A stretch of 46,394 bases of DNA, from the NCBI GenBank assembly GCA_020718085.1, contig DYDB01000009.1, positions 1 to 46,394 on the forward strand, read 5' to 3'. Each line of letters starts with the position of its first letter. The first letter of the stretch is position 1. This document shows, in pieces, positions 1 to 46,394 of this stretch. The position numbers were made by a program, and so were the translations under genes. The notes below the pieces were generated by a model. The model was not told the DNA's origin, did no database searches, and saw nothing but the letters and a program-made list of their open reading frames with translations. The DNA is from Micavibrio sp. Lineage in GTDB: Bacteria > Patescibacteriota > Minisyncoccia > Moranbacterales > GCA-2747515.

Positions 1-3000
1 TGTGACTTTTCCTGGATCTGTGGTTGTCCCTATTTGTACTGTGGTATTGCTGTCAGATATGTCAAAGCAATCCATGGAGAGGGTTTCTTGGACTTCTACG
101 TTTATGTTTAGGGGGAGATCTCCTGTTGCTTGGTGAACGCCGTTAATTGTGTAGATGGTTGCGTGGTTTGTTTGGAAGGTACATTGTCCGTTTGTGACTG
201 TGCAGGTTCCGTGTGTGTTCCATGTTTCTTCTCCTTCGTTTTGATAGAGGATGTCTAAAGTTTGGTTGTTGAAGGCTTGTCCGATACTCACTGTGAGTGT
301 GACAAATTGTGAGAAACTTAATTGTTCATTGGGGATCCCTATTTGTACTGCGGCTCTACTGGTTGGTTGGTCTTGTCTTGTTTGTTGTGTGACATTTGTT
401 GCTGTGAAGTTTTGGAAGTTGAAAGATCCGTCACCTGTGATCGTGGTGTTTTCGGGGAAAAGTGCATTGAAGATGGAATCTTGTACTGTGACATTTACTG
501 TTGTTTGTACTTCTTGTGCGTTTGTGAGGGATCCTTGTTCTACTGTGATGTAGCCGTCATTTACGACGTCTGTGATACTCGCAGGATCCGGATTCACGAT
601 AATGATCTCTTCTTGCAATGTGGTAAATGACAATTCCTCCCCATATGTTGTACCTGCGGAGTTTGTGGCCTTTGCTCTCACGTAATATGTGGTGTTGGGG
701 GTGAGGTTTGTGATCTGACAACTGTATGCACCGACACCACCTGATCCCACAGTACATTCAACAGGGTTTGCATAGTTATTACTGATCGAGGTAAGCTGCA
801 TTGAACGAACAGCATTTTCTCCACCTGCAGATACAACGATGCCATTCACTGTTACTTGATATTGTGAAATATCTGACGTTTGTTGTGTAGTTATTTGTGG
901 AAGATCGACCAGTGTATATGTGATAGAGACATCTTCCAGTGTTGGCGTATCTAATCCGTTGGCTGAGCTGAGAAATGCTCTGTATTGGAAAAATTGATCG
1001 TCAATTTGATCTCTCTGTACATCATCGATCACCTCATTACCTGAAGGATCCGTAAAATATGTTGTAGAGTCGCAACTGCCAGTGATATTATCATTCGGAC
1101 CACACCATGGACCCCATACACTTCCATCACCTGATGTTCGCAATTGAAATTGGATATCTGTATTCATTGGAAGAATTTCTGCCCATTGAATTTTAGATAT
1201 TATAACATTACTCGCCTGCGTATCGTAAGAACTCGACGTAAGAGCCTGAAACGCTGGATGATAAAAAGTGATATCATGGAAAACTGGTGTGATTGCACCA
1301 TTCGTCGTAAAGAGGTTAATACGATATTGCACATATCGATTACCCGACAAGATGCTAATATCACCTCCAGAGATTACACCTGTTTGCCATGCAGTCCACG
1401 ACCCATCAGGAGTTGCCACATTTCCCCCACGAACATCCACCGTGAGCGATTGTCCATTAAGTGTTGCGTTATATGTAAGTGTGGTAAAGTTCAAAATCTG
1501 CCCCACATCTATGGTCGGTGATGTATATGTCCCGGAAGAAGCGTATGCCGTCGATGCATTTTGGATAGACACAAATCCCGCCATACCATCCTGTCCATTA
1601 AAAGATGCACCTCCAGCACTCACACCTTTATTTCCACCATTTGCAGTGACAGAACCATTATTTATTACGGAATATCCCTTGATCACAATGCCTCCACCAC
1701 TTCCACCAGCAGCACCACCGCCATTGCCAGGACAACCACCGCCATCACCACCATTGGCATTGATGACTCCCGTGTTACCAATTGTGATCGTATCTGAAAC
1801 CTCTAATTTAAAATATCCACCACCTGCACCGCCGCCACCACCACCTGCATATTGAAAAGGCGAACTACCCGCACCACCGCCACCTCCAGCACCTGAGTAT
1901 AAGATTGTACCAGCAGAACCAGCACTACCACCGCCAGAGCTATATATGCCTCCAGCGCCACCGCCAGTGCCACTCGTACCAGCATTTCCAGCATTTCCAG
2001 CGTATCCGGCATTTCCCCCTCCTCCACCAGATCCACCACCAGCGATACCTATTCCACCAGCGCCACCTTGGCTTATGCCATTTCCAGAGATACCATCACC
2101 GCCCTTTAAGAGAATTGTACCATTAATAGTTACTGCACCCGTTGCCTTAATGATCAATGGTGAAACACCTGTAATATTTACAATGGCACCAGAGCCTACA
2201 TTGAATGTTGTGTAGTTATGTGTTCCCGCGGCCAAATTACATGTGCCACTATCACAACTATATGCACCTTCCGCACCAGTGCCACCATCTACAGATGATT
2301 GCAAAAGTTCAATATTTGCACCAGAACCCAATCCTGATATAACGCTATCAGAAAAAGTTCCAGAAGAAAAATCCACATCATTTGTCAACATCGTTGATGT
2401 TGACATGTTCATGGAGCCACTGTACGTGATCACCATATCATCAAGTAATGGTGTCACGCTGTCATTTGTCGTTGATAAACTAGCTGCAATATCAAAAGTT
2501 CCCGGCACAAAACCGCCTGAAGCAAGCCAATCAGATTGGGATATGCTCTCCAAGATATTTTTGGGCATGCCATTTGTCTCAATGTTTTCCACAGTTGACA
2601 CGTGCCATGATGTGCCATCCCAATATTTCCATGTTGTTCTGCTATCAAAGGAAACGAGATATTTTATATTAGTGTTGTCAGGCGTTGTTTGCGCGACAGT
2701 GATGTCAGAGATGGCACTCCAAGATGATGTGTTCTTCTGAGAATTATTTGTTGTTGTGATGTAATAGGGTGTTGTTGGGTAAGCTGAAGCTAAAGGATAT
2801 TTCACAATAACAATACCAGATCCACCATTAGCGCCTGGAAGCACTCCATCATAATATCCACCGCCACCGCCACCGCCACCAGTGTTTGTCGCTCCATTGG
2901 TTGCTGCAGTTGTATTAATATAACTTCCATTACCGCCGCCACCTGCACCACCTGCACCACCTGTTTTAATGCCGCCATAATTACCGCCACCGCCGCCACC

Positions 3001-4029
3001 GCCGCCTGCATAGGTTACAACAACACCAGAAATTGAGGATGTCATTCCAGATCCGCCATCACCACCTGATGTGGATGTATGCGCTTGACCTGTTGCGCCA
3101 GCACCGCCACCGCCACCACTTGCACACTCTGTATACACATTTGAATTTCCTCCTGCATTTCCCTGTCCGGAAGTACCCGCACCTCCCGTTGTCCCAGTTG
3201 CACCATTATTTCCGCCGCCGCCGCCAGAACCGCCACTTGCACCCACAACTGCGCCGCCGCCACTATTTCCACCGCCGCCGCCACCACCGATAGAAGTTAT
3301 CGTATCAAACACTGAATTTTGACCATTACCCGCAGGACTAGATGAGTATGATGTAAGTCCGGAACCTCCACTTCCCACAGTAACGGCATATGTATTTCCA
3401 GAGATCACAGTATAACCAGAACCTGATCTAAAGCCACCGCCACCACCTCCACCACCTACTGATGCAGCCCCTCCACCACCTCCAGCCACAACTAAATACT
3501 CAACAGTAGTATTCCCTGCTGGCACAAACGTACCACTCGAAGTAAATGTGTGGACAGCATATCCATCAGGATATGCTGGAGATGTTCGCGGATTCACTCC
3601 ATTAGCATCAACATAAGTTATATTTCCTCCCATGCCCACAGCACTGCCTCCTCCATGCAAAGCTAAGGACCCATTGCCAAAATCCGTCCCATTAGCCGCA
3701 TCTTGTTGAACATATTCCGCTTCCGTATTGAAGTCTATATGTGTTGTTCCTTCGGGGTGCGTAAGTTGCAAATCTGTTCCACCGTTTGCAATAAATGCAT
3801 AAGAATTTTTTGTTGCATATTGATCCCATCCTGTTTGATCACTTGCATGTATTGCGGTGTTTAAAGTTTGTCCACCACCCCAATCAGATTGTGTGAAAAC
3901 AAAATTCACACTGCGCACATCGTGCGATGAAATAAAGAATTGTGTGATCAGAGAAAAGATCGTCAGACTAGCACAAATTACTGTAAATCTCTTTCTTTTT
4001 TTAATAAAAGAGAAAATATTATGATGCAT
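1..4029 (-). CDS. Giant Gly-rich / FN3 surface protein, C-terminus outside window
   Basis: The minus-strand frame from the ATG at 4027-4029 is open to base 1 (1343 codons, no stop), so the 3' end is missing. Visible order: a basic N-terminus followed by one hydrophobic segment (about residues 10-30; signal peptide or anchor); a glycine-rich module opening with a VHTFTSSGTF...LVVAGGGG pattern typical of the bacterial Gly-rich domain; a Ser/Thr-rich beta region; a second Gly-rich block; and an FN3-like domain encoded around 610-900 (LTPNTTYYVRAKATNSAG). It is likely exported and displayed on the cell surface. Codon use in the Gly blocks (GGT/GGC/GGA tracts) produces the CCACCGCC-like runs seen on the plus strand. 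No enzymatic motif is visible. The start is chosen because it directly precedes the signal-like segment; there is no clear Shine-Dalgarno site. Confidence 0.85.
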   Translation of the reverse strand, partial: MHHNIFSFIKKRKRFTVICASLTIFSLITQFFISSHDVRSVNFVFTQSDWGGGQTLNTAIHASDQTGWDQYATKNSYAFIANGGTDLQLTHPEGTTHIDFNTEAEYVQQDAANGTDFGNGSLALHGGGSAVGMGGNITYVDANGVNPRTSPAYPDGYAVHTFTSSGTFVPAGNTTVEYLVVAGGGGGAASVGGGGGGGGFRSGSGYTVISGNTYAVTVGSGGSGLTSYSSSPAGNGQNSVFDTITSIGGGGGGGNSGGGAVVGASGGSGGGGGNNGATGTTGGAGTSGQGNAGGNSNVYTECASGGGGGAGATGQAHTSTSGGDGGSGMTSSISGVVVTYAGGGGGGGGNYGGIKTGGAGGAGGGGNGSYINTTAATNGATNTGGGGGGGGYYDGVLPGANGGSGIVIVKYPLASAYPTTPYYITTTNNSQKNTSSWSAISDITVAQTTPDNTNIKYLVSFDSRTTWKYWDGTSWHVSTVENIETNGMPKNILESISQSDWLASGGFVPGTFDIAASLSTTNDSVTPLLDDMVITYSGSMNMSTSTMLTNDVDFSSGTFSDSVISGLGSGANIELLQSSVDGGTGAEGAYSCDSGTCNLAAGTHNYTTFNVGSGAIVNITGVSPLIIKATGAVTINGTILLKGGDGISGNGISQGGAGGIGIAGGGSGGGGGNAGYAGNAGNAGTSGTGGGAGGIYSSGGGSAGSAGTILYSGAGGGGGAGSSPFQYAGGGGGGAGGGYFKLEVSDTITIGNTGVINANGGDGGGCPGNGGGAAGGSGGGIVIKGYSVINNGSVTANGGNKGVSAGGASFNGQDGMAGFVSIQNASTAYASSGTYTSPTIDVGQILNFTTLTYNATLNGQSLTVDVRGGNVATPDGSWTAWQTGVISGGDISILSGNRYVQYRINLFTTNGAITPVFHDITFYHPAFQALTSSSYDTQASNVIISKIQWAEILPMNTDIQFQLRTSGDGSVWGPWCGPNDNITGSCDSTTYFTDPSGNEVIDDVQRDQIDDQFFQYRAFLSSANGLDTPTLEDVSITYTLVDLPQITTQQTSDISQYQVTVNGIVVSAGGENAVRSMQLTSISNNYANPVECTVGSGGVGAYSCQITNLTPNTTYYVRAKATNSAGTTYGEELSFTTLQEEIIIVNPDPASITDVVNDGYITVEQGSLTNAQEVQTTVNVTVQDSIFNALFPENTTITGDGSFNFQNFTATNVTQQTRQDQPTSRAAVQIGIPNEQLSFSQFVTLTVSIGQAFNNQTLDILYQNEGEETWNTHGTCTVTNGQCTFQTNHATIYTINGVHQATGDLPLNINVEVQETLSMDCFDISDSNTTVQIGTTTDPGKVT

Positions 4030-4347
4030 ATTTTTTTGTTTTATTTTTATATCCCGAATCAACAACAGATTAAGAAATACTCTTCGATCTTACATTGATT
4101 GCACTATTTGATTTCACATATCATAGGCAATCAATTACTTATGTTTTACGCAGTTCTTTTTATCTTTTGTTGTTAATTGTATTATAACACAAAATATATC
4201 TTATGTACTACGTATATATCTGTGGATAAACACGAAGTCCGTTATGACGAACAGTCTTCATGTTCTCAATTCCGTCAGGATTCCACACTTCGATCACAAC
4301 AAAACGAATTTATTGAACATTGCTGTGTTTTTGGAAGAGCTATTTAC
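4030..4347. other. Intergenic region without a convincing gene
   Basis: This AT-rich gap lies between the start of the giant surface gene and the end of mnmA, both on the minus strand. It holds one good -10 box for the surface gene. The plus-strand frame that crosses it runs antisense into mnmA and has no ribosome site, so it is not called. Confidence 0.6.
4181..4189 (-). promoter_or_regulatory. Extended -10 promoter for the giant surface gene
   Basis: On the minus strand this reads TGTTATAAT, a consensus -10 with the TGn extension. No good -35 lies 16-18 bp upstream, which is usual for extended -10 promoters. It would give a leader of about 145 nt before the ATG at 4029. Confidence 0.4.
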
Positions 4348-5400
4348 TTACACGATCACCCCACCACCAAGACATTTTTGATTATCATAAAAAACCGCAT
4401 ATTGGCCGGGCGTAATCCCTTGATCTTTTTGTGTGAGTTGCACATGTACCACAGTCTCATTTTTTTGCGTGACTCTGCAATCATAAAAAATTTCACTATG
4501 ACGTAATTTCACCCGCAAATTCTCTTTTTCTGGCATATCACTGATCCAATTTATATCTTGAACATCACATGTATCTCTGCGCTGATCTGCACCCGTGTAT
4601 CCATGTGTCACATATACGATATTTTTTTTCACATCTTTATCACACACATACCACGGACCATTGTTTATATCGATTCCGCGACGTTGTCCGATTGTGTAAA
4701 AATAAAATCCATCATGTTCTCCAAGTTCTTTCCCTGATTCTTTCTCCACAAAGACACCAGACTGCACACCCAAGTGCGCTTTTACAAAATCATGAAATGA
4801 AATTTTTCCCAAAAAACAGATCCCCTGTGAATCTTTGCGCTTCGCTGTTGCAAGCTTGTGTTTTTCTGCATACGCACGCACCTCGTTTTTTTGCATGTGA
4901 CCGATCGGAAAAAGTGCTCGCTGCAACTGTTCCTGTCGCATAAGTGCAAGAAAATACGTTTGATCTTTTACCGGATCCGGTGCACACATGAGATCTACCA
5001 ACCCATCCGCTCTTTCCACGATCTGTGCATAGTGTCCCGTTGCGATCTTGTCATATTTTGCACCATATTTTTCATAGAACGCACCAAATTTCACTTCACG
5101 ATTGCATAACATATCGGGATTTGGCGTCAGTCCGTTTTTTACCGCATTGATCGTATAGCGCACAACATGCTCATGATACTCCTTTTGGAGCGGCACCACA
5201 TACAATGGCACATCACATTGTGCACATACCTTTTCCGCATATGACAGATCCTCTTCCCATGGGCAAGAACCCAAAAAAGACATCTCATCTTCCAACCAGA
5301 TCTTGAGATAATATGCATCGATATCATGTCCCGCCTGCCTCAACATATGCAACACAACGGAGCTATCCACACCACCACTTATTAGTACGGCAATTTTCAT
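4348..5400 (-). CDS. mnmA: tRNA-uridine 2-sulfurtransferase MnmA
   Basis: MnmA thiolates U34 of tRNA-Glu, -Gln and -Lys in the cytosol using ATP and a persulfide donor. The 350-residue product is near the usual length of about 360-370. It has the PP-loop SGGVDSS at residues 8-14, the nucleophile region NPDMLCNREVKF with Cys99, the second catalytic cysteine in DSQGICFLG (Cys195), the GHYA segment near 122, and a C-terminal beta-barrel ending in a GGG motif. Two probable substrates, tRNA-Glu(TTC) and a tRNA-Lys gene, are in this window, although the Lys gene present here has CTT. The start ATG at 5398-5400 gives the canonical N-terminus. No Shine-Dalgarno site is visible. The dus gene and a small membrane gene lie upstream on the same strand, separated by a palindromic element. 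Confidence 0.95.
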   Translation of the reverse strand: MKIAVLISGGVDSSVVLHMLRQAGHDIDAYYLKIWLEDEMSFLGSCPWEEDLSYAEKVCAQCDVPLYVVPLQKEYHEHVVRYTINAVKNGLTPNPDMLCNREVKFGAFYEKYGAKYDKIATGHYAQIVERADGLVDLMCAPDPVKDQTYFLALMRQEQLQRALFPIGHMQKNEVRAYAEKHKLATAKRKDSQGICFLGKISFHDFVKAHLGVQSGVFVEKESGKELGEHDGFYFYTIGQRRGIDINNGPWYVCDKDVKKNIVYVTHGYTGADQRRDTCDVQDINWISDMPEKENLRVKLRHSEIFYDCRVTQKNETVVHVQLTQKDQGITPGQYAVFYDNQKCLGGGVIV

Positions 5401-5432
5401 ATAAAGTTATTCAGTAAAAATATTTTATTTAT

Positions 5433-5557
5433 ATAGAACTTACGCATTTGAATGCAGTTCGATGAAAACGCGAGAAGCGGAGTAAATCGTATGTAGACAT
5501 ACGATGTCGAGCATCGGAACGTTTGACGAAGAAATGCGTCAAACGCGTAAGTTCTAT
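5433..5557. repeat. Multi-hairpin palindromic element (cloverleaf-like)
   Basis: A perfect 13-bp inverted repeat, ATAGAACTTACGC at 5433-5445 and its complement at 5545-5557, bounds the unit. Inside are a long arm (GTTCGATG 5457-5464 with CATCGGAAC 5512-5520, one bulge) carrying a 9-bp hairpin at 5486-5494/5497-5505; an 8-bp hairpin GTTTGACG 5521-5528 / CGTCAAAC 5537-5544; and a short GCAT/ATGC hairpin at 5444-5455. Almost every base can pair. The right end abuts the stop codon of the 42-codon gene. It could be a MITE/REP-type repeat, a structured RNA between dus and mnmA, or a terminator-like insulator. No transposase is nearby. Confidence 0.75.
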
Positions 5558-5685
5558 TATAATATCGATGGTGAATTCAACAAAGCATCCAACAGTGATT
5601 CATCCAATAGAAATTCCCATAAAAAGGAAAGGATGATCACATAGATCACAACATAGATCGACATTTTGATCAAAAATTTTTTCAT
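5557..5685 (-). CDS. 42-residue single-pass membrane peptide, overlapping dus
   Basis: The ATG at 5683-5685 shares bases with the dus stop codon (ATGA overlap), the usual arrangement for translational coupling. The product starts MKKFLIKM, has one hydrophobic helix at about residues 9-27 (YVVIYVIILSFLW) and a short acidic/Leu tail, and ends at TAA 5557-5559. The positive-inside N-terminus and clean helix suggest a real small membrane protein. I do not recognise a family. Its stop codon coincides with the right end of the palindromic element, so the repeat may have supplied or trimmed the 3' end. Confidence 0.6.
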   Translation of the reverse strand: MKKFLIKMSIYVVIYVIILSFLWEFLLDESLLDALLNSPSIL

Positions 5686-6665
5686 ATTTTTTCTTGTATT
5701 GAATGTTTTTGTAAGAAAGTATGTACGATCTGCTCCACCTCTTGCACATCTTGCGCTTCCATGAGCTTTGCACGCAGATCTCCCGCAAATGGAAATCCGT
5801 TTGCATACGCTTTATAATGCTTTTTCATTATCGCAAAATTCTTCACTCCTGTAAAAAGTTCTATGAACAATTTTGTGTGTTCAACCATTGTTTGCAGTTT
5901 TTTTTCTACAGAGATCACAGGATATGGATCAGAAAAAAACCACGGGTTACCAAAAACTCCCCGCCCAACCATGACACCATCACATCCTGTTTCCTGCACA
6001 CGATCTTTCCCTTCCATGATCGTATGTATATCACCATTGCCCAATAACACTGTTTGCGGTTGCAGACTATTGCGCATCGTCACGATCCGCGACATCAGAT
6101 CCCAATGTGCTGCCACTTTGCTCATCTCTCTCTGCGTACGCAAATGTACTGTCACGGCAGAGAGATCATGTGAAAAAATATGTGGTAGCCATGTGTCAAT
6201 TTCTTCTTTTTTAAATCCAATGCGTGTCTTTACGCTCACTGGTAGATCACCCGCACCAGAAAGCGTTGCATCAATAATATCTTTTGCGCGACCAGGTTCA
6301 CATATAAGTGCCGCACCCGCGCCTTGCTTGATAATATTTTTTTCCGGACAACCCATGTTAATATCGATCCCGTCAAATCCCAACTCGCGACACAACACCG
6401 CCGCCTGTGCAAAGTTTTTTGGTTCAATACCAAATACCTGCGCGACAATTGGATGTTCACTCTCGTCAAACCACAGATGATGCATCAATTTTTCTCGTCC
6501 ATCCGGATGTGCCAAGCCATCCACACTTACAAACTCAGTAAAGATCACATCCGGTCGACTATATTTTGCGATCATACGCCGAAAAGCCGCATCCGTTACA
6601 TCATACATCGGTGCCAGTGCAAAAAAAGGTCGATCCAATTGTGTCCAAAATCCTTTCATGATCAA
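5682..6665 (-). CDS. dus: tRNA-dihydrouridine synthase (Dus family)
   Basis: This FMN- and NADPH-dependent enzyme reduces uridines in the tRNA D-loop. The 327 residues show the TIM-barrel signature of the family: FALAPMYDVTD near 15-25, the catalytic cysteine in NMGCPEKN (Cys106), the VSVKTRIGF strand, a TVHLRTQ segment (usually TVHGRT), LLGNGDI and the FMN-phosphate motif CDGVMVGRGVFGNPWFF. A second in-frame ATG lies two codons downstream (MKGFW), so the start is uncertain by 6 bp. Its stop overlaps the next small gene. The subfamily (DusA, B or C) cannot be settled by eye, though length and motifs are closest to DusB-like bacterial enzymes. Confidence 0.93.
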   Translation of the reverse strand: MIMKGFWTQLDRPFFALAPMYDVTDAAFRRMIAKYSRPDVIFTEFVSVDGLAHPDGREKLMHHLWFDESEHPIVAQVFGIEPKNFAQAAVLCRELGFDGIDINMGCPEKNIIKQGAGAALICEPGRAKDIIDATLSGAGDLPVSVKTRIGFKKEEIDTWLPHIFSHDLSAVTVHLRTQREMSKVAAHWDLMSRIVTMRNSLQPQTVLLGNGDIHTIMEGKDRVQETGCDGVMVGRGVFGNPWFFSDPYPVISVEKKLQTMVEHTKLFIELFTGVKNFAIMKKHYKAYANGFPFAGDLRAKLMEAQDVQEVEQIVHTFLQKHSIQEKI

Positions 6666-6694
6666 TCTTAAAATTTTTCAATTATCATCCTATA

Positions 6695-6723
6695 TATGTA
6701 CACTATATCACACTTTTTTTCAA
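6695..6723 (-). promoter_or_regulatory. Sigma-70 promoter for dus
   Basis: On the minus strand TTGAAA (6718-6723) and TACATA (6695-6700) are separated by 17 bp, about 30 bp upstream of the dus ATG. Confidence 0.45.
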
Positions 6724-6753
6724 GCATCTTTATATTTTTTTTCACATTCTAAC

Positions 6754-6782
6754 TTGACAAAAATGTGTTTTTAATATATAAT
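6754..6782 (+). promoter_or_regulatory. Consensus sigma-70 promoter for the DksA-like operon
   Basis: TTGACA (6754-6759) and TATAAT (6777-6782) with a 17-bp spacer match the consensus at every position. Transcription would start near 6789, giving a leader of about 44 nt. Confidence 0.85.
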
Positions 6783-6813
6783 CCCGCCATATGTAGTACC
6801 TTATTCATTTTTA

Positions 6814-6829
6814 CCAACGTGGAGGTTGG
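6814..6829 (+). promoter_or_regulatory. Shine-Dalgarno site inside a small leader hairpin
   Basis: CCAAC (6814-6818) can pair with GTTGG (6825-6829). The ribosome site GGAGG (6821-6825) sits in the loop and stem edge, 7 nt before the ATG at 6833. Pairing would partly mask it. Confidence 0.4.
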
Positions 6830-6832
6830 CGC

Positions 6833-7204
6833 ATGAACCAAGTTTTTTTAGAAGAGAAGCGAAATGTTATTGGAAGACTGAGAATGGAAGCTCTTGAACT
6901 AACAACTGAGCTATCACGAGCATCTCTCAATCTTGATGCTTGTGAAGGAAGTGATCCTTGCGATCGCTCAGCTTCCGAATCTGCAGTAACTGAAACCATT
7001 GCCAAGCGAAAACAAAGGTGGGGTCGCTTGGCAAAACTTGCAAATTTACTCCCATTATTAGAAGAATGGGATGGCAGATGCGATTCTTGTGGAGATTTTG
7101 ATGTTTCACTAAAACGTGTAGAATCCTCATTAAGTCTCACTTGCGTCACGTGCAAAACAGAAGAAGAGCGAATTGAGCGAATGCAAGGAGGAAAGCATGC
7201 GTAA
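6833..7204 (+). CDS. DksA/TraR-like C4 zinc-finger protein
   Basis: This 123-residue protein has a long helical N-terminal part (about 1-78, with many charged residues) and a C-terminal C4 finger: CDSCG (Cys83, Cys86) and CVTCK (Cys104, Cys107) spaced 17 residues apart, followed by an acidic/basic helix. That layout fits the DksA/TraR family, which binds in the RNA polymerase secondary channel. The DxxDxA tip motif of true DksA is not evident, so function as a ppGpp cofactor is unproven. It has a perfect promoter and an SD at 7 nt, which is unusual here and suggests strong expression. It overlaps the following gene by 8 nt. Confidence 0.6.
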   Translation: MNQVFLEEKRNVIGRLRMEALELTTELSRASLNLDACEGSDPCDRSASESAVTETIAKRKQRWGRLAKLANLLPLLEEWDGRCDSCGDFDVSLKRVESSLSLTCVTCKTEEERIERMQGGKHA

Positions 7205-7670
7205 GATCATTATTGAGTTAGCAGTTGCATTTTCTTCGCATGAGATCGCCAAGATCATCGTGATATGTAACGAAAGAATCTTGCAGGAATACGAGATAAT
7301 TCAGTTCACCAGCATATTTTCCGATTTTTTTGATGTGGGAATTGTCCCTGTGCAAAGAGAATTTGAGCTCACGCTGTTTCCTGTTAAAAAACTGCACGAC
7401 TGCACTTTGCATGAATTTGAAAAACTGTGCGGAAAAATTCACAAGAGATTTTTACTGGATGCACAGAATTTTTTATTGGAGGAAATTGCAATCACTCCGC
7501 TACCTGTTAAACCAATTGATTTACAGAAAATTCACACAAAACAATTGATTGAAAGATCTGCAGAAATTGCGTTTCATGCTCGCCACAAAAAACCACCACA
7601 AGGAGAAGATGCAAAATTTTACAGGAAAATTACACAATTAGCCTGTAAACATCAAAAACGCGTATTTTAA
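7197..7670 (+). CDS. Unknown protein co-transcribed with the DksA-like gene
   Basis: I chose the ATG at 7197 over an upstream in-frame ATG at 7173 because AAGGAGG (7185-7191) lies 5 nt before it. It starts 8 nt inside the previous gene, so the two are probably translationally coupled. The 157-residue product has a hydrophobic N-terminal stretch (IIIELAVAFSSHEIAKIIVIC) that reads more like a beta/alpha core than a membrane helix, and a basic C-terminus (FYRKITQLACKHQKRVF). No signal peptide or known motif is recognised. A strong terminator follows directly. The pairing with a zinc-finger transcription factor hints at regulation, but that is a guess. Confidence 0.7.
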   Translation: MRKIIIELAVAFSSHEIAKIIVICNERILQEYEIIQFTSIFSDFFDVGIVPVQREFELTLFPVKKLHDCTLHEFEKLCGKIHKRFLLDAQNFLLEEIAITPLPVKPIDLQKIHTKQLIERSAEIAFHARHKKPPQGEDAKFYRKITQLACKHQKRVF

Positions 7671-7685
7671 AGGAGTTTTAGGCTT

Positions 7686-7725
7686 AACGCGAGAAAGGGA
7701 TATCACATCCTTTCTCGCGTTTTTT
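7686..7725 (+). terminator. Intrinsic terminator of the DksA-like operon
   Basis: AACGCGAGAAAGG (7686-7698) pairs perfectly with 7709-7721, and the stem runs into a T tract (7720-7725). Confidence 0.9.
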
Positions 7726-7794
7726 CATTACTTGACGTAGAATAAAATAAAAGCACCCTCCAGATTTACAGGATCTTTCTCATTATTTTTTATT

Positions 7795-9888
7795 ATGATC
7801 ACAGAAAAAACACCCCTTGCCGAACTGCCCCGCGTTTCCCTCACTCATGCCAAAAAGCTTGAGAAGCTTTCTATTTATACCGTCAAAGACCTCCTCATGC
7901 ATTTTCCCTCACGTTACGAAGATTTTGCCACAGTGTATCCGATTGCTGAAATTTCCGCGGATATGAATGCAACTATCATCGGTGAAATCTCCAATGTCAA
8001 AACAAATCATATCTACAAGCGACATCTTACCATCACATCTGCGACCATTTCCGATGCCTCCGGAAGTTTACCACTTATTTGGTTCAATCAATCATTTATC
8101 GAGAAATCACTCGCCGAAGGAAAAAAATATCGTGTAAGTGGTAAGGTGATCTACAATGAAAAAAGTGGTTTGCACTTTAGCGCACCAAATATTGAACGTG
8201 AGGAGCGCCTCCCTACAAGTACGGGGCGTCTCGTACCCACTTATCCAGAGACAGCAGGCATCACATCTAAATGGTTGCGATGGCAAATTGCCATGCTCAT
8301 GGAAAAAGCCGTTTTGCCCGACGAAACATTGCCATATAAAATTCTTTCCGAACTTTCCCTCCCAACGATAAAAACTGCGCTCAAACTCATTCATTTTCCC
8401 AAAACAATGGATGAAGCAACATATGCACACAAAAGATTCATTTTTGAAGAAATGCTCATCCTTCAACTCATCACACTTCGTACGCGTGCGCAACTCATGC
8501 GCGAAAAATCACAACCAATTCCCCTTGATGAAAAATTGATCCAAAAATTTGTTGTCTCTCTACCATTTGTACCAACCGATGCTCAAAGAAAGTGCGCTTT
8601 CCAAATTCTTACAGACATGTCCAAACAAACACCGATGAACCGTCTCTTAAATGGCGATGTGGGTGCAGGTAAAACCTTAGTTGCAGCGATTGCCGCATTA
8701 CAGTGCGCATCAGCCGGTCATCAAGTTGCAATTCTCGCTCCCACAGAAATTTTGGCACGACAACATTTTTCCACATTACTCACACTATTTGAAAAATATA
8801 ATTTTTCCATAGGACTTCTTACCGGTGCATATAAAATGCATGGTACACATCCTGCTCTTGCACAGGATATCACCAGACCACGCATACTTGACCAGATCAA
8901 AAAAGGTGAGATTCAGATCATCGTTGGTACACATGCGATCATTCAAGAAGATGTGAAATTCAAAGATTTGGCACTCATTATTATTGATGAACAACACCGC
9001 TTTGGTGTTGCACAACGCGCCAAATTATCACAAAAGAGCATTGAGAGCAATGATGGGAACAAAAGAAGTGTTCCTCATTTTCTTACAATGACCGCAACAC
9101 CTATTCCGCGCACATTTGCATTGGCACTTTTTGGCGATCTGCATGTATCGATCTTAGATGAAAAACCACTCCAACGAAAAGAGATCAAAACATCCATTGC
9201 CACACCAGACAAAAGAGACTTTGTTTATGCATTTATCAAAAAAGAGATTGCCGCTGGCAGACAGGCGTATATCATTCTTCCACTCGTCGAGGAATCGGAC
9301 GCACTCAAAGATATCAAGGCTGCAACAGAAGAATATGAGAGTCTCTCCCACACTGTTTTCACCGACTATACACTCGGGCTTATGCACGGACGTCTCAAAG
9401 CCAAAGAAAAAGAAAGACTCATGACGGATTTCAAAAATAAAAAAGTGGATATCCTCATTTCAACATCCGTTGTGGAAGTCGGTGTGGACGTACCAAATGC
9501 AACCGTAATGATCATCGAAAATGCCGAACGATTCGGACTCTCGCAACTTCATCAATTTCGCGGACGCATTGGCCGTGGCGCACACCAATCTTATTGCTTT
9601 TTGTTTTCCGAACAATTTTATAGCCAAAGATTGAAGGCTCTTGAACGATTTACAGACGGATTTAAACTTGCAGAGATCGATCTCAAATTACGCGGACCGG
9701 GAGAATTCCTCGGATCACAACAAAGTGGACTGCCGGATGGTGCGATGCAAAATATTTCAAATATCAAACTCGTCAATCTCACAAGAAAGTACGCTAAGGA
9801 GATCCTCATCTCGGACCCTCTATTCAAAAAACACCCACAATTACACGATACCGTCGATCGATATTACACGAACATTCACATGGAGTGA
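7795..9888 (+). CDS. recG: ATP-dependent DNA helicase RecG
   Basis: RecG remodels stalled replication forks and Holliday junctions. The 697 residues match the family's usual length. Order: N-terminal wedge/OB region (about 50-135); Walker A GDVGAGKT (287-294); motif II DEQH; motif III TMTATPIPRT; motif V around ISTSVVEVGVDVPNA; motif VI QFRGRIGRG; and the C-terminal RecG segment (LKLRGPGEFLGSQQSG). The start ATG lies in an AT-rich stretch with no ribosome site. The 3' end overlaps the convergent glycosyltransferase gene by 13 bp. Confidence 0.97.
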   Translation: MITEKTPLAELPRVSLTHAKKLEKLSIYTVKDLLMHFPSRYEDFATVYPIAEISADMNATIIGEISNVKTNHIYKRHLTITSATISDASGSLPLIWFNQSFIEKSLAEGKKYRVSGKVIYNEKSGLHFSAPNIEREERLPTSTGRLVPTYPETAGITSKWLRWQIAMLMEKAVLPDETLPYKILSELSLPTIKTALKLIHFPKTMDEATYAHKRFIFEEMLILQLITLRTRAQLMREKSQPIPLDEKLIQKFVVSLPFVPTDAQRKCAFQILTDMSKQTPMNRLLNGDVGAGKTLVAAIAALQCASAGHQVAILAPTEILARQHFSTLLTLFEKYNFSIGLLTGAYKMHGTHPALAQDITRPRILDQIKKGEIQIIVGTHAIIQEDVKFKDLALIIIDEQHRFGVAQRAKLSQKSIESNDGNKRSVPHFLTMTATPIPRTFALALFGDLHVSILDEKPLQRKEIKTSIATPDKRDFVYAFIKKEIAAGRQAYIILPLVEESDALKDIKAATEEYESLSHTVFTDYTLGLMHGRLKAKEKERLMTDFKNKKVDILISTSVVEVGVDVPNATVMIIENAERFGLSQLHQFRGRIGRGAHQSYCFLFSEQFYSQRLKALERFTDGFKLAEIDLKLRGPGEFLGSQQSGLPDGAMQNISNIKLVNLTRKYAKEILISDPLFKKHPQLHDTVDRYYTNIHME

Positions 9889-11060
9889 TATTGTGCGATC
9901 ACGTCATAGTACACAGAGAGAAGTTTTTGTGTACAAACTTTAGACGTGTATTTTTCTCTTGCAATACGTAAAGCGTTTTGACTCATGGATGCACGCATTC
10001 GTTCATCATCGATCATTTTTTGCATTGCCTCTACAAAGCTGTAATCCTCTACTGTTTTTAATCCATTGACCCCATGTTCAATTAAATCCCCCACACCATT
10101 TACACCAACGGCAACGATCGGTTTTCCTATATACATATTTTCCGTCACAATTGTCCCCTGCGTCTCTGATGTGGATGCATACACAAATAGATCACCAGCA
10201 TCCAAATAATTTTTTACCTCATCACGCGCAACAACACCTGCAAAGATCACTTGATCGATCACTTTTTTTTGTATAAAAATATTTTTCATATCATCAAGTA
10301 AATCCCCTTCCCCTGCACAAAGAAATTTTACATGTAGATTTTTTTGTAAAATTTCTGCAACACTTTGGGCCAAAAAGATCACATTTTTTTCCTCTGTTAA
10401 ACGCGACACTGTCACAAGTACGATTTCTTCATTTTTAATATGATATTTTTTTCTGATCTTTTCTCCTTGAGGATACACAAAGATCTTCTCATCAACTCCT
10501 GACGGAACGATACTGATACGATCATGTGTAACACCAAATTTTTTCACTGCACGCTGAATTGTCTGAGTTGGCACAACCACATGATCACAATCATCTGCAT
10601 AGGATACCGCATTGTGCACTGCAACTTTGCCAGACATGTGCTGTGGCATAAAAGGCATGTAGTGCGTGTATTGATCATAGAGCGTGTGCCACGTAAATAT
10701 AAGTGGCACATTTTTCTTTTTTGCCCATCTTTTTGCCGTTGACCCCAAAAGGTTCGGGTGTTGTGCATGCACAATATCAATATGCAAGTCTTCTAAAATG
10801 GCATCAATTCTTGGCGCATATGGCACAACCAAAGAAAAATCCACCTTCGTCGGCACATCAATTGATGGATATCGAAAGATATTTTTTTCATTTATTTTAA
10901 CTGTCCCGCCTTTCCACTGTGGTGCAAAAACATACACTGTATGACCGCCTTCGATCAACTCTTGTCGAAAGCTTTCTATAGATGCACTGACACCATATGG
11001 ATTGGGAAGATAGTTGTTCGTAAAGATCGCTATGTGCAATTTCCCCGCCATTTCTCCCAT
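9876..11060 (-). CDS. GT-B glycosyltransferase, family GT4-like
   Basis: The 394-residue enzyme probably transfers a sugar from a nucleotide-sugar donor to a lipid or surface acceptor at the inner face of the membrane. It has the N-terminal GT4 pattern TNNYLPNPYGVSASIESF, a FTWHTLYD segment, a central SRLTEEKN motif starting the donor-binding domain, and the E-x7-E-like signature SETQGTIVTENMYIGKPIVAV. The sequence resembles the diacylglycerol- or phosphatidylinositol-linked GT4 group, but the acceptor cannot be told. An alternative start three codons in (MAGKLHIA, 11051) is equally possible. It lies 27 bp downstream of the alpha/beta hydrolase on the same strand. Confidence 0.88.
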   Translation of the reverse strand: MGEMAGKLHIAIFTNNYLPNPYGVSASIESFRQELIEGGHTVYVFAPQWKGGTVKINEKNIFRYPSIDVPTKVDFSLVVPYAPRIDAILEDLHIDIVHAQHPNLLGSTAKRWAKKKNVPLIFTWHTLYDQYTHYMPFMPQHMSGKVAVHNAVSYADDCDHVVVPTQTIQRAVKKFGVTHDRISIVPSGVDEKIFVYPQGEKIRKKYHIKNEEIVLVTVSRLTEEKNVIFLAQSVAEILQKNLHVKFLCAGEGDLLDDMKNIFIQKKVIDQVIFAGVVARDEVKNYLDAGDLFVYASTSETQGTIVTENMYIGKPIVAVGVNGVGDLIEHGVNGLKTVEDYSFVEAMQKMIDDERMRASMSQNALRIAREKYTSKVCTQKLLSVYYDVIAQYHSM

Positions 11061-11087
11061 AATAAAGAGCCTAGATAATTTATACTT

Positions 11088-11927
11088 CTATTGTTCTGAA
11101 CGTTTTACAAAACGTACCACATCTTGAAAAACATCTTTATGCTTACCATTCCCCATAAAATTATGACTTGCTTTTTTGATAAGTCGTTTTTCTTTAACTT
11201 GTGAACCGATCTTTTTGTAGATCTTGTAAATACTTTCGCGAGCAACAAGATGATCATGTGCCGGCTGAATAAGAAAGATCGGCTGTGTGATCTCCTCAAT
11301 ATCTTTCAAGGAATTTTTGATCGCCGCATAAGCCTCAAATGCACTACTCATCGGATATTTCTGATATGAGATAAGTTGTGTAATACTTGGCTGCGCTTGG
11401 ATACCTCGTGGATAATATTTTTTCTTATACGAGAAGATCCACTGTGTCATATGTGCCATCAAAATCCCTAATTTTTCATAGCGCATTTTATATGGCGTGC
11501 TCATCAAGATCAGTCCACTTACATCTGCATTTTTTTTTGCAACATGTAAAGCGAGATTGCCACCCATGGACATACCGCCCACATATACACGTGCATACTG
11601 TTTTCGTAGACGCTTATAGGCCTTATCCACATCCTCCACCCATTGTTCCCATGTGACATTTTCCAAATCCTGTGGACGCGTTCCGTGTCCTGACAAAAGC
11701 GGTGCATCAACAGCAATTCCTTCCGCTTGCAATTCTTCACCCAAAACACGCATTTCATAGGGCGTTGACGTCCATCCATGAATGAGCATGACACAAATAT
11801 CACGATCACCCTTAAAGTGAAACGGTTTATTGATCACGCTAATATCCTCATGATATCTCTGTAACATTGTCTCTGGAATTTTTTTGCGTTTGGCAATTTT
11901 ATGTAATTTCAATATATGTTCTGTCAT
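11088..11927 (-). CDS. Alpha/beta hydrolase, carboxylesterase-like
   Basis: 279 residues with the alpha/beta-hydrolase plan: oxyanion strand LIHGWTSTP near 48-56, a SGHGTRP turn, nucleophile elbow GMSMGG, a lid rich in Lys/Tyr, an acid segment QPAHDHLV and a late ASHNFM histidine. This is the layout of Est30-type carboxylesterases and monoglyceride lipases. The catalytic triad therefore appears complete (Ser in GMSMG, Asp in AHDH, His in SHNF). There is no signal peptide, so it is cytosolic. Substrate is unknown. It lies between dedA and a glycosyltransferase on one strand, which is compatible with lipid or envelope metabolism. Confidence 0.85.
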   Translation of the reverse strand: MTEHILKLHKIAKRKKIPETMLQRYHEDISVINKPFHFKGDRDICVMLIHGWTSTPYEMRVLGEELQAEGIAVDAPLLSGHGTRPQDLENVTWEQWVEDVDKAYKRLRKQYARVYVGGMSMGGNLALHVAKKNADVSGLILMSTPYKMRYEKLGILMAHMTQWIFSYKKKYYPRGIQAQPSITQLISYQKYPMSSAFEAYAAIKNSLKDIEEITQPIFLIQPAHDHLVARESIYKIYKKIGSQVKEKRLIKKASHNFMGNGKHKDVFQDVVRFVKRSEQ

Positions 11928-12015
11928 GTATCATTTTCAACACTAAACAAAAGGAGATTTTCCTTTCTTTCCTATTGTACCGCCATTTATCAATTTGGCA
12001 ATACAAACACATTTT

Positions 12016-12615
12016 TTAATTTTTCACAACGTCTGCAAAAATTTCGTCTGTTTCATGTTTCTTGAATATGTTGATCACTGTAAGCACAGCCATTGCAATA
12101 CCAAAAATGATCCACCCCGCATAGGAGATGTATTGTGCAATCTGTTCATACAGATAGCCAAAAAAATATCCCATGATCACCAAAAAACCACTCCACAAAA
12201 TTCCTCCAAAAAATGAGAATTTCACAAAACGTTTAAGTGGCATCTTTACAATTCCTGCGGTTACAAACGCAGCCCAACAAAGACCTGTCGTTGCTTTGAC
12301 CAAAAGCACCGTTTTTCCACCATGCAACACAAAAAACTTTTCCAATCGCAGAACCAATTTTCGTGTGATGCCGACATATTTACCGATATGACTTACAAAA
12401 GACATGCCCCATTTATACCCCACGCCATACAAAATCAAGTCTCCGATCAAGTCTCCAGCAATTGAAAGTGCGAAAATGATCCATATGTTAAAAAAACCGA
12501 GTGATGCCATAAAAGCTCCAACGATCGTTGCAATCGGTCCTTCCGCGATCATGAGCGGCAAAAGGATCACGTATCCATAATCTGAAAGAAACTGTATGAT
12601 TTGTTGTCCTTCCAT
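12016..12615 (-). CDS. DedA-family membrane protein
   Basis: 199 residues with 4-5 hydrophobic segments and the DedA/SNARE-associated plan: the early IAEGPIATIVGAFMASLGFF segment, the GDLIGDLILYGVGYKWG segment and a late amphipathic region around LCWAAFVTAGIVKMPLKRFV. The family is implicated in flipping lipid carriers such as undecaprenyl phosphate and in envelope homeostasis. The conserved Arg/Pro motif of classical DedA (FxRxxPxxR) is replaced here by VKATTGLCW, a notable deviation. A 12-bp palindrome lies upstream. Confidence 0.85.
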   Translation of the reverse strand: MEGQQIIQFLSDYGYVILLPLMIAEGPIATIVGAFMASLGFFNIWIIFALSIAGDLIGDLILYGVGYKWGMSFVSHIGKYVGITRKLVLRLEKFFVLHGGKTVLLVKATTGLCWAAFVTAGIVKMPLKRFVKFSFFGGILWSGFLVIMGYFFGYLYEQIAQYISYAGWIIFGIAMAVLTVINIFKKHETDEIFADVVKN

Positions 12616-12638
12616 AAAAAAATATTATTCACTATATC

Positions 12639-12650
12639 CTATCATGATAG
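12639..12650. promoter_or_regulatory. 12-bp perfect palindrome upstream of dedA
   Basis: CTATCATGATAG lies 24 bp upstream of the dedA ATG. It could be an operator site; no regulator is identified. Confidence 0.3.
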
Positions 12651-12695
12651 CATGTAAAATAATAAACCCTTCCACACACAAGGCTGGGAAGGGTT
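12650..12695 (-). terminator. Intrinsic terminator of the FN3 membrane-protein gene
   Basis: The 9-bp stem AACCCTTCC (12665-12673) / GGAAGGGTT (12687-12695) lies 16 bp past the stop and is followed on the minus strand by TTTATTATTTTA. Confidence 0.75.
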
Positions 12696-12710
12696 ATTAC
12701 TAGAGCTTTT

Positions 12711-14927
12711 CTATATCACAATGTCCTTACGCACAATCCCATCATTGACATGAATATCTCCTTGCTTTTCAAACTTTTCCCCACTGACAGGTTGCCCCTT
12801 TGCCTTCATTTTATATTGTCCATTATCTGCAATGAGATAGTATCTACCGATTGAATCAGTTACGGCAAAGCGGTGTTTTGCATCAGATTCCTTGTCATGC
12901 AAACTCACAACAGCAAAAGGGACCGGCTTGCCATTTAGTGTTTCGATCATACCGTACTTTTTCTTCTTGAAGAACAACTGATAGATAAATAAGATGATAT
13001 AAATACCCAAGACCACAAAGTTAAATGTTGTTGGATAAAAATACGTCACAAGAATTGTTGCTCCAAAACCAAACACATATACTGCCATGAAAAAATATTT
13101 TTTCACAACTGACAGCTTTGATTTATATTGCTTGATCTTTTTTTGTGAATATTCTTCCCAATTAATATTCAATGCTTTCATAGCAATGCTGGCAAGGATC
13201 ACATTGTCCGCACCGATCTCAAACACATCACCGTTATACAAGTGTCCATATAATTCGTCTTCCGCCACATCTTTGATCAATTCATAGTCTTTTTTGAAGA
13301 TATGCATCACATATTTTCCGGGACTTGCCAAGAATCCAAATCGTCCATCTTTATCAGAATATGTTGTTGCTAATTCCTTCCCTTCTTCATCAGTCAAAAG
13401 GATCTTTGCTGCTGGAATTGGCACACGTGTCACATTGTCAAATACCACACCCCAATTACGTTCCTCTTTACGACGCCCAATAATACCAAACAACTCTATA
13501 AATTTCAGGAAGATCGAACTGCTAAATGCTCCAGGCATTGCCGCAAAAAGTGGAACTGCCGAACCGGCAAGGGCCGCAATCGAACCTGCTGTTGCACCGA
13601 TAATTGCAGCTGTCTGAACTACACTCTTTCGTTCTTCCGGCATGATCGCTTCGCGTAATTCCTCTTTCTTTTTTTCTCTTTCTATTTCCGCTTCAGTTGC
13701 CGCAATATCCTCACCTGAAACAGTGCCTTCCGGACTTATGCTTGGACTGGGGTGCGGACCCCCGTCGCCACCATCTACTGTACACGGACCTTCATAATCC
13801 CCATGTCCCAAATGTGTATCAAGGGATGATCTTGTTATTGAAATTGTATTTCCATTGTGACACACATCAACCTTCTCCTCTTCCGTTGTGCCCAGCGTAT
13901 TTTCACTACGTGAACCAGAGAAATCACTGTAATTATCACTATCCTCCCATGCATGTTTCACACGAAAAGAATATGTTGTGCCGGGATCAAGCCCGTCAAC
14001 CTCCAATGTTACCGTTCCATCACCTCCAACATTTGCCGTATAATTTACTTCATATTTCTGCCCGGTCAATTCATTTGTCACTTCTACAACAAGATCAACC
14101 GTCTCACCAGAAAAATCACTTCCCACATTCACAACGAGATTCATTGAATTTTCAGTAATATCTCGAATATCCTCGATTGTTGGAGGATCCAGATCGGTTA
14201 CGATGGACTTCTCATTGGAATATCCACTCAAATTTCCCGTACCTTCGCGTCCATACCGCACACGAAAGGTGTATTCTGTTCCGGGATCAAGATCGTCAAT
14301 GCCCAATGCAACACTACTACTTGTAACATCTCGCGTCATTTGTACAGTATATGTATCTCCCGTCAATTCATTTTTTACCTCCACAATAAAATCCATCGTA
14401 CTTCCCACAAAAGAAGGATTCACTACAACATTCAATGTTGCTTCGCTCTTTGACACGCCATTAATGGAATCCAGCACCGGCGGATCGATCAACGTAACGG
14501 CATTGTGCGGATCAGAATCGGCACTGTAGACATTTTGTCCGTCCCGCGAGTAGCGCACTGTAAATTCATACTCTGTTCCGGGAATCAGTCCACTTACAGG
14601 CAGTGTCGTACGTGCACTTCCATTCACACCTTGGTCAAATGTTTGTGTCGTACTCTCACCGGTTGTAATATTTGTGATCGTTACAACAAGATCCACATTC
14701 GTATTTGCATGTACCGCACCCACCTCTACTACGAGATCTAATGACGCTGTTGTCACATTTTCGGAACGAATGATCGTTGGCGTTTCCGGAATATCATGCA
14801 TGGAATTATCTACCGTTACACTGATCGTTTGACCACTATCAGAGCTTGCGGCATAAACTGTTGCACACATGCCAAAGACACAAAAAATGATCAACAATAA
14901 AAACACTCTGTTGAAAAAAATTCTCAT
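12711..14927 (-). CDS. Membrane-anchored FN3-repeat protein with CarboxypepD-reg-like domains
   Basis: The start ATG at 14925-14927 begins a textbook signal peptide (MRIFFNRVFLLLIIFCVFGMCATVYAA); an upstream in-frame ATG at 15071 would precede the promoter and hide the signal, so it is rejected. The 738-residue product carries three FN3-like domains (about 50-148, 149-247, 248-346), each with a LDPGTxYxFRVR signature, then a short Cys/His motif (VCHNGN ... HLGHGDYEGPC: Cys356, His357, His372, His375, Cys382). An Ala/Gly-rich hydrophobic stretch follows (about 440-475), then a carboxypeptidase-regulatory-like beta domain, two membrane helices (about 610-655) and a second such beta domain at the C-terminus. 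The FN3 part should face outside. The role is probably adhesion or surface scaffolding. Confidence 0.88.
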   Translation of the reverse strand: MRIFFNRVFLLLIIFCVFGMCATVYAASSDSGQTISVTVDNSMHDIPETPTIIRSENVTTASLDLVVEVGAVHANTNVDLVVTITNITTGESTTQTFDQGVNGSARTTLPVSGLIPGTEYEFTVRYSRDGQNVYSADSDPHNAVTLIDPPVLDSINGVSKSEATLNVVVNPSFVGSTMDFIVEVKNELTGDTYTVQMTRDVTSSSVALGIDDLDPGTEYTFRVRYGREGTGNLSGYSNEKSIVTDLDPPTIEDIRDITENSMNLVVNVGSDFSGETVDLVVEVTNELTGQKYEVNYTANVGGDGTVTLEVDGLDPGTTYSFRVKHAWEDSDNYSDFSGSRSENTLGTTEEEKVDVCHNGNTISITRSSLDTHLGHGDYEGPCTVDGGDGGPHPSPSISPEGTVSGEDIAATEAEIEREKKKEELREAIMPEERKSVVQTAAIIGATAGSIAALAGSAVPLFAAMPGAFSSSIFLKFIELFGIIGRRKEERNWGVVFDNVTRVPIPAAKILLTDEEGKELATTYSDKDGRFGFLASPGKYVMHIFKKDYELIKDVAEDELYGHLYNGDVFEIGADNVILASIAMKALNINWEEYSQKKIKQYKSKLSVVKKYFFMAVYVFGFGATILVTYFYPTTFNFVVLGIYIILFIYQLFFKKKKYGMIETLNGKPVPFAVVSLHDKESDAKHRFAVTDSIGRYYLIADNGQYKMKAKGQPVSGEKFEKQGDIHVNDGIVRKDIVI

Positions 14928-14956
14928 ATTTTTTTGATTTATATATAGATATGCAC

Positions 14957-14986
14957 ATTGTACCATTTTTTTAAAAAATTGCACAA
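14957..14986 (-). promoter_or_regulatory. Extended -10 promoter for the FN3 membrane-protein gene
   Basis: On the minus strand TTGTGC (14981-14986), an 18-bp spacer ending in TGG, then TACAAT (14957-14962). The leader would be about 23 nt, which supports the 14927 start. Confidence 0.45.
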
Positions 14987-15050
14987 ATTCATACATATTT
15001 TGAAAAACATCAAAAATTGATATTGACTCATCACCTTCTATGACGCCAAA

Positions 15051-15236
15051 AAACCAAAAGACCTCGTCCATCTTGCGATGTCGAGATCTTTATTTGTAGC
15101 TCGTAGGGGAAATCTCACGCGCTCATGTTATCCATTCGCTTTTGAAACCATGCGGTTTCAATACTTCCTCTGCTGGAAAACATTGTTTTCCCGACCCCTT
15201 TCCTTGTTCGATTCCTTTGCATTGTGTACAAAACTA
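15051..15236 (-). repeat. tRNA-associated cassette 1 (tRNA-Glu)
   Basis: In tRNA sense the order is: an inverted copy of the tRNA-Glu T-arm (15206-15215 reads GTTCGATTCC on the plus strand, exactly the tRNA's own variant); hairpin b (GGAAAAC 15175-15181 / 15185-15191); the linker; hairpin a (TTGAAACC 15142-15149 / 15154-15161); then a direct copy of the tRNA 3' end plus the terminator downstream of it. The direct copy, 15051-15111, matches 15231-15291 at 60 of 61 bases, offset exactly 180 bp. The T-loop side of the copy has decayed. The core is shared with the two cassettes at 28473-28590 and 28760-28903. Confidence 0.8.
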
Positions 15237-15271
15237 AAAGACCTCGTCCATCTTGCGATGTCGAGATCTTT
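15232..15271 (-). terminator. tRNA-Glu terminator, duplicated at 15052-15091
   Basis: The minus strand reads AAAGATCTCG (complement of 15262-15271), an inner CATC-GCAA-GATG hairpin, then CGAGGTCTTTT (15237-15246) and a T-rich tail. An identical hairpin lies 180 bp further on, as part of the duplicated 3' end. Confidence 0.75.
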
Positions 15272-15276
15272 ATTTG

Positions 15277-15348
15277 TAGCTCGTAGGGGAATCGAACCCC
15301 TGTTACCAGGATGAAAACCTGGCGTCCTGACCACTAGACGAACGAGCC
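15277..15348 (-). tRNA. tRNA-Glu (TTC)
   Basis: It folds as a cloverleaf: acceptor GGCTCGT / ACGAGCT (first pair G-U), D-arm GTC/GAC, anticodon stem CCAGG/CCTGG with loop TTTTCAT giving anticodon TTC, T-stem AGGGG/CCCCT with loop TTCGATT, discriminator A. CCA is not encoded; the next bases are CAA. Confidence 0.93.
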
Positions 15349-15376
15349 AAAATGTCATTTTAAAACAGCAAAATCA

Positions 15377-15404
15377 ATTATACACAAAATTTTCAAAAAT
15401 GCAA
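15377..15404 (-). promoter_or_regulatory. Promoter of tRNA-Glu
   Basis: On the minus strand TTGCAT (15399-15404), 16-bp spacer, TATAAT (15377-15382), about 28 bp upstream of the tRNA 5' end. Confidence 0.65.
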
Positions 15405-15429
15405 TACTTCTCATCTCCTCTGTTAGATT

Positions 15430-16029
15430 TTACAACTTTTTCGATTTAAGCACAATCACAAGTAAGCGTTTTTTTGCGCGGCGAATGAGTGTTCCCACAC
15501 TGCTTACTGGTCTATCCAATACATCACTGATCTCTTTGTAAGATCGATCTTCAAAATATTTCATACGCAATACTTCTGCATATTGCGCAGGCAACTGTGC
15601 AAGTGCATCGCGCAGTGCATCACGTAATTCCACCTGAAACCATTCTTCCAACGCCATATTTGTACTGTCCGCAATGTCGTGCACTGCGCCACTTTCAACA
15701 TCATCAATCGAAACTGTCCTATTTGTATTACGACGATTCAACCAGTTCATTGTTTCATTGTGCGCAATGCGATACACCCACGATGAAAATTTTTTCTCCG
15801 TATCAAAAGTTGAAATATGGTTTAGTGCCTTAATAAAAACGATCTGCGTCAAATCTCGCGCTTCATCGGGATTCTTTACAAATCGCATAATATAACGAAA
15901 GATACGTTGTTCATATCGTGCAATGATGCAATCGAAAAAATCAACGTCACCACTTTGCACTTTTGTGATCACATCGTTATCTGGTGCTGTATCATAACAC
16001 ACTGTAATGTCCTTTTGAATCCTTTTCAT
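15430..16029 (-). CDS. ECF-type RNA polymerase sigma factor
   Basis: 199 residues with sigma region 2 (IIARYEQRIFRYIMRFVKNPDEARDLTQIVF, then a WVYRIAHNETMNWLNRR core-binding/-10 recognition segment) and region 4 (LPAQYAEVLRMKYFEDRSYKEISDVLDRPVSSVGTLIRRAKKRL, a helix-turn-helix for the -35). No region 1.1 or region 3 is present, as in ECF sigmas. The start at 16029 (MKRIQKDI) is preferred over an upstream ATG at 16089 because that extension would run into the terminator stem of the preceding gene. No obvious anti-sigma gene is adjacent, though the H-box-less ATPase upstream could be considered as a partner. Confidence 0.9.
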   Translation of the reverse strand: MKRIQKDITVCYDTAPDNDVITKVQSGDVDFFDCIIARYEQRIFRYIMRFVKNPDEARDLTQIVFIKALNHISTFDTEKKFSSWVYRIAHNETMNWLNRRNTNRTVSIDDVESGAVHDIADSTNMALEEWFQVELRDALRDALAQLPAQYAEVLRMKYFEDRSYKEISDVLDRPVSSVGTLIRRAKKRLLVIVLKSKKL

Positions 16030-16064
16030 ATGTATATATTTGTTGCATTCAGCATATATCATTT

Positions 16065-16123
16065 CAGTGTAAAAAACAAAAGCCGCCATGACATTATAAA
16101 AAACAATTATATGTCATGACGGC
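16065..16123 (-). terminator. Intrinsic terminator of the HATPase gene
   Basis: GCCGCCATGACAT (16082-16094) pairs with 16111-16123 with one mismatch. On the minus strand the stem is followed by TTTTGTTTTTTA. Confidence 0.8.
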
Positions 16124-16143
16124 AAGAAATATTTGTGATGTTA

Positions 16144-17031
16144 TCACACGTACGGGAGACACAATGTCACTATTGTACCTTCCCCCAGTTTACTGGCAAT
16201 GTGGAATTGTCCTTTCATGTTCTTTTCGATAGTCTGCTTAGCATGAGCCAAGCTGATGCCACTACCAGAAAATATTTTCTTTTCATTGAAAATATCTTCA
16301 AGAATATGCGACGCCATGCCAATTCCGTTATCCTTGATCTCCACACTGAACAAACTATTTGAAAGAATTTCTGTACGAACTTTCAAAGATGGGCAGGATT
16401 TTTCCTCATATATTTTTTCAGCAATCGCACGATAAGCGTTGCGAAATATATTGAGAAGGATCTTGACCAATATGTCTTCGTGTTGATGTACCATACGCAC
16501 AGGGTGTGCATTGATGTATGGATCACAACCGATGGTTGGTGATGATCGACATAAGTTTAATGCAGTGATTATGATATCTTCAATCCTACTATTGATATTT
16601 GCATCAATCTTACCATCTTTCTTTAGAGCGGATGAGATTTTTCTGCAAATTTTTGCAACAACGATCCGCGATGACTGTGCTGTATCAAAAAGCATGTGTG
16701 CCGATTCTTTTGCGCTTTCTTTTCTTCCCAGCATCCATTCCTGCTTGGTCAAATAGGCATTACCGATCACAACTGTCAATTTGTTTCGTAGTTCACATAT
16801 CAGATCTATGATAGATAATTTTTCATCCGATATACCTATGCCAACTTTTTTTGTCAGTTCCATGATAAAGTCACACAATCCGAACAATACTTGATCTGAT
16901 GCAACACTTCCTTGCACAAGTCCATATATCCGCTCCGAATGTCCACAAATAGCAGTGCTTCTCCGTGTCAAAAGACCAAAATTTGGACTTTCTTTTGCAA
17001 ATCCAACCAATCTATTGATCGCGCTTTCCAT
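16144..17031 (-). CDS. Histidine-kinase-like ATPase lacking the H-box histidine
   Basis: The start at 17031 is set by AGGGAG six bases upstream; an upstream ATG (17196) would add a hydrophobic segment but has no ribosome site. The 295-residue soluble product has a helical dimerisation-like region where the H-box should read HELRNPL but reads ICELRNKLTVV, with Cys79 in the histidine position. It then has a full HATPase_c domain: N-box NIFRNAYRAI, G1 box DNGIGMA and G2 box SGSGISLAHAKQ. ATP binding looks intact while autophosphorylation on His is not expected. It is divergent from the response regulator at 17471, and the sigma-factor gene lies downstream. It could be a pseudokinase, a phosphatase or anti-sigma-like switch, or it may use another acceptor. 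Confidence 0.8.
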   Translation of the reverse strand: MESAINRLVGFAKESPNFGLLTRRSTAICGHSERIYGLVQGSVASDQVLFGLCDFIMELTKKVGIGISDEKLSIIDLICELRNKLTVVIGNAYLTKQEWMLGRKESAKESAHMLFDTAQSSRIVVAKICRKISSALKKDGKIDANINSRIEDIIITALNLCRSSPTIGCDPYINAHPVRMVHQHEDILVKILLNIFRNAYRAIAEKIYEEKSCPSLKVRTEILSNSLFSVEIKDNGIGMASHILEDIFNEKKIFSGSGISLAHAKQTIEKNMKGQFHIASKLGEGTIVTLCLPYV

Positions 17032-17346
17032 ATCAGTCTCCCTGTTTATATGCGTAAATACTATGTATTTATTAAATAACCTTCCAAAACTGAAAAAGTA
17101 TTCTAGCATACCAACATAAAAAAATGCGAAAATAAACATTAACTGAAAATAAAATGTGTCCATGACCATCAAAGCTCTTAAATACACACAATTCATTTTG
17201 AAACATCATTTTTGTACGAAAATATTTTTTCATTTAGGGATCGCACATACTACTTTCATACATATTTTACGTTACCCCCTTTCAAAAACGTGCATTTTCT
17301 ATCAATTTGTTGTATGATTCCCATAATAAATGGATTGGGATCAGAT

Positions 17347-17367
17347 TTGCGACATACATTGTCGCAA
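17347..17367. promoter_or_regulatory. Inverted repeat in the divergent sensor/regulator gap
   Basis: TTGCGACA (17347-17354) and TGTCGCAA (17360-17367) form an 8-bp inverted repeat with a 5-base loop. It lies 44 bp upstream of the response-regulator -35 box and is a candidate operator. Confidence 0.4.
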
Positions 17368-17410
17368 TGACATGTTTTCAGTCCATTTTTATATTATGTC
17401 ACATATGTTA

Positions 17411-17439
17411 TTGACAATAATATTAAAATATGCTATAAT
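17411..17439 (+). promoter_or_regulatory. Consensus extended sigma-70 promoter for the response regulator
   Basis: TTGACA (17411-17416), 17-bp spacer, TATAAT (17434-17439) preceded by TGC. All twelve hexamer bases match. The leader is about 25 nt with no Shine-Dalgarno site. Confidence 0.85.
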
Positions 17440-17470
17440 TGCAGGTTATATTAAATATTGACGCTCTCCC

Positions 17471-18136
17471 ATGAAATTACTTCTTGTAGAGGATGAAAAA
17501 GATATTTCCACATTTGTCAAAAAGGGTCTTGAATCAGAGCTTTTTAGTGTTGATATTGCCAATGATGGCTTACGTGGTGAAAGCATGGCGCGCATGAATG
17601 ACTACGACATTGTTATCCTAGATCAAAATCTGCCTCATAAAAATGGTATTGATATTTGTCAGTCACTTCGCGAAACAGGAAGAAATGTTCCGATCATTAT
17701 GCTTACTGCTGAGAAAGAAATCGAAAAAAAAGTACAAGCACTGACAATTGGCGCAAATGATTATATGACCAAGCCTTTTGCAATCGAAGAGTTGATCGCA
17801 CGCATTCGTGTACTCCTGCGCGATAATCCACAGCAGACAACGAGCACAATCCTAACATATAAAGATATCACGATTGACCTCGACAAATTTACAGCAACGC
17901 GCGATAGCTGTCCGTTGAACCTAAGAAAAAAGGAACTTGCGCTTTTGGAATATTTTATGCGTAATCCAGATGCAATCCTTACCCGCAGCATGATCTTGGA
18001 ACATGTATGGGATACAAATGCAGATCCGTTCACAAATACCGTTGAAGTACACATTCGCAACCTGCGACAAAAACTCAATGAAAATTCAAAAGAAAAATTA
18101 ATTGAAACAATCCGCGGTATTGGATATCGCCTGTAA
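17471..18136 (+). CDS. OmpR/PhoB-type response regulator
   Basis: 221 residues: a receiver domain with acidic pocket Glu7/Asp8, phospho-acceptor Asp51 (VILDQNLP), Thr79 and Lys101 (MTKPF), followed by a winged-helix DNA-binding domain (about 125-221; LRKKELALLEYFMRNPDAILTRSMILEHVWD ... VEVHIRNLRQKL). It binds DNA as a phosphorylation-controlled dimer. Its likely cognate kinase is encoded convergently at 18150-19724 rather than in the same operon. The H-box-less ATPase gene is divergent upstream. Confidence 0.95.
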   Translation: MKLLLVEDEKDISTFVKKGLESELFSVDIANDGLRGESMARMNDYDIVILDQNLPHKNGIDICQSLRETGRNVPIIMLTAEKEIEKKVQALTIGANDYMTKPFAIEELIARIRVLLRDNPQQTTSTILTYKDITIDLDKFTATRDSCPLNLRKKELALLEYFMRNPDAILTRSMILEHVWDTNADPFTNTVEVHIRNLRQKLNENSKEKLIETIRGIGYRL

Positions 18137-18143
18137 AGAGAAC

Positions 18144-18167
18144 AGCACCTTAAGATAGGTGCTTTTT
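18144..18167 (+). terminator. Terminator of the response regulator, overlapping the kinase stop
   Basis: AGCACCT (18144-18150) / AGGTGCT (18157-18163) plus T5. The stem contains the last codons and stop of the convergent kinase gene. Confidence 0.8.
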
Positions 18168-19724
18168 CTTATGTTTATATAATGGGATCTGCACGAAAAA
18201 TGTTGCACCGGGACCCCTTGTATTTGCATGTGCAAAAATATGCCCGCGATGCGCTTCGATGATCTTTTTACCCAGATACAAACCAAGTCCTACGCCACTC
18301 TTTTTCATTTCGCGGGCGCGTTCTCCGCGCGCAAATTTTTCAAAAAGACGTTTTTGTTCATCTTGCGTGATACCAATACCTGAATCTTTGATCGATATGA
18401 CCACGTAATTTTCTTCATGAGCTGTCTGAATGAGAATATCTCCCGTATTTGTATATTTGATCGCATTATCGATAATGTTCGACAATGTTTCACGCATCTT
18501 ATTGTAATCCATGCGCACAGATGGCAGATGAACACTTTTTTTAATTTTCAGTACAAGTCCCCGATTTTTTGCTGCAATACGAAATGAATCCCCCAACTCG
18601 TCAATTAGCTCATTAACATTTTCCTCTTTAAAGTCAAATGCCATTTTGCCTGACTCGATCTGCGATACGCTCAACATTTCCTCCACCAAGAGAATCAATC
18701 GTTCATTGGCTGTTTCCATGATATCAAGAGGCTCCTCGAAATTCTCCGGCAGCTTTCCATAGGAACCATTCTTCATCACACCGATAAAGCCTTTCATGGT
18801 AGTAAGTGGCGTGCGTAATTGATGCGATGCCATAGAAATGAATTCGGATTTTGTCTGATCCAATTTGCGCAATTGCGAATTTGCCACTTCCAACTCTTCT
18901 TTTCTTTTTACTTCTTTTTTTATGGCAAGGATCAAAATTGCGCCCAAAACAACGATAAAAAATAATAGGGTGAATTTCAAAATATAATCAAGCGAGGATT
19001 CCGAGTGAAGTAATTGGGTCACATTGATCGTAATAATGATCAATATCAACAATTGTGCCAATACCAACTTTGCGCTCAAAAAATTATGCTTATAAATTGC
19101 AATGCATGTAAAGACAATAAAAAATATTGAACTGACACTATCAAGATTCGTCAATGTAAAAATGCCAAATGCCGGCAATACACCACTGACAACGAGTGAT
19201 ATGCTCAAAAATAACCCCATGCCCAAAAAGATCAAGAAGTTCTTGTGACGCACTTTACCTCTCGCGCTCTTATAGAATAGGAACATTCTGATTGTGGCAA
19301 ACAACCCACCAAGAATTAAATAGACCAAAAAAAGCGGAAATAACATTCCCTCAACAATAACGATACCCGTCACAGTGATCTCTTGCACTTCCGCAATGAT
19401 CAACTGTGTGAATAATGCCATATATGCAACACTTCCTGCATACACATAAATAATCATTTGCTTCCACCATGCATTACTCTTCTCAAAATAAATATATGTC
19501 CACGAAAGAATGGAACCGATCATGAGCGTACCAAAAGCATATGCCGGTTGTGGAAAATATAAGTTATATGTATAGTAGATCAAAAAGTTGAACAATATCC
19601 ATATGCTTGCAATAAAACAAAAAAAGGCAAAGGATAGATTCTTTGTGTTCAACGGATTTCCAATCAAAACAAAAAATCCCACAAGGAAACTGAGTACACA
19701 CGCAACTAAAATAATATAGATCAT
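18150..19724 (-). CDS. Multi-TM membrane histidine kinase
   Basis: 524 residues. The N-terminal half has about eight hydrophobic segments (1-20, 33-52, 62-80, 92-110, 120-148, 165-185, 197-215, 222-268), similar to the 7TM-type sensor regions. A short coiled coil follows, then HisKA with the H-box SMASHQLRTPL (His301), N-box NIIDNAIKYTN, G1 DSGIGIT, F-box FEKFARG and G2 GVGLGLYLGKKIIEAHRG. All catalytic boxes are intact. Convergent with the OmpR-type regulator, its probable partner. There is no periplasmic sensor domain, so the signal may be sensed within the membrane. Confidence 0.93.
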   Translation of the reverse strand: MIYIILVACVLSFLVGFFVLIGNPLNTKNLSFAFFCFIASIWILFNFLIYYTYNLYFPQPAYAFGTLMIGSILSWTYIYFEKSNAWWKQMIIYVYAGSVAYMALFTQLIIAEVQEITVTGIVIVEGMLFPLFLVYLILGGLFATIRMFLFYKSARGKVRHKNFLIFLGMGLFLSISLVVSGVLPAFGIFTLTNLDSVSSIFFIVFTCIAIYKHNFLSAKLVLAQLLILIIITINVTQLLHSESSLDYILKFTLLFFIVVLGAILILAIKKEVKRKEELEVANSQLRKLDQTKSEFISMASHQLRTPLTTMKGFIGVMKNGSYGKLPENFEEPLDIMETANERLILLVEEMLSVSQIESGKMAFDFKEENVNELIDELGDSFRIAAKNRGLVLKIKKSVHLPSVRMDYNKMRETLSNIIDNAIKYTNTGDILIQTAHEENYVVISIKDSGIGITQDEQKRLFEKFARGERAREMKKSGVGLGLYLGKKIIEAHRGHIFAHANTRGPGATFFVQIPLYKHKKKHLS

Positions 19725-19775
19725 AAAAAAACAACGTAAATTCCTGATATATTATATCATATAAATTTACGTTGT
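19725..19775 (-). terminator. Terminator of the PLP-enzyme gene
   Basis: The 12-bp stem ACAACGTAAATT (19731-19742) / AATTTACGTTGT (19764-19775) runs on the minus strand into a T7 tract just before the kinase ATG. The AT-rich loop contains a TATAAT on the minus strand that could start kinase transcription. Confidence 0.7.
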
Positions 19776-19798
19776 GTTTAAAAACTACCACAAAACGA

Positions 19799-21073
19799 TC
19801 ATGTTGCTTTATGATAAACCTCATCTCGTACCTTTTTCAAAGTACACAAAAACCGATCCACATGATCTTCTGTGTGAAGGGCTGTAAGAATAGTACGTAA
19901 AATCGCTTTTCCTTTCTCAATTGCCGGCCAATACACATCTCCGACGGATATACCCTTCGCTAAAAGAAGCGAATGCATTAAGTGACATAATTCGTCACCA
20001 ACTTGTATCGGTATAATATGCGTATTAGCGTTCAAAGTATTGAATCCTTCATTTTTCAATTCAATAAGTGTACGTGAGGATAAACGATGCAAATTTCGCC
20101 TCAATTCCTCACTTTGCGGACTTCGTATTAAACCGACAACATCATGTGCGGTCGCAGCAATATATGGCGGAAGTCCTGCTGCAAAGATATAAGCCTCCAT
20201 TGCCTTTCTCGCAAAGTTCGCGATTTCCGGATTTGGAAATATTATATAACCACCTAACCCACATGCAAATACTTTGCTCAATGTACCAACTTCAATAAAG
20301 ATTGACCGGTCAAGATCTTCCAAGCCATCCACATGAAGAAGTCCTCGCCCTTCATGACCATATACCCCATCGTCATGAGCTGTATCCAGCAAGATCTCTG
20401 CAAAATATTTTTTTGCAAGATCATGAATAATACGCACATTAATTGCATCACCATGCATGGAAAATACAGTATCAGTAACAATGAGCCTATCTGCATCAAC
20501 GTGTGCATATCGCACAAATTTTTCTTCGAGATCCGCATAGTCCAAGTGACGATATGTAACCGTTTTCACCTTCTGACTGGGTCCTAATTCACCTTTTCTG
20601 AATGGCAGGAGTGGTCTCTGAAGCGAAATATGCGTATATTCATCAATGAAAACAATGATCGGCAGACGTTTCCTGAAGACATTATCACCAAGAATCATCA
20701 AATTTTGACCGATCATAAATTCAATTACGCTTTTTGCCGCAAGATATCCAGAGTTCAACATGAGACATGAACCTCGTGGAAATCCCTTAAAATCCGCAAT
20801 TGCGTCTTCACACTCACGCACTGCATTGGTTTGCAAGATAAGTGGTGAACACGCCAATCCTGATCCGAGATCATTCAAATAACTCTGCATGATCCGCGGA
20901 ACACCGAGGTCTCCAAGGTATTGCAACGTATTGAAAGAAAGAACATCATTATGCTGTTGCACCACGATTTGTGGTCCCAATGGTGTACTGACGGCAGTTG
21001 TAATATTGCGATACCCATCCGTTCCTTCATTTTCACGTTGGAAATTGATAATTTTTTGAAAAAACTGACTCAT
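19799..21073 (-). CDS. Alpha-oxoamine synthase family PLP-dependent acyltransferase
   Basis: 424 residues of fold type I PLP enzyme. The family condenses an amino acid with an acyl thioester (8-amino-7-oxononanoate synthase, 2-amino-3-ketobutyrate ligase, serine palmitoyltransferase, 5-aminolevulinate synthase). Diagnostic segments: DEYTHIS (His148, PLP stacking), TDTVFSMHGD, LLDTAHDDGVYGHEGRG (Asp230/His233), GTLSKVFACGLGGY with probable Schiff-base Lys267, and a C-terminal IPIQVGDE segment. Deviations from the consensus (DTAH for DEAH, SKVFA for GKAFG) set it apart from BioF and Kbl. A strong SD (GGGAGGGG) lies 5 nt upstream. No biotin or heme genes are nearby, so a sphingolipid-like or ketone-forming role is possible. 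The substrate cannot be assigned. Confidence 0.85.
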   Translation of the reverse strand: MSQFFQKIINFQRENEGTDGYRNITTAVSTPLGPQIVVQQHNDVLSFNTLQYLGDLGVPRIMQSYLNDLGSGLACSPLILQTNAVRECEDAIADFKGFPRGSCLMLNSGYLAAKSVIEFMIGQNLMILGDNVFRKRLPIIVFIDEYTHISLQRPLLPFRKGELGPSQKVKTVTYRHLDYADLEEKFVRYAHVDADRLIVTDTVFSMHGDAINVRIIHDLAKKYFAEILLDTAHDDGVYGHEGRGLLHVDGLEDLDRSIFIEVGTLSKVFACGLGGYIIFPNPEIANFARKAMEAYIFAAGLPPYIAATAHDVVGLIRSPQSEELRRNLHRLSSRTLIELKNEGFNTLNANTHIIPIQVGDELCHLMHSLLLAKGISVGDVYWPAIEKGKAILRTILTALHTEDHVDRFLCTLKKVRDEVYHKAT

Positions 21074-21263
21074 TTTTCCCCTCCCTTTTTACAAGAATTA
21101 TTATTCCGATACATTACGACACTTTACTTTACACAGACTGTTTGTGTGAATAGATTTTTACATGATTTTTCTCCATGATTTTATTTTTGGTTTTCTATTT
21201 CTTTTGCAAGGAACTATTTAGCATATTAACATGAAAGAATTGATCATCCAATAAAATAAAAAT

Positions 21264-21292
21264 TTGCGTAAATCATACAAAATTACTACTAT
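21264..21292 (+). promoter_or_regulatory. Promoter of tsaD, nearly leaderless
   Basis: TTGCGT (21264-21269), 17-bp spacer, TACTAT (21287-21292). Transcription would begin within a few bases of the ATG at 21301, consistent with the missing Shine-Dalgarno site. Confidence 0.35.
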
Positions 21293-21300
21293 ACACATAT

Positions 21301-22416
21301 ATGACAATCTCAAAAACTTCATTCAACATTCTCGCTATTGAAACATCTTGCGATGAAACAGCTGCCAGTGTCATTTCTATCGAAAATGCTCATTTATGTG
21401 TTCGATCGAACATTATATCCTCACAGATATCTCTTCATGCGAAGTGGGGCGGTGTTGTACCAAACCTCGCGGCACGCGAACACACGAAAAATATCATTCC
21501 TGTCGTTTCGCAGTCACTCACACAAGCACAGCTCACAAAAACTGAGATCGACCTCATTGCCGTCACTCATTGCCCCGGATTGATCCCGGCTCTTCTTTCT
21601 GGTGTAAGTTGCGCAAAAACACTTGCTTATGCTTGGGAAAAACCCCTGATCGGTATTCATCACATTGAAGGACATATTTACGCGAATTGGATCAACCATG
21701 CCAAAAAGATCGCATTTCCAGCACTTGCCCTTATTGTTTCTGGTGGACACACACAGTTGATACACATGTCAGATCATAATGCTTATACCATCATCGGTGA
21801 AACGCAAGATGATGCAGTTGGTGAGGCATTTGATAAAGTCGCACGCATTCTTGGACTAGGCTATCCTGGCGGACCTGCCGTATCACAGCGCGCACAACAT
21901 TTTTCAGATAGTAATACCCCAAATAACATCACTCTACCGGAACCAATGCTCCATAGCGGAAATTATCATTTTTCTTTTTCCGGTATCAAAACAGCTGTGT
22001 TGTATCTTGTAAAGGAATTTCGAAAAGAAAATCTTCTCTCAGAAAAAGACCCGCTTCCACAGGATTTTGTAGATCGTGTAGCACACGCATTTCAAACCGC
22101 AACGGTCAACGTGCTCGTCACAAAAACACTTCGAGCAGCTAAAGAATATGCTGCATCAACAATTCTTCTTGCTGGCGGCGTCAGTGCCAATACACAACTA
22201 CGAACAGTTCTCGCAACACACACAGAAAGAGATTTGCCACATGTATTTTTTACAGCGCCAGAGACTATCTACTGCGTAGATAATGCAGCAATGATCGGAG
22301 TAGCAGCTTATTATCGCTATCGTCATCTATCTGAAGAATCAAGAAGAGCTCTTAATTTGAACTGGCGGAACCTTTATGCACAAGCACACTGTTCACTAAT
22401 CTTGTCAAAAAAATAG
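21301..22416 (+). CDS. tsaD: tRNA threonylcarbamoyladenosine transferase TsaD
   Basis: TsaD transfers threonylcarbamoyl to A37 of ANN-decoding tRNAs. The 371 residues have the ASKHA fold with IETSCDETAASV at the N-terminus, the metal-binding HHIEGH motif (near 115-125), LIVSGGHTQLI, GEAFDKVARILGLGYPGGP, FSFSGIKTAVL and LLAGGVSANTQLR. Length and motifs are complete. The partners TsaB, TsaE and TsaC are not in the window. Confidence 0.97.
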   Translation: MTISKTSFNILAIETSCDETAASVISIENAHLCVRSNIISSQISLHAKWGGVVPNLAAREHTKNIIPVVSQSLTQAQLTKTEIDLIAVTHCPGLIPALLSGVSCAKTLAYAWEKPLIGIHHIEGHIYANWINHAKKIAFPALALIVSGGHTQLIHMSDHNAYTIIGETQDDAVGEAFDKVARILGLGYPGGPAVSQRAQHFSDSNTPNNITLPEPMLHSGNYHFSFSGIKTAVLYLVKEFRKENLLSEKDPLPQDFVDRVAHAFQTATVNVLVTKTLRAAKEYAASTILLAGGVSANTQLRTVLATHTERDLPHVFFTAPETIYCVDNAAMIGVAAYYRYRHLSEESRRALNLNWRNLYAQAHCSLILSKK

Positions 22417-22431
22417 TTATTATTGTATAAT
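22402..22431 (+). promoter_or_regulatory. Promoter of the Cys-rich small protein gene
   Basis: TTGTCA (22402-22407), 18-bp spacer, TATAAT (22426-22431). The -35 lies inside the last codons of tsaD. The leader is about 70 nt. Confidence 0.55.
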
Positions 22432-22507
22432 GCATATATTAGTTCCTTTGTAAAATAAAAAGCAAAAATTTGATTTCGATCTATCCATTTCAACAAGGGG
22501 GTAAAAA

Positions 22508-22750
22508 ATGAAGACCTTTCATCATGTATGCTCTATCTGCAATAGCGTTTTTGGTTTTACCGATGCAAACGGTGTTTTTCGCGCTTGCGTACCATGTCAC
22601 GCATCAATCCTTGATGAATTACTTGTTGATTCGCTGGCATCGCATGGATATTGCTCAGAAGCTTGTAACGAGATGCATTTTGCAAAACTTCTGGCACGCT
22701 CTGAGCGCTCACATCAAATCGCGACACAAAGTGTCGTCTCTGCTTTCTAA
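22508..22750 (+). CDS. Small Cys-rich (zinc-ribbon-like) protein
   Basis: 80 residues with two CxxC pairs (Cys8/Cys11 and Cys27/Cys30) separated by 16 residues, as in a treble-clef or zinc ribbon, plus a YCSEAC pair (Cys49/Cys53). The rest is helical (ILDELLVDSLASHG; HFAKLLARSERSH). There is a G-rich ribosome site (22497-22501) 6 nt before the ATG, its own promoter and its own terminator, so it is a monocistronic, probably well-expressed gene. Zinc binding is likely; function is unknown. Confidence 0.75.
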   Translation: MKTFHHVCSICNSVFGFTDANGVFRACVPCHASILDELLVDSLASHGYCSEACNEMHFAKLLARSERSHQIATQSVVSAF

Positions 22751-22778
22751 ACAGCACTTCTTTCAGAGGTGCTGTTTT
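22750..22778 (+). terminator. Terminator of the Cys-rich protein gene
   Basis: AACAGCAC (22750-22757) / GTGCTGTT (22769-22776) followed by TTTTCCTT. Confidence 0.8.
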
Positions 22779-22780
22779 CC

Positions 22781-22809
22781 TTGAAAAACCCACGCATTGC
22801 TGATATGCT
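22781..22809 (+). promoter_or_regulatory. Promoter of valS
   Basis: TTGAAA (22781-22786), 17-bp spacer ending TGA, then TATGCT (22804-22809), an extended -10 arrangement about 30 bp before the ATG. Confidence 0.45.
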
Positions 22810-22839
22810 GAAATTATATATTGTCATATACGAACCTTT

Positions 22840-25578
22840 ATGAAAGAGCTGTCAAAAAATTATCTACCGCAAGAAGTCGAGGATGCTATTTATATTTCAT
22901 GGAAAAAATCAGGCTTTTTTGATCCAAACAATCTCTCTGGCGAGCCATATTCTGTCATGATGCCGCCACCAAATGTCACAGGTGTGCTTCATCTTGGTCA
23001 TGCGTTGGAAAACACTATTATGGATGCCAATGTCCGTTATAAGCGCATGTGTGGCAAAAAAGTCTTACTTGTGCCTGGAACGGACCACGCCGCAGTCGCC
23101 ACACAGGCGAAGGTGGAACGTATTCTCATGGAGCGCGGCATCATGGACCCACGCAAAGAACTTGGGCGTGAAAAACTTCTCGAAGAAATTCGCACTTTTG
23201 CAGAACAATCCAAAAAGACAATAATTTCCCAAGTGGAGAAAATGGGAACGAGTTGTGATTGGAGTCGGTTGGCATATACATTTGATGATACACGAAGCTC
23301 TGCCGTAAATATTGTTTTCAAAAAAATGTTCGACGATGGCCTCATTTATCGTGGCTATCGCGTGGTCAATTGGTCAGTTAAAGGACAATCGACATGTTCT
23401 GATGATGAGCTTGAGCATGTGGAACGTCCAGCGAAATTATACACTTTCACATATTCACATAACTTCCCCATTGCAATCGCAACAACACGCCCCGAAACAA
23501 AGCTTGGGGACACAGCTGTTGCTGTACATCCCGATGATAAGCGATATCAACAGTATATTGGCAAAACGTTTACCGTAGATGTTGGTGCAGAGAAACCACT
23601 TTCGATAAAAGTTATCGCAAGCATTGATGTTGATCCGACATTCGGCACAGGCGCACTTGGCGTCACTCCGGCACACAGTGCCATCGATTTTGATATGTAT
23701 GAGAAACAAAAAAATACCGGCGAGCCAATTGATTTGATTCAGGTCATTGATACAAATGGGAAAATGACCTCTGCCGCAGGAAAAAATTATGCAGGACTTA
23801 CAGTAGAAGAGGCACGCACAAAATTTGTTGCATGGCTTAAAGAACAAAACCTCATGCAAAATGAAGAGGATGTCATGCAAAATGTTGGCACGTCAGATCG
23901 TTTTAAAGATATTGTGGAAGCGCTTCCGATGACACAATGGTTCGTTGATGTGCATAAAAAAATCCCCGGAAAAAATAAGACACTCAAAGAGCTCATGATC
24001 GATTCTGTCACAACCGGACTTCATGGTAATACAAATGAGAAGATCACGATCACGCCGGATAAGTTTTCAAAAATTTATATCAATTGGATCAATAATTTGC
24101 GTGATTGGTGCATTTCTCGTCAAGTATGGTGGGGACATCGCATTCCTGTGTGGTATTGTGAATGTAAAAAAATGATCGCGGACACATCCGCTCCCACAAA
24201 ATGTCCATACTGCGCATCCACAAATCTCACACAAGACGATGACACGCTGGACACATGGTTCTCTTCGGGACTGTGGACTTTTTCCACATTAATGCGATCT
24301 CCACAAGACATTACATATTCTGACTCCACTATTACTATTCATTCCACTGATTTTAAAACTTTTCATCCAAGCAGTTGGATGCAAATGGGTCACGAAATTC
24401 TCTTTTTTTGGATGGCTCGCATGATCCTCATGACAACATATGCCCTTGATCAAATTCCATTCAAGGATGTCTACATTCATGGAATATTACGCGATGAAAA
24501 GGGTAATAAATTTTCCAAATCCGCCGGTAATAACGTTGATCCATTGGAAGTGATCGAGAAATATGGTACCGATGCATTGCGTCTCAGTCTTATTTCCGGC
24601 ATTGCACCAGGAAATGATTCCAAATATTATGAAGAAAAAGTGATCGGTGCGCGCAATTTCATCAGCAAACTCTGGAACATCAGTCGATTCATCATACAAA
24701 AAACACAAGACACCGACACGTCAAAAAACATCTCCACTGAAAACCTCACTGTTTTTGACAGAATGATCCTAGAAAAAATGCGCGATCTCACACAGGATAT
24801 TACTTGTGATATGGATGCCTATCGTTTTGCACAGGCAGTGGAAAAACTTCACTTTTTTACATGGCTAGAATTTGCAGATTGGTATATTGAGGTAACAAAG
24901 TTTGAAAACAATACCGACACTAAGAATATGATCCTCCACATGATCTTGGAAGACATTCTTGCACTATGGCATCCATTCATCCCTTTTATTACAGAAGAGA
25001 TTTGGCAACACCTACAAAAAGAACGTCCCTTGCTCATTTCCCCACTGCCCACAAAGAACAAATATGAAAGTTTGATTGGAGAAAATAACACAGGTTCCCA
25101 ACAGGCCAATGTGATCAAAGAACTCATCACTACAGTTCGTGCCATGACCAAAGAACAAAATATCACGGCGAAAGATCTTCATATTTTAATTGATGACACA
25201 CAGCGCACATTTGGACCAAAAGAGCTGGTGTCCGCACATGAAGAAATCATTAAAAAACTTCGCACAGGCGTCAGCACTATTACATTGATCACATCGCGCA
25301 ATCACACGCCTGACAATACTATTTCCGCAACAACATGCCATGGCATCACAATCTTTATTCCGCTCGATGGATTAATTGACACCGCAGCAGAAAAAAAGAA
25401 AAAGGAAGTAGAGCTCACAGAAGTATGCGCCTATATTGCCACTCTTGAGAAAAAACTGTCCAATGAACAATTTGTGCAAAACGCACCAGAACATGTTGTT
25501 GCAACAGAACGAGAAAAACTGCAAAATGCACAACACAGAGAACAAGAGATCCGAACGTATATTACTCATCTAGAGTAA
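22840..25578 (+). CDS. valS: Valyl-tRNA synthetase
   Basis: Class I aminoacyl-tRNA synthetase, 912 residues. Motifs: PPNVTGVLHLGHAL (HIGH motif), TDHAAVATQAKVER, the CP1 editing domain (TTRPETKLGDTAVAVHP, GTGALGVTPAHS), WCISRQVWWGHRIPVWYC, a Cys pair motif (CECKK ... CPYC) in a zinc-ribbon-like insert, DTWFSSGLW, and a KMSKS variant reading KFSKS (GNKFSKSAGNNVDP). The anticodon-binding domain and the C-terminal coiled-coil tRNA-binding arm are present (the last 60 residues are heptad-rich). Four bases separate it from the following membrane gene. Confidence 0.96.
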   Translation: MKELSKNYLPQEVEDAIYISWKKSGFFDPNNLSGEPYSVMMPPPNVTGVLHLGHALENTIMDANVRYKRMCGKKVLLVPGTDHAAVATQAKVERILMERGIMDPRKELGREKLLEEIRTFAEQSKKTIISQVEKMGTSCDWSRLAYTFDDTRSSAVNIVFKKMFDDGLIYRGYRVVNWSVKGQSTCSDDELEHVERPAKLYTFTYSHNFPIAIATTRPETKLGDTAVAVHPDDKRYQQYIGKTFTVDVGAEKPLSIKVIASIDVDPTFGTGALGVTPAHSAIDFDMYEKQKNTGEPIDLIQVIDTNGKMTSAAGKNYAGLTVEEARTKFVAWLKEQNLMQNEEDVMQNVGTSDRFKDIVEALPMTQWFVDVHKKIPGKNKTLKELMIDSVTTGLHGNTNEKITITPDKFSKIYINWINNLRDWCISRQVWWGHRIPVWYCECKKMIADTSAPTKCPYCASTNLTQDDDTLDTWFSSGLWTFSTLMRSPQDITYSDSTITIHSTDFKTFHPSSWMQMGHEILFFWMARMILMTTYALDQIPFKDVYIHGILRDEKGNKFSKSAGNNVDPLEVIEKYGTDALRLSLISGIAPGNDSKYYEEKVIGARNFISKLWNISRFIIQKTQDTDTSKNISTENLTVFDRMILEKMRDLTQDITCDMDAYRFAQAVEKLHFFTWLEFADWYIEVTKFENNTDTKNMILHMILEDILALWHPFIPFITEEIWQHLQKERPLLISPLPTKNKYESLIGENNTGSQQANVIKELITTVRAMTKEQNITAKDLHILIDDTQRTFGPKELVSAHEEIIKKLRTGVSTITLITSRNHTPDNTISATTCHGITIFIPLDGLIDTAAEKKKKEVELTEVCAYIATLEKKLSNEQFVQNAPEHVVATEREKLQNAQHREQEIRTYITHLE

Positions 25579-25582
25579 GCTT

Positions 25583-26092
25583 ATGCGTTATTTTGAATCA
25601 CTAGTGATCGGTTTCCTAATTGGATGTACGGCATTGCTCGTACAAGTTTTTACAAGTGTGCTTTGTGAGATCATTTTTGCAACACCACTACCACTGTATT
25701 TTTCCACGCAAGAAACAACACCTGTTATAATCCGTACGATTTTTATCATTGCTGCAATCGAAGAAGTATTGCGTTCTGTGTTTATTATGAAAAAATTCGA
25801 TCCTCGCATCATACAACGGATTTCTTCAAAGAGTCTTATAATGCATGGCACATTGCTTGGTTGCGGATTTATGCTCTGCGAATTTCTTTTGGCATTGGTA
25901 AATCCACAATACACCAATGCAGCACCTTATCTCATGATGTGGCCACTCATCATCCACACAACTGTCAGTATATTTCTCACATACATGATCTATACACACT
26001 ATTTTCGTAAAGCATTACTTCTATGCACCGTATTGTTTGCCATATTCTACCATGCATGCGCAAATATCATGATATTCATATTCCTGAATTAA
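25583..26092 (+). CDS. PrsW-like intramembrane protease family protein
   Basis: 169 residues with about five membrane helices. Conserved polar residues sit inside helices in the PrsW/CPBP order: EEVLR (Glu60-Glu61), FMLCE (Phe96 ... Glu100), His125 (PLIIHTTVS) and His157 (FYHACAN). This fits the EExxK/R, FxxxE, H, H arrangement of PrsW-type glutamic or metal proteases that cleave anti-sigma factors. Start four bases after the valS stop implies co-transcription. Family assignment is from the motif pattern only. Confidence 0.5.
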   Translation: MRYFESLVIGFLIGCTALLVQVFTSVLCEIIFATPLPLYFSTQETTPVIIRTIFIIAAIEEVLRSVFIMKKFDPRIIQRISSKSLIMHGTLLGCGFMLCEFLLALVNPQYTNAAPYLMMWPLIIHTTVSIFLTYMIYTHYFRKALLLCTVLFAIFYHACANIMIFIFLN

Positions 26093-26114
26093 TCTCGTTA
26101 TATTGACATGGTTC

Positions 26115-26143
26115 TTGCATCAAATGGCATAGTATTTTATAAT
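26115..26143 (+). promoter_or_regulatory. Promoter of the Hsp20 gene
   Basis: TTGCAT (26115-26120), 17-bp spacer, TATAAT (26138-26143). No CIRCE-like inverted repeat is visible. Confidence 0.55.
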
Positions 26144-26180
26144 TGAAACATAGTTGTAGATGAAAAATTAACATAACCCT

Positions 26181-26708
26181 ATGAAAGAAAAGAGATCATT
26201 TCTTAATCGTTTTTCTGGATCACCAGAAACAGAACAACATATGATGAATGAACAACAACCAATCTCCATGCCGGTGTATGCCGACGAAGAAGAAACTCAC
26301 ATGCAGGTTGATAATTATCGCACAGATCAACCATTACATAATGATTGGAGTCAGGAAGAGATGCCATCAGATGATGCTGAGGGTCAGCTTACAATTGATG
26401 TCTACCAAACCGACACAGAAATTGTGATCAAATCTACAATTGCCGGGGTAAAACCGGAAGATCTTGATGTGTCAATTAGCAATGACATGATCACTATTAA
26501 AGGTGAGCGTAAAAATGAGGAGATTGTTGATGACAATGGATATTATTATCGCGAGTGTTATTGGGGCACATTTTCTCGATCTGTCGTTCTCCCGATGGAT
26601 GTTTTGGCAGACAAGATTGATGCAACATTAAAAAATGGTATTTTGACAATTCGTTTGCCAAAAGCCGACATAACAAAGACAAAGAAAATTCAAGTGCGTG
26701 GTTTCTAG
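26181..26708 (+). CDS. Hsp20 / alpha-crystallin small heat-shock protein
   Basis: An ATP-independent holdase. 175 residues: a polar N-terminal arm rich in Gln/Asp/Glu (1-65), then the alpha-crystallin domain from about 68 (LTIDVYQTDTEIVIKSTIAGVKPEDLDVSI), including IKGERK, the YYRECYWGTFSRSVVLP segment, a KNGILTIRLPK strand and a C-terminal KKIQVRG tail. The classical IxI/V anchor is represented only loosely. A single-gene unit with its own promoter and terminator. Confidence 0.93.
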   Translation: MKEKRSFLNRFSGSPETEQHMMNEQQPISMPVYADEEETHMQVDNYRTDQPLHNDWSQEEMPSDDAEGQLTIDVYQTDTEIVIKSTIAGVKPEDLDVSISNDMITIKGERKNEEIVDDNGYYYRECYWGTFSRSVVLPMDVLADKIDATLKNGILTIRLPKADITKTKKIQVRGF

Positions 26709-26745
26709 ACACTGTTGCAGTATATTCGTTTATTGTGATATATTT

Positions 26746-26772
26746 AAAGAGGGTACGAACACCCTCTTTTTT
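26746..26772 (+). terminator. Terminator of the Hsp20 gene
   Basis: AAAGAGGGT (26746-26754) / ACCCTCTTT (26761-26769) followed by Ts. Confidence 0.85.
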
Positions 26773-26794
26773 AAACATGATACTTTGTTTTGTA

Positions 26795-28084
26795 ATGTAT
26801 AAGAAGGAATTTTTTATTTTTGGCATAATATTGAGTGGACTCTGTTTGTCCACACCTGTTTTAGCTGTGGAAAATTCTTCTACAGCAATCATAAACCTCA
26901 CCATAGATGGAAAGATCAAAGAGTCAATCACAACATCAGATATTCAAAAATTCACATCAATAACAACTCAGCGAGCATACCAAAAAGATTATGTTACAGA
27001 AATTGAACAACCTATCTCCTGCTCTGAAAATTCCCCCTTATTAGATCCCTGCCTTCTTACGTCGCTCACGCGAGAACGTTATACTACACGCATATTATCA
27101 AACGTCATCATAGACAAAAATGCGATTAGAACATTTATTGAAGATATCGCACGAAAGATCAACACTGATCCAATAAATGCCAAATTGTCATTTAACCCCG
27201 AAACACAATCATTTGAAGAGATCACGCCACCTGCAGACGGTATCACGATCGATGTAGACAAAAACATCGAGCAGATCACTCAGCAGATCACCGATCACTC
27301 AGATCGATCTTTACACACAATTGAATTGATCTACGAGATCAAGCCTGCCACTGTTACACATGCAAACGCACAAACACTCGGGATCATCGAATTGATTGGG
27401 GAAGGTCGTTCAAATTTCAAAGGATCGACACAAAGTCGTATTCATAACATCAAAACGGCAGCCGAGAGATTTGACGGTCTTGTGATTGCACCAAATGCAG
27501 AGTTTTCATTTACTACGATCCTTGGACCTGTTGATGGTGAGCACGGATATAAGGAAGAACTTGTCATTCGTGACAATGAAACAAAGCCAGAATTTGGAGG
27601 TGGAATTTGCCAGGTGTCCACAACTGTTTTTCGTGGTGCAATTTATACAGGCATGAAGATCACTCAACGCCACAATCATTCTTATCCCGTACATTATTAC
27701 ACTCCCACAGGCTTTGACGCAACAGTGTATGTACCAAAACCAGATCTTCGATTTGTGAACAATACACCGGGATCCATTCTCCTCGACATGGAAATGCAAG
27801 GCACAGAACTTATTTTTAAGTATTATGGCACAAAAGATGGACGTACCGTGGATATGCAAGGACCGTTCGTTACTGACAGACAGCCAGATGGTGCGATGAA
27901 AACATATTTTACACAAAAAGTAATGGATAAAAATGGCGAAATGATCATTGATGATGTTTTCAAAAGCAATTATAAATCTCCAAACGATTACCCACATCCG
28001 GGCGACGTTGCGAAACTTACCAGCAAACCAGACAACTGGTCCAAAAAACAGTGGGATGACTACAAAAAGGCTAATGGATTATAG
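26795..28084 (+). CDS. VanW-family exported protein
   Basis: The start at 26795 gives a clean signal peptide (MYKKEFFIFGIILSGLCLSTPVLA); ATGs at 26735 and 26777 are in frame, but the first lies before the Hsp20 terminator. The 429-residue product has an N-terminal peptidoglycan-binding-4-like region (about 85-200; LSFNPETQSFEEI ... GITIDVDKN) and a VanW domain (about 205-350): GEGRSNFKGSTQSRIHNIK, APNAEFSFTTILGPVDGEHGYKEELVI, GGGICQVSTTVFRGAIYTG and the HNHSYPVHYY segment. VanW proteins are found with vancomycin-resistance clusters and in many Gram-positive and CPR genomes, with envelope-related but undefined function. A conserved Cys is in GGGICQVST. Confidence 0.93.
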   Translation: MYKKEFFIFGIILSGLCLSTPVLAVENSSTAIINLTIDGKIKESITTSDIQKFTSITTQRAYQKDYVTEIEQPISCSENSPLLDPCLLTSLTRERYTTRILSNVIIDKNAIRTFIEDIARKINTDPINAKLSFNPETQSFEEITPPADGITIDVDKNIEQITQQITDHSDRSLHTIELIYEIKPATVTHANAQTLGIIELIGEGRSNFKGSTQSRIHNIKTAAERFDGLVIAPNAEFSFTTILGPVDGEHGYKEELVIRDNETKPEFGGGICQVSTTVFRGAIYTGMKITQRHNHSYPVHYYTPTGFDATVYVPKPDLRFVNNTPGSILLDMEMQGTELIFKYYGTKDGRTVDMQGPFVTDRQPDGAMKTYFTQKVMDKNGEMIIDDVFKSNYKSPNDYPHPGDVAKLTSKPDNWSKKQWDDYKKANGL

Positions 28085-28114
28085 AAAAATGACGTGACTT
28101 GTATTTTTCTCAAC

Positions 28115-28142
28115 AAAAAAACAACCTGCGGGTTGTTTTTTT
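28115..28142. terminator. Bidirectional terminator after the VanW gene
   Basis: A12-15 and T12-rich arms enclose AACAACC (28120-28126) / GGTTGTT (28131-28137). It can serve the VanW gene on plus and the small Cys-motif gene on minus (stop at 28167). Confidence 0.8.
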
Positions 28143-28166
28143 CATCAATGCTCATAAGAGAAATTA

Positions 28167-28412
28167 CTATGGTAGATCCAGAAGGTGCTTTCTCATGCTT
28201 TTAATTTCTATTTTATCTTCCATCAATTCTCCTTTGTGCAATTTATATAATAATGGGACCACACCACACTCTTTACATGTACCCCAGCTACACGCACCAG
28301 CACCATCTTTTGACAACTTCTTACATAGCGCAATTTCTCTTTCAAAAACATCACTTTTTATTACATTTTTTGCAAGCTCTTCTTGACAAGATAATCCACT
28401 TTTCTTTATCAT
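28167..28412 (-). CDS. Small protein with CSWGTCKECG motif
   Basis: 81 residues: a charged helical N-terminal half, then GAGACSWGTCKECGVVPLLYKLH (Cys41, Cys46, Cys49), then a short acidic/basic helix. The compact Cys pattern followed by a hydrophobic helix looks conserved rather than random, and the gene is the last in a minus-strand unit with tRNA-Lys and tRNA-Arg. GGGA lies 6 nt before the ATG. No family is assigned; metal or Fe-S binding by the three cysteines (plus Cys9/Cys30) is possible. Confidence 0.65.
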   Translation of the reverse strand: MIKKSGLSCQEELAKNVIKSDVFEREIALCKKLSKDGAGACSWGTCKECGVVPLLYKLHKGELMEDKIEIKSMRKHLLDLP

Positions 28413-28472
28413 TTTTTCCCGATCAAAGTTTTATTAAATTTTTTAAATTCATAATTTTGAATTTAAAATTCT

Positions 28473-28590
28473 TTTTTGTACCCCGGGAGGGATTCAAACA
28501 TCGCTTCGCTCTTTGAAAACCGGCGGTTTTCAATACTTTCCTCCAACGGAAAAACATGTGTTTTTCCAACCCTTTTCCAATTCGAATCCC
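28473..28590 (-). repeat. tRNA-associated cassette 2 (tRNA-Arg)
   Basis: In tRNA sense: an inverted T-arm copy (28581-28590 reads TTCGAATCCC on plus, exactly the tRNA-Arg variant), hairpin b (GGAAAAAC 28548-28555 / 28560-28567), linker GGAGGAAAGTA, hairpin a (TTGAAAACC 28513-28521 / 28525-28533), then a direct copy of the tRNA-Arg 3' end (28473-28499). The direct copy matches the gene at 23 consecutive bases, then one G-to-A change. The offset from the real 3' end is 174 bp. Confidence 0.8.
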
Positions 28591-28652
28591 ACCAAAAACC
28601 AAGTGTGTAATAAACTTTTAATCTTATATTTATCACTTATAATTTATTTTTG

Positions 28653-28726
28653 TACCCCGGGAGGGATTCGAACCCCCGACCAACGGGATAGAAGCCCGCT
28701 GCTCTAATCCACTGAGCTACCGAGGC
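28653..28726 (-). tRNA. tRNA-Arg (TCT)
   Basis: Acceptor GCCTCGG / CCGGGGT (with G-U pairs), TAGCTC D-arm start, anticodon stem GCGGG/CCCGT with loop CTTCTAT giving TCT, T-stem GGGGG/CCCTC, loop TTCGAAT, discriminator A. CCA is not encoded; the next bases are CAA. It lies downstream of tRNA-Lys with no obvious own promoter, so it is probably co-transcribed. Confidence 0.93.
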
Positions 28727-28759
28727 GCAAAGGCCTATTTTTTGACTTTTAATAGACCC

Positions 28760-28903
28760 TTTTGTGTGCTGTGAAGGATTCGAACGTCGCAGTACTCCTT
28801 GAGAACCACACCTGCCTGCCGGTAGGCAGAATTCTCAACACACCCCTTCACAGAGAAACTTTCGTTTCCCCAACCCATTTTCACGTTCGAATCGCACACA
28901 AAA
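28760..28903 (-). repeat. tRNA-associated cassette 3 (tRNA-Lys)
   Basis: The best-preserved member. The direct 3'-end copy (28760-28787) is complementary, segment by segment, to the rest of the cassette: 28760-28769 pairs with 28894-28903 (10 bp), 28777-28787 pairs with 28883-28893 (11 bp), and 28769-28777 pairs with 28845-28853 (9 bp). Hairpin b is GAAAC 28855-28859 / 28864-28868; hairpin a is TTGAGAA 28799-28805 / 28832-28838, with a short palindrome inserted in its loop. The copy differs from the real tRNA at two acceptor positions (G to A in tRNA sense). Confidence 0.82.
28812..28829. repeat. Short GC-rich palindrome
   Basis: CTGCCTGCCGGTAGGCAG is a near-perfect 18-bp palindrome in the loop of cassette 3 hairpin a. 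A decayed relative lies at 29165-29182. Confidence 0.6.
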
Positions 28904-28916
28904 CACGACACATTTG

Positions 28917-28989
28917 TGCGCCGTGAAGGATTCGAACCTTCGACCGTTTGGTTAAGAGCCAACTGCTCTACCGACTGAGCTAACGGCGC
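28917..28989 (-). tRNA. tRNA-Lys (CTT)
   Basis: Acceptor GCGCCGT / ACGGCGC pairs perfectly. D-arm GCTC/GAGC, anticodon loop CTCTTAA giving CTT, T-stem GAAGG/CCTTC with loop TTCGAAT, discriminator A. CCA is not encoded; the next bases are CAA. Confidence 0.95.
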
Positions 28990-28999
28990 AACAAGATAA

Positions 29000-29028
29000 A
29001 TTATATAGATAAAGCCACATAAAGTCAA
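29000..29028 (-). promoter_or_regulatory. Promoter of the tRNA-Lys / tRNA-Arg unit
   Basis: On the minus strand TTGACT (29023-29028), 17-bp spacer, TATAAT (29000-29005), 11 bp before the tRNA-Lys 5' end. Confidence 0.85.
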
Positions 29029-29164
29029 TTAATTTCCCACAACAAAAGATGATCGGTAAACAACCGTCAGACCAATATCTGGGGTGGTTTTTTATTTGCT
29101 GGCTAAACCGCCGACAGGGCGTTTTGTGTGAATTTATAAACTCACTTTTCATTATATGTCATCC

Positions 29165-29182
29165 CTATCTACTGGTAGACAG
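29165..29182. repeat. Decayed copy of the short palindrome
   Basis: CTATCTACTGGTAGACAG matches the palindrome at 28812-28829 at 13 of 18 positions; all five differences are transitions (G to A or C to T). The rest of the 29029-29217 gap shows no gene. Confidence 0.45.
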
Positions 29183-29217
29183 ACGCGAATTCCAACTATA
29201 CTGAGGTTTTATAGGAC

Positions 29218-29249
29218 AAAAAAGTGTGTGTACGTACACACACTTTTTT
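29218..29249. terminator. Perfect 32-bp palindromic terminator of the envelope operon
   Basis: 16 + 16 bases, A6 GTGTGTGTAC and its exact complement with no loop bases, ending in T6 on both strands. It lies 32 bp beyond the stop of the last envelope gene. Confidence 0.85.
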
Positions 29250-29281
29250 CATAGATAGTATCACAGTGATCCGAAAGGTTT

Positions 29282-32278
29282 TTATGGTTCAGCAATATCA
29301 TTTGACGCATCCTTACCTACCACAATTACAATGTCATGGTTGTATTTTGCAACTTCTTGATCATTACGTTCTGACGTTGTTGTTGCATATTTTTTCTTCA
29401 CACTTTCTTCAATAGCTCTGACCATATCACGATCAATCGAACCCTTGTACATGATCACCACGCCCGTGTCCGCTCGTTCTTCTTCATCACGAATTTCCAC
29501 GCTGTAACCATCCTGTCCCAAAACATCTTGTACATCCTGTGCATTTTCACCAGCCTGCGCCTTTACAATCAACACGGACGGCTTTTCAATGGGGTCTGCC
29601 TTTGCAGAAGCATCTTTATTTTCATCGCTTTTCGGCGTTGTCTCATTGTCTTTTTTTTCTGTGTCAATATTGCTACCACCTTGTTCGACAGTGTCGATAA
29701 GTTGTTGAATATTTTCTCGAGCTTTTCCATCACTTTCTGGAAGTATGGCAAGAATTTTTTTATACTCTTGTACAGCTTGATCCTTGCGATCTGTACGTTC
29801 ATACAAGAGACCAAGACTAAGATGTGAATTTACTTCCTGATCATTTACACCGATGATCTCAAGCAGTAACCTTTCCGCGAGCACAATATCTTCTTCTGTT
29901 CCACGTGCTTGCAATAATCGTGCAAGATTAAATCCATAATTGACTTGACGAGATGTGATCTGTTGTTGGCTACCATTACCCTCCATGGATGTAACTTGCA
30001 GAGCCATCATCATTGATTCTATTGCAAGATCCTTATTGCCCAACGCTTCTTCAACAACAGAGATATAATAATGAGCTGGTGCGAATACGCTGACCATTTT
30101 TCCATTTCGATCAAATGATGTTTTTTCACGAGCACTCTCAAAAAATCCTTGTGCTTCTTTGATAAGTGCCTTCTTTTCTTCAACAGCCTCTCCCTTGGAT
30201 TCCGCCTCCACAAGTTTTAATTTACCGATGGCTATGTCCAAATATGGGTTTTGTGGTTCTAATTGACTTGCTTTGCGGTATGCATCCATCGCAGTATTTA
30301 AAGCATCTTCCGCATATCCTCCACTATTTTCAAAGATGAAGCCTTTTGTTTCATTGGCAAGCACATCATTTGGCATCAATTCCCGACCAACAGAAGCTGT
30401 ACCTGTTGCACCTTTGATATAGGTTCTGATATTATCATCATTTCTTTCACCTTCCGGTTTTGCAGATTCCACATTTGCAAGATCAAGTCCATACTGACTG
30501 ATCACTGTATAATAACGACCCTCTTTATCATTTAAAAGAACCGCTTTTTGAAACAATGCCGATGATCTCTCAAAATTTCCAGTCGCTCGCGCACGTAGCG
30601 CATTGCCTGCATGCACATCTGCAACAAACATCTTACCCAATGTGACAAAACCAAAGATCACACCAACAGCAACAAGGATTGACACGAAGGCAAAAGATAA
30701 CGCATGTTGCGGAGATGAGGAGATGGAAAGCGTGACTTTATGATCTGCTTTTTCATTCGCTTCGCTGCGCAAAATGCCAATTAACAATGAACCCACTAAT
30801 ACACCGTACAGGATGATCATGCCGTCAACAGACCAAAACATTGCATACACCATCGCAAGAGCTGATGTGATAAATAATCCAAGTGCTATAATTTTGATCT
30901 CATCATCCTTGGTACGCATGAATGCATGATAGACCGTACTAGCATACGTTAACAAGATAACGACCAAAACAATTGCACCAACAATGCCAAGTGTTGATAC
31001 ACTTTCCAAAAGCATGCCGCGATCGGAGAAAAAGCGAATATCATATTGACCTGTACCGTTAAGATCCTTTGGTCGATAAAGAGAAAAATTATACCCATAT
31101 GTGCTCGGACCACTGCCAAAAACAGGTCTATTTTTCAGTGCTTGCGTGGCAATATCAAAGGATAAGCGATAGTCGATCATCGCCTCTGATTGAATATCTG
31201 TACGTGTGATAATTGGATGCCCCCATGACATAAAGCCAAAAAGAACCAGAAATACCAGCACCGTGGCCATTGTTATGTTTTGTGACACTCTTACCGAGCG
31301 ACTGATCATGAAGATCAGTAACGCAGCTACAGCAGCAAGGATCATAAACCAGCGCACATAACCATGTAATACCGATAGTGTAAAGATATCCAATGCTGTA
31401 AAAACGATCAAAAGAAATGCAACTACTTTTGCACGCACACTACTATATACATCTCCACCGATCACAGAAAATGAAATGATGAACATCGGCAACATCATGC
31501 CCAAAAATATGCCTAAACTTGTAAATGATCCTGTGAGACTGGCAGTGGTATGATCAAGTATGGTCTGTGGCACAAACCGCATCGTCACCAAGAACGACCA
31601 AATTGTCACAATGCTTCCACTCGCAATAATCGCCCACCACATCAACATCACTCTTTCTTTTGAAATATGCGAGACCACAAGATAGTACGTAAGGATCAAT
31701 GCTGTTACACTAACCAAACCACTTACAGGATTATCAAAAAATCCAAAGACGCTATGATATTTGTCTACAGAAAAGATCGTTGAGATCAATGTAATGATCC
31801 ACAATCCCGCCAAAGCTATATCCAATGATGTGCGACGAAATTCGATCTTGCCACCAAGCATACCACGAGAGATCATTGCAACAATGCCACAAAAACTCCA
31901 CAAATAAAAATAGTACTGTTTTTCAAAATTTACCCCTTGGTATGTCAGATTCATAAAAAACAACGGGAGTCCAAAGAAGAGCATGAACATGCACGCCGTC
32001 ACAACACGATCTAAAAAGATCGTTGACCGCCCAGATCTGTCGTTCTCACCGCTCCTTCCACGCTGTGGCGCTGCTGTGATTGGCTCACGTGTCGCTTTGT
32101 TTTGCGTAATATTTATTGCTGTGCGCACATGATCTGTCGCTTGGCGTGCCGCAATAGGCGATGTACTATTACCCTGTCCCACACGACCAGTTTGTTGCGT
32201 ATTTGTGACACGAATATTACGTATGTGTGATTGACCTCCATTTATAAATCCTTCTGTTTTTTTGGTAATTTCATCCAT
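29282..32278 (-). CDS. O-antigen-ligase-like membrane protein fused to TPRs and a LytR_C-like domain
   Basis: 998 residues. A cytosolic polar N-terminus (1-88) precedes about 12 membrane helices. The ligase/polymerase signature region is the large outer loop with FDIATQALKNRPVFGSGPSTYGYNFSLYRP, typical of WaaL/Wzy/PglL enzymes that move glycan from undecaprenyl carriers. From about residue 530 to 850 there are TPR-like helical repeats (NALRARATGNFERSSALFQKA, MDAYRKASQLEPQNPYLDIAIGKL, SHLSLGLLYERTDRKDQAVQEY). After an acidic linker, the last 90 residues (VLIVKAQAGENAQDVQDVL ... DIVIVVG) resemble the LytR_C domain of envelope attenuator proteins. It is the last gene of the operon, 71 bp after the DUF192 gene. 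Confidence 0.85.
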   Translation of the reverse strand: MDEITKKTEGFINGGQSHIRNIRVTNTQQTGRVGQGNSTSPIAARQATDHVRTAINITQNKATREPITAAPQRGRSGENDRSGRSTIFLDRVVTACMFMLFFGLPLFFMNLTYQGVNFEKQYYFYLWSFCGIVAMISRGMLGGKIEFRRTSLDIALAGLWIITLISTIFSVDKYHSVFGFFDNPVSGLVSVTALILTYYLVVSHISKERVMLMWWAIIASGSIVTIWSFLVTMRFVPQTILDHTTASLTGSFTSLGIFLGMMLPMFIISFSVIGGDVYSSVRAKVVAFLLIVFTALDIFTLSVLHGYVRWFMILAAVAALLIFMISRSVRVSQNITMATVLVFLVLFGFMSWGHPIITRTDIQSEAMIDYRLSFDIATQALKNRPVFGSGPSTYGYNFSLYRPKDLNGTGQYDIRFFSDRGMLLESVSTLGIVGAIVLVVILLTYASTVYHAFMRTKDDEIKIIALGLFITSALAMVYAMFWSVDGMIILYGVLVGSLLIGILRSEANEKADHKVTLSISSSPQHALSFAFVSILVAVGVIFGFVTLGKMFVADVHAGNALRARATGNFERSSALFQKAVLLNDKEGRYYTVISQYGLDLANVESAKPEGERNDDNIRTYIKGATGTASVGRELMPNDVLANETKGFIFENSGGYAEDALNTAMDAYRKASQLEPQNPYLDIAIGKLKLVEAESKGEAVEEKKALIKEAQGFFESAREKTSFDRNGKMVSVFAPAHYYISVVEEALGNKDLAIESMMMALQVTSMEGNGSQQQITSRQVNYGFNLARLLQARGTEEDIVLAERLLLEIIGVNDQEVNSHLSLGLLYERTDRKDQAVQEYKKILAILPESDGKARENIQQLIDTVEQGGSNIDTEKKDNETTPKSDENKDASAKADPIEKPSVLIVKAQAGENAQDVQDVLGQDGYSVEIRDEEERADTGVVIMYKGSIDRDMVRAIEESVKKKYATTTSERNDQEVAKYNHDIVIVVGKDASNDIAEP

Positions 32279-32349
32279 ATTGATTAATTAAACAATATAA
32301 AGCCTAAGTGTATACTTTTCCCAGTATACCATACAATTTTATCATACCA

Positions 32350-32811
32350 TCATTTTTCTAAAAATTCCACCTTTTGTCCAATGATAACCTTATGTTTTTC
32401 AATAAAACCCGCAGGTAGTTCCAAAACTTTATCGACAGGTTTCTGAGAAGAAAATATTTCCTGTGATTGTCGCTCATATGATACATTTTCCTGCATTCCC
32501 ACGATCACTTCATCACTTATCCACAGCACATCTATATCAAATTGCATGTCATTCATCCAAAATGTACGCTGTTTTTTGTGCGTAAATATAAAAAGCATCC
32601 CACAATCTGCACAAAGATCTTTACGACCACTAAGCCCACGTTCCTGATCGATCGTTTTTTCTGCAATGTCCACCGTTATCAATTGATCTCCGATCTTCAC
32701 ATGATGCGTGTTAATAGATTGATCTACAAGAAAACATACCCCGACAACAATGCCTAAAGCTATACAAAAACTAATAATTGGTCGATAACTCCTTTTTTGC
32801 TGTTTTTCCAT
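32350..32811 (-). CDS. DUF192 family protein, membrane-anchored
   Basis: 153 residues from the ATG at 32811 (MEKQQKRSYRP); an ATG four codons upstream is also in frame. One N-terminal helix (about 14-32) anchors a DUF192 domain: the ERGLSGRK segment, a CADCGMLFIF motif, FWMNDMQFDIDVLWI and a C-terminal VLELPAGFIEKHKV segment. The function of the family is unknown. The gene starts 41 bp inside the upstream WecA-like gene, so the two are tightly coupled. Confidence 0.9.
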   Translation of the reverse strand: MEKQQKRSYRPIISFCIALGIVVGVCFLVDQSINTHHVKIGDQLITVDIAEKTIDQERGLSGRKDLCADCGMLFIFTHKKQRTFWMNDMQFDIDVLWISDEVIVGMQENVSYERQSQEIFSSQKPVDKVLELPAGFIEKHKVIIGQKVEFLEK

Positions 32812-33823
32812 AGGATAATGCAATAAAAAATATTATAACAACAATACAAAAGCTTACAAAAATAACAAATTTATTAAATGATCTTGTTGCTATGGCTGTA
32901 ACTGCACACAATATTGTCACGCCATAATACAATGCTAATATTTTTTTTACGCTCCAACCACGATGCAAGAGCTTATAGTGCAAATGCTCATGATCTCCAT
33001 AAAAGATCGATCGTCCCGCTCGCACACGACGAAAGATCACCCAAAGAGAATCCAGAAGTGGCACCCCCAAGACCAATACAGTTGTCCCAATTTTTGCTCC
33101 GGCAGCAATTGCAAGTATTGCAAGAACAAATCCCATAAAAAAAGCACCGCTCGATCCTGCAAAAATACGCGCTTGTGGAAAATTAAAAATGAGAAAGCCC
33201 GCAACACTTCCTGCAAGAACCATGGTGATGATCGCAATTGGAGGTTGAAAAACGTGTGGCTCAAGAGCGATCATAAAAAGTGCAATTGCCGCAATGAATA
33301 CGACGCCCCCAGATAAACCGTCTACGCCGTCAGCCCAATTCACAGCATTCATAATCAAAACCATCCATATCAACATAAAAACAAGACTTGGCAAAAAGAA
33401 ATCATTATGCGCCAACGAAAAAATGCCACCAAGCGGGTTGGTAACATACAATACACGTATACCAAAAATAAATACTGTGAGCACAAGCACTATCTGAAAA
33501 AAGATCTGCGATTTCCAGCTCAAAGGCCTAAGATCATCCATAACACCTACGACGAAAATAATTCCTCCGCCACAAATTATTGCCCAAATCAAATGATCAA
33601 AAACAAGATATTTATTAAGAATTAAGGTAATCACAAAAGCAATGATGATCGCGATGCCGCCAAAGCGTGACGTGGCTGAATTGTGGATATGTCGATCATT
33701 TGTTCGTTGATCTCGCACTCTGATTCTTTTACATGTTTTTATGATCACAAAACACAGCACCGTCGATATGCACATACTCACAATAAATGGCTGTACATAA
33801 AATAAGATGTGTTCTTGCATCAT
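32771..33823 (-). CDS. WecA/MraY-like phospho-sugar:undecaprenyl-phosphate transferase
   Basis: 350 residues, about ten membrane helices. It should start lipid-linked glycan synthesis by moving a sugar-1-phosphate from UDP-sugar to undecaprenyl phosphate. Family motifs: RFGG near 54, the VGVMDDLRPLSWKSQ aspartates, NAVNWADGVDGLSGG, and the cytosolic His motif YGDHEHLHYKLLHRG. The usual (M)GD(S/T)GS segment reads FAGSSGAFFMG, so the normally invariant Asp there is Ser. WecA/TagO type is likelier than MraY by the DHxHLHH-type motif. The start is one base after the GT2 stop. Confidence 0.9.
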   Translation of the reverse strand: MMQEHILFYVQPFIVSMCISTVLCFVIIKTCKRIRVRDQRTNDRHIHNSATSRFGGIAIIIAFVITLILNKYLVFDHLIWAIICGGGIIFVVGVMDDLRPLSWKSQIFFQIVLVLTVFIFGIRVLYVTNPLGGIFSLAHNDFFLPSLVFMLIWMVLIMNAVNWADGVDGLSGGVVFIAAIALFMIALEPHVFQPPIAIITMVLAGSVAGFLIFNFPQARIFAGSSGAFFMGFVLAILAIAAGAKIGTTVLVLGVPLLDSLWVIFRRVRAGRSIFYGDHEHLHYKLLHRGWSVKKILALYYGVTILCAVTAIATRSFNKFVIFVSFCIVVIIFFIALSYGKTAKKELSTNY

Positions 33824-33824
33824 G

Positions 33825-35504
33825 TTATTTCTTAATAGTTTTTTCTGTTACCCAAAATTCTGTAAAATACTTTTTGAACAAAATGCGCGTTTGTGAATCA
33901 ATTGCAGGCATTGCACCCAATGTTGGCGCAATGATCGGCACAAGCAACCACTGCAAAACCATGTGTATGTATCTTTTGCGAGAATATCGATCTGGCTTTT
34001 TGGGTAAAAGAAATAAGGACAACGAGATCGACACGATGAGACCAAACATCGCCAAAAGCATAAGGAAGCGCGTTACAAAAGGTAAAACATGTGCCACATT
34101 GCTCTGATTAAATTCATTTCCCCCCAAAATTAGAGGCAGCCAGCCCAGAAAGGCAAGAATAAATGGTGCTGTTGCCCACGAATGATGTCCCTCCAACATC
34201 TCAAAGGCGATCTTTAACTTTTCCGTTGTTTTAACCTTCTTATTCGGCCAGATCGCACGCATGATCACAGGAAAATTTTCAATGCCATATGCCCATCTCC
34301 TCTTTTGCTTATACTGATTTTTAATGGTTCCGATATATGTATCCGCCAAAACGGCGTCCATGGAGATTGGTAAATAGATGGGTTTTACGTAGTAGTCACC
34401 ATCAAAGAAACTATATCCCTTCCAATAAATAATTGAATCCTCGCTGATCATGTTGACTGGCCAAAAATCAACATCAACAAGTGTTTTAAATGCTTCAGAG
34501 TGTGATGAAAATGTCACCATTTCTCGTCGCGTACTTTGGAACATATGCCAAAAAGATGAGCTTGTGACGATTACGCGCACAAATGCATTTGTATCCCATA
34601 GATTGTTGTGATAAAGAGGGATTGGTTGATACGCACGTTGCAAACGTTTTGGTTCAATAATGTATTCATATGTCAGTGCAGCAAAAAATTGTGGATGCAC
34701 AACACTTTCACAATCAAAATTGGAAAATATCACACGTTCATGATCAATATCATGTTCATCAAGATAAGTGCACAACTTTTTTGCAGCATATGTTGCATTT
34801 GATGCCTTACATTTCATTTCACCATCAGCAACCTCATGTGTTGTAACAATAAAATCTCGAAAGACGCCTGCATACTTCTTTGTCAAAAAATCCACCTTCT
34901 TCATGCGTTTTTCTTCATTCTCCCGCTCTTCCGTCGCCAAAAGAATAATGATCTTGTTTTTTGGATACTGACTCGCTGCAATTGACGCAATCGCAGGATC
35001 AATGTTTGCAGCATCTTCAGTGGCCGTTGGCAACATTACAACATGGATCACATCACGCCAATCCATGATCTCTTCTGAATTCAATTTTCGTATTTTTTTT
35101 AAGAGACGACGATATTCCCTGATCTGGCAACGTAAATTTTTTTTATCTTTTCGTAATACTGCCTTTTGCAATCTTTTTTTGTCATCAACAATTCTTTTGG
35201 AAATTTCTTGAATATATTCATCCGTTTCACCGATTTTTGTACATCGATCAAACCAGTCGATCGTGCGACCACGTTGCAATTGCTTATATGCTTTCACTGA
35301 ATAATACGCAATGAAAATTGTCCTATGAATCCAATAAATATCAAAAGCAATGATCAAAACAGCCATCCACATTGGCACAATAAAAGAAAAAACGATCATG
35401 CCGATCAATGTGCTCCACGTCAAAATAGCAGGTATGATCTCCAGTGCTCTCTGTGCACGACGTTCTTTTGGAACTTTAGTTTGTGGATTTGGAAAAATAA
35501 ACAT
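33825..35504 (-). CDS. Membrane glycosyltransferase, GT2-like
   Basis: 559 residues: two N-terminal membrane helices (about 22-65), a basic helical insert (about 85-140, many Lys/Arg), a GT-A domain (about 150-410) with SNFDCES in the DxD position, MISEDS as the likely catalytic ED and QKRRWAYG matching the QxxRW product-binding motif, then four membrane helices at the C-terminus. The overall plan is that of processive or membrane-anchored GT2 enzymes such as cellulose- or hyaluronan-type synthases. Acceptor unknown. Nine bases separate it from the gene above. Confidence 0.88.
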   Translation of the reverse strand: MFIFPNPQTKVPKERRAQRALEIIPAILTWSTLIGMIVFSFIVPMWMAVLIIAFDIYWIHRTIFIAYYSVKAYKQLQRGRTIDWFDRCTKIGETDEYIQEISKRIVDDKKRLQKAVLRKDKKNLRCQIREYRRLLKKIRKLNSEEIMDWRDVIHVVMLPTATEDAANIDPAIASIAASQYPKNKIIILLATEERENEEKRMKKVDFLTKKYAGVFRDFIVTTHEVADGEMKCKASNATYAAKKLCTYLDEHDIDHERVIFSNFDCESVVHPQFFAALTYEYIIEPKRLQRAYQPIPLYHNNLWDTNAFVRVIVTSSSFWHMFQSTRREMVTFSSHSEAFKTLVDVDFWPVNMISEDSIIYWKGYSFFDGDYYVKPIYLPISMDAVLADTYIGTIKNQYKQKRRWAYGIENFPVIMRAIWPNKKVKTTEKLKIAFEMLEGHHSWATAPFILAFLGWLPLILGGNEFNQSNVAHVLPFVTRFLMLLAMFGLIVSISLSLFLLPKKPDRYSRKRYIHMVLQWLLVPIIAPTLGAMPAIDSQTRILFKKYFTEFWVTEKTIKK

Positions 35505-35513
35505 TTTTTAGCC

Positions 35514-35903
35514 TTATAAGAAATAATTATTGAAAACGATACTGGTTGCCGCTATCAAAAGTGCAATATTAACAAATAATGCGCCAAGAAGTGTAATGTA
35601 AGCGGCAACCCTTTCCTTAGCACTGTAAAGAGTGTATCCAACAACCAGATCGATCATAAAAAATACCAACCCAACCCCTGCCAACACATATGCTTGCCAC
35701 CATAATCCGTCAAAGCTCGTTCCAAAAAAAACATTATATTGCAATCGGATCGCCACATCAGATGGATGCACATAAATGAAAAGCAAAACAAAAACCACGA
35801 CATTCACAAAAAGCGTCGCGATGACAAGCCAATGCACGATCGCATTGTGCCAATATGTCACATCATTGAAAATATTTTTATGTAAAAAATGACCTTTTTT
35901 CAT
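35514..35903 (-). CDS. Small polytopic membrane protein
   Basis: Start at 35903 (MKKGHFLHKN) lies 4 bp after the rmuC stop; an upstream ATG at 35948 would overlap rmuC and lacks support. The 129-residue protein has three membrane helices (about 22-45, 68-90, 102-125). I recognise no family. Its place between rmuC and two glycosyltransferase genes suggests an envelope role. Confidence 0.75.
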   Translation of the reverse strand: MKKGHFLHKNIFNDVTYWHNAIVHWLVIATLFVNVVVFVLLFIYVHPSDVAIRLQYNVFFGTSFDGLWWQAYVLAGVGLVFFMIDLVVGYTLYSAKERVAAYITLLGALFVNIALLIAATSIVFNNYFL

Positions 35904-35907
35904 ACAT

Positions 35908-36984
35908 TTATTCTTCAAGTTCCGGCTTATCCACATGTTCCACGACAATATTTTGTTCTTCTCGTCCTGTAATACGCATTACATCACGGTCAACTTTTCC
36001 CAGTTCGCTATATGCTCTGTTGAAATGTCCCACTGTCGTCTGTAATGTCTTGCCCATTTTTTGGACATACATCTCAAAGGCCATCCAGTGTTTACTGAGT
36101 TGCTCTACGCGCAATTTGATGTGTTTTGCGTTTTCTTCGATTTCCAATGCGCGCAAACCATGCAAAACCGTCTGTAAATATGCCAAAAATGATGTTGGTG
36201 ACACAATAACTACGTGCCGATCACGAAATGCGTACTCAATCATGTTTATATCACCAACCTTGTTTACAAGCAAGTCATAATAGATTGCTTCCGAAGGAAT
36301 GAACATGAATGCAAATTCTGTCGTATTTTCATCAGGACGAATATATTTTGATGTCTCATCAATTCTTTTTTTGAGATCTTGACGAAACTGTTGTCCTAGT
36401 GCGGTAATATTATCGTTTACGCCGGCATTGACCATACGTTCATAATTTTCCAGAGAAAATTTAGAATCAATTGGGATGATCTTTTCCTTTACAAAAACTA
36501 CCGCATCCACGATTTCCCCACTGGCAAACGCATATTGCATGCGGAAAGTGTCCGGCGGCAAAACATTTGATAATACATGCTCCAAAATGAACTCTCCCAA
36601 CACTCCGCGCTGTTTTGGATTACGCAAAATATCTTGGAGATCACGCAATTGTTCTGAAAAATCCACTATGCGCTGATTTGTACGATCCAGATCACCAAGT
36701 TTGCGATTTACATTATCGATCAATCGATCTGATTTACGCGTGATCTCACCAATTACCTCACGCGCTTCCCGAAACTGATTTTGCCCCGCCTGATGCATGC
36801 GCTCCAAATTTTGTTCCACAGACATGCGCATACGTTCGTTGGCAACATTCATATCAGTGATCTGTTGTGAAACGATACCAATTTTTTCTCCATGTATTCC
36901 ACTATTCTTGTTTCGCAGAAGCACAAAAAGCACTACGATCATTAAAATGATAAGAACACACAAAAGTACATAGATAATGGTCAT
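35908..36984 (-). CDS. rmuC: RmuC-family protein
   Basis: 358 residues. An N-terminal membrane helix (1-24), a coiled coil (about 35-115) and the RmuC domain: KQRGVLGEFILEHVLSN, the DAVVFVKEKIIPIDSKFSLENYERM segment (PIDSKF is the hallmark), FIPSEAIYYDLL and VVIVSPTSFLAYLQTVLHGLR. RmuC proteins are predicted nuclease-like factors that limit inversions at short inverted repeats. An unusual member of an envelope operon; the gene sits 17 bp after the regulator gene. Confidence 0.93.
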   Translation of the reverse strand: MTIIYVLLCVLIILMIVVLFVLLRNKNSGIHGEKIGIVSQQITDMNVANERMRMSVEQNLERMHQAGQNQFREAREVIGEITRKSDRLIDNVNRKLGDLDRTNQRIVDFSEQLRDLQDILRNPKQRGVLGEFILEHVLSNVLPPDTFRMQYAFASGEIVDAVVFVKEKIIPIDSKFSLENYERMVNAGVNDNITALGQQFRQDLKKRIDETSKYIRPDENTTEFAFMFIPSEAIYYDLLVNKVGDINMIEYAFRDRHVVIVSPTSFLAYLQTVLHGLRALEIEENAKHIKLRVEQLSKHWMAFEMYVQKMGKTLQTTVGHFNRAYSELGKVDRDVMRITGREEQNIVVEHVDKPELEE

Positions 36985-37001
36985 GAAAATTCGCTCAATA
37001 A

Positions 37002-37604
37002 TTATTTGCGAAGACTGAAGATGAATTTTTGGATTTTGGGCACTCTATTAACGACGATATCATGTGGCGAGCCGAGGACGTCCATCAGAAAACGATCCAT
37101 CATATCCAGGCGATAATTCAGCTCATCACTTGTCATTGCCATGTAACGCACTTCGCGACCAACTTCTGCTTCTACTGCCTCGATCGCTTTACCAAGTTTT
37201 GCACGATTGAGATCATCACATACGATCAAAATATCAAGTCGCGCCTTATCATAATTCAAAAAAACGCCACTGATCAAGATCAACTTGACACGTCCCGCTT
37301 CTTCGATCTTCTTCAACTCCTTGCATTGAGGGTACGTGTTTGCCTTGATAAAAAGATTGCGCAATTCCACGTAATACGGAAATGATTCATTAAATGAAAA
37401 GAATTTTTCCTTCTTTCGCACTACCTGCTTCAAAAAACCGATCTTAAGAAGTGTGTTGATATCTGCTCGCACGCGACGACCGTCTACATTCATACGTTCT
37501 TTTAATTCTGCAATAGTCGCCTCTTTCCCCGGATTCAAAATAAAAAATCGCAATATACGTGAACGTGAACGTGACCCGAACAAATGCTCTAAAATCTCTG
37601 GCAT
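37002..37604 (-). CDS. Winged-helix protein with nucleotidyltransferase-like C-terminal domain
   Basis: 200 residues. The N-terminal 75 form a winged helix (LFGSRSRSRILRFFILNPGKEATIAELKERMNVDGRRVRADINTLLKIGFL). The C-terminal part has a SGVFLNYDKARLDILIVCDDL segment reminiscent of the MNT/PolB-type nucleotidyltransferase core, including its DILIV strand; the usual GS...D motif is incomplete, so activity is doubtful. As first gene of the seven-gene operon with its own promoter, it is a good candidate for its regulator. Confidence 0.75.
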   Translation of the reverse strand: MPEILEHLFGSRSRSRILRFFILNPGKEATIAELKERMNVDGRRVRADINTLLKIGFLKQVVRKKEKFFSFNESFPYYVELRNLFIKANTYPQCKELKKIEEAGRVKLILISGVFLNYDKARLDILIVCDDLNRAKLGKAIEAVEAEVGREVRYMAMTSDELNYRLDMMDRFLMDVLGSPHDIVVNRVPKIQKFIFSLRK

Positions 37605-37652
37605 ATAAACACTTCATCAAAAAATTATGCTCTCCCCCATTTGCTTGTATCC

Positions 37653-37681
37653 AGTGTACTATCAATTCCTTTACTAGACAA
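37653..37681 (-). promoter_or_regulatory. Promoter of the envelope operon
   Basis: On the minus strand TTGTCT (37676-37681), 17-bp spacer, TACACT (37653-37658), about 50 bp before the first ATG. Confidence 0.5.
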
Positions 37682-37776
37682 GTAGATTTTTGAACTCATA
37701 GATCAGTTGGCTCAGAAAAACTATCCATCTATCCATCTACTTCATCCACCTGTTTCACTCACAGTTTGTAAAATCT

Positions 37777-37805
37777 TTGCACTTGTTGGAAATTCTTTGT
37801 ATAAT
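37777..37805 (+). promoter_or_regulatory. Promoter of the PP2C-like gene
   Basis: TTGCAC (37777-37782), 17-bp spacer, TATAAT (37800-37805), giving a short leader to the ATG at 37824. A CTATCCATCTATCCATCTA tandem lies just upstream (37724-37742). Confidence 0.65.
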
Positions 37806-37823
37806 TGGAACATACAATGATTT

Positions 37824-40151
37824 ATGGATCAACAAAACGATAATCAGTGCAAGAAGAAAAACACCTTACTCAACACAGACGTGTCGAATGTTTTTGTTGT
37901 CAAAAATGCAAAACGTCGTGCCTTTATCGAACAATTCAGTTATGCAAGTATCAATTTCACACAAAAAGACCTTGGCACAATTCTCGGATTCTTTATTGTT
38001 CGTGATCATTCAACAACTTCAGAAAATATCGTGAATTTTCTCGCATCAGAGATCAAAAAGCATTATTTTTCTTCCAATCCAAAACCAATTGAAGAAAAAT
38101 TTGAATCCACACTTCATCATATCAATCGAGCATTGGAAGAACTCGCAAACATTGGCAATGTAGATTGGCTTGGCACAATTGATGGTGCAGTTTGCGCGAT
38201 TGATGACAAATCCATTCATTTCAGTGTGACCGGAAATGCAACAATCCTTCTTCTGCGCAACAACATGCTTCTCAATATTACCGAGGGCATTGCATCGCCC
38301 GAAGCGGCAGACTACCCTTTAAAAACATTCGCAGATATCTCGAGTGGTGAGATGTGTGTTCATGATAAGATCATTATTACTTCTCAAGAACTTCTTGAAC
38401 TTGTTTCTATAGAAGAGCTTCAAAAAAATGCCAATCGCATGGGTCAAAGGAATTTTCTCCAATTTATAGAAACAGTATTGACAAACGAGTGTGCCATCGC
38501 ATCTACCACGATCATTGATGTCACAGAAAAAGAACAATTAACCTCGACAACGAGCATTGACCAAGCACACGTAAAACCTTTGCCAAAAAATTTCTTTGGT
38601 GCTGCCACTCTCGAACAAAAAAATGCCGATTCGGTCACATTTGACGCACCCATCAACATAGACGAACTGACCCAAGAGGACCCCAAAGAATACACTGATC
38701 CGCGCACAGGCCATATTCACATCCATGGATCTGATGATGTTCCACAAAAGGCACACCCCTTGGATGCCGTTTCTGATTTTCTCTCAGACATGCGTGAAAC
38801 ATTCACTGAAACAGCCAAAAAGCAAAAACGTTCTTTTTCAAAGAAAATATCCTCATTCAAAAAATCAGACCCTGTCTCCGATGTTGAAATTCTGCCACTG
38901 AAGGAAGAAGTGGAACCATCGCCTGTTGCGGATGAACAACCATCCATACAACCAACACTACCAAAAATCAAGGAATTTACGGGATATGCTGTGCGGTTTT
39001 TTTCTACAGTCAAAGAACTTTTGCAAAGAACTTTTGCAAAAATTACATCATGGCTACATAAAATTATACGTCGAGAACGACCACAGGAAGAACTTGTTTC
39101 CACAGAAAACTTTGTTGTGCCACAATACACACAAACATCGTCAAAAAAACGTTTTTTACCGGACATGCATCGCATTGCATTCCTTTGGCACTCCATGGAA
39201 CAAAAAACCAAAATGCTCACGATTGGTGTGATTGTGGCTATTGTTGTTATACCGATGATCATCAAGATCATTCCTTCCAAAGACGTCGCTCGCGATGCAT
39301 CACAAAATACCGCTTCACAAGATAGCGCAACAACCACACAACAAGAACCTGAGATGACGACTCAAAACACTGCACCAACACCATCTACAGAACCCGATGC
39401 GACGCTTGCAAATCCAAACACGCTCCTTACTTCTGACATGATCCAGTTTGTCATCACTTTGGACACAATTGTGATTGGTGTAGAAAAAAACGCACTCTCC
39501 ATTTTATCACAATCCGAAAAACCAAAAACCACCCTCCCTGCTGATGCAGGATCTGTCATTTTTGCAACTCCCATGCAAGATCTCAATATGATTTTTATCA
39601 TTACAGACAAAGACCATATGTACACTTTCAGTCCCGCTTCACCAAAATTCGTCCGACAGGAAAAGATCCCAACGATCGATCATAAGAAGATCAAGAGCAT
39701 TGGCACATTTATGACGTATCTCTACATCGTAGACGACAAAATGATCCGACGTCATGCACGCATTGAGAACGGTTTTGATGATGGAAAAGACTGGCTCAAA
39801 AAATCAACCGATCTCAACACTGTAACATCAATGACAATCGGAGAAAGTATTTATATCACACAAGGTCCTGTTTTACACCGATTCACTCAAGGTAATACGG
39901 ACACTATTTCATTAGATGCATCAATTACAAACCCAAATATTCTTTTCACAACAGCAAAAACTGATTTTTTATGGATCATTGATACAGCCAATAAGACATT
40001 ATATAAGGTTGATAACAAAGATCATAAGGTACGTGAAAAATATGTCCATGAAAATTTTGCGCAAGCAACTTCTCTTTCCATCAATGAATCCTCTCAAACA
40101 GCGTATATCTCCACTAAAAATTCCATTCTTTCATATTCCCTGAAAAAATAA
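37824..40151 (+). CDS. PP2C-like/membrane/beta-propeller-like protein
   Basis: 775 residues. The first 240 have the layout of a PP2C/SpoIIE phosphatase fold (ILGFFIVRDHSTTSENIVNFLASEI, HHINRALEELANIG, IDGAVCAIDDKSIHFSVTGNATILLLRNN, then DKIIITSQELLELVS). The DG aspartates expected for metal binding are not obvious (FFIVRDH replaces the usual DGMGG), so it may be inactive. A charged disordered linker follows (250-450), one membrane helix (about 470-488), a Ser/Thr/Gln-rich linker, and a beta-rich C-terminal region (about 530-775) with repeated strands like a propeller. The N-terminal part faces the cytosol, so it could carry a signal across the membrane. Confidence 0.7.
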   Translation: MDQQNDNQCKKKNTLLNTDVSNVFVVKNAKRRAFIEQFSYASINFTQKDLGTILGFFIVRDHSTTSENIVNFLASEIKKHYFSSNPKPIEEKFESTLHHINRALEELANIGNVDWLGTIDGAVCAIDDKSIHFSVTGNATILLLRNNMLLNITEGIASPEAADYPLKTFADISSGEMCVHDKIIITSQELLELVSIEELQKNANRMGQRNFLQFIETVLTNECAIASTTIIDVTEKEQLTSTTSIDQAHVKPLPKNFFGAATLEQKNADSVTFDAPINIDELTQEDPKEYTDPRTGHIHIHGSDDVPQKAHPLDAVSDFLSDMRETFTETAKKQKRSFSKKISSFKKSDPVSDVEILPLKEEVEPSPVADEQPSIQPTLPKIKEFTGYAVRFFSTVKELLQRTFAKITSWLHKIIRRERPQEELVSTENFVVPQYTQTSSKKRFLPDMHRIAFLWHSMEQKTKMLTIGVIVAIVVIPMIIKIIPSKDVARDASQNTASQDSATTTQQEPEMTTQNTAPTPSTEPDATLANPNTLLTSDMIQFVITLDTIVIGVEKNALSILSQSEKPKTTLPADAGSVIFATPMQDLNMIFIITDKDHMYTFSPASPKFVRQEKIPTIDHKKIKSIGTFMTYLYIVDDKMIRRHARIENGFDDGKDWLKKSTDLNTVTSMTIGESIYITQGPVLHRFTQGNTDTISLDASITNPNILFTTAKTDFLWIIDTANKTLYKVDNKDHKVREKYVHENFAQATSLSINESSQTAYISTKNSILSYSLKK

Positions 40152-40188
40152 CCTTCAAATCACACACGATAAAACATCCGTCTTTACG

Positions 40189-40210
40189 CCTGTCCGCCTT
40201 TGGTGGAAGG
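40189..40210. repeat. Short imperfect palindrome in an intergenic gap
   Basis: TCCGCC (40193-40198, allowing one G-T pair) and GGTGGA (40202-40207) form a stem with a TTT loop, extended by CCT/AGG. REP-like. The remaining 40152-40341 sequence shows no gene. Confidence 0.4.
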
Positions 40211-40341
40211 AGACATAACAAAGTAATCTCGTTCAGATATGTTGTTTTTTTCAATGCCTAAAGATTGTTTCGTCGTTGTGCTCCTCACAAAGACACCTGA
40301 CATATTTTTTTGAAAAAGATAAATAATTACTAAATCAACTA

Positions 40342-40370
40342 TGGACACGTACCAAAAAATGTGGTACAGT
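40342..40370 (+). promoter_or_regulatory. Promoter of the two-gene lipoprotein/hotdog unit
   Basis: TGGACA (40342-40347), 17-bp spacer ending TGG, TACAGT (40365-40370). GTACC/GGTAC inverted arms span the spacer (40349-40353 and 40363-40367). Confidence 0.45.
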
Positions 40371-40433
40371 GATATTTAAAGTTTTTTTACAATCAGTAAA
40401 TTATAAAAATTTCATGAAAATCAGGAGGTTTTT

Positions 40434-40628
40434 ATGTACAAAACATGCCGATGTGCTTTGATAACATTAGCACTGCTTCTTGTGGGTTGCTACGCCGTGA
40501 TCGCCATCAGTCTCACTATTCTCAAGTGCCTCATTCAACCGTTTTGGATCTCCACCTTACACATCTCACCAGATTCCGTAACAAAAATCCAAGAGATCAT
40601 CAACAAGGCCATGCACTTTTTTTTCTAA
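40434..40628 (+). CDS. Small lipoprotein-like membrane peptide
   Basis: 64 residues, AGGAGG (40423-40428) 5 nt before the ATG, one of the best ribosome sites in the window. The N-terminus MYKTCRCALITLALLLVGC ends in a lipobox-like LVGC, but the hydrophobic stretch continues for another 12 residues, so a plain membrane anchor is the alternative. The last 20 residues are amphipathic. Start of a two-gene unit; function unknown. Confidence 0.65.
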   Translation: MYKTCRCALITLALLLVGCYAVIAISLTILKCLIQPFWISTLHISPDSVTKIQEIINKAMHFFF

Positions 40629-40638
40629 GGAGCTCAAC

Positions 40639-41037
40639 ATGTCAAAAAAACCTGATACATTTGATCGAATTACATCAATACTCAACTGTGATCATATCAC
40701 CGCAGAAAAAGAAGTCAGAGAACATGACATTCACCTGCGTTCAGACGGCGCGTTGCCACACAGCGCGATCATTACAGGATTACTTCATGTGACGAGAGAG
40801 TTGATCGCAAAAAATGATCAGATGGGTCGCTGGTACAAACGTGGTATTGATTATACGATCAGGGCACTTGATGTGGCGCCATATCGAGAAGCATCGGTTG
40901 GTGATCGCGTCACATATGCAGCACATCGCTCTCCTGATTCCGAAAGCAATGAAACAATTTTCCATTGCTGCGCATCTGTAAATGGTGAAGCAATCCTTTT
41001 GATCGACTTTGCATTTCTCATTGCACGATCTCCCTAA
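40639..41037 (+). CDS. Hotdog-fold-like protein
   Basis: 132 residues with AAGGAG 9 nt upstream. A helix region (PHSAIITGLLHVTRELIAKN) is followed by strand pattern RGIDYTIRALDVAPYREASVGDRVTYAAHRSP and IFHCCASVNGEAILLIDFAFLIA, which resembles the central helix and beta sheet of FabZ/MaoC/thioesterase hotdog proteins (VGD turn, paired long strands). The catalytic His/Glu pair of FabZ is not clear. If correct it would act on acyl-thioesters. Ends within its terminator stem. Assignment is by pattern only. Confidence 0.5.
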   Translation: MSKKPDTFDRITSILNCDHITAEKEVREHDIHLRSDGALPHSAIITGLLHVTRELIAKNDQMGRWYKRGIDYTIRALDVAPYREASVGDRVTYAAHRSPDSESNETIFHCCASVNGEAILLIDFAFLIARSP

Positions 41038-41070
41038 TATCATAGATATTGGGGAGATCTTTCATTTTTT
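41027..41070 (+). terminator. Terminator of the hotdog-like gene
   Basis: GATCTCCCTAATAT (41027-41040) pairs with 41046-41059 with one G-T pair. The stop codon is inside the stem. T-rich sequence follows. Confidence 0.8.
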
Positions 41071-41134
41071 ACACTTTTTATATGAAAAGACGCATGAGTT
41101 TTTATATCTCACACATCTTTTAATGTTTCTACAT

Positions 41135-44100
41135 CTACTTTGTGTCTACGATAAACCAGTCGAACTCTATATCTTTTTCTTGTTCAGCGTCAATTGACAC
41201 TTCAAACCCTTCTCCATCATCGATCTGCGTAACACCAATTGCAATCGGCACATGCGGTGTGATCATCACACGACTATTTTCTGTCACAAGAGTTGTCGGC
41301 ACAAGAATGTGTAATCCATCGCTCATTTGATCTGTATCAGAAGATGATACACAATCATCACCATCATACACAAGATCTTTGCGACACAACATTGCCAAAC
41401 CGGCAGACGCAGCATCTCCTTCTGCCGTAGCATCAATTGTCAGTTTCTTTGTTTCAATTTCTTCTGCAATGATCGTTTGCGCGGTCATAATGCCTGTGAT
41501 CGTGAGATCACCTTCTTCTGTTGTTGTGAGAAGCATATCCGGATTGATCGCAAGCAACTCACTGAGTCTAAGCGCATCCACCGTGCCGAGCGTTGTAAGC
41601 ATATCTACACCTGCTTGCACTTGTGTAAGATCAAGTTGGATCTGTGCGAGAATATCCGATTGTACATTTGCTTCTTCTTGCAGTGCAAGAATATCATCTC
41701 TAAGCATGTCGTCATCATTGCGTGTGGAACGAAGCAATGCGGATACCGCTGTGAATTGCGTATCTGTCATGTTCTGAAGTTGTGTAAGTGATGTAGCTGT
41801 TGCTTTCGTAGTAAGATCGTTAGCGTTGATTTGAATGAGATTTTGTTGTTCTTGGATCGCTTTTGTAAGAATCGGCACAAACCCGATCGTATTAAGTTGT
41901 TTATAGCCCGTATCTGAATCAGTAATAACCAACTCTGGCACAATTTCCTCCACTTCTTGTGCAATAAATCCGAGTGATTTGATGGAATTATCCTCATCAA
42001 AATTCCATCTAAATGCAGATGGCTTCAACATCTTGATCGTTTCCAAACCATAATTCACATCACCATCACCTATAATATCAATACCAATGTTCTCAACATC
42101 TCTTTTTAGTCGCGCATCAGATGTACACGAGATTGTTCCTGTTGCTCCATATGTACAAGTGGTACCGAGCGTATTAGCAAATCGCGCAATATTACTGGTA
42201 GACGTTGTCAATATATCCAATGCATAATCTGGATTCGCCTTTCCAACACCCAAATTACCATTTGGTTCTACGACCACCTTTGTTCCACCGCTATATGAAT
42301 ACGTTGCGCCGGTATTTGCTGCTGTGATAGCTGCTGTTGTCATAGCTGTATCAGATGCGATTGCAGATATTACTACCGTTTGTGCACCAATCGTGATCGT
42401 ATTGCCCACGCGGAATGTGCTGAGAAATTTTGTATTTGTGCCAGTTACCGCTGTACCACCAGCAGTATTTGTCACCGTGCCGGGACCTGTAATTACCGCC
42501 GAGGCTGTGACATCTGTTCCCACACCAATGGAATACAAACCCGTCGCATCATCAATACCGGCAAAAAAATCATGGGAATATCCATCGTATTGCAACGATG
42601 TATCTTGTGCGATACCTGCACCGATCACCATTGCCGCATCGGTTCCATAAGAACTCTCCATGATCCATTGTCCACTATTGTCCACAGACATATCAGCATA
42701 ATTTGCCGCATCATAAGAGAGTCGCAACTTATTATTTGCGCCAAAAATACTGAGCATTGCCGCAGGCGTATTTGTACCAAGTCCCAAGCGATTAGTCGTA
42801 TCGTCCCAGAAGAAGTTTGTATTATCTTGTGCCAGAACGCCACTCACACCTCCAAAAAATATCGATCCAGCAGTTGCCGATGTTACACTACCACCAATGG
42901 CCATCCCACTTCCGCTTCCGATTGGTGTCCATGATCCTGTTGCATTCTTGAACTCAACTACACCGGCATTATCCCTAAATCCATATCCTGTTGTACCATC
43001 AATATCCCCAAAATTAATATATCCACCCGCTGTAAGTCCGATATTACCTGCTACATCCAATGTGTGATCCGGTGTTGAATCTCCGACACCGAGATATCCG
43101 AGTGGCGAAAGTACCATTTTTTCACTCCCTGCAATGTCAAAACGGATTGTATCGTCATTAATGCTTTCTTCTACTTGGATACCAGTATTCGCATCCGTGT
43201 CCCATAGTGCAAGTGCGGATGTAGTGCCAGTTGTTGCAGATTCGATTTGCCAAATACGGACATCTGAATATATTTCTGTCCCTTGTGATGAGGCAACTCC
43301 AAGACCTGTGGTAGCTTGTGCTGTAGCCGTATACATCCTGACCTCAAATATCGTTGTTGATGCTATAGTTATTTGAGCCTGTAAAGCTGCAATTCCAAAT
43401 CTATCAATATCCATTCCTTCAGCAACATACGATGATGTTGTGACATTATATAATCTGAGTTTACTCGGGCCCATATCATTTCCCAATGATGATTTCAAAT
43501 CAAAATTATATTTTCCAGCCGGTAATGTAATTTGATTAGATGCAAGAGATGCTCCAGACACTTCATTTATCACGACAGTATTGAGCGTTCGTGTTTGCGT
43601 GCCAGTAATAGAACTTCCACCATTCGTACCACTGGTTTTTTGATCCTGAACTTGCAATAACTTTCCACTCTGTTCTGACGCAACTGGTGCACTTCCGCCA
43701 CCACCACCTGTACCGAGAGAAATAGTGTAAGCACGAGCATAGAGAACAGCTGTGCCCGTATTAACTTTATAATACACATCATTACCATTAGTTGGTATGA
43801 ATTGCCCTTCATAAAGGGAAACCTCGAATCTTTCTCCGATGGCAATTTCAGTAGAGTTAGTGGCTATCTTGGTTTTCTGATTCACACCATCCGTTGATAA
43901 CATGACCCAGTTTGCAGAACTCCCCGTTGCTCCAAAAAATACTTCCTTCACCAGATTTGTTGATGTCGGGAAAAGCGCCGACACATTTTGTGTCGCATAA
44001 CTTGTTGAAGCAAGTCCCGTTGCGATCTGTTGTCTTGCATCATAATCAATTCTTTCATCAATTTGCGATTGTTTGATCAAATAATTTGACGCATCCGTCT

Positions 44101-46394
44101 TGAACATTGAAATCAAACGTCTGCGTGTATAATCAGCTGGTAAAGACGGACTTGTGGCATTTGTGGACAATACAGCCGCCATCGTATCTGTTGTCGGATT
44201 GTAGATCGCCCAGAGATAATACCATGTGCTCGCAGCAAGTGTTCCCACATCCATACCATTTGCGCCTGTAGTCGCTGTATTTACTGTGAGATCAACATAT
44301 GTCTTGCCAAATCCTCCCACTTCCAAATAATTTGCATCAATATCGATCTGTGTATTGGGATTTACAACATTATTTTTGATTCTCAAATTATGGTAACCAT
44401 ATGAACCGGCTGCGGATGATCCGCCACCGCTGCTTCCAAGCACATCCCAAACGGTGCCATCACAAAATTCCATGAGCTTTGACGTGCTATTGTAACGCAT
44501 TGCCCCTTCTTTTGTCCCATCACATGTACTTGCATCAGCACCCAATTTGATCGATCCACCAATTGCAAGGTGACTGCCACTATACGTAAAGTTCGAACTA
44601 TCTGTGATAGCCGTGCCTGCAGCATTTGTATAGAAAACGCGATTAGCACTAAAACTTGCCGGTGTGTCAGTAAGTCCGAGAAATGTCGTCGAGCCTCCAG
44701 AACCAAGTGCTGTCCAACTGCCTGCGGAGTTTTTAAACTCCAAAGAACCTGCATTATCTCTGATACCATAGCCGGTTGTACCATCCGTATCACTAAAATT
44801 GATATAACTACCTGCATCAAGTCCAATGTTACCAGCAACATCCAATTTATGATTCGGTGATGTGTCGCCGATGCCGATGTTACCCGCAGTATCTATTCTT
44901 ATTTTTTCTGAACTATTGGTATACAAACCAAGTCCATGATTTGAAAGGGTACCTATCGCACCATCTGTTCCGGTATAAGAAAGTATATTCTGAACAGTGC
45001 CGTCACTTGATAAAATAGCACCTCTAACATCCAATTTATATGTAGGATTATTTGTCCCAATGCCCACATAGCCATTTATCCCTTCATACATGCTCGATGG
45101 TAGAAATCCAGCATATGGCCTCGTTGCTTCCGGATGGATAAAAAATATTTCAGATAAGCCAAAATTACCCCCTGTGCCGAGAGATTCGTATATCGTATAA
45201 CGTAATTTCGTGTATGCTCCACCTGTAGGGATTTGCACCATAAAGTCGCTCTTGTTATATGCCGTCACAGAATAATCAGCTATTGTGCGCCAGTTATTAT
45301 AACCAGCATATTCGTCATATCCTTCAATTTTAAACTTTGTGGGAGGCCAATATCGCGTTGTCCATCCCACCCATGCACCCGCCTGTGTGTGCAAGTTTGG
45401 CAAATTTTCCATAAGAATAACCTGAGGATTTCCTGCAGATGGTGGGCTTGATGAATATGTAGGTGCAAATCCACCATCAAAGAGTGTTGATAGCGTAATT
45501 GGAGCTGGTCCAGATTGAGAAACGGCGTATCTTATTTCTCCATTAAATAATATATTTCTTTCTAATCCAAATACATTTCTATTTGTTGAAAGAATGTTTC
45601 CTTTAACATTTCCTCCAGTGAAGTTAAACTCCGCTCCAGTGCCAACCGCATTGAAAGTTGTGATCCCAGTTGATCCTACGGTGGTAGAAAAATAATTAGA
45701 TGCATCATAACCGAGGCGGAGTTGCTCAGTCACGCCTATGGTATGAAGTTTTGCAGATGGTGATGTGATACCAATACCAACATTCCCATTGCCAAGAACA
45801 TTAAATCTATTTCCTCCAGTAAGTGTATAAGAATAACCACTTCCATTGGTCATGGTTGACGAGTCTATAAGCATGTATGTATCACTTGTTATGCTTGTAA
45901 TCGTCCTAGTATTACCATCCCACGTGATCGTATCTCCAACTTTAAACGTATTTGTAAATTGTGTACCTGTTCCATTAATTACAACAGACCCTGTTCCACC
46001 AGAAGAAATTGTGCCAGGTCCAACGGTACCCTGAGTTACTTGAAAACTAGAAATTGGGTTAGTGGTCCCAATTCCAATATTACCATTAGCACCAACTCTC
46101 ATTCTTTCTTTGGTTCCTTGATAAAAAGTGATGGGAGCATCTTGAGAATTGTGAATATTAACAGATCCAGATCCACCATAACTTGCAAAACCTGAGCCGT
46201 TTTTGAATATTGATCCATTACCAGTATCACTTGTCAAAATCAATTGTGAATAATTCGTTTGAGCTACAGCTCCGATATTTACCACTTCTGATGTACCCAC
46301 TCCTTTAAAATCAACACGACCAGTTGGTCCATCAATGCGCATCAGTTCATTTGCTCCTCCATAGAAAACATGATCACTTGATGATAAAACTGTG
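41135..46394 (-). CDS. Giant fibre-like surface protein with S74 chaperone domain, N-terminus outside window
   Basis: The frame is open from 46394 to the stop at 41135; the first ATG inside (46342) is preceded by 17 further sense codons, so the true start lies beyond the window. At least 1752 residues. It is built from tail-fibre-like repeats: two copies of a TTGYGxRDNAGxxEFKN block, several GNxGIG/xxxxYxLDV blocks and two related GPGT...VGxTIT...SDTxM modules. Around 42120 lies SDARLKRDVENIG followed by LKPSAFRWNF, LGFIAQEVEEIVPELV and ILTKAIQEQ, the hallmark of the peptidase S74 intramolecular chaperone. The S74 Ser (42119-42121) and nearby Lys form the expected self-cleavage dyad. About 225 residues, including coiled coils, follow the chaperone, which is unusual. 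Confidence 0.9.
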   Translation of the reverse strand, partial: TVLSSSDHVFYGGANELMRIDGPTGRVDFKGVGTSEVVNIGAVAQTNYSQLILTSDTGNGSIFKNGSGFASYGGSGSVNIHNSQDAPITFYQGTKERMRVGANGNIGIGTTNPISSFQVTQGTVGPGTISSGGTGSVVINGTGTQFTNTFKVGDTITWDGNTRTITSITSDTYMLIDSSTMTNGSGYSYTLTGGNRFNVLGNGNVGIGITSPSAKLHTIGVTEQLRLGYDASNYFSTTVGSTGITTFNAVGTGAEFNFTGGNVKGNILSTNRNVFGLERNILFNGEIRYAVSQSGPAPITLSTLFDGGFAPTYSSSPPSAGNPQVILMENLPNLHTQAGAWVGWTTRYWPPTKFKIEGYDEYAGYNNWRTIADYSVTAYNKSDFMVQIPTGGAYTKLRYTIYESLGTGGNFGLSEIFFIHPEATRPYAGFLPSSMYEGINGYVGIGTNNPTYKLDVRGAILSSDGTVQNILSYTGTDGAIGTLSNHGLGLYTNSSEKIRIDTAGNIGIGDTSPNHKLDVAGNIGLDAGSYINFSDTDGTTGYGIRDNAGSLEFKNSAGSWTALGSGGSTTFLGLTDTPASFSANRVFYTNAAGTAITDSSNFTYSGSHLAIGGSIKLGADASTCDGTKEGAMRYNSTSKLMEFCDGTVWDVLGSSGGGSSAAGSYGYHNLRIKNNVVNPNTQIDIDANYLEVGGFGKTYVDLTVNTATTGANGMDVGTLAASTWYYLWAIYNPTTDTMAAVLSTNATSPSLPADYTRRRLISMFKTDASNYLIKQSQIDERIDYDARQQIATGLASTSYATQNVSALFPTSTNLVKEVFFGATGSSANWVMLSTDGVNQKTKIATNSTEIAIGERFEVSLYEGQFIPTNGNDVYYKVNTGTAVLYARAYTISLGTGGGGGSAPVASEQSGKLLQVQDQKTSGTNGGSSITGTQTRTLNTVVINEVSGASLASNQITLPAGKYNFDLKSSLGNDMGPSKLRLYNVTTSSYVAEGMDIDRFGIAALQAQITIASTTIFEVRMYTATAQATTGLGVASSQGTEIYSDVRIWQIESATTGTTSALALWDTDANTGIQVEESINDDTIRFDIAGSEKMVLSPLGYLGVGDSTPDHTLDVAGNIGLTAGGYINFGDIDGTTGYGFRDNAGVVEFKNATGSWTPIGSGSGMAIGGSVTSATAGSIFFGGVSGVLAQDNTNFFWDDTTNRLGLGTNTPAAMLSIFGANNKLRLSYDAANYADMSVDNSGQWIMESSYGTDAAMVIGAGIAQDTSLQYDGYSHDFFAGIDDATGLYSIGVGTDVTASAVITGPGTVTNTAGGTAVTGTNTKFLSTFRVGNTITIGAQTVVISAIASDTAMTTAAITAANTGATYSYSGGTKVVVEPNGNLGVGKANPDYALDILTTSTSNIARFANTLGTTCTYGATGTISCTSDARLKRDVENIGIDIIGDGDVNYGLETIKMLKPSAFRWNFDEDNSIKSLGFIAQEVEEIVPELVITDSDTGYKQLNTIGFVPILTKAIQEQQNLIQINANDLTTKATATSLTQLQNMTDTQFTAVSALLRSTRNDDDMLRDDILALQEEANVQSDILAQIQLDLTQVQAGVDMLTTLGTVDALRLSELLAINPDMLLTTTEEGDLTITGIMTAQTIIAEEIETKKLTIDATAEGDAASAGLAMLCRKDLVYDGDDCVSSSDTDQMSDGLHILVPTTLVTENSRVMITPHVPIAIGVTQIDDGEGFEVSIDAEQEKDIEFDWFIVDTK

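What the first reader, a model, noticed from the sequence alone, without database searches (positions are those of the whole stretch)
28760..28989. tRNA-linked cassettes: inverted and direct copies of the host tRNA's own 3' end around a two-hairpin core
All three tRNA genes in the window (Glu, Arg, Lys) are followed in the sense direction by a related cassette (cores at 15111-15215, 28500-28590, 28788-28893). The shared plan is: inverted T-arm, GGAAA-GGGT-like segment, hairpin b, a G-rich linker, hairpin a, direct copy of T-arm plus acceptor. The tRNA-derived parts are specific: cassette 1 carries the GTTCGATTCC variant of tRNA-Glu, and the others the GTTCGAATCC form. In cassette 3, three segments (10, 11 and 9 bp) pair with consecutive parts of the 3'-end copy, one of them in a pseudoknot-like order. 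Three of three, with co-varying pairing, suggests selection or a dedicated insertion mechanism. It may be an RNA controlling tRNA 3' maturation, a decoy tRNA end, or a tiny mobile element targeting T-loops. I know of no described family that fits, but could not search.
Basis: partly seen in the sequence, partly recalled or inferred. Interest (0 to 1): 0.88.

Follow-up and report, generated by a model that had tools for sequence, protein, structure and literature searches.

The report
Folded mobile sites inside tRNA genes
Many tRNA genes of these tiny (Patescibacteria) bacteria are followed by a small, apparently mobile folded DNA element wedged between an upside-down and a direct copy of that tRNA's own end, and the same element also closes off inserted gene cassettes, so it looks like an undescribed integration site whose enzyme is unknown.

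Summary
Each of the window's three tRNAs is followed, sense strand, by a unit: tRNA - link - inverted copy of tRNA nt 53-60..69 - about 75-100 nt structured core - direct copy of nt ~57-76. The genome holds six such units. A covariance model finds the family in 68 of 131 genomes of the order and 32 of 380 sampled phylum genomes; all named hits are Patescibacteria-type genomes, and no Rfam family covers the units. Of 84 fetched units outside the order sample, 67 directly follow a tRNA in sense, 1 is antisense. Both arms are specific to the neighbouring tRNA far beyond permutation, core helices covary, and cores up to 95% identical sit at different tRNAs in different families. Congeners lack the unit at the same tRNA-Lys. 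So it moves; it is not a fixed tRNA appendage. I read them as distal attachment sites of small gene cassettes inserted in tRNA T-loops, integron-like in logic. The enzyme is unidentified; Y1, reverse transcriptase and extra integrases are absent from several unit-rich genomes. RNA-regulatory and retro-type readings remain possible.

The parts
15276..15348 (-). tRNA-Glu(ttc), target 1
15206..15215 (-). inverted arm GGAATCGAAC (complement of tRNA-Glu nt 53-62)
   Evidence: sequence
15119..15205 (-). structured core of unit 1 (hairpin b about 15175-15192, hairpin a about 15142-15161)
   Evidence: model R1 hit 15104-15219, 75.6 bits
15050..15118 (-). direct copy of the tRNA-Glu 3' end plus terminator; 15050-15111 is 98% identical to 15230-15291
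28652..28726 (-). tRNA-Arg(tct), target 2
28580..28590 (-). inverted arm GGGATTCGAAT
28500..28579 (-). structured core of unit 2 (hairpin b 28548-28567, hairpin a 28512-28532)
   Evidence: R1 hit 28485-28593, 105.7 bits
28473..28499 (-). direct copy of the tRNA-Arg 3' end (GTTTGAATCCCTCCCGGGGTACAAAAA)
28916..28989 (-). tRNA-Lys(ctt), target 3
28885..28899 (-). inverted arm GTGTGCGATTCGAAC (pairs with the copy, compensatory to it)
28786..28884 (-). structured core of unit 3, with an enlarged hairpin a (28800-28838) and hairpin b (28852-28871)
   Evidence: R1 hit 28771-28898, 80.6 bits
28763..28785 (-). direct copy of the tRNA-Lys 3' end (GTTCGAATCCTTCACAGCACACA)

Best explanation
Each unit is the integrated end (attachment site) of a small mobile element or gene cassette that inserts into the T-loop region of tRNA genes, less often into other conserved gene ends. 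Insertion between about nt 53 and 59 leaves the tRNA intact, because the element supplies or duplicates the tail, and displaces a second copy of the tail to the far side. Next to the displaced tail lies a folded site: an inverted arm complementary to the target (nt 53-60..69), a conserved core with three hairpins that fold in the sense strand, and the tail copy. When a cassette carries cargo, ORFs lie between the tRNA and this site. Without cargo only the 150-250 bp unit is seen, as at all three tRNAs of the window. It would work like a folded, strand-specific recombination site with the tRNA T-loop as landing site, moved in trans. Shown: tRNA specificity of both arms, position of the junction, covariation, presence/absence, spread of near-identical cores, cargo with displaced tails. 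Inferred: that the folded strand is what a recombinase or nuclease recognises, that the inverted arm is a target guide or arises at insertion, and that a trans-acting enzyme moves it.
For: Tail-copy scan of all 40 tRNAs of the genome, independent of core type: 11 copies downstream in sense within 8 kb (10 tRNAs), none upstream within 8 kb, none antisense, 2 farther away. In other genomes, units without an adjacent tRNA carry the tail of a tRNA 1.0-5.8 kb upstream: G009 Gly +1031; G073 Gly +187 and +2434; G067 Gln +1379; G008 Gln +5780 and Glu +169, +2365; G010 Gly +1570; own genome Gln +104, +1245. ORFs lie between, mostly sense, including SUKH/SMI1, SnoaL and UbiA domains in intervals bounded by units. 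In five congeners tRNA-Lys and tRNA-Arg lie 6-40 bp apart without the unit. Cores 94-95% identical sit after different tRNAs in different families, and a core's nearest relative is in the same genome 23 times against 3.8 expected. Arm specificity. Covariation on a sequence-only alignment: score 0.224 against 0.134 +/- 0.007 shuffled and at most 0.126 when slid. Hairpin b has 41 G.T against 8 A.C cells. Units at tRNA-Arg(tct) in L070 and L139 carry an inverted arm of tRNA-Arg(cct) type but a direct copy of Arg(tct), as if the arm travelled with the core.
Against: No enzyme was found. Y1 transposase is missing from G000, G008, G009, G010 and G045; reverse transcriptase from G000, G008, G009, G010, G040, G045, G051 and G058; most unit-rich genomes hold only one Xer-type recombinase gene. 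Most units have no cargo. Some sit between two tRNA genes, or before one, without recognisable arms. The copy stays close to the tRNA sequence up to its 3' end while flanks have diverged, which could also mean selection on a tRNA-like end. For some isolated units (two in G009:C24) no source tRNA lies on the contig.
Confidence: 0.6

Rival explanations
1. A cis-acting structured RNA co-transcribed with the tRNA: the inverted arm pairs alternately with the tRNA tail or with the tail copy and so controls 3' maturation or acts as a decoy end.
For: Sense-strand covariation; arm-copy pairing compensated in the Lys unit; the copy is conserved to the tRNA 3' end including the ACA.
Against: Absent at the same tRNAs in congeners; terminator-like hairpins lie between tRNA and unit in Glu, Lys(L046), Ser(L045) and others; same core at rpsI, at a surface-protein gene family and 1-6 kb from the tRNA; many copies have decayed tails.
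Confidence: 0.12
2. A retro-type element: an RNA of the core is copied into the target by target-primed reverse transcription, giving variable target duplications; the inverted arm arises by fold-back copying, often from the terminator hairpin.
For: Duplications of variable length (17 to about 63 nt past A58); tail - terminator - inverted tail often reads as one long quasi-palindrome (24 of 55 with z>3, though the terminator hairpin itself contributes); structure in the sense strand.
Against: No RVT_1 gene in many unit-rich genomes; the inverted arm complements GTTC while most copies read GTGA, so it was not copied from the copy; gene cargo does not fit a 100-nt RNA element; L070/L139 arms belong to another tRNA.
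Confidence: 0.13
3. Homing by small GIY-YIG endonucleases that cut tRNA genes, with units and cassettes spreading by repair.
For: Single-domain GIY-YIG genes abut tRNAs in many of these genomes; in this genome one lies between tRNA-Ile(gat) and a displaced tail of that tRNA (C7:19867-20091, copy at 20168) and one 23 bp after tRNA-Gln(ttg).
Against: G008 has six units but its only GIY-YIG match has UvrC-like length (427 aa); genomes without units also have GIY-YIG genes; homing does not explain the inverted arm; cutting was not tested.
Confidence: 0.1
4. A self-splicing or trans-spliced tail-swapping intron with the inverted arm as internal guide: splicing at nt 56/57 to the copy would restore the tRNA.
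For: Arm order (3'-exon complement, then 5'-exon complement) resembles a group I internal guide; 58 of 63 fused tRNA(1-57)+copy sequences are called tRNAs.
Against: None of the 42 units away from a tRNA has a cryptic tRNA 5' half needing the copy; no group I or II intron match at gathering threshold; the direct copy is absent in some units (L045).
Confidence: 0.03

Closest known systems
Integrative elements and genomic islands at tRNA genes (tyrosine integrases)
   Same: Insertion in the T-loop/3' end, intact tRNA, displaced 3' tail at the far end, cargo between; protein-gene 3' ends such as rpsI also used (general knowledge)
   Different: Elements are only 150 bp to 6 kb with no integrase on them; a covarying structured core and a target-specific inverted arm flank the displaced tail; one family uses more than 30 isoacceptors
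Integron gene cassettes and attC sites
   Same: Small, mostly sense ORFs followed by a folded, strand-specific inverted-repeat site; a second copy of the site after cargo
   Different: No IntI-type gene seen beyond one Xer-like protein; no GTTRRRY boxes; arms follow the target; landing site is a tRNA
IS200/IS605 and REP/RAYT elements
   Same: Hairpins, single-strand logic, target recognition by base pairing in IS200/IS605
   Different: Y1 transposase absent from several unit-rich genomes; target sequence duplicated; long target-specific arms
Insertion sequences in rRNA genes of CPR bacteria (PMC11270868)
   Same: Abundant insertions in translation RNA genes of the same bacteria, GIY-YIG among their ORFs, many short unclassified ones
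   Different: Those lie inside rRNA; that paper does not mention tRNA

Membership tests
Integron attC / cassette array | integron integrase IntI in the genome | tested here: inconclusive
   G000, G008, G009, G010, G037, G040, G045, G051 each have a single Phage_integrase match; the G000 protein (313 aa) reads like a housekeeping Xer, but no IntI-specific profile was run
Integron attC / cassette array | inverted core sites RYYYAAC...GTTRRRY | tested here: not met
   arms are target copies; GTTCRAN does not fit GTTRRRY, and rpsI arms differ completely
Integron attC / cassette array | folded strand-specific site following cassette ORFs | tested here: met
tRNA-targeted integrative element | intact tRNA plus displaced tail downstream in sense | tested here: met
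   11 downstream-sense copies against 0 upstream within 8 kb and 0 antisense
tRNA-targeted integrative element | integrase gene on the element | tested here: not met
   none among ORFs of the cassettes read; trans action possible
IS200/IS605 or REP/RAYT | Y1 transposase in the genome | tested here: not met
   absent from G000, G008, G009, G010, G045
Retroelement / group II intron | reverse transcriptase in the genome | tested here: not met
   absent from at least eight of 14 unit-bearing genomes searched for it
Group I or II intron | conserved intron core | tested here: not met
   no Rfam match at gathering in the window; weak IS605-orfB-II match skips most of the model
Known Rfam RNA | reaches a family gathering score | tested here: not met
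   only tRNA
GIY-YIG homing element | nuclease cuts the empty target | not testable with these tools
   only gene adjacency seen

The most novel reading that the evidence does not exclude
A new kind of mobile cassette system in Patescibacteria: tRNA T-loops act as universal landing sites, and each cassette ends in a folded single-strand site whose inverted arm is a copy or guide of the target, so the site is re-addressed with each new tRNA or gene it enters.
Probability: 0.3. Interest if true: 0.92.

Novelty: new variant of a known kind. Interest (0 to 1): 0.8.

Why it matters
Patescibacteria make up a large share of bacterial diversity yet have few recognised ways of acquiring genes. A widespread family of sites that marks discrete cassettes at tRNA genes gives a direct handle on gene exchange in them. 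Copies numerous enough for statistics make it testable how a tiny element can carry arms specific to many different targets, which no family I know of does. Practically, displaced tails and units near tRNAs can mislead tRNA and gene annotation.

Tried and rejected
Rfam match IS605-orfB-II (27.5 bits against a cut-off of 88) rejected: it skips most of the model and aligns AT-rich flanks. Y1 transposase and reverse transcriptase as the mover: missing from unit-rich genomes. Virus or plasmid vehicle: no exact core in IMG/VR, no match in phages or plasmids. Tail-swapping intron: fused-tRNA test negative for 42 isolated units. A pairing suggested by columns 51-72 was read as a lineage signature of linker and stem length, not a pair. 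A first arm-similarity test had too weak a null because T-arms are alike; replaced. GIY-YIG as required partner: G008 has only a UvrC-length copy. Literature searches found no description; only open-access PMC was searched.

Full report
What is there. The window lies in G000 (1.29 Mb, 18 contigs). Its three tRNAs, all on the minus strand, are each followed in sense by one unit. Reading 5'-3' on that strand: tRNA; link (often with a terminator-like hairpin); inverted arm complementary to tRNA nt 53 to 60-69; GGAAAGGGGTCGG; hairpin b (GGGAAAAC..GTTTTCCC); GGAGGAAGTAT; hairpin a (TTGAAACC..GGTTTCAA); a small hairpin c (GAGCGAAGCGAC); then a direct copy of the tRNA tail, often starting GTGARA where the tRNA has GTTCRA. 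Three more units of this core follow tRNA-Leu(tag), Leu(caa) and Pro(tgg) in the same genome.

It is a family. Ten sequences gave covariance model R1. It finds matches at E<=0.01 in 68 of 131 genomes of the order, up to 11 per genome, and at E<=1e-5 in 32 of 380 genomes sampled over the phylum. An exact core pattern occurs in 74 stretches of the species-representative genomes; every title that names a lineage names a Patescibacteria one (Moran-, Jorgensen-, Kaiser-, Taylor-, Berkel-, Uhrbacteria and others; some say only 'bacterium'), and none occurs in IMG/VR. No Rfam family covers it. Among 84 distinct units fetched outside the order sample, 67 lie within 250 bp after a tRNA in sense, 3 before one, 1 is antisense to one and 13 have none near. 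In the order sample, fetched partly for clustering, 85 of 127 follow a tRNA and 31 isoacceptors are involved.

The arms are target-specific. At variable positions the inverted arm matches its own tRNA in 279 cells against 163 +/- 9 permuted; the direct copy matches its own tail in 1228 of 1494 positions against 695 +/- 18. Unusual tRNAs are followed: GTCC in tRNA-His (L135) is met by GGAC, GTTCGAGCCC in tRNA-Asp (L087) by GGGCTCGAAC. Among arms of adequate score, the complement begins at nt 53 in 36, at 54 in 7 and at 52 in 2. Units at protein genes obey the same rule: rpsI 3' ends (..QWAKR*) in several genera, a ..GWAKF* gene family with tandem copies, and one unit near the fusA start in antisense (gene names read from the sequence, not searched).

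The core is a structure of the sense strand. On a sequence-only alignment of 52 units, 83.5% of cells pair and the covariation score is 0.224, against 0.134 +/- 0.007 for shuffles and at most 0.126 for slid partners. Part of helix 1 covariation comes from the target copies themselves, so helices 2-5 are the fairer evidence. Hairpin b shows 41 G.T against 8 A.C cells; hairpin a gave 34 against 46 in a register that is off by one for part of the sequences, so it says nothing on strand. This cannot separate RNA from single-stranded DNA.

It moves. In five congeners tRNA-Lys and tRNA-Arg are 6-40 bp apart with no unit. Cores with 94-95% identity occur after different tRNAs in genomes of different families, while cores within one genome can be only about 70% alike; nearest neighbours are in the same genome 23 times against 3.8 expected. 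L070 and L139 carry an Arg(cct)-type inverted arm at tRNA-Arg(tct).

Units also close gene cassettes. Searching each of the 40 tRNAs of G000 for copies of its own nt 59-74 (at most 2 mismatches) gave 11 copies downstream in sense within 8 kb, none upstream within 8 kb, none antisense, and 2 farther away. These fall into several insert types: core 1 (Glu, Arg, Lys, Leu(tag), Leu(caa), Pro), a second core GGATGAGAAGTTTATGC..GGGTAA (Ser(cga), and Gln(ctg) twice, 1.1 kb apart), a GIY-YIG ORF inside a tRNA-Ile duplication, and one other at Arg(gcg). In other genomes, units without a neighbouring tRNA end in the tail of a tRNA 1.0-5.8 kb upstream, with ORFs between, mostly sense; domains include SUKH/SMI1, SnoaL and UbiA. 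Several of these distal sites begin with GTTCnAACnTCGTCCCA.

How it probably works. The anatomy is that of an integration product: intact tRNA, insert, displaced tail. The folded site at the distal end suggests recognition of a single strand, as in integrons. The inverted arm spans the junction (it complements GTTC, which most copies lack), so it was not copied from the displaced tail; it is either a guide carried by the element or derived from the intact target. I favour movement in trans by a host-encoded recombinase or nuclease; this step is inference. Y1 transposases and reverse transcriptases are missing from several unit-rich genomes. The only integrase-type gene in most of them is a single Xer-like protein, which is a candidate by elimination only. 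Small GIY-YIG genes next to tRNAs are another lead.

What is not settled. Most units have no cargo. Some lie between tRNA genes without arms. For some isolated units no source tRNA lies on the contig. The close match of the copy up to the tRNA end could reflect selection rather than recency. No expression, excision or strain-level data were available. Full-text searches of open-access papers found no description, which is weak evidence of novelty.

Noticed in passing
G000:C7:19867-20091 (L020), G000:C15:123080-123292 (L340): Small single-domain GIY-YIG genes sit directly next to tRNA genes; one lies inside a duplication of the tRNA-Ile(gat) 3' part. Similar adjacency in G010, G037, G051, G058, G070 and others.
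   Followed up: partly
L030 (G000:C17), L113 (G004), L091 and L145 (G040): A second, shorter core (GGATGAGAAGTTTATGC...GGGTAA) uses the same arm layout at tRNA tails. In L145 core 1 sits inside yet another insert (GATTCGAAGGGCGCGCC...GGCCCGAAGGAG) with the same arms.
   Followed up: partly
L306:14293 and 14946, L308, L307: Conserved motif GTTCnAACnTCGTCCCA after ORFs, at the left end of distal sites and once alone after an ORF; it may be a half-site.
   Followed up: no
L157, L090, L161, L078, L158, L091 (between tRNAs); L148, L150, L156, L159 (before tRNAs): Core 1 copies fill the spacer between tRNA genes or abut a tRNA 5' end (..CGAC|tRNA) without recognisable arms.
   Followed up: no
L093, L097, L074, L152, L163, L169, L173, L179, L180: The 3' end of a gene ending ..QWAKR* (read as rpsI) is a recurrent second target, sometimes with two units in tandem, each repeating the last codons.
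   Followed up: partly
window 29218-29249: A perfect 32-bp palindrome, probably a terminator; separately, window 29095-29164 resembles G000:C16:47829-47895 at 86%.
   Followed up: no
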